Origin: Desulfovibrio sp.
Lineage (GTDB): Bacteria; Desulfobacterota; Desulfovibrionia; Desulfovibrionales; Desulfovibrionaceae
Assembly (NCBI GenBank): GCA_017396005.1
Contig: JAFQNG010000100.1
Span: 1-53,684, forward strand
Direction: 5' to 3'
DNA length: 53,684 bases
Positions 1-53,684 of the stretch are shown piece after piece (positions within the stretch are counted from its first letter, which is position 1; each line of letters opens with the position of its first letter). The position numbers and the translations under genes are program-made. Below the pieces are notes generated by a model. It ran no database searches. It was not told the DNA's origin and worked only from the letters and a program-made list of their open reading frames with translations.

Positions 1-1539
1 CTGGCCATGCCGTGGAAAAAGGAAACGGCCGGCAAGATCGATATCCCCAAGGCGCGCAAGGTACTGGACGCCGATCATTACGGCCTGGAGAAACCCAAGG
101 AACGTATTCTTGAATATCTGGCAGTGCAGAAGCTTTCCAATGGCCTGAAAGGTCCTATTCTCTGCTTTGTTGGTCCTCCCGGGGTGGGCAAGACATCACT
201 GGCCAAATCCGTTGCCAGGGCTACCGGGCGGGACTTCGTACGTCTGTCTCTGGGGGGGGTACGTGATGAAGCCGAGATACGTGGTCATCGCCGTACCTAT
301 GTAGGAGCCTTGCCGGGTAAGGTGATTCAGTCGCTGAAACGCGTCAAATATAATAACCCCCTGTTCTGCCTGGATGAAATCGATAAGATGACCTCAGACT
401 ACCGGGGAGATCCTGCTTCAGCACTGCTGGAGGTGCTTGATCCTGAACAGAATGACACGTTTATGGATCATTATCTGGATCTGGAGTATGATCTATCCAA
501 GATCTTTTTCATTACTACTGCCAATTCCCTGCACACCATTCCTGCCCCTCTGCTGGATCGCATGGAGATCATTGAGCTCTCCAGTTATCTGGAAACGGAA
601 AAACGCCATATCGCACGTCAGTTCCTTCTGCCCAGGCAGATTGAGGCGCACGGTCTCAAAGACGGTAATATTCGTGTATCGGAAAATGCGCTTCTTGAAA
701 TCATCCGCAGCTATACACGTGAGGCAGGGGTACGAAATCTGGAACGTAAGATAGGCGCTCTCTGCCGCAAAACGGCTATCCGTCTGGTGGAAGGTGGAGA
801 TCTGGAAAAATGCGTTACCGTTTCCCGTCAGAGCCTGCCTGCATTTCTGGGAGTGAAGGAATATCGACATGAAGAGCGTGAAGCCGAGCCGCAGGTGGGT
901 GTTTGCGCCGGGCTGGCCTATAATCAGCGCGGTGGTGAAATCCTGCTGGTAGAAACCAGTCTGATGAGCGGCTCCGGGCATGTGGTGACCACAGGCAAGC
1001 TGGGTGAGGTCATGACCGAATCAGCCAAGGCAGCTCTTTCATACGTGCGTTCGCGAGCTGATGTGCTGGGCTTGGATCCCCGCTTTCATCGTAAGGTAGA
1101 CATACATGTACATGTGCCTTCAGGCGCCACGCCCAAGGATGGCCCGTCGGCAGGTATTACCCTGGCTACCTCCATCACGTCTGCCCTGCTGGGCATACCT
1201 GTGCGCAACGATGTGGCCATGACAGGAGAGATCTCCCTGCGTGGACGGGTGCTGCCCATTGGCGGTCTTCGTGAAAAGCTGCTGGCGGCACGGCGCAGCG
1301 GCATCAAAAAGGTCATTATGCCGCGTGACAATGAGAAAGATCTGAAGGACGTACCTGATGAGGTTTTGCACGACCTTGAGATTGTTTTTGTGGAGCATGT
1401 GGACGAGGTTTTGCCGCAGGCTCTGGCTGCCACTCCGCAGGAGATTTTTTCCGGTCGGGCCACAGCGCGACCCATCTGTCATGCCCTTCGTATACATGAG
1501 CCTGAGCACATCAAGGCCGAGAGCCCTGCAGCGCAGTAG
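1..1539 (+). CDS. lon: ATP-dependent Lon protease (5' end outside window)
   Basis: The frame is open from base 1, so the N-terminal substrate-recognition domain and part of the linker lie outside the window. What remains is the AAA+ ATPase and the serine-lysine protease domain. Visible motifs are Walker A (GPPGVGKTS), Walker B (CLDEIDKM), the sensor and lid region (RNLERKIG), the catalytic Ser in DGPSAG and the catalytic Lys in GLREKLLAA. Lon is a cytosolic hexamer that degrades misfolded and regulatory proteins using ATP. The C-terminal tail (about 40 residues after the protease fold) is unremarkable. The gene converges on hisA and shares a hairpin terminator with it. No truncation or frameshift is seen in the visible part. 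Identification is very secure. Confidence 0.97.
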
Positions 1540-1552
1540 TTTTGAGCCCAAA

Positions 1553-1575
1553 AAAGCCCGGCATGACCGGGCTTT
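1553..1575. terminator. Bidirectional terminator between lon and hisA
   Basis: A 9-bp stem (AAAGCCCGG / CCGGGCTTT) has a 5-base loop. On the minus strand the stem is followed at once by a run of T, so it is a strong intrinsic terminator for the guaB-hisA operon. On the plus strand the T-tract is shorter but it sits 13 bases after the lon stop. Confidence 0.85.
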
Positions 1576-1614
1576 CATCCTTTGTCAGGAGCACTTGCGT
1601 GGCATTCAGTACTG

Positions 1615-2352
1615 CTACCCCCCCTGCGAGGCTATCCACTCGTTGGCTTCTTCCAGGCTCAGACTGCCTGCATAGAGTGCACGGCCGCTGATGGCTCCCT
1701 GCAGGTTGCTTTCACGGCTCAGGGGGTAGAGCTGCTGCACGTCTTTCAGAGTGGCAACGCCGCCGGCAGCAATAACAGGTACATGTGATGCGCGGGCCAG
1801 ATGGGCCAGGGCCTGCAGGTTGACACCGCTTTGCATGCCATCGCGTTCGATGTCGGTATAGATGATGAAAGCCGCACCATCCTCCTGAAGGCGTGGCAGC
1901 ACATCGTCCACTGTCAGGCCGGTATCAGCCACCCAGCCCCTGCTTTTGAGGCGACCGCCTTCTGCGTCCAGCGAAACGCCGATTTGACCGGGAAAGGCAC
2001 GGCAGAGCGCGGCAAAGGTCTGAGGCTCTTCCAGTGCCATGGTACCGATGATCAGGCGGCTGACGCCGGCTTCAAGATAGGCACGGGCTGTAGCCTCATT
2101 ACGGATGCCGCCGCCCAGCTGCACGGGAATGTTCAAGCTGGAGCAGATATGCCGAACAATGTCGCGACTTTGGGCCGCACCATCAAAAGCACCGTCCAGG
2201 TCAACCACATGCAGCCAGCGTGCGCCACGGTTTTGCCAGGAAAGGGCGGCTTCCACCGGGTTTTCGGCAAAAACCGTAGACTGGTCAGCTCGTCCCTGTT
2301 TGAGGCGAACAGCCTTGCCCCCCTGTATATCGACAGCAGGAAAGATAATCAC
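1615..2352 (-). CDS. hisA: ProFAR isomerase HisA
   Basis: HisA is 1-(5-phosphoribosyl)-5-[(5-phosphoribosylamino)methylideneamino]imidazole-4-carboxamide isomerase, which performs the Amadori rearrangement in histidine biosynthesis. The 245 residues are the usual length for this (beta/alpha)8 barrel. The N-terminal strand IIFPAVD places the general base at Asp8, and the second catalytic Asp is D129 in VSLDAEGG. The phosphate-binding glycine motifs GGGI (80-83) and AAGGVA are present. It is the last gene of the operon and its start overlaps the stop of the upstream lipoprotein gene by 4 bases, suggesting translational coupling. HisF is not in this window. The related TrpA/HisF barrels are ruled out by the VDLDGAF and TDIERDGM motifs typical of HisA. 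Confidence 0.96.
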
Positions 2353-3002
2353 AGGCCCATCTCCTTGACTGCCTGGGCCATACCCTCTGTGGCAAGCTCC
2401 TCAGCGGTAACCCAGGCCCCTTTTCGCTTGAAAAAAGAACCTACGGTGAGCAGATTATCTGTCAGGCCCACCTGTTTTTCCTCGAAAATGTTGCGTTTGA
2501 GCAGTGTACCGTCATCTGTTCTGATGAGAAAGAACTCCAGCCGTACATGGGCAGACTGTGTGACACCCGCGCCGGAGCCTTCGCGCTGCTGCCAGTGCAG
2601 CACCTGTGGGATCAGCAGATACTGCGCCCCCATCTGCCTGCCATAGGCCTGCCACAGGGGCAGGGCCTGTGGCTGTTCCGAGCTGTGGTAGCGGGTCATG
2701 TCGGCAGGCAGGTTGCGGGCTTTCAAAAAGACAAGCTGCCGTTTGCCTGAGCTATGCAGCACATGTCGAAAAGAACGGTCAAGCTCGGGCAGCACGCCCT
2801 CTGGTATGCGCCCCTGCCGTTCTGGAATGTGCCCCACAATCAGTTGACTGGTGTCAGTGGGCTGGGTGAAGGGCGCTACTGAGATTGTATAGTCTGCCGG
2901 CAGGCTGCGCGGTACATCAGCCGTGCTGGCAGGCCGGCGCACGCAGGAGCAGGTCAGTGCCAGGCAGAGGGTCAGCAGCAGCAACGATGAGTAACGAGGC
3001 AT
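2349..3002 (-). CDS. Putative lipoprotein of unknown function between hisB and hisA
   Basis: The protein has 217 residues. A short positively charged start and a Leu-rich stretch end in cysteines at 18 and 20 (ALTCSC), which fits a lipoprotein signal peptide, though the lipobox is not canonical. The body contains no motif I recognise for certain. The pattern of a beta strand with APF, a mid-protein segment [14 protein letters not shown] and a strand [13 protein letters not shown] recalls the small alpha/beta domain of CsgG, TolB and LpoB-like envelope proteins, but this is only a resemblance. It overlaps hisB by 1 base and hisA by 4 bases, so it is co-transcribed and probably coupled to them, although an envelope lipoprotein has no evident role in histidine synthesis. 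The assignment as exported is firmer than any function. Confidence 0.75.
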
Positions 3003-3601
3003 CAGTCCAGACCTCCCTTGGTGCTTCTGACAACAGAGCCCTGTATCTGTACGGCCTGACGCAGAGCAAGCCCCAGGCCCTTAGCTGCTGATTCCAGCAG
3101 GTGGTGACCGTTTTTGCCATAGAGAAAAGCCACATGCACATTGCAGCGGGCACTGCTGGCCAGGGCCTTGTAAAATTCGCGCCAGATATCCTTTTCCTCT
3201 CCAGCCAGTACAGGTGGCAGCATTTCATCGCCGCGCCATTCCAGCCAGGGTCGACCAGACATATCCACTGTAACTTCGGCCAGGGCTTCATCCATGGGCA
3301 CACGGCCATAGCCTACACGCGCTATGCCTGCCCGATCTCCCAGGGCTTCCAGCAGGGCACGGCCCAGCACAAGACCCACATCTTCCACGCTGTGATGGGC
3401 GTCCACGTCCAGGTCACCCTGACAGTGCAGTTTCAGATCCATATTTGCCCAGAACATGCTCAGGGTGAGCATATGGTCCAGAAGACCGAAGCCTGTCTTG
3501 ATATCTGTTTTACCCGTACCATCCAGATTCAGGTGCAGCTGTATGCGTGTTTCGGCACTTTCACGTTGCTGCGATGACTGTCGAGTCTGTGCTGTGTTCA
3601 T
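3002..3601 (-). CDS. hisB: Imidazoleglycerol-phosphate dehydratase HisB
   Basis: HisB dehydrates imidazole glycerol phosphate to imidazole acetol phosphate, a middle step in histidine synthesis. At 199 residues it is the monofunctional form, without the histidinol-phosphatase domain of enteric HisB. The metal-binding signatures are seen: GLLDHML, the first [10 protein letters not shown] motif, and the second [12 protein letters not shown] motif. The duplicated half-domain fold assembles into a 24-mer with two Mn ions per active site in known members. The start overlaps the tatC stop by 4 bases, and the stop touches the next gene by 1 base. It lies in a mixed gua-tat-his operon, without other his genes except hisA. 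Confidence 0.96.
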
Positions 3602-4701
3602 GCCACCCCCGCAGTTTTGTCAGTATTTTCCTGATCATTGCTGGCGACTTCTGTCTTTTTCTTGCGGCCAAAGGCCGCAGCTACCAGTATACTGAACTCA
3701 TACAGAATAAGCATGGGGCCGGCCATGAGCAGCTGCGAAACAACGTCTGGTGGTGTCAGGATAGCCGCCACGATAAAGATGACCAGAATGGCATAGCGCC
3801 GCACACGGCGCATGGATGCTGCTGAAATGATGCCCATGTGTGAGAGAAAGAGGGCAAAGAGGGGCATCTCAAAAATCAGGCCAAAGGCCATGAGCAGCTT
3901 GAGCACAAAGCCCAGGTAGTCGCTGATCTTGGGCATGACCACGATTTCTGCCGTAGCGAAGCTCACAAAGAAATTGAAGGCATAGGGGAAGACAATAAAA
4001 TAACAGAAGGCCCCGCCGCCGATGAAGAAGAGGGCAGAGAGCACGGCAATGGGGATGACGTAGCGTTTCTCTTCATCATAGAGACCGGGAGCGATAAAGG
4101 CCCATATCTGATAGAAGATATAGGGACTCACCGCAAAGACCCCGGCCACAAAGGCAATATACATGCGTGTGAAGAAGGCTTCAGGCAGGCTGAGGTACTG
4201 TGCGTGCGAGCCTTCGGGCAGGGCTGCCAGCAGCGGTGCCACCAGCACATCAAAAAGGTATTCCACACCGCCCCAGCAGGCCAGAAAGCCCAGACCAACG
4301 GCAATGGCGCAACGCACCAGGCGAAAGCGCATCTCATTGAGATGGTCCATGAGGCTCATGGGCGCGCCGCCCTCATCTGTCTTTTTGTCGTCTTCTGCAG
4401 TACTGTCAGCTTTTACCGGGCTATTGTCCTGACCGTCAGCAGGCAGCGGCAGCACACTGCTGTCATCTGGCGGGGGAACAGCTGTATCGTCTTCAGGTTG
4501 CCATTGCGGGCCTGAGAAGGCAAAAGCATCGAAGTCTGCCATGCTGTGAGCATCAGGGGCAGGGGGAGCTGGCGTGTCTGGTGTCCATTCCGGGCCAGAG
4601 AAGGCGAAAGTGTCAAAATCGGTCATGGCAGATGCGCCCGTTCCCTCAGGAGCGGGCGCATCCGTTATCGGAACAGTTTTTTTTTCGTCTGTATGCGTCA
4701 T
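3598..4701 (-). CDS. tatC: Sec-independent translocase TatC with long N-terminal extension
   Basis: TatC is the multi-spanning membrane receptor that binds twin-arginine signal peptides and, with TatB and TatA, exports folded proteins such as cofactor-loaded redox enzymes. The protein has 367 residues, against about 250 for a typical TatC. The conserved core starts near residue 115 with [15 protein letters not shown] and carries six hydrophobic segments, including the conserved region around [10 protein letters not shown]. The extra first 114 residues are acidic and proline-rich. They contain two near-identical copies of a 14-residue peptide (residues 26-39 and 54-67, core DFDxFAFSGPxW). This tail should be cytoplasmic. 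The gene overlaps tatB and hisB by 4 bases each. The core assignment is secure. The function of the tail is unknown. Confidence 0.95.
4501..4626 (-). repeat. Duplicated 14-residue peptide in the TatC N-terminal tail
   Basis: Two 42-base coding repeats lie at 4585-4626 and 4501-4542 and encode copies of M(T/A)DFD(T/A)FAFSGP(E/Q)W. They are separated by a proline-rich 14-residue linker. Aromatic and acidic residues are kept in both copies, as in a short linear binding motif. Confidence 0.85.
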
Positions 4702-5126
4702 GTGGGCTGGCCTTTGCCGGCGCCTGCCGTGCTGCTCACGCCGTTCGCTTCGGCCTGGCTTTTGGCCAGGGCCTCGGCCAGCGGGCTGCCGTCAGGCGGT
4801 GGCGGAACAGCAGATGCAGCAGCCGGGGCTTCTGCTTGTTCTGCAAGTTTTGCCTGGGCCGCTTCGCGCTCCTGACGGGCCGCTTTGGCCGCCTGAACCG
4901 CTTCGGCGGTTTTTTCGGCTTTCTCCTTTGCTTTCTGGCGGCGTTCGGCCTCTTCCTCTTCAGCGACTTCTGCATTGAGTGTACGCTGGAAGTCAGTAGA
5001 GACACGCCTGAACTCACCCATAGCCTTACCCAGAGTACGCGATACACCTGCCAGGCTTTTGGGCCCCAGTACAATCAGAGCAACTACCAGGATGACCAGA
5101 AGTTCGGTGCTGCCTATGCCGAACAT
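4698..5126 (-). CDS. tatB: Sec-independent translocase TatB (TatA/B family)
   Basis: This 142-residue protein starts with the single N-terminal membrane helix (GSTELLVILVVALIVLGPK) with the conserved Glu8, the Gly-Pro hinge and an amphipathic helix (LAGVSRTLGKAMGEFRR), as in the TatA/TatB family. The rest is a long charged, Ala/Glu/Lys-rich segment predicted to be helical, followed by a proline-rich tail. Glu at position 8 and the longer charged tail favour TatB over TatA (usually shorter with Gln/FG motifs). It overlaps tatC by 4 bases, consistent with a TatBC receptor complex. No separate tatA is present here and it may be elsewhere, or this protein may serve both roles. Confidence 0.9.
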   Translation of the reverse strand: MFGIGSTELLVILVVALIVLGPKSLAGVSRTLGKAMGEFRRVSTDFQRTLNAEVAEEEEAERRQKAKEKAEKTAEAVQAAKAARQEREAAQAKLAEQAEAPAAASAVPPPPDGSPLAEALAKSQAEANGVSSTAGAGKGQPT

Positions 5127-5135
5127 GCACCCTCC

Positions 5136-6680
5136 TTACTCCCACTCAATGGTGCTGGGCGGCTTGGAAGAAACGTCGTAGACCACGCGGTTTACGCCCT
5201 TGACCTCGTTGATGATGCGCCCAGACATGCGCGCAATGAGCTCTGCCGGCAGGCGGGACCAGTCGGCGGTCATGGCGTCCACACTGTCCACGACGCGCAG
5301 GGCAATGACGTTTTCATAGGTGCGCCCATCGCCCATGACGCCTACGGTCTTGAGCGGCAGGAGCACGGCAAAACCCTGCCATACCTTGCGGTACCAGCCG
5401 GATTCACGCAATTCTTCCTGCACTATCTTGTCTGCCTGGCGCAGGATGTGCAGGCGATCTTCCGTCACTTCACCCAGTACGCGTATGGCCAGGCCAGGTC
5501 CCGGGAAGGGATGCCGCCAGACAATGGAATCCGGCATGCCCAGCTCAGCCGCTACCTTGCGTACTTCGTCTTTAAACAGTTCGCGCAAGGGCTCGATAAG
5601 CTTGAGCTTCATGGTTTCAGGCAGGCCGCCCACATTGTGATGGCTCTTGATGACGGCACTGGGTCCCTTGTGGGAAATGGATTCAATGACATCAGGGTAG
5701 AGGGTCCCCTGTGCCAGAAAATCCACTCTGGGCAGTTTTCTGGCCTCTTCGTCAAAGATTTCAATAAAGGTATGGCCGATGATCTTGCGCTTCTTTTCCG
5801 GATCTTCCACGCCTCTGAGCAGAGAGAGAAAGCGCTCCTGTGCCTGAACGAAGGTAAGGTTGAGGTCAAAATGCTCACGCAGGAAGCTGACTACCTGCTC
5901 GCCTTCGCCCATGCGCAGGAGGCCGTTATCCACAAAGATGCAATGCAGGCGCTTGCCGATGGCCCGATGCAGCAGCACAGCCACTACTGTGGAGTCAATG
6001 CCACCGGAAAGGGCACAGACCACATGGCTGTCCCCCGCCTGTTCGGCCATTTCTTTGACCACGCGTTCCACAAAGGAAGACATGGTCCAGTCCGGCATGA
6101 TGTGCGCGACCTTGAAGAGGAAGTTGCGCAGCATCAGCTCGCCGTCCACACTGTGATGCACTTCGGGGTGAAATTGTACGGCATAGATGCGGCGGGTCTC
6201 ATCGGCCATGGCAGCCACGTCCAGGCTGGCGGTGCGCCCTACCACGCTGAAGCCCGGCGGCGGACAGAGCACCTTGTCACCGTGGCTCATCCAGACACGC
6301 GAAGGAGCAGAAGTGTCAAGGCCGTCCCAGAGGGGGCAGGGGGCACTCAGGCTCAGTTCTGCCGGGCCGTATTCCCTCGTCAGGGATTGCGCCAGCTGTC
6401 CGCCCAGGTTCTGGGCCAGCAGCTGCATGCCATAGCAGATACCCAGGACCGGCACACCCAGCTCCAGAAAGCCAGGGTCCAGGGCAGGAGCATCAGCCTC
6501 GCCCACGCTGGCCGGCCCGCCGGAGAGTATGATGGCTGAAGGCTTCATGGCAGCCACCTGGGCGGCGGTAGTCACGCAGGAATGTATTTCGGAGTAAACC
6601 CCGGCTTCGCGCACACGGCGGGCGATGAGCTGGGTGACCTGTGAACCGTAATCGATGATGATGACTTTGCTGTGCGCCAT
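5136..6680 (-). CDS. guaA: GMP synthase (glutamine-hydrolysing)
   Basis: GuaA converts XMP, glutamine and ATP to GMP in the last step of guanine nucleotide synthesis. The 514 residues cover all three parts. The class I glutamine amidotransferase domain has its catalytic Cys82 in GICYGMQ and the His/Glu pair in QFHPEVHHS. The ATP pyrophosphatase domain has its P-loop ALSGGIDST. The C-terminal dimerisation domain ends with the family signature KPPSTIEWE. The gene follows guaB after 15 bases and precedes tatB by 9 bases, so it is in the same operon. Nothing unusual is seen in the active sites. Confidence 0.98.
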
Positions 6681-6695
6681 GCTGTCCTCGCCCTG

Positions 6696-8229
<1,534 letters not shown>

Positions 8230-8280
8230 TGCAGGCACGCGTTACAAGCAGGCTCCGGGAGATTTTTTTCAAACCTGACC

Positions 8281-8308
8281 TTGCCAGAGCTGCTTTCGTG
8301 CGTATAAT
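8281..8308 (+). promoter_or_regulatory. Sigma-70 promoter of the first porin gene
   Basis: TTGCCA (8281-8286), a 16-base spacer and TATAAT (8303-8308) lie just upstream of the porin leader. The same -35 (TTGCCA) and a nearly identical block around the -10 (TATAA-T/A-TTTTTGTAC) occur upstream of the second porin, which makes the call stronger than a single match. Confidence 0.8.
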
Positions 8309-8315
8309 TTTTTGT

Positions 8316-8338
8316 ACACCTCAAGGGAGGGGAGGTGT
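8316..8338 (+). other. 5' leader hairpin of the first porin mRNA
   Basis: ACACCTC (8316-8322) pairs with GAGGTGT (8332-8338) across a 9-base loop. With the promoter above, transcription should begin at about 8314-8316, so the message would start with this stem. Such 5' stems can protect abundant mRNAs from decay. That role is inferred. Confidence 0.5.
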
Positions 8339-8365
8339 TCCGACGGGAGTATAAGGACAACTGTC

Positions 8366-9889
8366 ATGAAAAAGATTTATACCGTCATTCTGGCCGCAGC
8401 CATGGTGCTCGGCGCTGCCTCTGCCGCCAGCGCCATTGATTTCAAGGCCAAGGGTCAGTGGCTGGTGGGTTTTGAAGCCGGTGAAAACAGCCTGCTCAGC
8501 AAGCAGAGCGGGCAGAAGAGTAATCATAACGACAATTTCGCCGCACAGCAGCGTGTGCGCCTGCAGCTGGATGCCGTGGCCTCTGAGGCTCTCTCTGGCA
8601 CTGTCTTCTTTGAAATCGGCGATCAGGTATGGGGTCAGAGCAGGAGCGGCGGTGCCCTGGGTGCTGACGGTACTGTAGTAGAGGTCAAGAACGCCTATAT
8701 TGACTGGATAGTACCGCACAGTGATCTCAGGTTCCGTATGGGTCTGCAGAGCGTGACCCTGCCCAATACGGCTGGTGGTTCTGCTGTCATGGATACGGAT
8801 GCCGCAGCCATTGCCGCCTCCTATCAGTTTAGCGAAAATGTGGGGCTCACGGGCCTCTGGTTCCGCCCTGTCAATGACAACTTTGCGGGTTACAGAAAGC
8901 ACGGCATCGACAATTATCGTCAGAATTATCTGGACAATATGGATCTCTTTGCCGTGACCATGCCCCTCAAATTCCACGGTATGGAAGCCACCCCCTGGGT
9001 CATGTACGGCATACGGGGCAAGAATGCCCTGCAGAACTACAACAGCGATGATTCTGATGTCAGCTGGACCACTACCGAGGGTAATCTGACGCAGAGTCTC
9101 CTGCCCTATCCTGCGGCTATCGGCAATACCTATTCCCGCAGTGCCACAGACAAGACCTATGGTTCTCTCTTCTGGGCCGGTCTGCCCCTGTCTCTGACCT
9201 TCTGGGATCCCTTGAACATTGAGCTGGACATCAATTACGGTTATGCCGAAAAGATGGGGCGCTATGATGTGACCAGCACCAATGGCGATGTGAAGCGCGG
9301 CAGCACCAAGCGTGAAGGCTGGCTGGCCAAGGCCCTGGTGGAATACCGGATGGACTGGGGCGTTCCTGGTGTTTTTGCCTGGTATGCCTCAGGTGATGAC
9401 GGCACTGTCCGCAACGGTTCCGAGCGCATGCCTTCCATTGCTCCTGACGCCGATTTCACCTCCTTTATGGGTGATGGGAACTACGGCTGGGGCTGGGTTG
9501 ACTATGCCCTGGACTATTCCGGCACATGGGGCCTTGGCGCTCAGGTGCGTGACATGAGTTTTATGGAAGATCTCAGCCACACCCTCCGGCTGGCCTGGTG
9601 GGGTGGCACCAACAGCCCCTCCATGATCAAGTACATGGGGTCGGCCACTGCCTGGAATGCCGGCTGGGGTAACGGCACTTCACCCTATCTCACCACCAAG
9701 GACGGCCTTCTGGAAGTGAACTTGGTCAACAGTTATCAGATGTATGAGAACTTCAACATCAATTTCGAGCTAGGCTACATTGCCAACTTCATGGACAATG
9801 ACGCCTGGCGCAAGCGCAGCGGCAACAACAGCAGTTTTGAAAAGCAGGACGCCTGGAAGGCCCAGCTGATTTTTGCCTACAGCTTCTAG
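8366..9889 (+). CDS. Outer membrane homotrimeric porin (first copy)
   Basis: The 507-residue protein begins with a clear signal peptide (MKKIYTVILAAAM..., cleavage after ASAASA before IDFKAKG). It ends with the C-terminal aromatic residue typical of outer-membrane beta-barrels (IFAYSF). The sequence IDFKAKGQWLVGF after the signal, alternating amphipathic strands, and many Gly/Asn/Asp turns match the abundant trimeric porins of Desulfovibrio. It should form a diffusion channel for small anions and nutrients. The start at 8366 was chosen because it opens the signal peptide and follows AAGGA. An upstream ATG at 8312 lies within the leader. A paralogue of almost the same length lies at 11149, with long identical blocks such as RDMSFMEDLSHTLR. 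The substrate is unknown. Confidence 0.93.
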   Translation: MKKIYTVILAAAMVLGAASAASAIDFKAKGQWLVGFEAGENSLLSKQSGQKSNHNDNFAAQQRVRLQLDAVASEALSGTVFFEIGDQVWGQSRSGGALGADGTVVEVKNAYIDWIVPHSDLRFRMGLQSVTLPNTAGGSAVMDTDAAAIAASYQFSENVGLTGLWFRPVNDNFAGYRKHGIDNYRQNYLDNMDLFAVTMPLKFHGMEATPWVMYGIRGKNALQNYNSDDSDVSWTTTEGNLTQSLLPYPAAIGNTYSRSATDKTYGSLFWAGLPLSLTFWDPLNIELDINYGYAEKMGRYDVTSTNGDVKRGSTKREGWLAKALVEYRMDWGVPGVFAWYASGDDGTVRNGSERMPSIAPDADFTSFMGDGNYGWGWVDYALDYSGTWGLGAQVRDMSFMEDLSHTLRLAWWGGTNSPSMIKYMGSATAWNAGWGNGTSPYLTTKDGLLEVNLVNSYQMYENFNINFELGYIANFMDNDAWRKRSGNNSSFEKQDAWKAQLIFAYSF

Positions 9890-9909
9890 GCTTTACCGTC
9901 TACGCTGTC

Positions 9910-9943
9910 ATGGGGGAGGGGCCTGGCCTCTCCCCCATCATTT
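9910..9943 (+). terminator. Terminator after the first porin
   Basis: ATGGGGGAGGGG pairs with a CCTCTCCCCCAT arm to give a strong GC-rich stem beginning 20 bases after the porin stop, followed by CATCATTT. The T-tract is weak but the stem is long. Confidence 0.65.
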
Positions 9944-9996
9944 ATGGACAGGCGCTTTGAAAGCGCGTATGTTCAGGCAAAGGGTAAGGAGGCCGC

Positions 9997-10290
9997 ATGA
10001 CTGCCATAACCTTTGATACGCTTGACTATTTTGAGAAGCTCAAGGCTGCCGGATTCACCGAAGTACAGGCCAGGGTACAGGTGGAAGCCATGCAGGGCGT
10101 TGTTAGGGCGTATGATGAAGCCAGCCGTAAGGATCTTGCTACCAAGGGCGATATTCAGGATGTGCGGAATGAGATTCATGACGTGCGCAGAGAAATCGCG
10201 GACACCAAGCACGAGATTCTGAAGTGGATGATCGCCACCATGGTAGCGCAAACTGCACTCATTGTTGCCGTCATAGCCTTTCTCAAATAA
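9997..10290 (+). CDS. Small coiled-coil membrane protein, DUF1640-like
   Basis: The 97-residue protein has three visible parts. The first is an N-terminal helix (ITFDTLDYFEKLKAAGFTEVQARVQVEAM) of the kind seen in DUF1640/CCDC90-like proteins. The second is a heptad-rich coiled coil (about residues 45-73, with repeated D/E-I-x-D/H-V-R patterns). The third is a C-terminal membrane helix (MIATMVAQTALIVAVIAFL). A strong AAGGAGG ribosome-binding site 4 bases before the ATG supports translation. Bacterial members of this family often occur near mobile or toxin-antitoxin genes. No function is established to my knowledge. It lies between a porin terminator and the DUF433/DUF5615 pair. Confidence 0.8.
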   Translation: MTAITFDTLDYFEKLKAAGFTEVQARVQVEAMQGVVRAYDEASRKDLATKGDIQDVRNEIHDVRREIADTKHEILKWMIATMVAQTALIVAVIAFLK

Positions 10291-10377
10291 CATACTTCTT
10301 CTCTAACTTGATCGTAATCATAGTTTTGATTCAGGCAGAGATGACGAACATACACTTGAGGTTTTGGGAGCTTATCT

Positions 10378-10608
10378 ATGGAACACTTTGAGCGCATTAC
10401 CCGGCATCCTGGTGTCATGGGAGGCAAAGCCTGTATCCGTGGTCTGCGTGTCACCGTCAGTATGATTCTTGGCCTGTTGGCCGCCGGGCACAATATGGAA
10501 ACCATTCTGGCCGATTATCCCTACCTTGAGCGAGAGGACATCATGCAGGCCCTGCGTTACGCCGCACGGCAGACAGAAGAACGTGAGCTGATTTTGGCAA
10601 TAGCATGA
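10378..10608 (+). CDS. DUF433 antitoxin-like DNA-binding protein
   Basis: The 76-residue protein matches the DUF433 family: an N-terminal segment RITRHPGVMGGKACIRGLRVTV followed by a helix-turn-helix-like stretch (MILGLLAAGHNMETILADYPYLEREDIMQALRYAA). DUF433 proteins usually precede a DUF5615 PIN-like protein and are regarded as VapB-type antitoxins that repress their own operon and neutralise the partner. Here the stop overlaps the start of the PIN-like gene by 4 bases (ATGA). A GGGAG sequence about 10 bases upstream of the ATG can serve as ribosome-binding site. Assignment of family is secure. Toxin-antitoxin activity is inferred from the arrangement. Confidence 0.88.
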   Translation: MEHFERITRHPGVMGGKACIRGLRVTVSMILGLLAAGHNMETILADYPYLEREDIMQALRYAARQTEERELILAIA

Positions 10609-10967
10609 AACTGCTGCTTGACATGAATATCTCGCCGCGCTGGGTAGATTTTTTGCAGAAACACGGAATTCGTACCGTCCACTGGTCGACACTGGGAGCG
10701 CCTGATGCTGCCGACAGCCACATTATGGCCTTTGCCCGTGAGCATAAGTACATTGTTTTCACTCATGATCTGGACTTCAGTGCCATTCTCGCCGCATCTG
10801 GAGATACAAAGCCAAGTGTGATTCAATTACGAACGGACGACATCAGTCCGGAAGCATCAGGAGCCTACATTCTCACCGCCTTGCAACAAATGCAGGCAGA
10901 ACTGAAAGATGGCGTCCTGCTGACCATTGACACCAAGCGTTCTCGTGTAAGGGTCTTGCCGTTGTAA
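10605..10967 (+). CDS. DUF5615 PIN-like protein (putative toxin)
   Basis: The 120-residue protein starts MKLLLDMNISPRW, the hallmark of DUF5615 PIN-like (VapC-related) proteins, where the first Asp is the predicted metal ligand. Further acidic residues lie in TLGAPDAADSHIMAFAREH and FTHDLDFSAIL, the other expected ligands of a PIN-type RNase site. The coding start overlaps the DUF433 gene by 4 bases, so the pair is translated together. If active it would cleave RNA when the antitoxin is lost. All catalytic acids look intact, so there is no sign that it has decayed. It is placed between two porin paralogues, which is unusual. Confidence 0.88.
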   Translation: MKLLLDMNISPRWVDFLQKHGIRTVHWSTLGAPDAADSHIMAFAREHKYIVFTHDLDFSAILAASGDTKPSVIQLRTDDISPEASGAYILTALQQMQAELKDGVLLTIDTKRSRVRVLPL

Positions 10968-11063
10968 AAATGCCCTGCATCTGTCCTGCCGACGACATTC
11001 TGCCGTCCGTATTACCCCTATTCCTTACCCCTCTGCCTGCCGGAAATTTTTCCCCCAAAGGCC

Positions 11064-11092
11064 TTGCCAAGCCAGGCGTCAGCGTGTATAAA
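11064..11092 (+). promoter_or_regulatory. Sigma-70 promoter of the second porin gene
   Basis: TTGCCA (11064-11069), a 17-base spacer and TATAAA (11087-11092), followed by TTTTTGTAC, mirror the promoter of the first porin. Confidence 0.78.
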
Positions 11093-11100
11093 TTTTTGTA

Positions 11101-11113
11101 CCCCTTCTTGGGG
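11101..11113 (+). other. 5' leader hairpin of the second porin mRNA
   Basis: CCCC (11101-11104) and GGGG (11110-11113) flank a 5-base loop at the predicted mRNA start. The sequence differs from the leader stem of the first porin but the position is equivalent, which suggests that the structure matters. Confidence 0.4.
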
Positions 11114-11148
11114 AAGAGCTTTTTCAGCAAAAGAGAAGGAAGGATGTC

Positions 11149-12675
11149 ATGAAAAAGATTTGTACCGTTCTGCTGGCTGCTGCCATGCTCATGGGCGCTG
11201 CCACCGGCGCCAGCGCCATTGACTTCAAGGCCAAGGGTCAGTGGCTGGTTGGTTTTGGTCTGGGTGAAACCAGCCTGGTGAACAAGACGGACGGCAAGAA
11301 AGCTGACCATAATGATATGTTCCAGGCCAATCAGCGTGTGCGTTTGCAGTTGGACGCCGTAGCCTCTGAAGCCTTGTCCGGTACTGTCTACTTTGAAATC
11401 GGCACTCAGCGTTGGGGTAATGCCGATGATGGTGCAGCTTTGGGCGCTGACGGTACTGTTGTCAAGGTCAAGCGCGCCTATATCGATTGGGCCGTGCCGC
11501 AGACCGACCTCAAGTTCCGTATGGGTATTCAGGGCCTGGCTCTGCCCAATGTTGCTGGTGGCTCTGCCGTTATGGATACTGACGCCGGTGCAGTGGTAGC
11601 CTCCTATCAGGCTACTGAAAATGTGGGTGTGACTGCCTTCTGGGCGCGTCCTCTCAACGATAACTTTGGTGGATATCCAAAGCATGGTACGGATACCTAT
11701 CGTGCCAGCTACTTGGACAATATGGATCTTTTCGGTTTGATGTTGCCCGTAAAGTTTGATGGTATTGAAGCTACTCCGTGGCTCATGTATGGCATTCGTG
11801 GCAAAAATGCTTTTGAAGGCTATGAATTTGATCCTGACAGGAATCATTGGGGGACTTCAGACGGTAATTTGACGGAATCCTTAGCGCCTTTTTCTGGTAT
11901 TGATGGACGTCTTGGCTGGGTTCGTACCGCTACCGATAAGACCTATGGTTCCATGTTCTGGGCAGGTCTGCCTGTGGCCCTGACTTTGTGGGATCCGCTG
12001 AACATCGAATTTGACTTCAACTACGGCTATGTGGAAAAAATGGGCCGTTTTGAAGTGGAAACACGTCCTGGCCGTCGTGCCAGCACCAAGCGTGAAGGCT
12101 GGCTGGCCAAGGCCCTGGTGGAATACAAGATGGATTGGGGCGTGCCCGGCATCTTTGGCTGGTATGCCTCTGGTGATGACGGTAATGTGAAGAACGGCTC
12201 CGAGCGTATGCCCTCCATCGTGCCCATGGGCAATATGACCTCCTTCATGGGTGACGGAAACTTTGGCTGGATGATGCAGGATCTCGGTGTGGACTACTCC
12301 GGTTCTTGGGGGATTGGCGCTCAGGTGCGTGACATGAGCTTCATGGAAGACCTCAGCCATACTCTGCGCGTAGCCTACTGGGGCGGAACCAATGCGCCTT
12401 CCATGATCAAGTACATGGACAACGCATATTCGTGGAATACCAGTACAGGTGCGTTTGCAAGCCCATATCTGACAACTAAGGACAGCCTGTTGGAAATCAA
12501 CTTCATCAACAACTACAAGATGTACGAAAACTTCGACATCAATTTTGAAGTAAGCTACTTGGCCAACTTCATTGATAATGATGCCTGGAGAAAGCGTAGC
12601 AGCAACGGTAATGGCGGCACCTTCAGCAAGCAGGACGCTTGGAAGGCCGAAGTCATCTTCGCCTACAGCTTCTAG
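11149..12675 (+). CDS. Outer membrane homotrimeric porin (second copy)
   Basis: The 508-residue protein is a paralogue of the porin at 8366. It has the same signal peptide style (MKKICTVLLAAAM..., cleavage after GASA before IDFKAKG), the same strand pattern and the same C-terminal IFAYSF. Differences cluster in short segments likely to be surface loops (for example around residues 225-260 and the extra residues near the end), as expected for porins under phage or immune selection or with different solute preference. An AAGGAAGGA ribosome-binding site lies upstream. It has its own promoter and terminator, so the two porins can be expressed independently. Substrate specificity cannot be read from the sequence. 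Confidence 0.93.
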   Translation: MKKICTVLLAAAMLMGAATGASAIDFKAKGQWLVGFGLGETSLVNKTDGKKADHNDMFQANQRVRLQLDAVASEALSGTVYFEIGTQRWGNADDGAALGADGTVVKVKRAYIDWAVPQTDLKFRMGIQGLALPNVAGGSAVMDTDAGAVVASYQATENVGVTAFWARPLNDNFGGYPKHGTDTYRASYLDNMDLFGLMLPVKFDGIEATPWLMYGIRGKNAFEGYEFDPDRNHWGTSDGNLTESLAPFSGIDGRLGWVRTATDKTYGSMFWAGLPVALTLWDPLNIEFDFNYGYVEKMGRFEVETRPGRRASTKREGWLAKALVEYKMDWGVPGIFGWYASGDDGNVKNGSERMPSIVPMGNMTSFMGDGNFGWMMQDLGVDYSGSWGIGAQVRDMSFMEDLSHTLRVAYWGGTNAPSMIKYMDNAYSWNTSTGAFASPYLTTKDSLLEINFINNYKMYENFDINFEVSYLANFIDNDAWRKRSSNGNGGTFSKQDAWKAEVIFAYSF

Positions 12676-12705
12676 TCTGTACGTACGTTTTCTTTGATAC
12701 AACAG

Positions 12706-12729
12706 GAGGGGTTTCGGCCCCTCTTTTTT
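12706..12729 (+). terminator. Terminator after the second porin
   Basis: GAGGGG (12706-12711) pairs with CCCCTC (12718-12723), with loop TTTCGG, followed by six T. This is a textbook intrinsic terminator 30 bases after the stop. Confidence 0.9.
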
Positions 12730-12848
12730 GTTGTGCGTGGGGCATGAGAGGTGGCTGAAAAGCGCATTTTCGAATTTTCCCGGAAAAGCGGGTGGCAGAA
12801 GACCCCCACAGAAATACAGTTCAAATGTATCTCTGTGCAAAAATTCAC

Positions 12849-12875
12849 TTGCTATATCTGGTATACTGGTATAAT
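12849..12875 (+). promoter_or_regulatory. Candidate promoter of the hydrogenase operon
   Basis: TATAAT (12870-12875) lies about 50 bases before the first gene, with TTGCTA (12849-12854) upstream at a short 15-base spacing. The rest of the 250-base gap holds the porin terminator and no gene. A GGAGGT ribosome-binding site at 12914-12919 serves the ATG at 12926. Confidence 0.5.
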
Positions 12876-12925
12876 AGGTTGAGTAATCAATCAGGGTTCA
12901 TTAATCCATATCTGGAGGTCACCAT

Positions 12926-14899
12926 ATGCCACAACTAGCCTACGGCGTCTGGGACGGCGTCGCCTACGACAATCGCAAGGCCCGTGTTCCCGCGCAACCA
13001 CCTGACCTGGATCTGGAGATCTTTGCCCAGTTCAATGAAGGCAACCCTGCGGGCATGTTTATGAGCGACAGGGGCTTTCTGGTTTTTGACAATAAAATTT
13101 CCCTGCTCTGGGCACTGTGGAAACACTTCAGCCGCGTGGCTGATGAATCCTGCGGTAAATGCTCACCCTGCCGTACAGGTGCCCCCCTTCTGCGTGATGT
13201 ACTGGCCAAGGCCCTTCGCAACTCCAAGGTCGATTTGAGCTTACTGCGAGAGCTGGCCCAGCAGATGGTACAGACCTCTCTTTGCGGTGTAGGCAAGACC
13301 GGGCCAATGCCCCTCCTGCTGGCACTGGAGCACTTTCCCGATGATCTGCAGTATACGCGGGTGTCGGCCAAATATGGCTTCTACAGCGCTGTGACCAGCC
13401 CCTGTATTGAGGCCTGCCCGGGTATCGTCAATATTCCACGCTATATCGACTACATCAAGGATGGTCATGACGACCTGGCTGCCAATACGGTGCTGCGCCA
13501 TTACCCCCTGGTGGGCAGCTGCGGCCGTGTCTGCGTACGCACCTGTGAAAGTGCCTGCCGTCGAGCCAGGGTGGATGAAGCCGTCTCTATCAGAAATCTC
13601 AAGCGCTACGCTGCTGACAGGGCCATTGCTTCTGGCATGCTCAAACCGCAGGACTGTGCACCTACCAGAGAAGAAAGAGTCGCTGTGATTGGGGCCGGGC
13701 CTGTGGGTATTTCGTGCGCGTATCATTTGCTGGAGCGCGGCTATCAGGTGGATATCTATGAAGCCAAGGCCCAGGCCGGAGGTATGATACGCTACGGTAT
13801 CCCCATTTACCGCCTGCCCAAGCATACGCTGCAGGAAGAGACAGATATCGTAGCTACCATGGGCGGCAAGTTCTTTTTCAACCAGAAACTGGGACGGGAT
13901 TTCAGAGTCAATGATCTCTTTGCCCGTGGCTATAAGGCTGTCTTCATCAGCGGTGGCTGCCCGCAGGGCTCCTATCTGGGCATGGACGGCGAAGACACGC
14001 GACTGGAAGACTATGAAAACGGTATTGCCTTCTTGGAACGCGTTTATGACGGCGTAGAGGCGGGCAATCCGCCAACACTGGAAGGCGATGTGGTCGTTGT
14101 GGGTGGTGGTAACGTGGCTATGGACTGCTGCCGCGCCGCCAAACGCATCGCTACCGGCAAGGTGCATCTGATCTATCGCCGCACCGAGGCCGACGCCCCT
14201 GCCGATCATGAAGAAATAGTGGCAGCCAAGGCCGAGGGGGTGGAATTCCACTTCCTCTGCGGGCAGGATTCGCTGGTGGTGGAAGACGGTAAAATAGTGG
14301 GCCTGCGCGTTGTGGACATGGAGCAGACAGAGCCTGATGCCAGCGGTCGGCGCGGTGTGCGTGCCGTGCCGGACTCTGCGCATGTGCTGCCCTGTGCACA
14401 CGTCATCGCGGCCATCGGCCAGAAAGCCGACAGAAGCATGCTGGCTGACGACGAAGGTATTGAGCGCGACCGCAAGAACTGCATCATCATCAATACTGCC
14501 TATGAAACCAGTCGTACCGGTGTCTTTGCTGGTGGTGACTGCACTACCGGGCCACGTGCTTCCGGCCCCACCACCATGATCATGGGCATGGGGCATGCCT
14601 ACTTCGCAGCACGCTCTATTGAGCACTTTCTCAATACCGGGCAGTCCAGTTTTGACTCCCGCTGGCGCATGAGTGAGTGGATTGCCGCCGGCAGCCTGCT
14701 TGATGACAAGGAAGTCGTGCCCCTCAGAGAAAATATGCCCCGTGTGGCCCTGCGCGAACTGGAGCCTGCCGCGCGGCAGAGTAATTTTGAGGAAGTGGAA
14801 CAGACCATGTCTCAGGAAGAGGCCTGGGCCGAAGCATCGCGCTGCATGCGCTGCTACAGGGTGCTTTCGGTGGTGACAGAGGCCCCTATCCCTGTTTAG
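12926..14899 (+). CDS. NAD(P)-dependent oxidoreductase: NuoF-type Fe-S domain fused to GltD/NfnB-type flavoprotein
   Basis: The 657-residue protein combines two modules. The first (residues 40-140) resembles the C-terminal Fe-S domain of NuoF/HydB, with cysteines 76, 79 and 82 in ESCGKCSPC and Cys120, enough for one [4Fe-4S] cluster. It lacks the FMN/NADH-binding part of NuoF. The second (150-657) resembles the small subunit of glutamate synthase or NfnB: cysteines 160, 164, 199, 203, 207 and 211 for N-terminal clusters, an FAD Rossmann motif VIGAGPVG (254-261), an NAD(P) motif VVVGGGNVAMD, and the C-terminal GGD motif that closes the FAD site. A final CMRC motif lies near the C-terminus. The hydrogenase gene follows after 39 bases. 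It probably passes electrons between NAD(P)(H) and the hydrogenase. Direction, cofactor and any flavin-based bifurcation are unknown. Confidence 0.88.
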   Translation: MPQLAYGVWDGVAYDNRKARVPAQPPDLDLEIFAQFNEGNPAGMFMSDRGFLVFDNKISLLWALWKHFSRVADESCGKCSPCRTGAPLLRDVLAKALRNSKVDLSLLRELAQQMVQTSLCGVGKTGPMPLLLALEHFPDDLQYTRVSAKYGFYSAVTSPCIEACPGIVNIPRYIDYIKDGHDDLAANTVLRHYPLVGSCGRVCVRTCESACRRARVDEAVSIRNLKRYAADRAIASGMLKPQDCAPTREERVAVIGAGPVGISCAYHLLERGYQVDIYEAKAQAGGMIRYGIPIYRLPKHTLQEETDIVATMGGKFFFNQKLGRDFRVNDLFARGYKAVFISGGCPQGSYLGMDGEDTRLEDYENGIAFLERVYDGVEAGNPPTLEGDVVVVGGGNVAMDCCRAAKRIATGKVHLIYRRTEADAPADHEEIVAAKAEGVEFHFLCGQDSLVVEDGKIVGLRVVDMEQTEPDASGRRGVRAVPDSAHVLPCAHVIAAIGQKADRSMLADDEGIERDRKNCIIINTAYETSRTGVFAGGDCTTGPRASGPTTMIMGMGHAYFAARSIEHFLNTGQSSFDSRWRMSEWIAAGSLLDDKEVVPLRENMPRVALRELEPAARQSNFEEVEQTMSQEEAWAEASRCMRCYRVLSVVTEAPIPV

Positions 14900-14938
14900 A
14901 CGGCCTGAGCCCATTGAGAGAACGAAGAAGGATTTGCC

Positions 14939-16741
14939 ATGAAAGCATCTATCAACGGCAAGGAATATACGTTTGAGGCAGGTGAAAGCATTTTGCAGGT
15001 GGCACGGCGTAATGGCATCTTTATCCCCTCGCTCTGCCGCTTTGAACCGCTGAAGCACAAACCCGCCACATGCCGCGTCTGCCTGGCAGAAGTAACGGAT
15101 GAACAGGGCACGCGCATGGTCACTGCCTGCGACACACCCATGCAGGAGGGCATGCAGGTGGATACCTTCTCTCGTCATGTGCGAGACATGCAGCGCATGC
15201 AGGTAGAGATGATTTTCGCAGACCATGATCAGGAATGCGTCTCCTGTGCGCGCCATGGCGACTGTGAACTGCAGGACCTGGGCGAGGCTGTGGGCCTGGT
15301 GCGTAACCGTTTTACCAATAAACTGCAGCCGGCAGCTGCCGAGCGCCCCTTTGACGACAGCGCCACAGGCATGACACGCGACATGTCAAAGTGCATCCGC
15401 TGCCTGCGTTGCGTGGAAGTGTGCCGGCAGATACAGGGGGTGGCCGCCCTGACCGTGGACGGCAAGGGCCTGGAAGCCTGTATCGGCGTAGGTATGGCTG
15501 CAGATCATCGCTCGTCGGCCTGCATACAGTGCGGGCAGTGTACCCTGGTCTGTCCTACCGGTGCACTGGCTGAGCGTGATCAGAATGATATCGTGATGGA
15601 CTACCTGGCTGACCCGCAGGTCACCACGGTGTTCAGCTTTGCGCCTGCGGTACGCGTGCTGCTGGGTGAGGAATTCGGCTTCGCACCCGGCGTCAACGTG
15701 GAAGGCAGAATAGTGGCTGCCCTGCGACGTATCGGCGCCGATGTGGTGCTGGATACGGACTTTGCCGCTGACGTGGTCATCATGGAAGAAGGCACAGAAC
15801 TGCTGGAAAAGATCAAAAGCGGCGGCAGGCTGCCCATGTTCACCTCCTGCTGTCCGGGGTGGATCAACTATGCCGAAAAGCATTTCCCGGCCATTCTGCC
15901 TCATGTTTCCAGCACCCGCTCACCGCAGGCCGTTCTGGGCGCCCTTGCCAAAAGCTATCTGCCTCAGGCCATGGGCCTGGATGTTGCACGCATCCGCACT
16001 GTCTCTATCATGCCCTGCATTGCCAAGAAGGATGAGGCTGCCCGGCCGGAACTGGCAAATGACGGTGTACCGGATGTGGATGTGGTCATTACCATACGCG
16101 AGTTCGCCCGTCTGCTGCGGCGTATGGGTGTAGATCTGGCGGCCATTGATCCTGAGCCCTTTGACAATCCCTTCATGAGCGCCTCCACTGGTGCTGCCGT
16201 CATTTTCGGTTCTACCGGTGGTGTTATGGAGGCGGCCGTGCGTACGGTCTATGCTGTGCTCAATGGCAGGGAAATGGAGCACATTGCGTCTGAACCCCTG
16301 CGTGGCATGGATGGTGTGCGTGAGGCCGAGATAGACCTGGGCGAGGGTAACGGCAGCATCAGGGTAGCCATCTGCCATGGTCTGCGCAATGCCCGTATTC
16401 TTGCAGAGCAGGCCATCAGCGGGCAGTCTCCCTATGCGTTCATTGAGGTTATGGCCTGCCCGGGTGGCTGTGTGGATGGCGGCGGCACTTCACGCGTCAA
16501 GTGTGATTTCCACCCCGGTGCCCAGCTGCGGCAACAGGGCCTGTACGCCATGGATCGTTCCATGCCCCGCCGGCAGTCCCACAATAATCCGCAGGTTAAA
16601 AAGCTCTATGAAGACTTCCTGGGAGCGCCCAATTCAGAAAAGGCGCACCATCTGCTGCACACCGGCTATGCCGACCGCAGCGAAGTCCCCAGTCAGAGCA
16701 TTATGGACAATAAGCGCAGACTGACCCTGACAGAACAATAA
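14939..16741 (+). CDS. [FeFe]-hydrogenase catalytic subunit, M3-type
   Basis: The 600-residue enzyme makes or oxidises H2. In order it has a [2Fe-2S] ferredoxin domain (C33, C45, C48, C64), a His-Cys3 [4Fe-4S] site (H96, C100, C103, C109) and two [4Fe-4S] ferredoxin clusters (C152-C162 and C195-C205). The H-cluster domain follows with all three signatures: TSCCPGW (C304 for proton transfer, C305 ligand), MPCIAKKDE (C360) and EVMACPGGCVDGGG (C507, C511). A C-terminal HydB-like stretch (NPQVKKLYEDFL...) is present. No Tat or Sec signal is seen, so it is cytosolic, unlike the periplasmic HydAB of many Desulfovibrio. The accessory clusters and the NAD(P) flavoprotein upstream suggest soluble NAD(P)-linked H2 metabolism. 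The maturases HydE, HydF and HydG are not in the window. Confidence 0.95.
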   Translation: MKASINGKEYTFEAGESILQVARRNGIFIPSLCRFEPLKHKPATCRVCLAEVTDEQGTRMVTACDTPMQEGMQVDTFSRHVRDMQRMQVEMIFADHDQECVSCARHGDCELQDLGEAVGLVRNRFTNKLQPAAAERPFDDSATGMTRDMSKCIRCLRCVEVCRQIQGVAALTVDGKGLEACIGVGMAADHRSSACIQCGQCTLVCPTGALAERDQNDIVMDYLADPQVTTVFSFAPAVRVLLGEEFGFAPGVNVEGRIVAALRRIGADVVLDTDFAADVVIMEEGTELLEKIKSGGRLPMFTSCCPGWINYAEKHFPAILPHVSSTRSPQAVLGALAKSYLPQAMGLDVARIRTVSIMPCIAKKDEAARPELANDGVPDVDVVITIREFARLLRRMGVDLAAIDPEPFDNPFMSASTGAAVIFGSTGGVMEAAVRTVYAVLNGREMEHIASEPLRGMDGVREAEIDLGEGNGSIRVAICHGLRNARILAEQAISGQSPYAFIEVMACPGGCVDGGGTSRVKCDFHPGAQLRQQGLYAMDRSMPRRQSHNNPQVKKLYEDFLGAPNSEKAHHLLHTGYADRSEVPSQSIMDNKRRLTLTEQ

Positions 16742-16747
16742 AAGCCC

Positions 16748-16774
16748 ATGCGGCGGGGCATTGCCCCGCCGCAT
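16748..16774. terminator. Hairpin terminator after the hydrogenase operon
   Basis: ATGCGGCGGGGC and GCCCCGCCGCAT form a very GC-rich stem of about 12 bp, 7 bases after the hydrogenase stop and between convergent genes. It lacks a good T-tract, so termination may need Rho or work mainly by folding. Confidence 0.65.
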
Positions 16775-16799
16775 TCTCGTCAATACAAAAACTGTAAAA

Positions 16800-17675
16800 T
16801 TATTGAGCTGCAGACGTATCGCCCATGCGGCGCACCATGCAGCCCGGCATGACAGGCTGATCACCGATGAGACGCAGCTCCAGGGCGGCCCTGCCCTGTA
16901 TTCGTGCTCTGGCCTCGCCCAGGTGACGGCCTGTGGCGTCAGTCACTGCAAAGATTTCGCCGGGTCTGGGTGCCTCCTGAAAAGGCAGACACCAGAGCGT
17001 AGTATCCTCACCGGCTTTGAGACCACGTTTAACGCGAAAAATTTCATTGAGGCCCAGGGCACGCAGGGCAGCCTGGGTACGACGGCTCAGGGTGAAGTTG
17101 ACCAGGCCGCAGGCAAGGCCCACCAGCCCGAGACCAAGGGCAGCAAGAAAGGGGTTCAGGCCACTGTAGCGGCGCACCCACGAAAGTGCAGCCGCCTGCC
17201 GTGCGGCAGCGTCTTCCCACAGCAGGACGATGAATTCCAGGGCTTTGACAGGCGCGTTTCTGAAGCTCACATGAACGGTGCAGCGCTGCCTGTCTGCCAC
17301 CTCTTCGGCCGCAATGGCCCCGCGCCACATGCCTGTTCCGGTCCAGTAACTGGCATAGAAATCATCAAAGAGAAAACGTATGGGTGCGCCTTCAGGCTCT
17401 ATGCGTACGACCAGATCCGATGGTTTCGGCAGAGCACTGGGGCACGGGCCGGAAATTTCTTCACGTTCGCCGGGTATCAGATCAAGCTGATAGGCGCTGC
17501 CGCGTACTACGGCCTGCAGACCGTCCAGCATGGCCAGGATGGCGGCTGACAGGATGAGGGCGCTCCAGAAACCGGCAATCTGCTGCCGTCTGCGCAGATG
17601 CCGCAACATTGACCAGGCTTCCTGCACGGCATGGTGCTGTTCAGAAGAAGGAGGGGATGATGATTGGGCGTTCAT
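16800..17675 (-). CDS. Membrane protein of unknown function
   Basis: The 291-residue protein has two likely membrane helices (about residues 36-55 and 170-193). Between them lies a domain of about 110 residues (DLIPGEREEISG... to ...ALEFIVLLWED) that should be periplasmic. The first 33 residues and the last 95 should be cytoplasmic. The C-terminal part (LWCLPFQEAPRPGEIFAVTDATGRHLGEARARIQGRAALELRL) looks like a small beta domain. I do not recognise the family. It is the last gene on the minus strand downstream of the TauE/SafE operon, 48 bases after a two-helix membrane protein. It may therefore belong to the same transport or signalling function, although an internal hairpin at 18050 may separate the two groups. 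Function is unknown. Confidence 0.7.
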   Translation of the reverse strand: MNAQSSSPPSSEQHHAVQEAWSMLRHLRRRQQIAGFWSALILSAAILAMLDGLQAVVRGSAYQLDLIPGEREEISGPCPSALPKPSDLVVRIEPEGAPIRFLFDDFYASYWTGTGMWRGAIAAEEVADRQRCTVHVSFRNAPVKALEFIVLLWEDAAARQAAALSWVRRYSGLNPFLAALGLGLVGLACGLVNFTLSRRTQAALRALGLNEIFRVKRGLKAGEDTTLWCLPFQEAPRPGEIFAVTDATGRHLGEARARIQGRAALELRLIGDQPVMPGCMVRRMGDTSAAQ

Positions 17676-17723
17676 GCAGGCAGTATAAACAGGAGCTGCT
17701 CATTTGGCAAAGCCCAACAGGCA

Positions 17724-18032
17724 TCAGCGGCAGAGCAGTGTACGGCTGTCGTTTTCAACGACTCGCCATGTCACAAGGGCTGGTTTGTGGCCGGGCAGTT
17801 CCATATAGCTCTGATCTTCAGCAGGATAACGCCGTCTGATATACCGCATCAGCTGAAACGTGCCCACCCAGACGGGAATGGCACAGCCAAAAAACCAGAG
17901 GGAGAAGGTCAGCATGGCCGATGAGGAGGTGGAAACCTTGTACATGGCAAGGAAAACCGCGCCCAGCGTAAGCACATTGGCGGCGATGCGCACTGTGCCG
18001 GAATAAAAACTGCGTTTGTAGCTGCTGTTCAT
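17724..18032 (-). CDS. Small two-helix membrane protein of unknown function
   Basis: The 102-residue protein has two hydrophobic helices (about 15-31 and 40-62) separated by a very short loop. It ends in a charged tail starting RYIRRRYP, so both ends should face the cytoplasm. The ribosome-binding site GGGGGAAAGG just before the ATG is good. It lies between the lipoprotein gene of the TauE operon (across a hairpin) and the 291-residue membrane protein, all on the minus strand. I do not recognise the family. Confidence 0.7.
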   Translation of the reverse strand: MNSSYKRSFYSGTVRIAANVLTLGAVFLAMYKVSTSSSAMLTFSLWFFGCAIPVWVGTFQLMRYIRRRYPAEDQSYMELPGHKPALVTWRVVENDSRTLLCR

Positions 18033-18049
18033 GCCTTTCCCCCATAAAT

Positions 18050-18087
18050 CTCCAGCCGGGGAGGCAGGCAGGGTTCCCCGGCTGGAG
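18050..18087 (-). terminator. Hairpin after the lipoprotein gene, within the TauE operon
   Basis: CTCCAGCCGGGGA (18050-18062) and TCCCCGGCTGGAG (18075-18087) form a perfect 13-bp stem with a 12-base loop, 17 bases after the lipoprotein stop. Only weak T-richness follows on the minus strand (ATTTATG). It may end most sigma-54-driven transcripts here or stabilise the upstream message. Confidence 0.65.
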
Positions 18088-18104
18088 TATTGTTCAGTTA
18101 CGGA

Positions 18105-18695
18105 CTATTTCTTGAAGATATTGGTCCGGGTGATGTTCATGAAACGCAGGGCCTGATGCTTGGCGTTCTCCTTATAGTAGAAGCGCACTTCGTCACCGGC
18201 TTCCCAAGTCTGCGGGGGCAGATGCAGCTTGTCTTCAGGCACCTTGAAGGTAACCAGTGCCTGCAGGCGGCGGGAGTATTCGGTGATGGTCTTGTTGGCT
18301 TCGTCGATGATGGGGAACTTCTTGCCAGCCACCATGGGGTGTGTAGGCTTGATGTTCATCTGCTTGTCAGTAAATTCGACGTTCAGCACTTCCAGACCCT
18401 TGGTGTCAGGGTTATAGATGGTAACAGTGCTCTTGTTCAGATCAAACATCACACGACCGCCGGGTACCGGCAACGGACCGATTTCGGCCGGATCAGAAGG
18501 CAGGATGTAGGTGGCTACCCCACCTGTGTATTCAGGGTTGCGCTGGTCATGCTTGACATCCAGCACTACAGTAACGGCTTTGGTATTGGCGTCAAAGGCG
18601 ACGCAACGCCCCTGTTCCACCTGGCCGAAGTCGCAGCCCGCAAGGCCGAGGCTGAGGGCCAGAACCAGCGTAAGCAGCAAATTGCGTATTTTCAT
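18105..18695 (-). CDS. DUF4881-like lipoprotein
   Basis: The 196-residue protein has a clear lipoprotein signal (MKIRNLLLTLVLALSLGLAGC, lipidated Cys21). It then has a mostly beta-strand body with repeated segments such as VTVVLDVKHDQRNP, GGRVMFDLN, VTIYNP and AGDEVRFYYKE. The start at 18695 is set by a GAGGAGG ribosome-binding site and the signal peptide. It resembles the DUF4881 lipoproteins I associate with Desulfovibrio, but I cannot confirm this by search. It lies 14 bases after tauE-like 18710-19765, so it is very probably co-transcribed. A lipoprotein encoded with a TauE/SafE exporter might capture or sense the exported anion. That role is inferred. Confidence 0.82.
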   Translation of the reverse strand: MKIRNLLLTLVLALSLGLAGCDFGQVEQGRCVAFDANTKAVTVVLDVKHDQRNPEYTGGVATYILPSDPAEIGPLPVPGGRVMFDLNKSTVTIYNPDTKGLEVLNVEFTDKQMNIKPTHPMVAGKKFPIIDEANKTITEYSRRLQALVTFKVPEDKLHLPPQTWEAGDEVRFYYKENAKHQALRFMNITRTNIFKK

Positions 18696-18709
18696 GGCAT
18701 CCTCCTCGC

Positions 18710-19765
18710 TTAGGCCTTTTGCTTCTTGGCAGCCAGCTCCGCCTTGGCGCCCTGCACCATACGGACGGTGATGTAGAGGGAAATGACAGTAACGAAGCCC
18801 AGCACCAGCACAGTGGACACGCCATTGATGAAGCCACCGTATTCGGGGAACATGGGCTGAATGAGCTTCAGGACAACGGAGCACAGGCAGCCCAGCACGG
18901 CGGTGCCGAAGGCTATGCGGATGCCATAGCCCTTGATGTACTTGGTGGCCACAGCGCCGATCTGTGCGCCGACAGCAGCACCGATGAGCATGATGAGGGC
19001 AGCCACGAGTTCGGTACGACCCTTGTAGGTATAGGAAGCCGCACCGTACAGGCCGGAGATGGCCACTTCAAAGAGGTCGGTCCCGACGGCCACGTGTGTG
19101 GGGCAGCCAACCAGGTAGACCAGGGCGGGCATGCGGATGAGACCGCCGCCGATGCCAAGGATACCGGCCAGCCAGCCAGTGGCCAGGCTGACGATGATGG
19201 GCAGCCATGCCGAACAGGTGATGCCTGCAGCGTGGAAGGTCATCATGGGCGGCACCTTGAAGGCGTGCAGCTTGCTGGCCCAGTCAAGACCCACAGCGGT
19301 TTCATCAAGCTTCTGACCTGCAGCAGAGGCTTCGCGTTCCTTCTTCTTGCGCAGGGCTACGTCATGGAAGACCAGCCAGGCGATGGAGATGAGCAGGACC
19401 ACATAGAGCCAGCGTACGACCTTGTCTACAGAGCCGATACGTTCCAGCCACATGATCATCTGGGCACCGATTTCCACGCCGATGACCGTACCGGCCAGCA
19501 TGGTGATACCAAGCTTGTAGTCCACGTTGCCGAACTTGCCGTGACGCATGGTGGAGATGAGCGATTTACCGGCCATGTGTGCCACGTCAGTGCCGATGGC
19601 GAAAGCCATGGGGAAGCCCAGGATGTTCAGACCGGGGGTCACCATCCACGCACCGCCCATACCGAAGAAGCCGCCGATGATACCGACGCCGAGGCCAAGG
19701 ATGATCAGGCCAGGCCAGAAAATCGTTACGCCGGAAATGGGCATCAAGACATACAACCAATCCAT
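18710..19765 (-). CDS. TauE/SafE family sulfite/anion exporter
   Basis: The 351-residue inner-membrane protein has about eight to nine hydrophobic segments. It shows the duplicated TauE/SafE signature: GLGVGIIGGFFGMGGAWMVTPGL in the first half and GWLAGILGIGGGLIRMPALVYLVG in the second, each with the Gly-rich turn followed by a proline. Family members export sulfite, sulfoacetate or related sulfur anions, or move other small anions. A charged cytoplasmic loop of about 45 residues (RKKKEREASAAGQKLDE...) separates the halves. The gene follows a small membrane protein and precedes a lipoprotein in one minus-strand unit under a predicted sigma-54 promoter. In a sulfate reducer, sulfite or taurine-derived sulfonates are sensible substrates, but this is inference. 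Confidence 0.92.
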   Translation of the reverse strand: MDWLYVLMPISGVTIFWPGLIILGLGVGIIGGFFGMGGAWMVTPGLNILGFPMAFAIGTDVAHMAGKSLISTMRHGKFGNVDYKLGITMLAGTVIGVEIGAQMIMWLERIGSVDKVVRWLYVVLLISIAWLVFHDVALRKKKEREASAAGQKLDETAVGLDWASKLHAFKVPPMMTFHAAGITCSAWLPIIVSLATGWLAGILGIGGGLIRMPALVYLVGCPTHVAVGTDLFEVAISGLYGAASYTYKGRTELVAALIMLIGAAVGAQIGAVATKYIKGYGIRIAFGTAVLGCLCSVVLKLIQPMFPEYGGFINGVSTVLVLGFVTVISLYITVRMVQGAKAELAAKKQKA

Positions 19766-19783
19766 ATCTGCCTCCTTACCGGC

Positions 19784-20086
19784 CTAGTGTTCCGCCAGCT
19801 CGCGGTGTTTGAGGTCAATGCCGATATGCGACATCACGATGTCCGCCAGCACGCCGAAAATGCAGCCCACCACCGGGATGATGATGATGGTCAGGATGGT
19901 GAAGTACAGATGGCTGTCATTGTACATCTGGGCCCACCAGAGCATGATACCGTCAAGGCGGCGTGTATCAGCCACGATGACCACGTTGGCCGACTTTTTG
20001 GCGGCCAGGGCCACTGACGGCATGAGCACCAGCAGCGACAGGGCGCAAGCTGCGATGCTCGTCCAGAGTCTGCGCAATTTCTGCAT
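19784..20086 (-). CDS. Small exported membrane protein upstream of the TauE exporter
   Basis: The 100-residue protein has a cleavable signal peptide (MQKLRRLWTSIAACALSLLVLMPSVALA, predicted cleavage before AKKSANVV). A periplasmic segment of about 30 residues follows, then one membrane helix (FTILTIIIIPVVGCIFGVLADIV) and a short cytoplasmic tail. The start at 20086 was chosen because of the GGAGGA ribosome-binding site. An upstream ATG at 20098 is possible but lacks one. It is the first gene behind the predicted sigma-54 promoter and 18 bases before the exporter. I do not recognise the family. It may be an accessory subunit of the transporter. Confidence 0.8.
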   Translation of the reverse strand: MQKLRRLWTSIAACALSLLVLMPSVALAAKKSANVVIVADTRRLDGIMLWWAQMYNDSHLYFTILTIIIIPVVGCIFGVLADIVMSHIGIDLKHRELAEH

Positions 20087-20150
20087 AATGTCCTCCATGG
20101 TTTTGAACACAACTTGGGCAAACCGTTTGCCCTCGCACTTGTGAAAAGTA

Positions 20151-20167
20151 TAGCAAGGCATGTGCCA
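20151..20167 (-). promoter_or_regulatory. Sigma-54 (-24/-12) promoter of the TauE exporter operon
   Basis: Read on the minus strand the sequence is TGGCACATGCCTTGCTA. It matches the sigma-54 consensus TGGCAC-N5-TTGCW with GG and GC exactly 10 bases apart. Transcription should start near 20141, leaving a leader of about 55 bases before the first gene at 20086. A sigma-54 activator gene is divergent right next to it. Confidence 0.82.
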
Positions 20168-20209
20168 CTGCGCGTCTGCAAATCACGCAAAATCAGTAAA
20201 AGTCTTGAA

Positions 20210-20225
20210 TGGCAAGGCTATTGCC
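20210..20225. promoter_or_regulatory. Palindrome GGCAA-N5-TTGCC, possible operator or second -24/-12 element
   Basis: TGGCAAGGCTATTGCC contains a perfect inverted repeat (GGCAA / TTGCC) and keeps the GG-N10-GC spacing of sigma-54 promoters on both strands. As a promoter for the activator gene it would start transcription near 20236. As a palindrome it might instead be a binding site for the activator. Confidence 0.5.
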
Positions 20226-20259
20226 CTGAAAAAAAATTATGTATATAAAAAGCACAAGG

Positions 20260-20347
20260 TTGCGCAACTGGGCTTTCTTGCGCGAAATGGTGCTGTTTGC
20301 GCGATATGGGGGTGAGATGGAAGCAAAACGTAAGGGCTTGCGCGATA
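20260..20347 (+). repeat. Cluster of four TTGCGC motifs near the start of the sigma-54 activator
   Basis: TTGCGC begins at 20260 (inside the perfect palindrome GTTGCGCAAC, 20259-20268), 20278, 20297 and 20338. The last three extend to TTGCGCGA, and the last two to TTGCGCGATA. They lie about 90-190 bases upstream of the predicted sigma-54 promoter, where enhancer sites for activators usually sit. The final copy falls inside the coding region. Confidence 0.5.
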
Positions 20348-22881
20348 CTGGACAAAAAATCGTGACGTTTTTTCAGATCCGCAGCCTGGCAGGGCGCTTT
20401 CTTCTGACAGGGGCAGCATTGTTCAGCCTGCTGTTCCTGCTGATTGTTGTCATGCTCAATGTGACTGTTGAGCATGTCTTGCAAAGCGCAATTGCGCGCA
20501 ATGCGCAGCTTCAGGCACAGGCCATGAGCCTGGGGCTGGAGCAGATCCTGGCTGAAGCGCGCAATCAGCTGCTGATCCTGGCTGAAGGGTCGAAAGACAG
20601 GGCTGATATGATGCGGCGCCTTCAGATTCGTGTTCAGGCCAAGGGCCTGTACTATCGGGAGGTGGCTTTCATGGGGCTGGAGCCGGAAGACCGCTACCTC
20701 TATATCATTCATAATAAAGAAGTCATCGGTGTGCCTGAGCGTGTTTTCATGAGTGCGCCTGCCAGCCCCTTTCATATGATCAGCCAGGAGCAGAAGGCTG
20801 GTCAGGTCAATATCAGCCAGCCGCAGGAGGTGGTCTATTCTCTGCTGCCGGTGAATAAGGGGCTGCAGAGTGTTACCCTGCAGGTCATCCGTCTTTCAAC
20901 ACCTGTCTTTGCCGATGGCAGGCAGCAGGGAGTACTGACCCTTTCTTTGGATTTGAAAAGCCTGCGTAATGCCATGTCTCTCTATGCATCGCCGGACCTG
21001 CCTTTCGGCCATGGGGGTAAACCTCTGCGCAGCTTTTTTTTCGATAAGGAAGGATGGCTGCTTTTTCAGGCTGAACGCCTGGAGACCGAACACGATGCAG
21101 CACTCAGTTCCGGCTCTGTACGCGTAGGCTTCAGGGGGGATTTTGGTCGTCCCGGTTTCAGCCAGGCTTTTCGCCCGTCACCTGATCACGTGGATTACTG
21201 GAGTATGGTGGCTGAAACACAGGCGGGCAAAAGCGGGCAGATCGGTTTCGCAGATTTTGAATTACATCTGGCTGAGGGTGTGAGCTTTGCGCCGGTCAGC
21301 TTTGCGTCGTCCATGCAGGGGCAGCGCAATATTATCGGGGGTCTGGCCATCCTGGACAGCAATTTCACCATGGACCGTACTGCTGACAAGATACGGCTTA
21401 TTTACGCCTGTTTTTTCATCCTGGGCATGTTGCTGCTTGGGGCAAGCCTCTGGTGGCTGGTGCGTGGTATGGGCAGGAGCCTGAACAGGCTCTGCGTATC
21501 ACTGGAGAACTGCAACAGAAAGGATGAATACGCCATGCTGGATCTGCCCCCTCTGCCGCTGGAGGTGGAGAAGATCAGGGCTCAGATAGATTTTCTGCTG
21601 CAGCGGCTGGCCAGTGACAGGGCCAGGCGTCAGACACATGAGCGCGAGCAGTGGGAAAGCAGACAGCGCGAAGCTGTGGAAGATCTGCCACTGGCTCAGG
21701 ACTTGCCCGGTTGGGGGCTGGTAGGGCATTCGCCTTTGATGCAGGCACTCTTACACCAGTTGCAGAAAGCCGCACAGGTGGATGCTGATGTACTCATAGT
21801 AGGAGAGACCGGTACCGGTAAGGAGCTGGTGGCGGAATCCATCCATCGATCGAGCGCGCGGGCCAGTGGGCCTTATATCACCATTAACTGTGGGGCACTG
21901 GACGAGACATTGCTTATGGATACTCTTTTCGGGCATGTCAAAGGGGCCTTCACAGAAGCCAAACAGCCACGGAAGGGGGCTTTTCTGGCAGCTGAAGGGG
22001 GCACGCTCATGCTGGATGAAGTGGGCAACGCCACGCCCAAGGTACAGCAGGCCCTGTTGCGTGCTCTTTCCACCAGGCGTATCCGTCCTTTGGGATCAGA
22101 TCAGGATTTTGCCTTTGACACACGCATCATTGCCGCCACCAATGCTGAACTGCGCGGTGACGGACAGGACGGCAGTTTTCGCGATGACCTCTACTACCGC
22201 CTGGCCGTCATTTCCATACAGACACCACCGCTGCGTCAGCGTAAGGAGGATATTCCGGCGCTCATTGTGCAGTTTATGGCTGAAGCCGTGGCCGCTCACA
22301 GTCAGAGCATGCCGCGAACTGTTCCCATGCTCAGCCGGGGAGCGCTGTCAAAATTTATGGCCTATGACTGGCCGGGCAACGTACGGGAGCTGAAAAATAC
22401 CGTTACCAGGGCCCTGGCCTTTTGTGATGGCAATATGCTGCTTGCCGAGGATATTCAGCTTGATGCGGCTGCTCCGCCAGACAGGCTGACATCCCTGGTA
22501 AGGGCGACAACTGTGGAAGATGTTTTGCCCGGAGAACTTCCGTCTGCCGCCAGGCCTGCTATCAGTGAAAAACCGTCTGAAGAGGATCTTCGCAGCACGA
22601 CTGATACTGTCATCCCTTCCGGTGAGATGCAGGCTGTGGACGCGGGGGTGCCTCTCAACAGTCGGCAGCAGCAGATGCTGGCCCGTCTTTCCCGGATGGG
22701 CAGCATTACCCGGCAGGAATATCAGGACATGTCAGGCGGCAGTATTTCCATGCGTACGGCCCAGTATGATCTGCAGACATATGTACGTCTCGGCTACCTG
22801 CGCAGGGAAGGGCGCGGCCCCGCACAGCGCTATATCGTGCTGGATGGCTGCAGCGCAGCAGAGGGTGACAACGAGAGATAG
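20317..22881 (+). CDS. Membrane-anchored sigma-54-dependent transcriptional activator
   Basis: The protein has 854 residues from the ATG at 20317. Layout: a membrane helix at about 27-50, a periplasmic sensor of about 300 residues (Cache-like in strand pattern), a second helix at about 360-382, a coiled linker, and an AAA+ sigma-54 interaction domain at 464-715. Walker A is GETGTGKE (496-503), Walker B is GTLMLDE and the arginine region is RQRKEDI. The sigma-54-contact loop reads GAFTEA instead of GAFTGA. The C-terminus (about 779-845) looks like a winged helix (SITRQEYQDM...AQYDLQTYVRLGYLRREG), not the usual Fis-type HTH. The open frame begins at 20239, but that ATG would be next to the predicted transcript start, so 20317 (GGGGGTG upstream) is preferred. 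It probably senses a periplasmic ligand and controls the divergent TauE operon. Confidence 0.88.
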   Translation: MEAKRKGLRDTGQKIVTFFQIRSLAGRFLLTGAALFSLLFLLIVVMLNVTVEHVLQSAIARNAQLQAQAMSLGLEQILAEARNQLLILAEGSKDRADMMRRLQIRVQAKGLYYREVAFMGLEPEDRYLYIIHNKEVIGVPERVFMSAPASPFHMISQEQKAGQVNISQPQEVVYSLLPVNKGLQSVTLQVIRLSTPVFADGRQQGVLTLSLDLKSLRNAMSLYASPDLPFGHGGKPLRSFFFDKEGWLLFQAERLETEHDAALSSGSVRVGFRGDFGRPGFSQAFRPSPDHVDYWSMVAETQAGKSGQIGFADFELHLAEGVSFAPVSFASSMQGQRNIIGGLAILDSNFTMDRTADKIRLIYACFFILGMLLLGASLWWLVRGMGRSLNRLCVSLENCNRKDEYAMLDLPPLPLEVEKIRAQIDFLLQRLASDRARRQTHEREQWESRQREAVEDLPLAQDLPGWGLVGHSPLMQALLHQLQKAAQVDADVLIVGETGTGKELVAESIHRSSARASGPYITINCGALDETLLMDTLFGHVKGAFTEAKQPRKGAFLAAEGGTLMLDEVGNATPKVQQALLRALSTRRIRPLGSDQDFAFDTRIIAATNAELRGDGQDGSFRDDLYYRLAVISIQTPPLRQRKEDIPALIVQFMAEAVAAHSQSMPRTVPMLSRGALSKFMAYDWPGNVRELKNTVTRALAFCDGNMLLAEDIQLDAAAPPDRLTSLVRATTVEDVLPGELPSAARPAISEKPSEEDLRSTTDTVIPSGEMQAVDAGVPLNSRQQQMLARLSRMGSITRQEYQDMSGGSISMRTAQYDLQTYVRLGYLRREGRGPAQRYIVLDGCSAAEGDNER

Positions 22882-22893
22882 CGCAGCCCTTTA

Positions 22894-23562
22894 TCAGCGT
22901 GCACCGAAGCCGGGTATATGATAGCGGCGTTCCAGCCAGTGCAGGAGCCAGGTAGCCAGGGTGACCATACCGAGATAATACAGGCCCATGGTCAGAAAGA
23001 CCTCGGTAAAACGAAAGGTGTCTGAAGCCAGGGCTTTGCCGTGGCCCATGAGCTCCATGCAGGTGACCAGATAGGCCAGGGAGCTGTATTTGATGAGGTA
23101 AATAATCTCATTACCGCAGCCAGGCAGTGCTCTGCGGGCAGCCTGAGGAATGACAATCCAGATGATGGTCTGCAGAGTAGTAAAGCCCAGGGCCTGGGCA
23201 GCCTTGATCTGCCCCTGACGGATGGAAAGCAGCGCACCGCGGATATATTCGGACTGATAGGCAGCCGTACAGAGAGTGAATGAGGTCAGAGCCGCACCAT
23301 AGGGCTCAAAATAGATGCCCAGCTTGGGCAGTGCAAAATAGATCATCATCAGCTGCACTGCCAGAGGAACCCCCCGCAGCAGGGCTGTGTAGGCATCCCC
23401 CAGACGTCGCAGCCAGCGGGGCCCGAATGTGCGCAGGCAACCGAGCATGACACCACAGGCAAAACCCAGGGTCGCGGCCGGAATGATCAACCCCAGGGAA
23501 AGCAGCAGACCTTTGTTCAGGGTGGGTAGAACGTCCTGGCTGAGAAAAACTGTATCGATCAT
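22894..23562 (-). CDS. Polar amino-acid ABC transporter permease (second)
   Basis: The 222-residue inner-membrane protein has about five hydrophobic helices and the His/Glu/Gln/Arg/opine-type permease signature. The EAA-like coupling loop (RGALLSIRQGQIKAAQALGFTTLQTIIWIVIPQAARRALPG) contacts the ATPase. It is the last gene of the importer operon, 44 bases after the ATPase, and pairs with the permease at 24365 as a heterodimer. It converges on the sigma-54 activator with only 12 bases between the stops. No unusual features are seen. Confidence 0.92.
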   Translation of the reverse strand: MIDTVFLSQDVLPTLNKGLLLSLGLIIPAATLGFACGVMLGCLRTFGPRWLRRLGDAYTALLRGVPLAVQLMMIYFALPKLGIYFEPYGAALTSFTLCTAAYQSEYIRGALLSIRQGQIKAAQALGFTTLQTIIWIVIPQAARRALPGCGNEIIYLIKYSSLAYLVTCMELMGHGKALASDTFRFTEVFLTMGLYYLGMVTLATWLLHWLERRYHIPGFGAR

Positions 23563-23606
23563 ACTGGTGTCGTTTACCTGTTCAATTGCAGCAGCGTTGG
23601 TATGCT

Positions 23607-24362
23607 CTAGCCCATTTCCAGCAGCCTGGTGCAGAAATCACGGGTTCTGGTGGTGGAGCCCTCGGCCAACAGGGTTTCTGGTGCGCCCTGTTCGATTATT
23701 CGGCCGCGTTCCATGAAGAGGATTTCCGTGGCCAGAGCCCGGGCAAATTCCATTTGATGCGTAGCCATGATCATGGTCATGCCACCGCGTGCAAGATCAC
23801 GGATGACTGCCAGAACCTCCCCTACCAGTTCTGGATCCAGCGCAGAGGTGGGCTCGTCCAGCAGAATGACCTTGGGGTCCATGGCCAGGGCGCGGGCAAT
23901 GGCCACGCGCTGCTTCTGCCCTCCAGAAAGTTGTGCAGGGTAGAGCAGAGCTCGACGGGCAAGGCCTACCCGGCCAAGTTCCTCCATCGCCCGGGCCTTG
24001 GCTGCCCTGCGGTCCATGCCGCGCACCTTGCGCAGGGCAATGGCTACGTTTTCTTCAGCAGTCAGATGATCAAAGAGATTGAAATCCTGAAAAATCATGC
24101 CCACCTGGGCGCGATAGTCACAGAGTTTACGTGTATTTTTACGTTCCAGGCGTTCACCCTCCAGCCATATATCGCCACTGTCGGGTTGAATCAGGCAGTC
24201 AATGCATTGCAGAAGCGTACTTTTGCCTGCTCCAGACGGGCCTATGAGCACTTTCAGCTCACCCCTACGCACAGCCAGCGTACAGTCCTCAAGGATGGGT
24301 TTGCCACTCAGACTTTTGCTGATGCCCTCTATGCGCAAGACGATGTCGTCAGAGACCTTCAT
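23607..24362 (-). CDS. Polar amino-acid ABC transporter ATPase
   Basis: The 251-residue ATP-binding subunit drives import. It has Walker A (GPSGAGKST), the Q-loop (MIFQDFNLFDHLT), the ABC signature (LSGGQKQRVAIARAL), Walker B with catalytic Glu (VILLDEPTSALD) and the switch His (MATHQMEFA). The sequence is closest to GlnQ/HisP-type polar amino-acid transporters. It lies 2 bases downstream of one permease and 44 bases upstream of the other in the minus-strand operon. Confidence 0.95.
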   Translation of the reverse strand: MKVSDDIVLRIEGISKSLSGKPILEDCTLAVRRGELKVLIGPSGAGKSTLLQCIDCLIQPDSGDIWLEGERLERKNTRKLCDYRAQVGMIFQDFNLFDHLTAEENVAIALRKVRGMDRRAAKARAMEELGRVGLARRALLYPAQLSGGQKQRVAIARALAMDPKVILLDEPTSALDPELVGEVLAVIRDLARGGMTMIMATHQMEFARALATEILFMERGRIIEQGAPETLLAEGSTTRTRDFCTRLLEMG

Positions 24363-24364
24363 GA

Positions 24365-25042
24365 CTAGGCTATGCCTCCTGTGCTTGAATAGCCGGGAAC
24401 GTGGACCTTTTCTTCAAGACGGCGCAGAAGCTTGAGTACTGCCAGGGTCAGCAGAAAATAGATAAGGCCCGCTGCAGCATACAGCGCCAGATGTTCGTGC
24501 GTACGCGCAGCCACAAAGGAGGTGCGCGCCATAATATCCTGTGTGCCCAGCACGAAGCAGATGGCAGAGTCTTTGAGGAGGATGGAAAATTCGTTAGCCC
24601 AGCCGGGGATGGAAAGGCGCAGTGCCTGCGGCAGGATGATACAGGTGATACCTGTGCTGTCACTCATGCCCAGGGCACGCGCGGCCTTCAGCTGCCCCTG
24701 GGGCAGGCTCTGTATGGCACCTCTGAAAATCTGTGACTGATAGGCAGTGCTGGTACATCCCAGCACAAGGCAGCTCATGAGAAAAGGATGAGCAGGCAGA
24801 CCCAGCGAAAGGAAAAGACCAAAGCAGAGAAAAAGCAGCACCAGTATGGGAACGCCGCGGAAAAACCATACATAGATGTCTACCAGACGGCGCAGCCACG
24901 GGCAGCCATATACCTGGGCCACAGCAAGGGGGACGCCCAGTACCAGGCCCATGGCCAGAGAAATGGCAACATTGCCTGCCGTCACCACTGTGCCGGCGAG
25001 GATGGCAGGGAGGGCGTTAAGTACGACGCTGAGAGAATCCAT
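24365..25042 (-). CDS. Polar amino-acid ABC transporter permease (first)
   Basis: The 225-residue inner-membrane permease has about five hydrophobic helices and the coupling loop (RGAIQSLPQGQLKAARALGMSDSTGITCIILPQALRLSIPG) of the His/Glu/Gln/Arg family. It follows the binding-protein gene across an 88-base gap that contains a strong hairpin, and is followed at once by the ATPase. It is clearly related to the permease at 22894, so the two probably form a heterodimeric channel. Confidence 0.93.
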   Translation of the reverse strand: MDSLSVVLNALPAILAGTVVTAGNVAISLAMGLVLGVPLAVAQVYGCPWLRRLVDIYVWFFRGVPILVLLFLCFGLFLSLGLPAHPFLMSCLVLGCTSTAYQSQIFRGAIQSLPQGQLKAARALGMSDSTGITCIILPQALRLSIPGWANEFSILLKDSAICFVLGTQDIMARTSFVAARTHEHLALYAAAGLIYFLLTLAVLKLLRRLEEKVHVPGYSSTGGIA

Positions 25043-25071
25043 GCGGAAAGTCGGTCAAAAGTTGACGAAGA

Positions 25072-25110
25072 GCGCGACGCGGAGCAGCTCCAGACAAGCT
25101 CCGCGTCGCG
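25072..25110 (-). terminator. Intercistronic hairpin after the binding-protein gene
   Basis: CGCGACGCGGAGC (25073-25085) and GCTCCGCGTCGCG (25098-25110) make a perfect 13-bp stem with a 12-base loop, 20 bases after the stop of the binding-protein gene. No T-run follows on the minus strand. Such hairpins typically allow far more binding protein than membrane subunits, by partial termination or by protecting the upstream message. Confidence 0.75.
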
Positions 25111-25130
25111 TGCGACCAGACGTGTATGGA

Positions 25131-25874
25131 CTACTTGCTCAGATACTTCTTCTGCAGTTCTTTCCAGAAGGGGTCAGCCATGAGCTTGCGATAGCCCTCA
25201 TTGACAAGGGCCTGAAGTTCCTTGTCTTCCTTGCGGATGGCCACGCCAAACTGATCGGGCTTACCGTGGGTGCCGGCCTTCTTGACATTGCGGCCCTTGG
25301 AGATGGCGTCATCGGCAGGCAGTTCATCCATCAGGGCAGCCTGAATGCGGCCATTGAGCAGGTCAGCAATGGCCAGGGGAGCAGAGTCATAGAAGCGCAG
25401 TTCAAAGGGATAATTCTTTTCCTGCTGTTCCTGCTTGATGGCATTGGCTTCAGAAGTACCGCGCTGCACACCCAGCTGTATCTTCTGCTTGAGGATGTCG
25501 CCAGTAGCCAGCGTGGAATCGCCATGAATCACAAAGACACGCGAGACTGTCCAGTACGGGTCAGAGAAGGTGACCATCTTAGCCCGCTCAGGAGTAATGC
25601 TCATGCCAGAGCAGACCATGTCGATCTGCTTGCCAAGAAGGGCAGGGATGATACCATCCCAGGCCATGGGCTTATGGGTGATCTCAACTCCCATGGTCTT
25701 GGCTATCCAGTCCATGGATTCCACATCAAAGCCAGCCGGCTGTCCGGTTTTTTCATCTACATAGGCAAAAGGCGGATAGTTGGGGTCAATGCCGTTGACA
25801 TAACTTTTTTTGGCAAAAGCAGGTACCGCCGCCAGCATGACGGCCAACAGAGTACAGACAAGGATTTTTTTCAT
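25131..25874 (-). CDS. Polar amino-acid ABC transporter substrate-binding protein
   Basis: The 247-residue periplasmic protein has a signal peptide (MKKILVCTLLAVMLAAVPAFA, cleavage before KKSYVNG). It has the type II periplasmic binding fold of the polar amino-acid family: PNYPPFAYVDEKTGQPAGFDVE near the start, and MSITPERAKMVTFSDPYW with the Arg that binds the ligand carboxylate. The start at 25874 was chosen because it opens the signal peptide. The open frame extends to 25967 without a plausible signal. It is the first gene of the importer operon and is divergent from a glycosyl transferase gene. The substrate may be a neutral or basic amino acid, but this cannot be decided by eye. Confidence 0.93.
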   Translation of the reverse strand: MKKILVCTLLAVMLAAVPAFAKKSYVNGIDPNYPPFAYVDEKTGQPAGFDVESMDWIAKTMGVEITHKPMAWDGIIPALLGKQIDMVCSGMSITPERAKMVTFSDPYWTVSRVFVIHGDSTLATGDILKQKIQLGVQRGTSEANAIKQEQQEKNYPFELRFYDSAPLAIADLLNGRIQAALMDELPADDAISKGRNVKKAGTHGKPDQFGVAIRKEDKELQALVNEGYRKLMADPFWKELQKKYLSK

Positions 25875-26065
25875 ATTCCCCCCGAAAGAAATGAAACAGA
25901 AGGTACGGGGGCAGACTGCCGCACGGCAGCTGCCTAAACAGCAGTTTATTAGCAGATGCGCGCGCACTGCGCAAGGTCATGGTGCACTTCTTGCTTTCTC
26001 CGTCAAGGGAAGATAAGATATATATCCTGTTAGTCTTCTTGCATGTTTGTCAGGGTTGCTGTTCA

Positions 26066-27466
26066 ATGTCTGTACGCCCTCTTGTCTTTTTTCTGCGCCG
26101 CGTGGGCCTGCCGCCACAACTCCTCGTTCTTGCCGGCGCAGATGTTCTGGCGCTGGTGGGTACTGCCCTAACCGTGTTTTTTATGCGTCTGCTCTGGGGC
26201 GGTTCGCTGGACGCACCTGCGTATCGAGTGCTGCTGCCGCTGCTTTTTCTGGCACCTTTTTTCGGTTTGTCTCTGGGTTTGTACCGCAGTATAGCACTGC
26301 CACCGCATCGTGAGTTGAAAGCCGTTTTTGGCATGGTCAGCATCATCTATGCTCTGGCTCTGCTGACTCTTTTTCTGGTCAAGAGCGGTGACATTTTTTC
26401 TCGTCTGGTCCTGCTGGGAGGGTGGGGGGCTGCTTTGCTGGCCCTGCCTGCTCTGCGCTGCTTCTGTCGTCGGCATCTGGCCCGGCGATGGTGGTGGGGC
26501 AGCCCTCTGATCATTCTCGGGCGCAGCCGACCTGCACGCGATATCTGGCACTGGCTGCGGCGCAGGCCGGAATTTGGCCTCAAACCGGTACAGATTCTGG
26601 CCCTGCCGGCAGAGCCGGAAGCCTGTGATGCCCTCCTGCGCAGGGCTTTGCAGCGTTATCCCAATGCCATAGGGCTGGTTTTGCTGCATACGGGTGATGA
26701 GAAGAATGCGGAGCTTCTGCAGCAGGCCAACCAGCATTTCAGACAATTGCTGGTAGTGCCGCAGGTGAGCAGGGCTATGCGGCGCTACTGGGTGACCCCC
26801 TGTGATCTTGGCATAGTGACAGGTCTGCTGTTGAGCCAGAACCTGCGTGACAAGCGTCGACTGCGTGTCAAGCGTGCCATTGATGTCCTGCTTTGCCTGC
26901 TGACCATGCCTCTGCTTCTGCCATTGGGCCTTGCACTGGCTCTGGCTATCAGGCTCGACAGCCCGGGCCCTGTCTTTTATCGGCAGGAGCGTCTTGGTCA
27001 GCACGGACAGCCCCTGAGGATTTTTAAATTCCGCACCATGCAGGCCAATGCTGATGCCCTGCTTGAAGCTCTGCTGGAGCAGAATCCTGCTTTGCGTCTG
27101 GAATGGCAGCGCGATCACAAGCTCAAGCATGATCCGCGTATCACCCGCATGGGAAGATTCTTGCGCAAGACCAGCCTGGATGAGCTGCCGCAGCTCATTA
27201 ACGTAATCAACGGGGGCATGAGTCTTGTGGGCCCACGTCCCATTGTTGCGGCAGAGATAGGCAAATACGGCCATGTCTATGAGGGGTACTGCCGCGTCAA
27301 GCCCGGCATCACCGGGCTCTGGCAGGTCACCGGCCGTAACAATACCAGCTATGCACAGCGGGTAGCTTATGACCACTACTATATCAGCAACTGGTCGGTT
27401 TGGATGGATATCTGGATATTGGGCAAGACCGTGCCTGTGGTTTTGACAGGGTACGGAGCGTATTAA
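26066..27466 (+). CDS. wbaP: Undecaprenyl-phosphate sugar phosphotransferase, WbaP-like
   Basis: This 466-residue inner-membrane enzyme starts O-antigen or capsule repeat units by moving a sugar-1-phosphate (galactose in classical WbaP) from UDP-sugar to undecaprenyl phosphate. The first 120 residues contain about four membrane helices. A Rossmann-like soluble domain follows, then the catalytic domain: the re-entrant helix ([20 protein letters not shown]), [40 protein letters not shown] and [13 protein letters not shown]. The full-length form is typical of WbaP/WcaJ rather than the short PglC type. The start at 26066 is preferred on topology. The frame is open from 25979. It abuts the GT9 gene with no gap. 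The exact sugar is not known. Confidence 0.88.
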
Positions 27467-28576
27467 ATGGCTGAACGTGGCAATTTGTTATTGCGCAGGC
27501 TGGACCGTTGGCTGGGCATTCCTTTGACTGGTTTGACGGCATGTACCCGACTGCGGCATAGCCGTCCGCCTGAAGTAGTACGAAGCATCGGCCTTATTTG
27601 CCTGGGAGCCATCGGTGATCTTCTGCTACTTTCTGCATTGACGAAAAGCTTGCGTCGCACATTGCCGCAGGTCAAGCTGGAAGCCATAGTTTCACGTGCC
27701 AATGCAGGGGCGGTCTCATTACTGCCTGGTCTGGACAGTCATGTCGCTTTTGCCGTTCATGATGTACCATCAATGATCGGCCATATGCGCCGCCGGCAGT
27801 ATGATGTCCTTCTGGACAGCTCTCAGTGGGCGCGTCTGGGTGCTGTACTTTGTAACTTGTCGGCTGCGCGCTACACCGTAGGCTTTGATACCAAGGGGCA
27901 GTATCGTGCCGCAGGCTATGACTACAAAGTGATACACCGAAATGATCGCCATGAAGTAGAGAATTTTTTGGCTTTGGGACGAGCTCTCTTTCCTGGCCTG
28001 GATGATTCACCTGAGCTGATTTTACCGACTGCCCCTCCTGACGAAGCCCTGCAATTAGCTAATTTTCCACGAAAGATCTTTTTACATATGTGGCCAGCGG
28101 GTATAAATGCTCATCTTAAGGAGTGGCCAGCAAAACACTGGGCAACATTGGCGCGGTATCTGCTTGATAGCGGCTACCGAATTTTCTTAAGCGGCAGTCC
28201 GGCAGATGCTGCAAAGAATAACGCATTTTTGGCAGAATTTTTTCCTGCTGAAAGTCGTGTATGTTCTCTCGCCGGCATTTTGAGCCTACCTGCCCTTGCT
28301 TGGGCGCTGTCGCGCGCACAGGCTGTTATATCGGTAAATACCGGCACCATGCATCTGGCAGCTCTGGCTGGCGCTTCTACCATAGGGCTACATGGGGCTA
28401 CCAACCCTCTACGCTGGGGGCCTGTAGGGAAGCAGACTGCAAGCTTGCTTCCTAGGCAGGGGCAGTTTGCTTATTTAAATCTTGGTTTTGAATACCCACA
28501 TAATGCTGAACCAGCTTTAGCACATTTGCCTCCAGAGGACGTGTTGACTGTATTACAGGATTGGGCACTACTATAA
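27467..28576 (+). CDS. Glycosyltransferase family 9 (heptosyltransferase-like)
   Basis: The 369-residue protein has the GT-B fold features of LPS heptosyltransferases: an N-terminal strand SIGLICLGAIGDLLLLSAL (acceptor side) and the C-terminal sugar-nucleotide motif AVISVNTGTMHLAALAGASTIGLHGATNPLRWGP. It should transfer heptose or a related sugar to LPS core or another glycan at the inner face of the cytoplasmic membrane. It starts on the base after the WbaP-like stop, so the two form an operon. The last 550 bases are visibly richer in A and T than the rest of the window (for example many TTT and AAT codons). This hints at separate origin or relaxed selection. The stop codon lies in the first arm of the terminator. 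Confidence 0.88.
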   Translation: MAERGNLLLRRLDRWLGIPLTGLTACTRLRHSRPPEVVRSIGLICLGAIGDLLLLSALTKSLRRTLPQVKLEAIVSRANAGAVSLLPGLDSHVAFAVHDVPSMIGHMRRRQYDVLLDSSQWARLGAVLCNLSAARYTVGFDTKGQYRAAGYDYKVIHRNDRHEVENFLALGRALFPGLDDSPELILPTAPPDEALQLANFPRKIFLHMWPAGINAHLKEWPAKHWATLARYLLDSGYRIFLSGSPADAAKNNAFLAEFFPAESRVCSLAGILSLPALAWALSRAQAVISVNTGTMHLAALAGASTIGLHGATNPLRWGPVGKQTASLLPRQGQFAYLNLGFEYPHNAEPALAHLPPEDVLTVLQDWALL

Positions 28577-28610
28577 ATCAAAAGGCGACCTGTTGGTCGC
28601 CTTTTGATTT
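28575..28610. terminator. Bidirectional terminator between the GT9 gene and fabZ
   Basis: AAATCAAAAGGCGACC and GGTCGCCTTTTGATTT form a perfect 16-bp stem with loop TGTT. A-rich and T-rich arms make it work in both directions. It overlaps the last bases of the GT9 stop codon and of the fabZ stop codon on the other strand. Confidence 0.92.
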
Positions 28611-29061
28611 ATGGCCTGTCGCCGATGGCCGCCGTAATCTGCGCTTCAGCTGCCAGCTTGCCGTCAACAAAGGCACGGGCCTCCATCTTGCAAAGCCTGA
28701 GCTTCATGCGCATATTGCTGCACTCCAGGTCCAGACGATCGCCGGGTACGACCTGGCGGCGAAATTTCACACCATCCAGACCGGTAAAGAGAAAAAGCTT
28801 GTTCTCCAGGTTTTCCATACCGGCTGCAGCCAGCAGACCTCCAGTCTGGGCCAGGGCCTCCAGAATCAGCACGCCGGGCATGATAGGCACACCGGGAAAA
28901 TGCCCCTGGAAAAAGGGCTCATTGAAGGTAACGTTCTTGTATGCCCTGATGTGGGAGCCCGGTACGCATTCTACCACTCGATCTACCAGCAGAAAGGGAT
29001 AACGATGGGGCAGAAGTGAGAGGATTTTCTGAATATCCATGGTCTGGCTGTTATCCTGCAT
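28609..29061 (-). CDS. fabZ: 3-hydroxyacyl-ACP dehydratase FabZ
   Basis: The 150-residue cytosolic hot-dog-fold enzyme dehydrates (3R)-hydroxyacyl-ACP in fatty-acid elongation. The catalytic His lies in GHFPG and the catalytic Glu in [12 protein letters not shown]. Both are intact. [14 protein letters not shown] at the N-terminus is the family hallmark. In many Gram-negative genomes fabZ lies between lpxD and lpxA. Here neither neighbour is present: upstream on the minus strand is skp, across a terminator-like hairpin, and downstream is the convergent GT9 gene. Confidence 0.96.
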
Positions 29062-29082
29062 ACTATTCTCCGTCAGTCTAAG

Positions 29083-29115
29083 TAAAAACCTCCCGTGCCG
29101 CGGAAGGCCGAGAGG
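29083..29115 (-). terminator. Terminator or attenuator between skp and fabZ
   Basis: On the minus strand CCTCTCG pairs with CGGGAGG (one G-U pair), with an inner GCC/GGC stem, and is followed by TTTTTA. It lies 30 bases after the skp stop and ends only about 20 bases before the fabZ ATG. fabZ must therefore be transcribed by read-through or from a promoter within the hairpin region. Confidence 0.75.
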
Positions 29116-29144
29116 CTTTTGCTGTTGCGAGTATGAAATCCTGT

Positions 29145-29675
29145 CTACTTCTTGTCTTTCTTGTCAGCCTTGAACTGCTTGTTGACTTCCTCAAGCACAT
29201 CCTTGGTCAGATCCATGGATGTTTCGGCATAGAGCACACCACCGGCTGTAATGTCCACCACGAAATCAAAACCCTTGGCCCGGGCCACCTCATAGGTGGC
29301 ACTGAAAACACGCTTGACCATATCCTGCCGCAGAGTCAGTTCTTCCTGCTCCACCTTACGCATGAAGTTGCGCGTCTTCTGATCCAGCTCCTGCTTGGAG
29401 CGGATGAAAGCCAGCTTCTTTTCTTCACTTGCCTTGGGGTCCTTAAGTGCTTCGGCCTTCTTTTTCAGGGCTTCACCCTGCTTTTCAAGCTCCTTGCGTT
29501 CCTTGCCGAACTTGGATTCCATCTGTTTTTTTGCGGCCTTGGCAGGCTCGCTGTCAGTCGCTACAACCTGCATGTCAACAACGCCAATCTTGAGCGCGCT
29601 GTTTTCTCCGGCTGCCATGGCCGGAGCGCTCATGAGCAGACAAGCCGTCAGGAGCATGAAAATAATATTGCGCAT
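29145..29675 (-). CDS. skp: Periplasmic chaperone Skp/OmpH
   Basis: The 176-residue protein has a signal peptide ([21 protein letters not shown], cleavage before AGENSALK). The OmpH/Skp strand [28 protein letters not shown] follows, then a long charged coiled-coil (roughly residues 45-115, [25 protein letters not shown]...). It ends with a beta strand that includes [36 protein letters not shown]. Skp trimers hold unfolded outer-membrane proteins on the way to BamA. bamA lies upstream in the same orientation, with the large amidase gene in between, so the grouping is functionally sensible. Confidence 0.93.
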
Positions 29676-29718
29676 GAAAGTTCTCCTTCCCTATGGCTGA
29701 AATCTGAATTTATCAAAA

Positions 29719-32646
29719 TCACATAGCACCGGGGCGGCCGGGCGTCAAGGCATTCTGTGCTGTGCGGCGGCGCTGCAGGCGATCTTTATAGGCCAAGATT
29801 CCTTCAGCAAGCCCCTCGGCCAGGGCCTGACGGTATTTGGTATCAGCCAGCCTGCGGGCTTCTTCCTTGTTGGTGCAGTACCCCAGCTCTACCAGAACAG
29901 CAGGCATCTGCGCACCGATGAGCACATGGAAGGGGGCTGAGCGTACGCCGTTGTTTCTGATGACAAAGTCGCGTCTCTTCAGGCGAAACATGATCAGGCG
30001 CTGTATGTCACGCGCCAGCCGGCGTGATTCATCAACACGTGCCGTAAGCATAACGTCAGCCAGCATGCTTTGCATGTCGCCAAGTCGTCTGTCGCTGACT
30101 GTATTTTCCAGAGCAGCTACGCGAGCCGCCTCGGGATTGTCTGTAAAGTCAAGGTAATAGGTCTCCAGGCCATGAATGCGCGTATCTTCGTTGGCATTGA
30201 TATGGATGGAGACGAAGAGGTCGGCCCGTGCATCGTTGGCCATGCGCGTCCGTTCGCTCAAGGGCACGGCCTTGTCAACAGTACGGCTGTAGACTATGTC
30301 AAGACCATTGGCCTTGAGCAGACGGCCCAGGGTCAGGGCGACATCCAGCGTGATACTGCGTTCAAGTATCCGGTTGTGGCTGGTGCCAGGGTCACGACCT
30401 CCATGGCCGGCATCAATAAAGATCGTTTGGACACTGAGGCCCAGCTGGCTGGCCATCCCTGCAAGGCGTTCGGGTGCCCTGGCATTGCGTGCTGCCGCAG
30501 CCATGGCCTCTGCCTCGGCTCTGGCGGCAGCTTCAGCTCTGGCTTTGGCCTCTGCCTTGCGTTTGGCTTCACTGGCAGCGGCAGCCCTGGCTTCTGCCCT
30601 GGCTTTGGCCTGTGCGGCATTTCTGGCTTCGGCTTCAGCTTTGCGCAGGGCCTCGGTCGCCTCCCTTGCCCTGGCTTCAGCTCTGGCTTTGGCAGCGGCA
30701 GCAGCCCTGGCTTCATCTTCAGCCTTTTGCAGGGCCTCGGTTTCAGCTCTGGCTTTGGCCTCGGCCCTGGCTCTGGCTTCTGCCGCCTCCCTGGCTCTGC
30801 TTTCAGCCCTGAGGCGGGCCTCTGTCTCAGCCTGAGCCTGAGCCTCTGCCCTGGCCTTGGCTTCTGCTTTGGCCTCGGCATCAGCCTTGGCTTTGGCAGC
30901 GGCTGCATCTCTGGCCTTGGCTTCAGCCTTAAGACGGGCTTCAGTTTCGGCTGCAGCTGCTGCCTCGGCCATGGCTCTGGCTTTTGCTTCTGCGGCATCT
31001 CTGGCTCTGGCCTCGGCCTTGAGGCGAGCTTCTGTCTCAGCCTGCGCCATGGCCTCAGCCCTGGCTCTGGCTTCTGCCTCGCGCTGTGCAGCCGCTCTGA
31101 TACTGGCAGCAGGGTCAGGGGCCATTGGCTTGTGCTCTGCAAGATCGGCGGCATTACGGCGTTGGGGCAGGGGTGTCTTGCTGGCGGCAACGCTCAGGAT
31201 GATACGACAGGGCTCATCCTCCATGGTGACGTCATAGCGCTCCACATCACGAAAATCAAACTGCAGGCTGGCACCGCCATTATCACGATCATGCACCTGT
31301 ACGGCCTGCAAAAGGCTGCCCTGTATGCGTACACCCTTGCGCACGTCGCTGACTACGGAGCCTTCTTCCAGGTCAAGGTAGAGGCGTGCTGACTCCCCTT
31401 TCTCTCCCTTGACCAGACGGGTAGTATAACGTGCAGGGGCGCTCATTTCGAGTACGATTTCCACACTGTTCTTATCAGGGGAATCCCAGGAAAGTACCTG
31501 CAGCTCTGGCGGTGGACCTTTTGGAGGAGCGGCGGCCGGAATCTTTGTCTGCAGTTCTTCACTGAGGGCTCGAGCTGCAGAGAACATGTCGCCCTGAGGG
31601 TAGACACGCTGCAGTTTAGCCAGTACGGCCAGAGCCTCAGCAGGTTGCTTCAGATGTGCCATGATACGCGCTGACTGCAGAAGGGCATCATCCCCAAGGG
31701 GGCTGTGCGGGTAGTCATGCGGAAGCATTTCGTAAAGCTTCAGCGCCCGGCGATAGTCTACAGTCTGATGTGAGCAGCGGGCTAGGGCTTCCTGGCTGGC
31801 CGCCGCGCGAAACAGCGCCCCGGGCGCGATGGCCAAGGCTGCATCGTTCTGCCGGATCTGCAGAAATTCATCGCGCAGGTTTTCCCAGGGCTGCCGCCAG
31901 CAGGCCTTGACCTTGTGTGCAGCCAGCTCTGCCATACGTTTTTTAGCGGTCCGATAGCGGGCCAGCAGGTTTGTACTGGAAGAGTCAGGACGGGGTGTCT
32001 GGTGGGTGGTGGTCTTTTCTTCTACAGCGTCCAGCGTATCTGCGGTAACAAGGCGTGAAGCTTCAGGTGCAGTGCGCCCTCTGGCTGAGGCTTTGAGCGC
32101 TTTCTCTAGGGCCAGAATATTGGGGAGCATGTCACCCCTAGGGTAGCGCGTTTTGGCCTTCTGCAAAAGAGCCAGGGCTTCCTTGTCATCCTTGAGCCAG
32201 GCAGCCCGGATGCGGGCAGCACGAAAGAGCGCGTCATCAGCCAAGCGGCTCTTTGCATGCTGTGCTGCCAGTTTTTCGTAGCAGGCAGCTGCTTTGTCTA
32301 CGTCAGCTCTGGCAAAGGAGCGGCGGGCCAGTTCTTCTAGGCTTTCAGCTGCGCGAAAAAGTGCAGCAGGGCGATTGGGCCAGGCTGGATCCTGCTCGTA
32401 GATATCCTGAAATTCCCGGGCGAGTTTCTCCCAGGGTTCCCGCAGGTTGGCCTTTCTGCTGTCAGCCTTCAGGCTGGCGATATGTTCTTTGGCAGCATTA
32501 TAGCGTTTTTCGGTTGAGGGCAGGGAGGTATAGCCAGAGTCATAGCAGCAGACCACCAGCAGACAGAGCGCCGCCAGAAAGGCCACAGGAGGGGCCAGTC
32601 GCCGCAGCAGGGTTTTGTCAGTCTGTCGGGATAGTGATGCGCCCAC
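29719..32646 (-). CDS. N-acetylmuramoyl-L-alanine amidase with TPR-like, AMIN and Ala-rich regions
   Basis: The 975-residue cell-wall hydrolase is unusually long for an AmiC-type amidase (about 400-600). Layout: a hydrophobic signal or anchor at residues 17-34, two related TPR-like regions (about 48-185 and 228-368, both with PWEKL/PWENL, ALFRAA and YPRGDM/YPQGDM), an AMIN domain (about 382-486) that targets amidases to the division site or septal wall, a 210-residue Ala/Glu/Arg/Lys-rich helix (515-725), and the Amidase_3 domain (740-955). The zinc ligands are H748 (DAGHGG), E762 and H815, and the catalytic Glu is E920 (VELGY). The last step of division, cleavage of stem peptides from glycan, is the expected activity. 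The gene lies between bamA and skp. Confidence 0.93.
30472..31104 (-). repeat. Degenerate tandem repeats coding the Ala/Glu/Arg-rich helix of the amidase
   Basis: Residues 515-725 are built from about six imperfect repeats of roughly 28-40 residues with the core [22 protein letters not shown]. The DNA shows many variations of GCCTCGGCC and CTGGCTTC. This should form one long charged helix, as in TolA, spanning part of the periplasm. The repeat number may vary between strains. Confidence 0.85.
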
Positions 32647-32754
32647 GCTCGTTCACCCCTGGTTCGGGATATGCGGTGTAGTCACAGGCCGGCAAAGAAG
32701 TATATGTGGTGGTACGGCCAGCATAAGGCTAAAAAAGCTACCATGCTTTTTTTC

Positions 32755-32787
32755 AAAAGAAAAGCGGGGATGCCGTGCATCCCCGCT
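32755..32787 (-). terminator. Terminator after bamA
   Basis: AGCGGGGATGC (32763-32773) and GCATCCCCGCT (32777-32787) form an 11-bp stem with a 3-base loop, followed on the minus strand by a T-rich tract (TTTTCTTTT in total, the first T closing the stem). It starts 22 bases after the bamA stop. The amidase gene (start 32646) must therefore have its own promoter in 32647-32754. I see no strong consensus there. Confidence 0.85.
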
Positions 32788-32809
32788 GCAGAGAGGCGAA
32801 TGTACTGTA

Positions 32810-35575
32810 TCAGAAGAACTGGCCCATGCTGAACTCCAGTCGTCCGGTCTCCCTTTCCCTGTCATAGTCGCGCACAAGAGGAATGCCGTATGCTATGCGC
32901 AGGTCACCCATGGGTGAGCGCCAGCGCAGCTCCAGACCTGTGGAGGCAACCATATACTTGTCGACCTCATTGCCCATGGTTTTCTGGTCGATATTGAAGC
33001 CACCGTCGAAAAAGGGCACCACAGCGAGGCCGAGATCCTTTTCAAAGGTCCAGATGTATTCCACATTGAGAACACCCATGCGGTCACCGCCCACATGTTC
33101 GCCTGCATACTTATAGTCTCGTGGCGAGATATCCGTATAGGAGTAGCCGCGTATGGTATCCATGCCGCCCAGCCAGAAGCGTTCGAAAACCGGGACAGGC
33201 TTGCTGGTATTCTGGAAGACGCCGCCCAGTCGTGTGCGTATATGGAAAACATGCTGTGGATTGACGGACCAGAATCCCTGCCAGTCGGCCACTGCCTTGA
33301 CAAAGTTGTCTGTACCGCCCAGACCGCCGCCACCGTATTCAGCCCAGAGGCGTGTGATGGTACCCTTGGTGGGGCGCTCCTTAAAGTCTGTGGAGTCCCG
33401 CGTGATACGGGCCGAAAGGGCACTGGTCCAGTTGGTACCCTCATAGTCGCTGATATAGGGCGAGGCGTAGTCATAGACGTCTGATAATATGTACCGTTCC
33501 AGACGATAGCCCAGCCCCACACTGGTGTATTCACCCAGAGGGTAGGACATGCGTATGGTGTCGCCTATGGTTTCCTTGGTGAAGTCATCCCAGTACTCGT
33601 AAACGTAGTAGAGGTCATTACCCACAGAAATTTCTGTGTCGTAAAGGCGTGGATTAGTGAAGGAGAGCATACCGGAAGTGCGCCGCCAGGAGAAGAAGCC
33701 CTGCAGCTGCAGCCAGTAGCCGCGGCCAAAGAGGTTACGCTCCATGATGGAGGCAGACACGCCCACGTCGTAGTAAGTGGAGTAGCCTATACCGCCCATG
33801 ATGGCCCCGGTATTGCTTTCCTTGACCTTGACCTTGAGATCCACCTCATCTTCCCTGCCGGTAGGGATGAGTTCCGTATCCACGGCAGCGAAGTAGCGCA
33901 GACGGTTAAGACGCTCATTGGAGCGGCGCAGCTTGGCACCTTCATACATATCACCGTCACCCAAGCGCATCTCGCGCAGGATGACGTTGTCACGGGTCTT
34001 GGTATTGCCTTCCACGCTGAGACGGCGGATAAAGACCTTGTTTTTTTTGTTGACCAGATAGCCCACATCCACCTGTGGGCTGCCGTCGTCTGCCTTGATG
34101 ATTTTTGTGTCCACTTCGGCAAAAGCATAACCGTAGTCAGCATAATGGTCTGTAAGGCGCTTGGAGTCTTCCTGCATGACGGTCAGTGAGAAGAACGTAT
34201 TGTCCTCCTGCCAGTCATCCATCTCCACCACCTTGAGCATGTTCTCCTGCGTGTCGATGATGTCTCCGGCAAACTGAACGCTGCGGATGGCGTAGCGCGG
34301 CCCTTCATGCACGGTGAAGGTCACATAGATGCCGTCAGGCTTGTATTCCACTTCCGGCGCAGATACCTGAATATCCACATAGCCTTCGTTGAGACCAAAG
34401 GCGGCAATGGCATTGGTGTCACGTTCCAGATATTCATCCTTGAGAACGCCTGTACCCGTAAGCCAGGAGAGCATGGTGCGAGGCCTGAGAGCCATGTAGT
34501 CGTTGAGGTCATCGCGGTCCAGCTCCTTGAGGCCCTTGATGGCAACTTCTTTGATATAGAGTTTGTTGCCTTCCTCTACCCGGATGACCAGCACGGCGCC
34601 ACGACCGCCTGACCGCTCTTCAAGGCGGTAGTCGGCTGATGCCAGATAATAGCCTTCCTTGCGGTAGAGCTCTGTGATTTTCTGCAGGTCGTCAGAAAGC
34701 ATCTGCTCGTTGAGCACGCTGCCTGTTCTGGTGCCCATGACGGAGAGCACGTCTTCCTGGTCGATCTCCTGCGCACCTTCCACGATGATATTATCAATGC
34801 GTGGCTTTTCCACCACGGTAAAAACCAGCACATTGCCTTCCATGAAGGCCTGAACGTCACTGAAGTAGCCCATTTCCCAGATACGTTTGACTTCTTCGTT
34901 GATGGCGTTGGCGTCAGGCTTGTCTCCCTTGCGTATGGTCAGACGCATGAGCACGGTATCAGGGTCCATGACGTTCATGCCGCGTACCTGCACGTCGGCC
35001 AGGCCGTCACCGGCCACAGGTGCGCCCATGGGCACAAGGCCGCCCTGGCTGGGGGCAGCCGGTACTGCGGCAGCAGCGGGGGCGATCATCTGGGCTGCAC
35101 GTCCGGCCACTACTGCGGCGCACTCGTCCAGGGCCAGCAGTGAATCACGCTCAAAACCGGCAGGTACCGGCTGCCCTTCGCCTGTGGGAACCAGGCGGGT
35201 CTCCATGGTGAAGCCGTCACCCAGCTGATTGAAGCTGCCGTAGATGACCAGGTCAGCTCCGGCTTTGAGGCCAAGCTGCCTGGCCCTGCTCAGATCTATG
35301 CTGTCACTGCCGCTGGCGCTGAAGAGGTTTCGCGCACGGTTCATGGGTACGGCCCTGAGACCGTTCTGCTCCAGCTGGGTGATGATGACCTGCGGCAGAT
35401 CCTGTGCTGCATTGGGCATTTCAGGCCCGGCATTGACCTGGAAGGGCAGGACAAGTACCTGCGCTCTGCCGGCATCTGCCGCACAGGCCCTCTGCAGTAG
35501 CAGAAGCTGGGCGGCGCAGACCATAACGGTCAGCAGCAATACCCTGAAGAGCATATCATGCAAAAGATTTTTCAT
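32810..35575 (-). CDS. bamA: Outer membrane protein assembly factor BamA with extra N-terminal domain
   Basis: The 921-residue BamA (E. coli has about 810) inserts beta-barrel proteins into the outer membrane. A signal peptide (to about residue 32) is followed by a domain at 37-165 that is not part of standard BamA: AQVLVLPFQVNAG... DLPQVIITQLEQNGLRAVP... AGADLVIYGSF, a TolB/CsgG-like alpha/beta pattern. A Pro/Ala linker follows, then POTRA domains from about 192 (VRGMNVMDPDTVLMRL, VIEKPRIDNIIVEGA and others). The C-terminal 16-strand barrel from about residue 570 has the lid-lock motif (VLNVEYIW...) and ends in GRLEFSMGQFF. The start overlaps lolD by 20 bases. A terminator follows the stop. 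Confidence 0.95.
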   Translation of the reverse strand: MKNLLHDMLFRVLLLTVMVCAAQLLLLQRACAADAGRAQVLVLPFQVNAGPEMPNAAQDLPQVIITQLEQNGLRAVPMNRARNLFSASGSDSIDLSRARQLGLKAGADLVIYGSFNQLGDGFTMETRLVPTGEGQPVPAGFERDSLLALDECAAVVAGRAAQMIAPAAAAVPAAPSQGGLVPMGAPVAGDGLADVQVRGMNVMDPDTVLMRLTIRKGDKPDANAINEEVKRIWEMGYFSDVQAFMEGNVLVFTVVEKPRIDNIIVEGAQEIDQEDVLSVMGTRTGSVLNEQMLSDDLQKITELYRKEGYYLASADYRLEERSGGRGAVLVIRVEEGNKLYIKEVAIKGLKELDRDDLNDYMALRPRTMLSWLTGTGVLKDEYLERDTNAIAAFGLNEGYVDIQVSAPEVEYKPDGIYVTFTVHEGPRYAIRSVQFAGDIIDTQENMLKVVEMDDWQEDNTFFSLTVMQEDSKRLTDHYADYGYAFAEVDTKIIKADDGSPQVDVGYLVNKKNKVFIRRLSVEGNTKTRDNVILREMRLGDGDMYEGAKLRRSNERLNRLRYFAAVDTELIPTGREDEVDLKVKVKESNTGAIMGGIGYSTYYDVGVSASIMERNLFGRGYWLQLQGFFSWRRTSGMLSFTNPRLYDTEISVGNDLYYVYEYWDDFTKETIGDTIRMSYPLGEYTSVGLGYRLERYILSDVYDYASPYISDYEGTNWTSALSARITRDSTDFKERPTKGTITRLWAEYGGGGLGGTDNFVKAVADWQGFWSVNPQHVFHIRTRLGGVFQNTSKPVPVFERFWLGGMDTIRGYSYTDISPRDYKYAGEHVGGDRMGVLNVEYIWTFEKDLGLAVVPFFDGGFNIDQKTMGNEVDKYMVASTGLELRWRSPMGDLRIAYGIPLVRDYDRERETGRLEFSMGQFF

Positions 35576-36242
35576 AGAGAGCCCCCGCTCTAAGTTCCAG
35601 GCCGCGGTCCATTCTGGCGGCCAGTTCCTGATTGTGGGTCACCACCACCAGGGTCATGCCCAGTTCGCGGTTGAGTTCAGTCAGAAGATCACCAATCTGC
35701 TGACCGCTTGCTTCGTCAAGATTGCCCGTAGGTTCGTCAGCCAGGAGCACTCGCGGGCGCATGAGTATGGCACGGGCAATGGCTGTTCGCTGTCGCTCCC
35801 CGCCGGAAAGTGTGGAGCTTTTGCTCTGCATGCGATGCGCAAGGCCTACGCGTTCAAGCATGGCCTGCGCCTCGGGCCATATGTCCTTGCGTCGTGCGCC
35901 GTTGATAAGCGCCGGCATGGCCACATTCTCCAGTGCAGAAAATTCCGGCAGGAGATGATGAAACTGGAAGACAAAGCCCAGAGAGCGGTTGCGGAAAGCA
36001 GCTTTTTCATCCGGGTTCATCTGGGCCATATCCTGTCCGTCAAAATGGATGACACCCTCGCTTGGGCTGTCAAGCGCCCCCATGAGATGCAGGAGAGTAG
36101 ATTTGCCGGAGCCTGATGCGCCCACAATGGCCAGAGCTTCACCTTCCCTGACTTCAAGATTGATGTTCTTGAGGATCTGCGTTGTCTCTTCGTGGCCAGG
36201 AAAACGTTTACTCACACTGTTGAAATGATAGAGGGCAGCCAT
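35556..36242 (-). CDS. lolD: Lipoprotein-releasing ABC transporter ATPase LolD
   Basis: The 228-residue ATPase powers release of lipoproteins from the inner membrane to the periplasmic carrier. It has Walker A (GASGSGKST), the Q-loop (FVFQFHHLL), the ABC signature ([15 protein letters not shown]), Walker B ([12 protein letters not shown]) and the switch His (VVTHN). The QFHHLLPEF segment after the Q-loop is typical of LolD/MacB-type ATPases. It starts 2 bases after lolC ends and overlaps bamA by 20 bases, so the three genes form an operon. Some MacB or FtsE relatives look similar, but the LolC-type partner decides. Confidence 0.94.
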
Positions 36243-36244
36243 GG

Positions 36245-37471
36245 CTATTCGTACCGCAGGGCTTCAGCAGGTGCCAGACGTGCGGCCTGCCGGGCCGGAT
36301 AGAGTGTGGCCAGAAAGCAGAGCAGCATGGCGCTGCCCCCGACAATGAGTACGTCTGACAGCGTGATGCTGATGGGCAGATGATCCAGCGTATAGATGTT
36401 TTCAGGGAGTTTGATGAACTGATAGCGCTTTAACAGCCCTCCGACACTCAGGCCCAGCACATAGCCGAGCAAAGTGCCGATGACGCCGATGATGATACCC
36501 TGATACATGAAGATGCGCCGTATCATGCTTTGCGTGGCCCCCATGGACATCATTATGGCGATGTCACGGGTTTTTTCCATGACCAGCATGATCAGGCTGG
36601 TGACGATGGAAAATGAACCAATGAGCACAACCATGGTCAGCAGTATGAACATGCCGATCTTTTCCAGTTTGAGAGCTGCAAAGAGATTGGCGTTCATCTC
36701 CATCCAGGAGCGGGCGTAGAAGGGAGAACCCAGTTCTTCTGCCAGACGAGCGGTAATGGCGCTGGCTTCAAAAAGATCATCGACCGTGATCTCTATGCCG
36801 GAAAGAAAGCCCTCAGGCAGATCAAGCATATGACGGGCTGACTCCAGAGTGACAAAGGCCAGCGAAGAGTCGTATTCGAACATGCCAGACTTGAAGATGC
36901 CTACCACTTCGAAGGGACGAATGCGGGGGCTGAACCCTGCCGTACTTTTTTGCCCTGAAGGTGAAAGCAGGTTGACACGACTGCCCATGCTCAGGCCCAG
37001 GCGTTTGGCAAGCTCTTCTCCCACAACGATACCGGGTGTGCCTTCCTTGTGCAGCCCCTGGGCCGAGCCGTGCAGCATCTGCCGCAGGAGTGTGAGCACA
37101 TGGGGCGCGCCCTGAGGGTCAATCCCGCGTAAGACCACACCCTTGACGCCATTGGCGGCCGAAAGCATGACTTCTGTATAAATGAAGGGTGTTGCGCCCG
37201 TGATGCCGGGTACGGACATAATGCGTTTGTCGAGGTCTGTATTCTGAGGAAAGGCAGACGGCAGGTAAGACATGACGATGCCATGCGCGTTGGCCCCCAG
37301 AATTTTGTCGCGCATGTCTGTGGTCAGGCCGTTGTAAACCCCCAGCACAACCACCAGCGCGCCCACGCCCAAGGCCACCCCCAGGATGGACATGAGGGAG
37401 ATGACATAAATGAATGTTTGCTTGCGTCGTGAAAAAAGATAACGCAGGGCCACGATGAGTTCAAAAGACAT
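36245..37471 (-). CDS. lolC: Lipoprotein-releasing permease LolC/LolE
   Basis: The 408-residue inner-membrane protein has the FtsX/LolE layout: one membrane helix near the N-terminus (FIYVISLMSILGVALGVGALVVVLGVYNGL), a large periplasmic domain to about residue 265, and three helices at the C-terminus. It starts MSFELIVALRYLFSRRKQ, as LolC/E usually do. A single LolC/E gene is found here, so it likely forms a homodimer (LolF-like), with LolD. The head of the operon is preceded by a 144-base gap without a gene. No clear promoter is seen there by eye. Confidence 0.93.
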   Translation of the reverse strand: MSFELIVALRYLFSRRKQTFIYVISLMSILGVALGVGALVVVLGVYNGLTTDMRDKILGANAHGIVMSYLPSAFPQNTDLDKRIMSVPGITGATPFIYTEVMLSAANGVKGVVLRGIDPQGAPHVLTLLRQMLHGSAQGLHKEGTPGIVVGEELAKRLGLSMGSRVNLLSPSGQKSTAGFSPRIRPFEVVGIFKSGMFEYDSSLAFVTLESARHMLDLPEGFLSGIEITVDDLFEASAITARLAEELGSPFYARSWMEMNANLFAALKLEKIGMFILLTMVVLIGSFSIVTSLIMLVMEKTRDIAIMMSMGATQSMIRRIFMYQGIIIGVIGTLLGYVLGLSVGGLLKRYQFIKLPENIYTLDHLPISITLSDVLIVGGSAMLLCFLATLYPARQAARLAPAEALRYE

Positions 37472-37615
37472 GGCCCGTATTCTGGCTCAGCTTGGCCGGA
37501 GATTCAAGAGTTTTTTTAGAGCAGCAGGAACAGGCCTTCACAACCGTCCTTGCCAGCCAGTACAGGTCAACGGGCCAGCAAGGGCGGCAGAAAAGTGCAT
37601 GCAAAAAGCAGTTCT

Positions 37616-37906
37616 TTAATCAAGCAGGCCCAGCAGGCGGGCCACACGCTGTTCATTGAGACCGGAATGCAGGGCCATGAGTTCCTGGCTTTGCTGCCGG
37701 GCTTCATCTTCCACCTGCGCAATAGTCATGCGTACTTCGTCGGCATTGGGCATATGTGGTGTTGATACGAGCGGCTCCAGCGCAGGTGCGGCGCTGCCCG
37801 CCTGGCATTCACCCTGAGAGGCAGGGGGCATGTTGTTGATACGCTCCTGAAAAGTAGGAAAGCACAGGCCAAGATCATTATTGCGGCGGCGGAATTCCAG
37901 TTCCAT
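37616..37906 (-). CDS. Small protein of unknown function
   Basis: The start at 37906 is supported by an AAGGAG ribosome-binding site 8 bases upstream. A longer frame to 38050 is open but has no such site. The 96-residue protein begins MELEFRRRNNDLGLCF, has a low-complexity middle rich in Pro and Ala, and ends in a likely helix (ADEVRMTIAQVEDEARQQSQELMALHSGL). No membrane segment or signal is visible. I do not recognise the family. It stands alone on the minus strand, divergent from a secreted protein gene. Confidence 0.65.
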   Translation of the reverse strand: MELEFRRRNNDLGLCFPTFQERINNMPPASQGECQAGSAAPALEPLVSTPHMPNADEVRMTIAQVEDEARQQSQELMALHSGLNEQRVARLLGLLD

Positions 37907-38158
37907 ACCAGGCTCCTTCATCTTGTTCCGTTCCAGGCAGAACGCGGAAAAGCGGACGGGAAATTTTGTCCGCCTGATGATTTTATGCAAAACTCGTGCC
38001 TTTGAGGATGTATGCCGGATCACAATGTATTGTCTGCTGAATCGGGCCATGTGGAACAGCTTGTGCCGCTACCTGCATTTTGCTAAAGTGCCAGACTGTA
38101 TAACTGATTGTGGTCCTTTGGAAAACCGTTATAACTCTAAACAGAAGGGTGAGGCAGC

Positions 38159-38809
38159 ATGAAAAAATTCTGCAGTATTTTTCTTGTGGCGCTTATGGCA
38201 GGTGGTATGGTGTGGGCAGATATGGCTGAGGCTGCGCGCCGCGCCGTCCGTCCCCGCGCGGTGGCGCCGAGTACGACGAAGCCTGCCAAGACAACTCCGG
38301 CGCCTGCGTCTACACAATCCACGACTCCTTCTTCCACGGCCGGCTCATCTGTGGCCCCTGCCGCAGCCGCCTCTCCTTCTGCTGTGCCTTCGGCCATGCC
38401 GCCTGCCGCCGGGCAGTTCGCGGCTCCTGCTCAGCAGGGCAGTGGTATGGGAGGGGCTCTTCTGGGCGCCGGCGCCGGTCTGCTGGGCGGTTATATGCTG
38501 GGCAATGCCCTGGCCGGTCCAGATACAGCCAATGCCGCCCAGCCGGATGCCGCGCAGCCTGCTGACGGCACGGCACCAGCTCCTGCTGCAGCCCCTGCTG
38601 CACCGGGCGCTCTGCTGAACTTCGATACGACCAATTATTGTACGCAGTATGCGCAGGGTAATGCCGCTGTACAGCAGCAATGCCTTGCTGCAGAAGAGAA
38701 GGCCATGGCCACACTGCGTGGTTGCGTAGGCATGTCTACCGGTTTGAACAATATAGGCAGTTATGACGTTCTGCTGCGCTGCCTGCGTACCGCACCTGCT
38801 GCACAGTAA
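38159..38809 (+). CDS. Exported Ala/Pro-rich protein with glycine zipper
   Basis: The 216-residue protein has a signal peptide (MKKFCSIFLVALMAGGMVWADMAEA, cleavage before ARRAV). A low-complexity Ala/Pro/Ser/Thr region (about 30-90) follows, then a glycine-zipper segment (MGGALLGAGAGLLGGYMLGNALAG, about 96-120), a second Ala/Pro linker and a C-terminal domain with four cysteines (NYCTQYAQGNAAVQQQCLAAEEKAMATLRGCVG...LLRCLR). Glycine zippers often associate with membranes. The four Cys could form disulfides in the periplasm. I do not recognise the family. It has an SD-like GGGTGAGG upstream and a 252-base upstream region without genes. Confidence 0.8.
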   Translation: MKKFCSIFLVALMAGGMVWADMAEAARRAVRPRAVAPSTTKPAKTTPAPASTQSTTPSSTAGSSVAPAAAASPSAVPSAMPPAAGQFAAPAQQGSGMGGALLGAGAGLLGGYMLGNALAGPDTANAAQPDAAQPADGTAPAPAAAPAAPGALLNFDTTNYCTQYAQGNAAVQQQCLAAEEKAMATLRGCVGMSTGLNNIGSYDVLLRCLRTAPAAQ

Positions 38810-38820
38810 TTTCTCCAGAC

Positions 38821-38855
38821 TGCCGGAACAGACGCCTGTTATATCTGTTCCGGCA
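38821..38855 (+). terminator. Hairpin after the exported glycine-zipper protein gene
   Basis: TGCCGGAACAGA (38821-38832) and TCTGTTCCGGCA (38844-38855) form a perfect 12-bp stem with an 11-base loop, 12 bases after the stop. No T-run follows, so it may act with Rho or as an mRNA 3' stabiliser. Confidence 0.6.
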
Positions 38856-38929
38856 GCGCATGTTCCATACGGCGGGAAAAGATTTCCCCATCGGTTTACG
38901 TTACAGTTTTTCATCAAGGAAGTCTGAGG

Positions 38930-39427
38930 ATGAAATGGATAACCCATCAGACCGCAGCCGTAGGCGCAGCACTGGCACTTCATCTGCCGCCGGTCGGAGT
39001 TGCAGCTGCCTGTCTGGGGGCTGTAGTGCCGGATATGCTTGATCAGCGTGTGGCCAGGCTGGCGCCTACGCCAAGTGGGCGACAGCGCATGTTCAACCGC
39101 ATTCATCGCGGTACGACACACTGGTTCGGCTGGTGGCTGGCACTTTTTCTGGCGGCCCTGGCCCTGCCGCTGGCCCCGCCTGCCAAGGCTCTGCTGAGTG
39201 GGCTGGCCTTTGGCGGCCTGAGCCATGTACTGCTGGATATGCTTACCCCGCAGGGGGTGCCCTGGCATCCTTTTTCTCGCAAGGGGCGTTTTTCTTTTAA
39301 ACTGTGTACCACCGGCAGCATAGGCGAATATTGTTTCCTGGCGCTGCTGCTGGCGGCCATCTGGTTTTTTCTGCGTTATGATGCACTGGCTCTGTTACGG
39401 CGCGTGGCAGATGGCAGAGTATTTTAG
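38930..39427 (+). CDS. YdjM/DUF457-like membrane-bound metal-dependent hydrolase
   Basis: The 165-residue inner-membrane protein has about four hydrophobic helices and the conserved His pattern of the YdjM/DUF457 (LexA-binding inner-membrane hydrolase) family: THQTAA near the start, FNRIHRGTTHW in the middle and GLSHVLLDMLTPQGVPWHPFS. Family members are predicted phospholipid- or metal-dependent hydrolases. Biochemical data are scarce. It converges on murJ and overlaps its stop by 4 bases. A GAGGATG context at the start serves as a weak ribosome-binding site. Confidence 0.85.
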   Translation: MKWITHQTAAVGAALALHLPPVGVAAACLGAVVPDMLDQRVARLAPTPSGRQRMFNRIHRGTTHWFGWWLALFLAALALPLAPPAKALLSGLAFGGLSHVLLDMLTPQGVPWHPFSRKGRFSFKLCTTGSIGEYCFLALLLAAIWFFLRYDALALLRRVADGRVF

Positions 39428-40989
39428 GTTCCTGGCCGTCTGAAGCGTTTCAGGACGGCCCTCAGCATAAAAGGCATATACCGCCAGGCTAGGGGCAGAA
39501 AGCAGAGGGCAAAGGCCAGGCTGCTGCAGACCAGGCCCAGAGCGGCAGCAGCCAGCGGTGGCCAGGGCAGTTGCCGCAGGCAGAGATCACTGACCCACCA
39601 TGCGGCTGCCGTGCCGGGCAGAGAGCACAGCACCCCCCGTAGAGCCAGCAGTCCCAGGCCGTAGAAGGCCTTTGTTCCGTGGCGTCGTCTCCAGATCAGC
39701 ATCAGCCAGATGACATAGAGGCTGATGCTGATGCTTGAGAGCGCGGCCACGGCCAGTGCCCCCTGGGGAACAGCCAGCCAGTAATAAAGAGGCAGACAGA
39801 GCAGTGTCATTATTGTACCCGTGACAGCCGGGGTCAGGGTGTCACCATGGGCATAATAGGCCCGTACCAGCACCATGTATACCAGCCAGAACGCAGCCGG
39901 GGCCAGCATGATGCGGGTCAGGGGCAGGGTGGCCAGAGTTTCTTCCGTACCGAAGCGTCCACCCTGAAAGATGACGGTCAGTACGGGCCAGGCCACAGCG
40001 GTCAGCCAGAATGCACAGGGGATGATGAGCCCAAGACTGGTACGCAGTGCCGTATTCAGGGTCTGGTCAAAACCGTCTCTGTCGTCACGGGTGACAAGAC
40101 TGACCAGAAAGGGAAAGGAGGCCACTGCAGCGGCCTGGCCCATAAGGCCTATGGGCACCTGTGCTATGCGTCTGGCGTAGTTGAGCAGGCTGACGACACC
40201 GTCGCCCACCAGAGAACCGAAAACCCTGAGAAACTGCTCATCAAGCATGATGATGGTCTGCCCCAGCATCAGTGGTAGAGCCGTAATCAGAAATCTGCCC
40301 ATGAGTGCATGCTGCCAGACCGGGCGCAGACAGAGCCCGTTTCGGGTGGCCACCCATAAGGGCAGGGCAAAGGCCCCCAGCGCCGCGCCTGCGGTTACGC
40401 CCACACAATAGCCGGTCATGCCGAGGTCTGGCCCGACAAGAGGCAGGAGCACACCCCCCAGAATGATGCAGCCGTTATAGACAAGGGGGGCCAGTGCCGG
40501 AACAGTGAACTGCCGCCGCAGATAGAGCAGGGCCGTGAGACAGGCCCCACAGAGAAAGAAGACCTGTGCAGGCAGGATGATGCGCATGAAAAAGGTCAGG
40601 CGCTGCCACTGCTCCGGGCTGAAGCCGGGGGCTGTCAGGCGGGCCAGCAGGGGAGCAGCCAGCATGCCGGCAAGCGTGAGCAGCAGAGAGCCTGCCAGCA
40701 TCCAGCAGAACACGCAGGAGAAGAAGCGCCAGGCATCCTGGCTGTCTTCTTCAAAGCGTCGTGCGAGCAGAGGGATGATGGTGATGGACATGAAGCCCCC
40801 TGCCAGCAGATAGTTGATGATATCCGGCACTACAAAGGCGGCGAAATACAGGTCTGCCTCACTGCCTGCCCCGAACTGCCAGGATATGACCTTGTCGCGT
40901 ATCAGGCCCATGAGCCGTGAAAGCAGTGTGCTGGCCGCCAGTATCAGGGCGGCTGCCCCCATGCGTTGACGGGATGTGAGAAAGCCCAT
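39424..40989 (-). CDS. murJ: Lipid II flippase MurJ
   Basis: The 521-residue inner-membrane protein has about 14 predicted helices and the MATE/MOP-type fold. The N-terminal segment RLMGLIRDKVISWQFGAGSEADLYFAAFVVPDIINYLLAGG is the MurJ hallmark, with the conserved Arg and Asp of the central cavity. It flips lipid II to the periplasmic face for peptidoglycan synthesis. It starts 2 bases after the RNase R-like gene ends, suggesting they are co-transcribed. Length and topology are standard. Confidence 0.94.
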   Translation of the reverse strand: MGFLTSRQRMGAAALILAASTLLSRLMGLIRDKVISWQFGAGSEADLYFAAFVVPDIINYLLAGGFMSITIIPLLARRFEEDSQDAWRFFSCVFCWMLAGSLLLTLAGMLAAPLLARLTAPGFSPEQWQRLTFFMRIILPAQVFFLCGACLTALLYLRRQFTVPALAPLVYNGCIILGGVLLPLVGPDLGMTGYCVGVTAGAALGAFALPLWVATRNGLCLRPVWQHALMGRFLITALPLMLGQTIIMLDEQFLRVFGSLVGDGVVSLLNYARRIAQVPIGLMGQAAAVASFPFLVSLVTRDDRDGFDQTLNTALRTSLGLIIPCAFWLTAVAWPVLTVIFQGGRFGTEETLATLPLTRIMLAPAAFWLVYMVLVRAYYAHGDTLTPAVTGTIMTLLCLPLYYWLAVPQGALAVAALSSISISLYVIWLMLIWRRRHGTKAFYGLGLLALRGVLCSLPGTAAAWWVSDLCLRQLPWPPLAAAALGLVCSSLAFALCFLPLAWRYMPFMLRAVLKRFRRPGT

Positions 40990-40991
40990 AG

Positions 40992-42758
40992 CTACCTCTC
41001 ATTGCCCTTGCGCCGGTGGGGCAGCCTGTATTCTTTATCCTGCCCCTGGCTGTTCCTGCGCCAGGATGAGGTACGCCCGGCCTGTTTGTGCTTTTGCTTC
41101 ATGCGTCGCATGATGTGTGCAGGGTTATGCCTTTCGGAAGGGCCTGAAAGGGGTATGAGGCGTATTTCAAGCCTGGTCATATCCACACCTGCCAGGCGGA
41201 CTTCAACTTTCTGTCCAAGTCGCCAGCACATGCCGGAACGCTGTCCCACAAGGCACTGGCTGCGATGGTCCAGCGTAAACCAGTCGTTACCCAGGTCTCT
41301 CACGCGTATCATGCCTTCTACAGGCATGTCGTGCAGTTCCACAAAAAGACCAAATTCCATCATTCCTGAGATAAGGCCTTCAAAGCGCTGTCCCAGACGG
41401 TCGTGCAGGGCAAGGCAGGCCAGGCGACGGGCTGTCTCCCGCTCACATTCCATGGCGGCGCGCTCAAGGCGATTGAGCTGGTCTGCCAGGCGTATGAGTT
41501 TCTGTCCGGCAGGCACAGGGCCGGCAGGGCAGCCCATGGCTGTCTTGAGAACACGATGCACCAGCAGGTCAGCATAGCGTCGTATAGGTGAAGTGAAGTG
41601 GCAGTAGGCTTGCGAGGCCAGGCCGAAATGTCCCTCATTATCTGCCTGATAGCGGGCCTGACTCAGTGCCCGCAGGCAAAGACGATTGACAAGAAATTCG
41701 TGCTCACTGCCTTTGGCCGCGGCAAGAATGGCCTGCAGCCCGGCCGGGGTCAGTGGCATGGCCCCGTTACGGCGCAGAGCTCCGGGAGGCAGTTTGGCAA
41801 GACAGTCTGCTGCGGTAGTACGCAGGCTTTCCAGCAGGTCAGACATGCGGTCTGCTGCAGGGGCAGGGTGTACTCTGTAGAGAAAGGGAAGATCAGACGC
41901 AGCAAGGAACCGGGCAGTGGCTTCATTGGCGGCTATCATGAACTCTTCGATGAGGCGGTGAGCGTCATGGCGCTGCGCCTGGCAGACATCTGTGACACGC
42001 CCCTGCTGGTTGAACGCATAACATGGTTCGGGCAGGTCGAAATCAAGGCTGCCGCGCCTCCTGCGCTGTTCGCGCAGCACAGAGAAAAGCGCAAAGGCTT
42101 CTTCAAGCATGGCCAGCACGGCTGCCCCATGTGTCTGCGAGCGCAAACGGGCCAGGGCCCCTGTATCGCTGTCCAGCAGACAGGCTTTGACCACGTCATA
42201 GGTCAGGCGCGCGGCCGAGCGCATGACTGCCAGAGCAAATCGGGCCTGTCCGGGCAGACCCTGGGCAGTGAAGGGGATTTCCACCAGTACTGCCAGGCGG
42301 TCTTCATGCGGTTTGAGACTGCACAGGCCGTTGGACAGCGCCGGGGGCAGCATGGGCTCTACAGAACGGGGAAAATACCAGGAATTGCCGCGCGCCAGAG
42401 CCTCTCTGTCAAGGCTGGGCCTTCTGCTCCGAGTGGGGCGTACATAATGACTTACGTCAGCAATGGCCACACGCAGCAACCACCCCTGCCCCTTTTTTTC
42501 CACATGGATGGCATCGTCAAAATCACGAGCATCAGCGCCGTCAATGGTTACCAGAGGCAGATGGCGTATGTCTTTACGCCCGGCCAGATCTTCCGGCTGG
42601 GGAGACAGGGGCAGGGCTGCCGCCTCTTCCAGAACCTGGGCTGGGAATGCTGTTGGAACCTCATGGTTGAGTTTGACAAGGTGCTCATGCTCGTCTGCAT
42701 CTTCACTATGGTAAAAAGGGGCAAAGGTTTGGCCTTTGCCCCTTGCGGATCTGCACAT
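40992..42758 (-). CDS. rnr: RNase R catalytic domain protein, N-terminal domains missing
   Basis: The protein has 588 residues from the ATG at 42758 (a TTG at 42788 is also possible). Homology to RNase R starts abruptly near residue 18 (EDADEHEHLVKLNHEVPTAFP), about 40 residues before the RNB domain. The helix-turn-helix and both N-terminal cold-shock domains of a normal RNase R (about 250 residues) are absent. The RNB catalytic motif (VTIDGADARDFDDAIHV) and the S1 domain with a basic Lys/Arg-rich tail are intact, so 3'-5' exonuclease activity is possible. Between the start codon and the homologous part lies the terminator of the neighbouring BI-1 gene (42713-42744). The first residues are its translation, and I see no ribosome-binding site. 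It may be a deletion product, or an RNase whose start lies at a non-ATG codon. Confidence 0.75.
   Translation of the reverse strand: MCRSARGKGQTFAPFYHSEDADEHEHLVKLNHEVPTAFPAQVLEEAAALPLSPQPEDLAGRKDIRHLPLVTIDGADARDFDDAIHVEKKGQGWLLRVAIADVSHYVRPTRSRRPSLDREALARGNSWYFPRSVEPMLPPALSNGLCSLKPHEDRLAVLVEIPFTAQGLPGQARFALAVMRSAARLTYDVVKACLLDSDTGALARLRSQTHGAAVLAMLEEAFALFSVLREQRRRRGSLDFDLPEPCYAFNQQGRVTDVCQAQRHDAHRLIEEFMIAANEATARFLAASDLPFLYRVHPAPAADRMSDLLESLRTTAADCLAKLPPGALRRNGAMPLTPAGLQAILAAAKGSEHEFLVNRLCLRALSQARYQADNEGHFGLASQAYCHFTSPIRRYADLLVHRVLKTAMGCPAGPVPAGQKLIRLADQLNRLERAAMECERETARRLACLALHDRLGQRFEGLISGMMEFGLFVELHDMPVEGMIRVRDLGNDWFTLDHRSQCLVGQRSGMCWRLGQKVEVRLAGVDMTRLEIRLIPLSGPSERHNPAHIMRRMKQKHKQAGRTSSWRRNSQGQDKEYRLPHRRKGNER
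42713..42744 (-). terminator. Terminator of the Bax-inhibitor-1-like gene
   Basis: AAGGGGCAAAGG and CCTTTGCCCCTT form a 12-bp stem with a 5-base loop, followed on the minus strand by T-rich TTTTTAC. It starts 25 bases after the BI-1 stop. The RNase R-like frame runs straight through it, which is unusual for a coding region. Confidence 0.88.
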
Positions 42759-42768
42759 GGTAAGGGAG

Positions 42769-43476
42769 TTAGTCGCGGCTGCCGCCAAAGAGGCGAAGCA
42801 TCATCAGGAAAAGGTTGATGAAGTCCAGATAGAGGGTCAAAGCGCCCAGAATGGCCCCGCGTCGAACGGCAACGCTGTCACCTTCGGGCATGCCTTCGCC
42901 AAACTGGCGCAGCTTCTGCGTATCATAGGCCGTCAGGCCGGTGAAGATAATAACGCCCAGACAGCTGATGATGAAGTCCATCATGCTGCTCTGCAGAAAG
43001 ATATTCACGAGCATGGCGATGATGATACCAATGAGACCCATCATCATGAAGTTGCCCATGCCGGTGAGGTCACGCTTGGTCACAGTACCATAGATGGACA
43101 TGGCCAGGAAGGTACCCGTGGTCACAAGGAAGGCATTGGCGATGGAGCCTATGGGATAGACCACGAAGATAGACGAAAGTGTTGCGCCTGTTAGGGCAGA
43201 GTAAAGCATAAAGAGGCCTGTGGCCGTACCTGCCGACATTTTATGTACAGCTGCCGACAGGGCGATGACCAGGCCAAACTGGGCTACAATGAGCAGTATC
43301 ATGATAATAGTGTTGCCCAGGAGAGCCGTCTGCAGCTCCGGTGAAGAGGCAACGCCGAAAGCCACCACAGTAGTCAGGGCAAGACCGGCCGTCATCCACT
43401 GATAGACATGGCGCATGTACAGGGAAGCGGTACTGATAACGCCACTTTGTGTGACGTCACGAGTCGAAACAGACAT
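42769..43476 (-). CDS. Bax inhibitor-1 (TMBIM/YccA-like) membrane protein
   Basis: The 235-residue protein has seven membrane helices with the BI-1/YccA pattern, including the ending LYLDFINLFLMMLRLFGGSRD and the helix VIIFTGLTAYDTQKLRQFGEG with the paired acidic residues thought to gate Ca2+ or H+ in BI-1 channels. The start at 43476 is supported by the ribosome-binding site GGAGGA 6 bases upstream. The frame is open up to 43533. In E. coli YccA modulates FtsH and protein-secretion stress. It is divergent from the trmD fusion gene across a 236-base gap without a recognisable gene. Confidence 0.93.
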   Translation of the reverse strand: MSVSTRDVTQSGVISTASLYMRHVYQWMTAGLALTTVVAFGVASSPELQTALLGNTIIMILLIVAQFGLVIALSAAVHKMSAGTATGLFMLYSALTGATLSSIFVVYPIGSIANAFLVTTGTFLAMSIYGTVTKRDLTGMGNFMMMGLIGIIIAMLVNIFLQSSMMDFIISCLGVIIFTGLTAYDTQKLRQFGEGMPEGDSVAVRRGAILGALTLYLDFINLFLMMLRLFGGSRD

Positions 43477-43712
43477 ATATCCTCCAGAAAGGCTTGGTAT
43501 GGCGCACAGCCTGATGCCGGGCACTTTTTCCATACTATAAGGGTATGCAGGCCCTTTAGCAAGGGGTTGTGCGCGTGCCAGACCCAGCTGCAGGCCGGCC
43601 GCAGGGCAAAGCCCTCGCCCATGAGGTCCACCAGGCAGATCTTTCTGTCCTGCAGGCTTTTGTCATAAAGCAGATACTTGCAAGACACCGTATTTTACGG
43701 CACTCTCCGCGC

Positions 43713-45008
43713 ATGCTTCATTTTCATCTGCTTTCGCTTTTTCCTGATTTTTTTGCCTCACCGCTGCAGACGGCACTCATGGGCCGTGCCCGTGAAAACG
43801 GCCTGGTGAGCTTCAGTTTTCATGATCCGCGTGCCTTCAGCCAGAACAGACATCACCATGTGGACGACCGCCCCTACGGCGGCGGGCCGGGCATGGTTAT
43901 GCAGGGTGAACCGGTGGCCGCAGCCCTGCGCTCTATTGAACGCCCCGGCCGCATGCTGCTCATGAGCCCCGGTGGCCGCCCCTTTACACAGGCTCTGGCA
44001 CGTGAGCTGGCACAGGAAGAAAACATCACGCTGCTCTGCGGACGCTATGAAGGGCTGGACGCACGACTGCTGCAGCTCTTCCCGCTGGAGCCTGTCAGTG
44101 TAGGTGAGGCCGTGCTCAATGGTGGAGAGACCGCAGCCCTGGCCGTCATGGAGGCCGTGGCCCGCCTTGTGCCCGGCTTTATGGGAAAAGAAGAATCCGG
44201 CAATGATGAAAGCTTTTCGCATGGCCTGCTGGAATATCCGCACTATACACGGCCCGAAATCCTTGAAGGCCTGCCTGTACCTCCAGTACTGCTTGGCGGC
44301 GACCATGCAGCCATTGCCCGCTGGCGACGCGCCGCATCCCTCGGCACTACGCTTGCCGTACGGCCCGAAATGCTGGATGACGCCCCTCTGGATGCCGATG
44401 ACGCCCGCCATCTGGAGACACTCCCGCGCAGAAAGATAGCCCATAATCTCTCGTTCTGTCTGCTGCACTATCCTGTCATGCTGGACGAAAAAAAATCCGG
44501 CGCTTCCTCTTTGACAAATCTTGATATTCACGATATAGCTCGTATTTCACGCAGCTATGCGATGGGGTCTTTCTTTGTGGCTACCCCGCTGGAAGATCAG
44601 ATGCGGCTGCTGAACGGTATTTTACGGCATTGGACGCAGGGGCCGGGCAGCAGGAGCAACCCTGACAGAGCCAGAGCACTGGCAACGGTATGCCCTGTGG
44701 CTTCTCTGAAGGAGGCCATTGCACGGCTGACAGAAAGCAGCGGTCAGACCGTCAGAGTTGTGGCCAGTTCTGCTGTATGGCCGTCAGGCAAAAAAGCGGC
44801 CCGACCGCTCACACCCGGCGAAATACGGGTGTGGTGTGAAGAAGGGCCGGTTTTACTGTGTCTTGGCACCGCACAGGGCCTTGCCCCGGAGGTGCTGCAA
44901 CAATGCCACGGACAGTTGCGGCCTTTGCGTTTCCTGGGCTACAACCATCTTTCGGTACGCAGTGCGGCCGCTATCCTGGCCGACAGGATTCTGGGTGACT
45001 TCTGCTGA
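43713..45008 (+). CDS. trmD: TrmD (tRNA m1G37 methyltransferase) fused to a second SPOUT-like RNA methyltransferase
   Basis: The protein has 431 residues. Residues 1-245 are a full TrmD: the PYGGGPGMVMQ loop, the trefoil-knot SAM site (LCGRYEGLD, SVGEAVLNGGE) and the catalytic Asp in YTRPEILEGLPVPPVLLGGDHAAI. Residues about 255-431 match the Methyltrn_RNA_4 (PF09936) type in pattern (LCLLHYPVMLDEKKSGASSLTNLDIHDIARISRSYAMGSFFVATP... GYNHLSVRSAAAILADRIL). TrmD methylates G37 of tRNAs to prevent frameshifting. The target of the second domain is unknown. The ATG at 43713 opens the TrmD domain directly. The usual neighbours rpsP and rimM are missing upstream, but rplS follows after 57 bases. Confidence 0.93.
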   Translation: MLHFHLLSLFPDFFASPLQTALMGRARENGLVSFSFHDPRAFSQNRHHHVDDRPYGGGPGMVMQGEPVAAALRSIERPGRMLLMSPGGRPFTQALARELAQEENITLLCGRYEGLDARLLQLFPLEPVSVGEAVLNGGETAALAVMEAVARLVPGFMGKEESGNDESFSHGLLEYPHYTRPEILEGLPVPPVLLGGDHAAIARWRRAASLGTTLAVRPEMLDDAPLDADDARHLETLPRRKIAHNLSFCLLHYPVMLDEKKSGASSLTNLDIHDIARISRSYAMGSFFVATPLEDQMRLLNGILRHWTQGPGSRSNPDRARALATVCPVASLKEAIARLTESSGQTVRVVASSAVWPSGKKAARPLTPGEIRVWCEEGPVLLCLGTAQGLAPEVLQQCHGQLRPLRFLGYNHLSVRSAAAILADRILGDFC

Positions 45009-45065
45009 GTTGCCCGGCCAACAGCATACGAGGACGATACGTCAGCGGTTTGCAAGGAGATTAGG

Positions 45066-45413
45066 ATGAACGTCATCAAAAAGATCGAAATGGAAAATAT
45101 GCGCATGGATATGCCTGCCTTTCGCTCCGGCGATACGGTGAAGGTACACCTGCGCATTGTGGAAGGCGAAAAAGAACGCATACAGGTCTTTCAGGGTAAT
45201 GTGATTCGTATCAAGCGCGGTACTACCAATGCCAGCTTCACGGTTCGCAAGATTTCAGACGGCGTAGGCGTGGAGCGTATTTTCCCGCTTAACTCGCCCT
45301 TCATCGACCGTGTAGAACTGGTCACGCAGGGCCGTGTGCGCCGCAGCCGCCTCTACTACCTGCGCGCCCTCAAGGGCAAAGCGGCCCGCATCAAGCCTCG
45401 CGGTCGCTTCTGA
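45066..45413 (+). CDS. rplS: 50S ribosomal protein L19
   Basis: The 115-residue protein is L19, at the interface of the ribosomal subunits. Family motifs are present: the start [71 protein letters not shown] and the Arg-rich end [24 protein letters not shown]. An AAGGAG ribosome-binding site is 6 bases before the ATG. It lies downstream of trmD as in many bacteria. A strong hairpin follows. Confidence 0.99.
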
Positions 45414-45448
45414 TTGTTTTTGCGTCGCTGACGGCCTATTTTGCCTTT

Positions 45449-45483
45449 GGCCGACAGAGCAGTCTTGTGCCGCTCTGTCGGCC
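45449..45483 (+). terminator. Hairpin between rplS and rnhB
   Basis: GGCCGACAGAGC (45449-45460) and GCTCTGTCGGCC (45472-45483) form a perfect 12-bp stem with an 11-base loop, 35 bases after the rplS stop. The following bases are only partly T-rich. It may partly terminate or stabilise the trmD-rplS message. It argues for the downstream start of rnhB. Confidence 0.65.
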
Positions 45484-45524
45484 TGTACGTATTTGTATAC
45501 AACGCCAAAGTCAGGGTGATGTCT

Positions 45525-46223
45525 ATGCGCCGTAACGCCAGGGCAGCATCTCATGCAGGGCAGTGTGGCCTGCCCGGTCTGCCTCTGCCCTCAGCCTCTC
45601 TGCTTACTGCGGGTATTGATGAGGCCGGGCGCGGCTGTTTGGCCGGTCCCGTGGTGGCGGCTGCGGTGCTTCTGCCTGCAGACTGCGATCTGCCCGGCCT
45701 GACAGACTCCAAAGCCATGAGCAGCAGTGCGCGCGAATCCATGGCCCCACGCATCAGAGCCTGTGCTCTGTCCTGGGGCCTGGGCGTTGTCTGGCCTGAA
45801 CGCATTGACAGGATAAACATCCTCCAGGCCACCTTTGAAGCCATGAGCCGGGCCGTATGCTGCCTGCGCCTTGCGCCGGGCTTTCTGCTCATTGATGGCA
45901 ATAAAACCCTGCCTGATGCGGTACTGCAGCCGTTCTGGCATAAGGGGCACGCAGGCCCTCTGCCTGGTCAGCAGGCTGTGGTGCAGGGCGATAAAAGCAT
46001 ACCCGCCATTTCGGCGGCATCCGTACTGGCCAAGACTTTTCGTGACAGCCTCATGCTGCATCTTGCCAGGCGGTGGCCCGGCTATGGATTTGATGTGCAC
46101 AAAGGTTACGGCACCAGGGCACACTATGCGGCTCTGCACCGTCTTGGCCCCTGCCCCCAGCACCGGCTGACATTCAAAGGTGTTGCCCCGCAAACAGCAC
46201 AGACTCAGGGGCGTTTATGCTGA
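45525..46223 (+). CDS. rnhB: Ribonuclease HII
   Basis: The 232-residue enzyme removes ribonucleotides and RNA from RNA/DNA hybrids. The signature [19 protein letters not shown] holds the first acidic pair. [10 protein letters not shown] and the motif [19 protein letters not shown] supply the remaining metal ligands and basic residues, and the C-terminus has [10 protein letters not shown]. The start at 45525 was chosen because AGGGTG lies 6 bases upstream. An upstream frame from 45441 would read through the rplS hairpin. It overlaps yraN by 7 bases. Confidence 0.95.
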
Positions 46224-46654
46224 AAGTATCCTGCCGCCTTTCTGCTGCCGCAGCCGACAGTCAGCCGGAACATATACGGCTGGGTAAGGCCGGCGAACGG
46301 GCGGCTGCCGCTTTTTTGAAGCAACGAGGCTTCACCATCATCGAAACCAACTGGAGGCAGGGGCGCCTTGAGCTGGACCTAGTATGTCGTCACGGTGCAG
46401 AGCTGGTCTTTGTGGAAGTCAAAACACGAAGGTCACAGCGCTATGGTGGTCCGGCAGCAGGCATGACTGCTGCAAAGATACGCAACCTGAGCCGTGCAGC
46501 TCTGGCTTGGCTTGCCGCCCGTCGCGCCTGGAATCTGCCTTGTCGTTTCGACGTGCTCTGTCTCGTCAGTCAGGGCGATGCCTTCAACGTGGAGCATTTT
46601 CCCCATGCCTTTGATCTCTCCCAGGCTCTGGATAGTGGCCACACCCCTTGGTAA
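46217..46654 (+). CDS. yraN: YraN/UPF0102 family nuclease-like protein
   Basis: The 145-residue protein has the UPF0102 layout: [26 protein letters not shown], then [22 protein letters not shown], with the Glu, Asp and (E)xK residues of a PD-(D/E)XK nuclease-like fold. The function is unknown. The position behind rnhB, as in many bacteria, points to nucleic-acid maintenance. It overlaps rnhB by 7 bases and the likely start of rsmI by 50. Confidence 0.93.
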
Positions 46655-47453
46655 CCCTGATGATCTCTCGCTCCGCGCCAGGGAGGTACTCGCCGCGGCG
46701 GACCTGATTCTGGCCGAAGATACCCGCCGCGCTGCCCGTCTGTGCGCACAGTGCGGGCTTGAAGGCCGCCGCTTTCTCAGCTTTCATGACCATAACGAGA
46801 CAGAGCGGCAGGAAGAGGTTCTGCGCCTCCTGCGCAATGGGCACAGCTTGGCCCTGATTTCTGACGCAGGTACGCCTTTGCTGGCCGACCCCGGTTACAG
46901 GCTGGTACGGGCTTGCCGGCGTGAAGGCCTGCCGGTCTCGCCCATACCAGGCCCGTCTGCGCCGGCAGCTGCGCTGTCGGCAGCGGGCATTCCACCCCTG
47001 CCGTATACCTTCCTGGGCTTTCTGCCGCGGGATACGTCAGGTCGCGAAAATCTGCTGACAGCCTTTGCCCATGTGCCAGGTTCACTTGTTTTCTTTGAGC
47101 GTAAGGATCGCCTGGGCGAAAGCCTCGCCGTGGCGGCCCGCATCCTAGGGCCACGCGAGGTGGCTGTCTGCCGCGAATTGACCAAAACCCATGAGGAATT
47201 TATACTCCTGCGACTGGAAAACAGCCAGACAATGCTGCCTGATACGCTGCTGGGCGAGATCACGGTCATCATCGGTCCACCAGAAGTTGTGGAGCGTACC
47301 CCTCGCCCGCAGGTGGAAAACCTGCTGCATATGGAAATGCAGCACGGCGGCAAGCCGCGTCAGGTGGCCCGCCGTGTACAGGAGGCTGTACACGGCTGGA
47401 GCGGTAAGGAAATCTATGCTCTGATCGCCAACCATAACAAGCCCGACGCCTGA
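46605..47453 (+). CDS. rsmI: 16S rRNA 2'-O-ribose C1402 methyltransferase RsmI
   Basis: The protein has 282 residues from the ATG at 46605. RsmI methylates the 2'-O of C1402 in 16S rRNA for decoding accuracy. It has the tetrapyrrole-methylase fold: [35 protein letters not shown], the SAM loop ALISDAGTPLLADPGYRLV, and PIPGPSAPAAALSAAGI. The start at 46605 is inferred from the typical beginning of the family, with GGAG 10 bases upstream. It therefore lies within the end of yraN (50-base overlap). It is followed after 2 bases by the EIID gene. Confidence 0.94.
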   Translation: MPLISPRLWIVATPLGNPDDLSLRAREVLAAADLILAEDTRRAARLCAQCGLEGRRFLSFHDHNETERQEEVLRLLRNGHSLALISDAGTPLLADPGYRLVRACRREGLPVSPIPGPSAPAAALSAAGIPPLPYTFLGFLPRDTSGRENLLTAFAHVPGSLVFFERKDRLGESLAVAARILGPREVAVCRELTKTHEEFILLRLENSQTMLPDTLLGEITVIIGPPEVVERTPRPQVENLLHMEMQHGGKPRQVARRVQEAVHGWSGKEIYALIANHNKPDA

Positions 47454-47455
47454 CC

Positions 47456-48205
47456 ATGCTGCCTGCCGGAATCGCTCTCCACTGCCTTGCGCGCACATTC
47501 TGCATCAATGCAGCCGTCACGACCAGAGGCATGCAGCAGATAGGCTTGGCCTTTGTGCTTTCCCCGGCGCTGCGCCACCTCTATCCTGATACGGCAGCCC
47601 GCGCCCGCGCCTTTGCCCGCTACGGGGGGCACAGCAATACACATGTTTTCATGATGCCGCTTTATGCGGGCATTGTACTCTCCCTTGAAGAACAGATAGC
47701 GCATGCTGCCCTGCCGGAAGAGGCACTGGCTGGTATACGCGGTACGCTGGGGGCTGCACTGTCTGCTCTGGGAGATTCTTTCTTCAGCGGCAGCCTTCTG
47801 CCGCTCTGGGTACTGACTTGCAGCAGTCTCATTCTGGCCGGGCTTCACTGGGTGGCTCTTCTGCTGAGCCTGTGTCTCCTGGCAGGGTTGCAGATCTTCC
47901 GAGCCCTGACGTTTTTCACAGCTTTGCGTCACGGTATTACAGTGCTGATGTGGCTCAGACGACTGAACCTCATCAACTGGGCCGGACGCATTAAAATGTG
48001 CAACGCCCTGCTTACCGCCCTGCTGGCTTGGCAGCTCTGCAGCATACCGGCTGAAGAGCCTGCCTGGCAGATATGCGCTGCAGCTCTGGCCGGGCTGCTG
48101 GCCACCGCCTGGCTGAAAGTGCGCCTGCGTCTGCCTCGCCTCCTGTTCTGGCTTTTGCTGGCCGGTGCACTGATCCTTATGGACGAAGCATTGCCAGGCA
48201 TGTAA
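47456..48205 (+). CDS. PTS mannose/fructose/sorbose family EIID component
   Basis: The 249-residue protein matches EIID of the mannose family: LARTFCINAAVTTRGMQQIGLAFVLSPALRHLYPD, ARYGGHSNTHVFMMPLYAGIVLSLEEQ, and a GDSFFSGSLLPLW segment before the C-terminal hydrophobic helices. EIID is a membrane subunit that with EIIC moves sugar, but there is no EIIA, EIIB or EIIC gene in the window. It is directly followed by HPr and EI. In sulfate reducers such incomplete systems may serve regulatory roles. The rest of the complex may be elsewhere. Confidence 0.92.
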   Translation: MLPAGIALHCLARTFCINAAVTTRGMQQIGLAFVLSPALRHLYPDTAARARAFARYGGHSNTHVFMMPLYAGIVLSLEEQIAHAALPEEALAGIRGTLGAALSALGDSFFSGSLLPLWVLTCSSLILAGLHWVALLLSLCLLAGLQIFRALTFFTALRHGITVLMWLRRLNLINWAGRIKMCNALLTALLAWQLCSIPAEEPAWQICAAALAGLLATAWLKVRLRLPRLLFWLLLAGALILMDEALPGM

Positions 48206-48243
48206 GATGCCCCTGTTTATGGACAGCAAACAGTAAGGACGAC

Positions 48244-48534
48244 ATGAGCGCAGTGATTGAAGAAACCCCCCGCGGGCTGGCCCTCAGGATATCGCTTACG
48301 CTGCGCGGCGGCCTGCACGCCCGACCAGCCGCCCGACTGGCGCAGGAGGCACAGCGTCATGCCTCTGATATCCTGCTTATCTGTGACAACGGTGAAGCTG
48401 ATGCCAAAAGCATGCTCGATGTGCTTTCCCTGTCGCCTGACCCGGATGCCGAGCTGACACTGCTTGCCAGCGGTCCTGACGCGCGTGCAGCTCTGGAAGC
48501 TCTGGCCAGATTTTTCAACACCCTGCAGGACTGA
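48244..48534 (+). CDS. ptsH: HPr phosphocarrier protein
   Basis: The 96-residue protein has an N-terminal extension of about 13 residues over typical HPr. The phospho-accepting His25 lies in GGLHARPAARLAQ, corresponding to His15 of E. coli. The serine region reads DAKSMLDVLSL, so a regulatory Ser equivalent is present (Ser56), though no HPr kinase is seen in the window. It receives phosphate from EI and passes it to EIIA. The start codon is at 48244, 38 bases after the EIID stop. Confidence 0.94.
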   Translation: MSAVIEETPRGLALRISLTLRGGLHARPAARLAQEAQRHASDILLICDNGEADAKSMLDVLSLSPDPDAELTLLASGPDARAALEALARFFNTLQD

Positions 48535-48535
48535 C

Positions 48536-50305
48536 ATGGCCCGCGCACAGCTTTTTGGCATTCCGGTCTCACCTGGCATCGCTATCGGCTCCATCCGCTT
48601 CATGCATGACATGGGCCAGAACGAACAGCGGCATATTTCTCCCGATGACGCTCTTCAGGAGCAGGAAGCTTTGCGCACTGCTGCCACAGAGGTACGGGCG
48701 TCCCTGGCCCAGAGCATGGCCAATGTACCTGAAGAGCTGGCAGAATATCGTGACGTCATCGCCGCCCAGATGGAGCTGGCACGTGATCCCAAGCTGCTCA
48801 ATGCCGCTCTGGCCCGGATAGAGCACAAGTGCATCTGCGCTGCCTGGGCACTCAGACATACGGTGGAAGAGCTGTGTGAGCTTTTCCGCAGCATGGATGA
48901 TCCCTACCTGCGTGACCGTGCCCAGGATATCAGGGCCGTTGGTCTGCGTCTGCGGGAATGTCTGACCGGGAGACAGCCACGGGATCGCAGCCAGAGCCCC
49001 AGTGTGCTGACCGCTGAAGATCTCTCTCCTGCCGATGTCATGGAGATGGACCTGAACGGCGTTCTCGGTATCATCACCGTTGAAGGTGGGCCTACCTCGC
49101 ATACAGCCATTCTCTCTCGCGGCCTGCATATCCCGGCGCTAGTGGGCGTGACCGGCCTGCTGGAAAACGCCCTTGAAAATGAAACCGTCATTGTAGATGG
49201 CCTGAGCGGCTGTGTATTGCTGGGCCCTGATGAAGAAGATCTGGCGCGTTATACGGCCCGACGTGATGAGTACGCCCTTTGGGAAAATCACACCCGCCGC
49301 AATGCTCACTGGCCGGCCGAGATGTGCGATGGGGTGCGCATCAGAGCCCATGCCAATCTGGAAAGCGCTGACGAACTGGATAATTTCGCCAGCAGTGGCG
49401 CCGACGGCGTTGGGCTCTACCGCACGGAATTCGCCTATCTCAAAGGAGAGCTCCCCAGCGAAGAAGAGCTCTTTCGGGAGTACGCCGAGGTCGCATCCAG
49501 GGTTGCGCCCCGCCGAGTCGTCTTTCGTACGCTGGATGTAGGTGCAGACAAAATGCTGCGGGCCCAGGCCTCTCTCAGAGAGCCTAATCCCGCACTGGGT
49601 CTGCGGGGCATCCGCTTCTGCCTGCGCCATCAGGGTATATTCCGTACACAGCTGCGGGCTCTGCTCAGGGCTGGTGTGGCCGGCAATACTGCGCTGCTTC
49701 TTCCCATGATCTCCAGCCTGGGAGAAGTTCAGGCCGTACGCCGTATCCTGAGAGAGCTGCATGAAGAACTGCTGGCGCAAAACCTGCCTCATGCCACCAA
49801 CATTTCTCTGGGCGTGATGGTAGAAACGCCGGCTGCTGTCATGATTTGCGATGCCCTGGCCCGTGAATGCGATTTTCTGAGCATCGGCACCAATGACCTC
49901 ATCCACTATCTGATGGCCATCGACAGGAACAACCGCCATGTCTCCTATCTGCATGACCCCCTGCATCCGGCCGTCATGCGCTCACTCAAAAGAACCATCG
50001 ATGCCGCCCACCGTGAAGGCATAGGTGTCTCTGTCTGCGGTGAGCTGGCAGCAGACCCCTGCGGTCTGGCCATTCTGCTGGGTATGGGGGTAGACGCTCT
50101 CTCTGCCGCGCCCTGCTCTGTGCCCGGCATCAAACACATGATACGGCAGCTCAATGCCGTCACCTGCCAGGAGCTTGCCCACAGCATTCTCATGAGTACA
50201 GATGTACGGGCCTGCCGCCATATGGCATATGAAAAGCTGCATCAATCCCTTGGGCCTGAACTGGCCTTTCACACCAACAGCCTTCTGCATCAGGGCCAGC
50301 CATGA
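48536..50305 (+). CDS. ptsI: PTS enzyme I (phosphoenolpyruvate-protein phosphotransferase)
   Basis: The 589-residue cytosolic enzyme moves phosphate from PEP to HPr. The phospho-His is His189 in GGPTSHTAILSR. The PEP-binding domain shows LYRTEFAYL, GTNDLIHYLMAIDR and the active-site Cys in SVCGELAADP. The start at 48536 follows directly after the HPr stop (1-base gap) and opens MARAQLFGIPVSPGIAIG, the usual EI beginning. It overlaps smpB by 4 bases. All catalytic residues are intact, so a working phosphorelay to HPr is likely even though only EIID of a transporter is nearby. Confidence 0.96.
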   Translation: MARAQLFGIPVSPGIAIGSIRFMHDMGQNEQRHISPDDALQEQEALRTAATEVRASLAQSMANVPEELAEYRDVIAAQMELARDPKLLNAALARIEHKCICAAWALRHTVEELCELFRSMDDPYLRDRAQDIRAVGLRLRECLTGRQPRDRSQSPSVLTAEDLSPADVMEMDLNGVLGIITVEGGPTSHTAILSRGLHIPALVGVTGLLENALENETVIVDGLSGCVLLGPDEEDLARYTARRDEYALWENHTRRNAHWPAEMCDGVRIRAHANLESADELDNFASSGADGVGLYRTEFAYLKGELPSEEELFREYAEVASRVAPRRVVFRTLDVGADKMLRAQASLREPNPALGLRGIRFCLRHQGIFRTQLRALLRAGVAGNTALLLPMISSLGEVQAVRRILRELHEELLAQNLPHATNISLGVMVETPAAVMICDALARECDFLSIGTNDLIHYLMAIDRNNRHVSYLHDPLHPAVMRSLKRTIDAAHREGIGVSVCGELAADPCGLAILLGMGVDALSAAPCSVPGIKHMIRQLNAVTCQELAHSILMSTDVRACRHMAYEKLHQSLGPELAFHTNSLLHQGQP

Positions 50306-50751
50306 GCCAGAAACCATCTTCTATCGCTGTCAATAAAAAAGCCCGCCATCTTTACGAACTGTCTGATTTTCTCGAAGCCGGCATTGCACTCACCGGACCG
50401 GAAGTAAAGAGCATTCGTGCAGGCAAGGTCAACTTCATCGACAGCTATGTCGACTTCAGGCAGGGAGAAGCCTGGCTGCGCTCCCTGCATGTGGCCCCTT
50501 ACTCCAATGCCGGCTATGCCCCGCAGGAACCGGACAGGCCACGTCGCCTCCTTCTGCATGCCCGCGAAATAGCCAGGTTGGCTGCTGCCGTGGAGCAGAA
50601 AGGTCTCACCGTAGTGCCGGTACGGCTCTACCTCAGGCACGGCAAAATAAAGGTGGAAATTGCTTTGGGACGTGGCAAAAAGCTGCACGATCATCGCGAC
50701 AGCCTCAAGAGAAGAGCTGAAGAACGGGATATGGCCCGTGAACTGAGCTAA
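50302..50751 (+). CDS. smpB: SsrA-binding protein SmpB
   Basis: The 149-residue protein binds tmRNA and brings it to stalled ribosomes. Family motifs are present: VNKKARHLYELSDFLEAGIALTGPEVKSIRAGKVNF, then VPVRLYLRHGKIKVEIALGRGKKLHDHRDSLKRRAEERD, including the C-terminal basic tail that reaches the mRNA channel. The start overlaps ptsI by 4 bases. The tmRNA gene (ssrA) itself is not seen in the window. Confidence 0.97.
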   Translation: MSQKPSSIAVNKKARHLYELSDFLEAGIALTGPEVKSIRAGKVNFIDSYVDFRQGEAWLRSLHVAPYSNAGYAPQEPDRPRRLLLHAREIARLAAAVEQKGLTVVPVRLYLRHGKIKVEIALGRGKKLHDHRDSLKRRAEERDMARELS

Positions 50752-50775
50752 AGGGCCAGTAGACCTGATGCCCTC

Positions 50776-53274
50776 ATGCGTCATCCGCCGCTGCAAGCAC
50801 CCCTGCTCTGGCAGATATATTTTCTTTTCTGGATAGCAGGCATTCTGTCTGCTGTCTGGCCTCTGCCTGCCCTGGCCTGTGCCCTTCTGCTTCTCTTTCT
50901 GGACAGGCGTCTGCATACCTTGCCCCGTGTTTCTCTTGCCACCATACTGACTTTGAGCTCTCTGGTGCTGACACATCTGCAGCTGACGCCGCCACAGGCA
51001 CCGGCCTGGCTTGACAGTACGCAGGGGCTTCGTCTTTGTGGCACGGTAGACGATGTGCAGGGGCTGCCGGACCAGCGTCTGCGCCTGCTCCTGGCAGATG
51101 TACGCCCGCAGGATCAGCCGGATGCCCGGCCTCTGTCGGGCCTGCTGGCATGGACATGGGAAGAACCTCAGGGAAGCACACGCCCCCTGGCAGGGCAGGC
51201 TGTTTGCCTGAGCCGTACCCCCAGACCCATGCACGGTTTTGCCAACACCGGTCTCGCCCCATGGGATGTATACTGGGCAGCGCGCGGCGTATACTGGCGT
51301 ATCTGGAGCCGTGCCAGCACAGGCCAGCCGACATTCTCAGGCCCGGGCAGCCTTTCTGCCCGCTGGCGAGAAGAGCTGCGTCAACGCTTCACAGCGGCTT
51401 TGGGCCTGCCGGCACTTACCACGCCAATGCGGGGCACAGCGTCTGACGCCCTGTCAGCACCACAGGGGCTGGCCATTCTGCCAGCGCTCTTATTCGGTGA
51501 CCGCTATTATCTGCAGCAGGATACGGTAGACAACTTTGCTGCTGCCACTCTGGCCCATAGTCTGGCCCTTTCCGGACAGCATCTGGTAATTGCCGGCCTT
51601 GCAGGCCTGCTCTGCATACTCGGGGCAGCCCGTTTGTGGCCGTGGCTCTATCTTCATCGTCCCCGCTCCACACTGGCAGTGCTGGCCGCCTGCCCGCCTG
51701 CGCTGGTCTATCTGTGGCTCGGCAACGCGCCTGCATCCCTGGTCAGAGCAGTGTGCATGCTGCTGGTACTGGCTTTCTGGCTTTCCTGGCAGAAGGTCCG
51801 GACGACACTGGATATCCTCTGGGCTGCCCTGGCCTGTATCTGCCTGGCTGCACCACTGAGCATCCTGGATACAGGTTTGCAGCTTTCAGCCCTGTGCGTG
51901 ACTGTTATCGGTATCTCGCTCCCCTGGCTGCGCCGCATTCTGCCCGAGCCACCCCATGCGCAGGATACGCTTTCCCGCCGTATCAGCAGGCGCACAGTGC
52001 GTGCGGCACTCTCCATCCTGCTCATGTCACTGTTCATACAGACAGCCCTTTTACCTCTCAATCTTCTGCTCTTTGGTAATGCCGGTTTCTGGTTCCCCCT
52101 CAATATTCTCTGGTTACCTCTTGTAGATACATTCGTTTTGCCTGCTGCCGCGCTGGGCCTTCTCTTGAGCGGAGCCGGCCTTGACCATGCGGCTGGCTGG
52201 CTCCTGCATATGGCAGCCCTGCCTTGTTGCTGGCTGACAGACGGGTTGGCCTGGCTGCGACATGCAGACCTGCTGCACAACCCTGCCATAGTTCGTCCAC
52301 ACTGGACAGCGCTGCCAGCTTTTGCCCTGCTTTGCTGCGCGCTGGCTCTGGCCGGCAGTCGCCCCCCGACGGACCGTCCACCACGCCGTCTTCTGGTAAC
52401 AGCTCTGGCCCTGCTTTGTCTGGGCCCCCTGCTGCGCCTTGCGGAACGCAGCAGTAGTGACCTGACCCTGGATATGCTGGATGTAGGACAGGGGCAGGCC
52501 CTGAGCCTGTATGGCCCGGAGGGTGTCAGTCTGGTGATTGATGGTGGCGGCAGTTTTTCACCACGTTTTGACCCCGGTGCGGCCCTGGTAGCCCCAAGTC
52601 TGAGCTATAATCGGGCCCCCCATCTGAGTGCTGTCTGCAACAGTCACCCCCATCAGGACCATCTGGGAGGCCTTTTTCATCTGTTGCAGTTTTTTACTGT
52701 GGCAGCGCTCTATGATAACGGGCATGACGCCCAGGGCCAGCAGGCTGAAACCTGGCGCACACTGCGGCAGGAAAAAGGAGCCCGTGCTCTGGCCCAGGGC
52801 GACAGTCTGATCCTGGGGCAAACCATGCACGGCATTAAACTGGAAGTGCTGCACCCGCCACGAGAGACCAGTCATAGCAGGAAATGGCGAGACAACGATG
52901 CATCTCTGGTTTTGCGCCTGACACGGCACGGCAAGGGACTGGCCCTGTTCACCGGCGATGCCGAACGGCCTGCATTGCTTCGCCTGTTGGCATCAGGACA
53001 GGATCTGCGTGCACAGATACTGATAGCCCCACATCACGGCGCGAGCGGCAGTTTCTTACCAGCTTTTTACAAGGCTGTACAACCTGATCTGGTACTGGTC
53101 TCCTGTGGGTTTCAGAATCGCTACAACTATCCGGCCAAGCGTTTGCGGCAATGGCTGGAAAAAGAGGGGATCCCACTGCTCCATACCGGACAGCACGGAC
53201 AGATACGCATCACATGGCCTGCCGAAGGTCCTTTCAGGCTGAATATAGCCCGGGGGAAGGACAGTTCACAGTAG
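50776..53274 (+). CDS. comEC: ComEC/Rec2-type DNA internalisation protein
   Basis: The 832-residue protein has an N-terminal membrane helix pair, a DUF4131-like domain, the Competence membrane domain (multi-helix, with ALSGQHLVIAGLAGLL), and a C-terminal metallo-beta-lactamase fold domain (LDMLDVGQGQALSLYGPEG, NSHPHQDHLGGL, FTGDAE, APHHGASGS). The HxHxDH motif reads HPHQDH, as in ComEC and unlike most hydrolases. It passes incoming single-stranded DNA through the inner membrane. The presence of a complete gene suggests natural transformation may be possible in this organism. No other com genes are in the window. Confidence 0.94.
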   Translation: MRHPPLQAPLLWQIYFLFWIAGILSAVWPLPALACALLLLFLDRRLHTLPRVSLATILTLSSLVLTHLQLTPPQAPAWLDSTQGLRLCGTVDDVQGLPDQRLRLLLADVRPQDQPDARPLSGLLAWTWEEPQGSTRPLAGQAVCLSRTPRPMHGFANTGLAPWDVYWAARGVYWRIWSRASTGQPTFSGPGSLSARWREELRQRFTAALGLPALTTPMRGTASDALSAPQGLAILPALLFGDRYYLQQDTVDNFAAATLAHSLALSGQHLVIAGLAGLLCILGAARLWPWLYLHRPRSTLAVLAACPPALVYLWLGNAPASLVRAVCMLLVLAFWLSWQKVRTTLDILWAALACICLAAPLSILDTGLQLSALCVTVIGISLPWLRRILPEPPHAQDTLSRRISRRTVRAALSILLMSLFIQTALLPLNLLLFGNAGFWFPLNILWLPLVDTFVLPAAALGLLLSGAGLDHAAGWLLHMAALPCCWLTDGLAWLRHADLLHNPAIVRPHWTALPAFALLCCALALAGSRPPTDRPPRRLLVTALALLCLGPLLRLAERSSSDLTLDMLDVGQGQALSLYGPEGVSLVIDGGGSFSPRFDPGAALVAPSLSYNRAPHLSAVCNSHPHQDHLGGLFHLLQFFTVAALYDNGHDAQGQQAETWRTLRQEKGARALAQGDSLILGQTMHGIKLEVLHPPRETSHSRKWRDNDASLVLRLTRHGKGLALFTGDAERPALLRLLASGQDLRAQILIAPHHGASGSFLPAFYKAVQPDLVLVSCGFQNRYNYPAKRLRQWLEKEGIPLLHTGQHGQIRITWPAEGPFRLNIARGKDSSQ

Positions 53275-53281
53275 CTTTGCC

Positions 53282-53684
53282 TTATTTGCCGCTTATACGG
53301 TGTTCATACTCGGCCAGCATATTCAGAGAGCTACCATGAAAACGCATTTCTGCAAACATATCGGCAAACTGCGCTCCCCATGCCTTTTCCAGTCCCAAAG
53401 CCACCGCATAGGGCATAAGCCGGTGAAATTCCTCCGGCGTACGCTCCGGCGGATTGATGAAATTGAGCCTCTGGGCTTCTGCCGCACCGATATACATGGC
53501 AAGGCCCTTGATATCCGCCAGAACCTGCATGGCCTTCTGCGCGGGCTGCTTCATGAAGGGCATGAGGAACAGGGGCAACAGCAGGATGCCGAGAAAGGCC
53601 AGATTGGCAGAACCGGCAAAACTGTTGGTATAAAAGGTCATGCCGCCCGCCAGAAAGAAAAGCGTCAAAAAGCCGCATACCTTC
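53282..53684 (-). CDS. DUF2207-like membrane protein, 3' end only
   Basis: The frame is open to the right edge of the window, so the gene begins outside. The visible 133 residues have two membrane helices with a short loop (FLTLFFLAGGMTFYTNSFAG..., LAFLGILLLPLFLMPFM). They end with the motif AAEAQRLNFINPPERTPEEFHRLMPYAVALGLEKAWGAQF, which is the C-terminal region of the DUF2207 predicted membrane proteins. The protein ends HRISGK. It converges on comEC with 7 bases between the stops. The function of the family is not known to me. Confidence 0.85.
   Translation of the reverse strand, partial: KVCGFLTLFFLAGGMTFYTNSFAGSANLAFLGILLLPLFLMPFMKQPAQKAMQVLADIKGLAMYIGAAEAQRLNFINPPERTPEEFHRLMPYAVALGLEKAWGAQFADMFAEMRFHGSSLNMLAEYEHRISGK

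Follow-up and report, generated by a model that had tools for sequence, protein, structure and literature searches.

A membrane-anchored sigma-54 activator very probably switches on a divergent TauE/SafE transporter operon in a gut-type Desulfovibrio

The window, that is, the whole stretch of 53,684 nucleotides that was analysed, contains a five-gene operon on the minus strand and, divergent from it, the gene of a one-component activator. The region between them holds a putative sigma-54 promoter and several candidate activator sites. The features are as follows:

16748..16774, minus strand: terminator-like hairpin of 12 pairs, directly 3' of the operon
16800..17675, minus strand: membrane protein, 291 aa, fifth and last gene, kept in many relatives (the place of DVU0146 if the order is the same)
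17724..18032, minus strand: small membrane protein, 102 aa, fourth gene, mainly genus-restricted (the place of DVU0147 if the order is the same)
18105..18695, minus strand: DUF4881 lipoprotein, 196 aa, third gene (Pfam; lipobox LAGC by eye)
18710..19765, minus strand: TauE/SafE (TSUP) family transporter, 351 aa (PF01925)
19784..20086, minus strand: DVU0150-family small membrane protein, 100 aa, first gene (NF040783)
20141, minus strand: transcription start predicted from the sequence, 12 nt after the -12 C at 20153
20152..20167, minus strand: putative sigma-54 promoter TGGCACATGCCTTGCT, with -24 TGGCAC (20167-20162) and -12 TTGCT (20156-20152)
20180..20192: candidate activator site AAATCACGCAAAA (plus-strand reading), 19 bp upstream of -24
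20258..20270: weaker candidate activator site, palindromic TTGCGCAA, 97 bp upstream of -24
20276..20288: candidate activator site ATTTCGCGCAAGA (minus-strand reading), 115 bp upstream of -24
20295..20307: candidate activator site ATATCGCGCAAAC (minus-strand reading), 134 bp upstream of -24
20336..20348: candidate activator site GTATCGCGCAAGC (minus-strand reading), lying within the first few codons of the activator
20317..22881, plus strand: one-component membrane sigma-54 activator, 854 residues, apparent ortholog of DVU0151
22648..22848, plus strand: C-terminal winged-helix-like region of the activator (C-terminal profile comparisons)

The first gene scores 147 bits against NF040783 (cut-off 70) and the transporter 146.6 bits against PF01925 (cut-off 32.6). 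No solved structure was matched by the transporter sequence at E up to 0.1, and domain searches assigned no family to the fourth and fifth genes. An initial annotation of this DNA had described an exporter operon with a lipoprotein; the TauE family gene and the DUF4881 lipoprotein are present, but the operon is led by the DVU0150 family and the lipoprotein comes third. For the first gene, 20086 is the preferred start, since the ATG at 20161 precedes the predicted transcription start; the leader from 20141 to the ATG at 20086 is 55 nt long and contains GGAGG. Within the leader, positions 20116-20132 form a perfect inverted repeat, GGGCAAACGGTTTGCCC, scored as terminator-like by the scan. Convergent with the end of the operon, the plus strand at 12926-16741 carries two genes, one for an NAD(P)-binding protein of flavoprotein type, the other for the large subunit of an [FeFe]-hydrogenase that has ferredoxin domains. 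Beyond the activator, the minus strand at 22894-25967 carries amino-acid-type ABC transporter genes (Pfam identifies the binding protein and one permease; the ATPase and second permease come from ORF reading only).

The sequence was re-read at 20167-20151, where the minus strand has TGGCACATGCCTTGCTA with the spacing GG-N10-GC; the exact consensus match of the initial annotation was found at its place, and the transcription start that had been given, 20141, agrees with the one predicted here. Scored by TGGCAYR and TTGCW at GG-N10-GC, the element fits at 12 of 12 specified positions. Allowing up to two mismatches, the window has 38 matches to TGGCAYRNNNNTTGCW, which as a group are at chance level (mean of shuffles 47.8); TGGCACATGCCTTGCT alone among them has no mismatch. 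Across the whole assembly, which comprises 2.26 Mb in 100 contigs and is 85.6% complete, the exact pattern occurs 13 times and a reversed control pattern once; the genome possesses an rpoN gene. Ahead of the first gene, a simple consensus scan reported nothing resembling a sigma-70 site. Judged on its sequence and conservation, the sigma-54 promoter is very probably real.

Of 297 genomes examined in the order, 131 have NF040783; the comparison drew on 136 neighbourhoods, each about 10 kb long unless truncated at a contig end. Before the promoter count 15 loci were set aside, their activator being missing, further away, elsewhere or cut off. The 122 loci counted (121 and the window) have a divergent activator whose start is within 900 bp of the first gene. 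An element matching at least 11 of the 12 positions lies between the genes in 117 of the 122, compared with 0.6% of shuffles; with GG-N10-GC required, the score is 12 in 83 loci, 11 in 34, 10 in two and lower in three. If GG and GC are not required, 118 of 122 loci reach at least 11 at spacing 10, while spacings of 8, 9, 11 and 12 give 0, 0, 1 and 4. The three low scorers (L115, L150 and L154) have TTGAT instead of TTGCT at -12, about 500 bp upstream. In 23 loci the promoter is separated from the first gene by about 500 bp or more, and all of these have a universal-stress-protein match nearby, a match present in 31 of the 136 loci overall; the location of the Usp gene between promoter and first gene was checked in L111, L227, L232 and L235 (by Pfam Usp in L227). 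In four of the set-aside loci, L131, L164, L089 and L092, the activator is more distant or in another place; their best elements score 12, 11, 11 and 11. Six genomes carry two copies of the system (L138/L140, L121/L158, L128/L159, L144/L155, L042/L149 and L148/L153), one of the two copies being a second type in which the window's lipoprotein finds no clear match.

The activator is absent in ten rows, from which L061 was left out as it reaches a contig end, and four changes on the transporter tree are needed. Eight of the loci in the genus lack it, at three places in the tree (L104/L079/L080/L081/L137; L125/L136; L143). Whereas the promoter is kept in all 46 genus loci with an activator, it is kept in one of the eight without: seven have lost it, and L143 retains an 11/12 element. 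In searches of the eight whole genomes the best activator match spans the AAA+ region only, two of the assemblies being just 82-86% complete; rpoN is present in all eight. By eye, L079, L080, L081 and L137 appear to carry promoter fossils, in which the -12 part and the bases downstream are recognisable and the -24 part is not. Two activator-less loci of other families, L111 and L123, have an 11/12 element 701 and 597 bp upstream, respectively. It had been stated beforehand that the proposed regulation would be contradicted if close relatives retaining the operon had lost the -24/-12 element; such loss occurs in seven of the eight genus loci lacking the activator and in none of the 46 keeping it. 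Being confined to activator-less loci in the genus, the loss therefore supports a link between promoter and activator. The dependence of the operon on its divergent activator, as originally suggested, is borne out by promoter conservation, joint loss and the binding-site motif, and on these comparisons the divergent protein very likely activates the operon.

Between the promoter and the activator gene, a motif near WTCRCGCAA recurs across the compared loci, and it is probably the activator's binding site. Trained outside the genus and tested inside, it gives 2.02 sites per locus versus 0.17 in shuffles, with at least two sites in 36 of 46 loci; trained inside and tested outside, it gives 1.84 versus 0.17, with at least two in 43 of 73. 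The window has four strong candidates, one of them within the activator's first codons, besides the weaker one at 97 bp. At the other 12 exact sigma-54 matches of the genome, scanned up to 200 bp upstream (27 bases in L212), 11 have no site and one has a single site. When 300 bp were scanned, at least one site was present in 89 of 119 activator-bearing loci of the order and none in the other 30; over the same 300 bp, six of the eight activator-less genus loci have no site, L104 has one and L143 two. Outside the order, a site was found in one (L234) of 15 activator-less loci whose element was caught by the pattern, and the activator-bearing L257, L258 and L261, also with a caught element, have two to three. 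The presence of WTCRCGCAA-like sequences largely tracks that of the activator. No such site was found at six further activator-bearing loci outside the order with a caught element (L248, L249, L251, L253, L254 and L262), so the site is not common to every branch. When the pattern was loosened, 36 of 119 loci showed a binding-site-like copy immediately next to the -24 element; the window's own copy is weak (6.9 bits). If read as sites, these copies would imply activation at very short range or a block of the promoter in the off state.

The activator scores 200.4 bits against Sigma54_activat (PF00158; curated cut-off 20.2) and has hydrophobic stretches at about 29-47 and 356-374 with the sensor region in between, in keeping with the earlier description of the divergent neighbour as a sigma-54 activator with its own periplasmic sensor. 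The sensor is confidently modelled as a periplasmic dCache domain between two transmembrane helices. The dCache profile PF02743 gives 28-31 bits on the window's protein, below the curated cut-off of 45, and matches 45 of 74 activator members at E up to 0.01. Columns conserved at 90% or more number 16 of 114 in the membrane-proximal half of the sensor, as against 5 of 151 in its other columns. The Fis helix-turn-helix (HTH_8) was found neither in the window's activator by profile search nor in 48 C-terminal regions at E up to 0.05. These 48 regions match winged-helix families, DIP2311-like_C in 26 of them; among the eight regions with scores listed, no match reaches the curated cut-off.

The Walker A, Walker B and arginine-finger residues are present in the activator and are near invariant among relatives, which argues that the ATPase is under selection. 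The sigma-54 contact loop reads GAFTEA in the window and GAF(T/S)EA in the family. At its fifth residue, the second glycine of GAFTGA, full-length relatives (L031-L166) have Glu in 114 of 120, Asp in four, Ala in one and Gly in one. A study of NorR describes the variant with glutamate at this glycine as non-functional (PMC2941729), and Kazakov et al. 2015 place GAFSEA among the loop variants expected to keep activity (PMC4641369). We put forward, as a tentative and rather doubtful proposal, that an order-wide activator lineage has fixed glutamate in the GAFTGA loop and yet drives textbook -24/-12 promoters. If this is true, the sigma-54 contact or the relay of the sensor signal would have been retuned, perhaps with the transmembrane dCache sensor gating the loop directly. 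The loop offers a naturally occurring case in which to study how sigma-54 contact tolerates glutamate.

Outside the order, 17 of 20 hand-picked activator-less operon loci of other Desulfobacterota (L227-L246) keep an element of at least 11/12 upstream in the right direction; L228, L236 and L237 have none. Among 17 activator-bearing loci outside the order, nine have an element scoring 11 or more that points away from the activator (toward the operon; the contig end in L257) and eight have none (L264 is cut by a contig end); in L251 and L252 the sole element between the genes faces the activator. At L227:3638-9972 the operon begins with a universal stress protein gene and the sigma-54 element is kept; next come genes for a histidine kinase and for a sigma-54 response regulator of the Fis type, i.e. 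a different regulator. A dikinase-like gene (PPDK_N and PEP-utilizers, no further Pfam domain being reported) was found close to the operon in 95 of the 136 near loci and 22 of the 38 far ones, e.g. L143:5515-8310 and L229:1053-3686; in 90 of those 95 it is encoded on the opposite strand, upstream of the operon. It is absent from the window, and the best match in this genome is on another contig at 34% identity. Among the neighbours annotated in relatives, this PPDK-like gene and the universal stress protein gene recur.

It is very probable that in this gut-type Desulfovibrio a membrane sensor turns on the transporter operon next to it by way of a sigma-54 promoter. In all likelihood, the locus is a circuit of the Desulfovibrio DVU0151 type, composed of a dCache-sensing membrane activator, WTCRCGCAA sites, a sigma-54 promoter and a five-gene operon; its parts were assembled computationally, from promoter, divergence, domains, co-conservation, co-loss and site motif. 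We infer that the activator binds the WTCRCGCAA sites, that its effect is activation and not repression, and that it is under the control of a ligand. In the proposed mechanism, the dCache domain of the membrane-anchored protein would sense a small periplasmic ligand, and the winged-helix C terminus would bind the sites between the divergent genes. The AAA+ ring would then open sigma-54 RNA polymerase bound at 20152-20167, turning on the DVU0150-family protein, the TSUP transporter, the DUF4881 lipoprotein and the two membrane proteins. Counting against this are the GAFTEA loop, the TTGAT at L115, L150 and L154, the order's loci without sites (30/119), the L143 promoter without an activator, and the activator loci outside the order that lack an away-facing element (8/17) or sites.

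Some of these same observations would be expected if the divergent protein were mainly a repressor or co-regulator that, owing to the loop glutamate, makes no sigma-54 contact, and another activator, a two-component response regulator, opened the promoter. The near-fixed glutamate and its effect in NorR fit such an arrangement, as do the element kept at 17 of the 20 hand-picked loci and at L143, and the kinase and response regulator adjoining the operon at L227. It is nevertheless improbable: the promoter is gone in seven of the eight activator-less genus loci, most of which also lack sites, an outcome at odds with a different activator having driven it there; the Walker and arginine-finger residues are near invariant, and GAFSEA is counted among variants expected to stay active (Kazakov et al., PMC4641369). 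The chance that the promoter is a fortuitous match and the operon is driven by a sigma-70 promoter seems negligible; the motif is short and the window's near-matches are at chance level, but conservation, the spacing control and co-loss all oppose it.

With regard to ligand and cargo, the initial annotation favoured a sulfur anion such as sulfite or a sulfonate. In its full form, with periplasmic sulfite sensed and cytoplasmic sulfite exported, or more generally with sulfur oxyanions or sulfonates in both roles, this appears unlikely. It draws on the transporter's TSUP membership, and dsrA is over the cut-off in all 14 genomes with the operon and in four of six without (20 picked genomes, a small and unpatterned sample). 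However, the basis of the idea is the family name, "sulfite exporter" being just the name of TauE/SafE, and we find it unsupported. A review of sulfate transporters states that the function of TSUP proteins in sulfate reducers cannot be predicted, leaving their substrates unassigned (PMC5840216); the named neighbours in relatives are the PPDK-like dikinase, the universal stress protein and two-component proteins, and the dCache fold names no ligand.

Returning to the DVU0151-type circuit, Kazakov et al. 2015 predicted that DVU0151 controls DVU0150-DVU0146 in D. vulgaris; in their list it is a one-component regulator that carries GAFSEA, is encoded divergently to a sigma-54 promoter and has winged-helix orthologs (PMC4641369); the circuit is therefore not new. 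The literature searched yielded no experiment on an operon of the DVU0150-DVU0146 type. By the published description and gene order, the window locus looks like an ortholog of the DVU0151 circuit. Like the regulon of D. vulgaris Hildenborough, it has a divergent one-component activator, a sigma-54 promoter and a five-gene operon led by a DVU0150-family gene, and both activators have a long conserved N terminus and a winged-helix rather than a Fis DNA-binding domain. Their contact loops are alike, GAFSEA in DVU0151 and GAFTEA here; the species is a different one. The N-terminal domain, left as unknown by Kazakov et al., models as dCache, an assignment that is new here for the DVU0151-type sensor. 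The 2015 prediction is thus supported on many more genomes, with a binding site proposed and a sensor fold given; promoter and sites decay when the activator is lost, and the inducer of the circuit would offer a way to find out what a TSUP transporter of sulfate reducers carries.

NorR and other one-component bacterial enhancer-binding proteins resemble the window's system in joining a sensor to an AAA+ sigma-54 activator, with several intergenic sites beside the target. NorR is cytoplasmic and has a Fis domain. Several NorR sites lie in the norR-norVW intergenic region, and NorR has a GAF sensor and a GAFTGA loop (PMC2941729), in contrast with the transmembrane, dCache-like, winged-helix-like activator with GAFTEA seen here. 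The dCache chemoreceptors and kinases, such as H. pylori TlpA and TlpC and P. aeruginosa TlpQ, differ in their output, which in the window's activator is a sigma-54 AAA+ domain.
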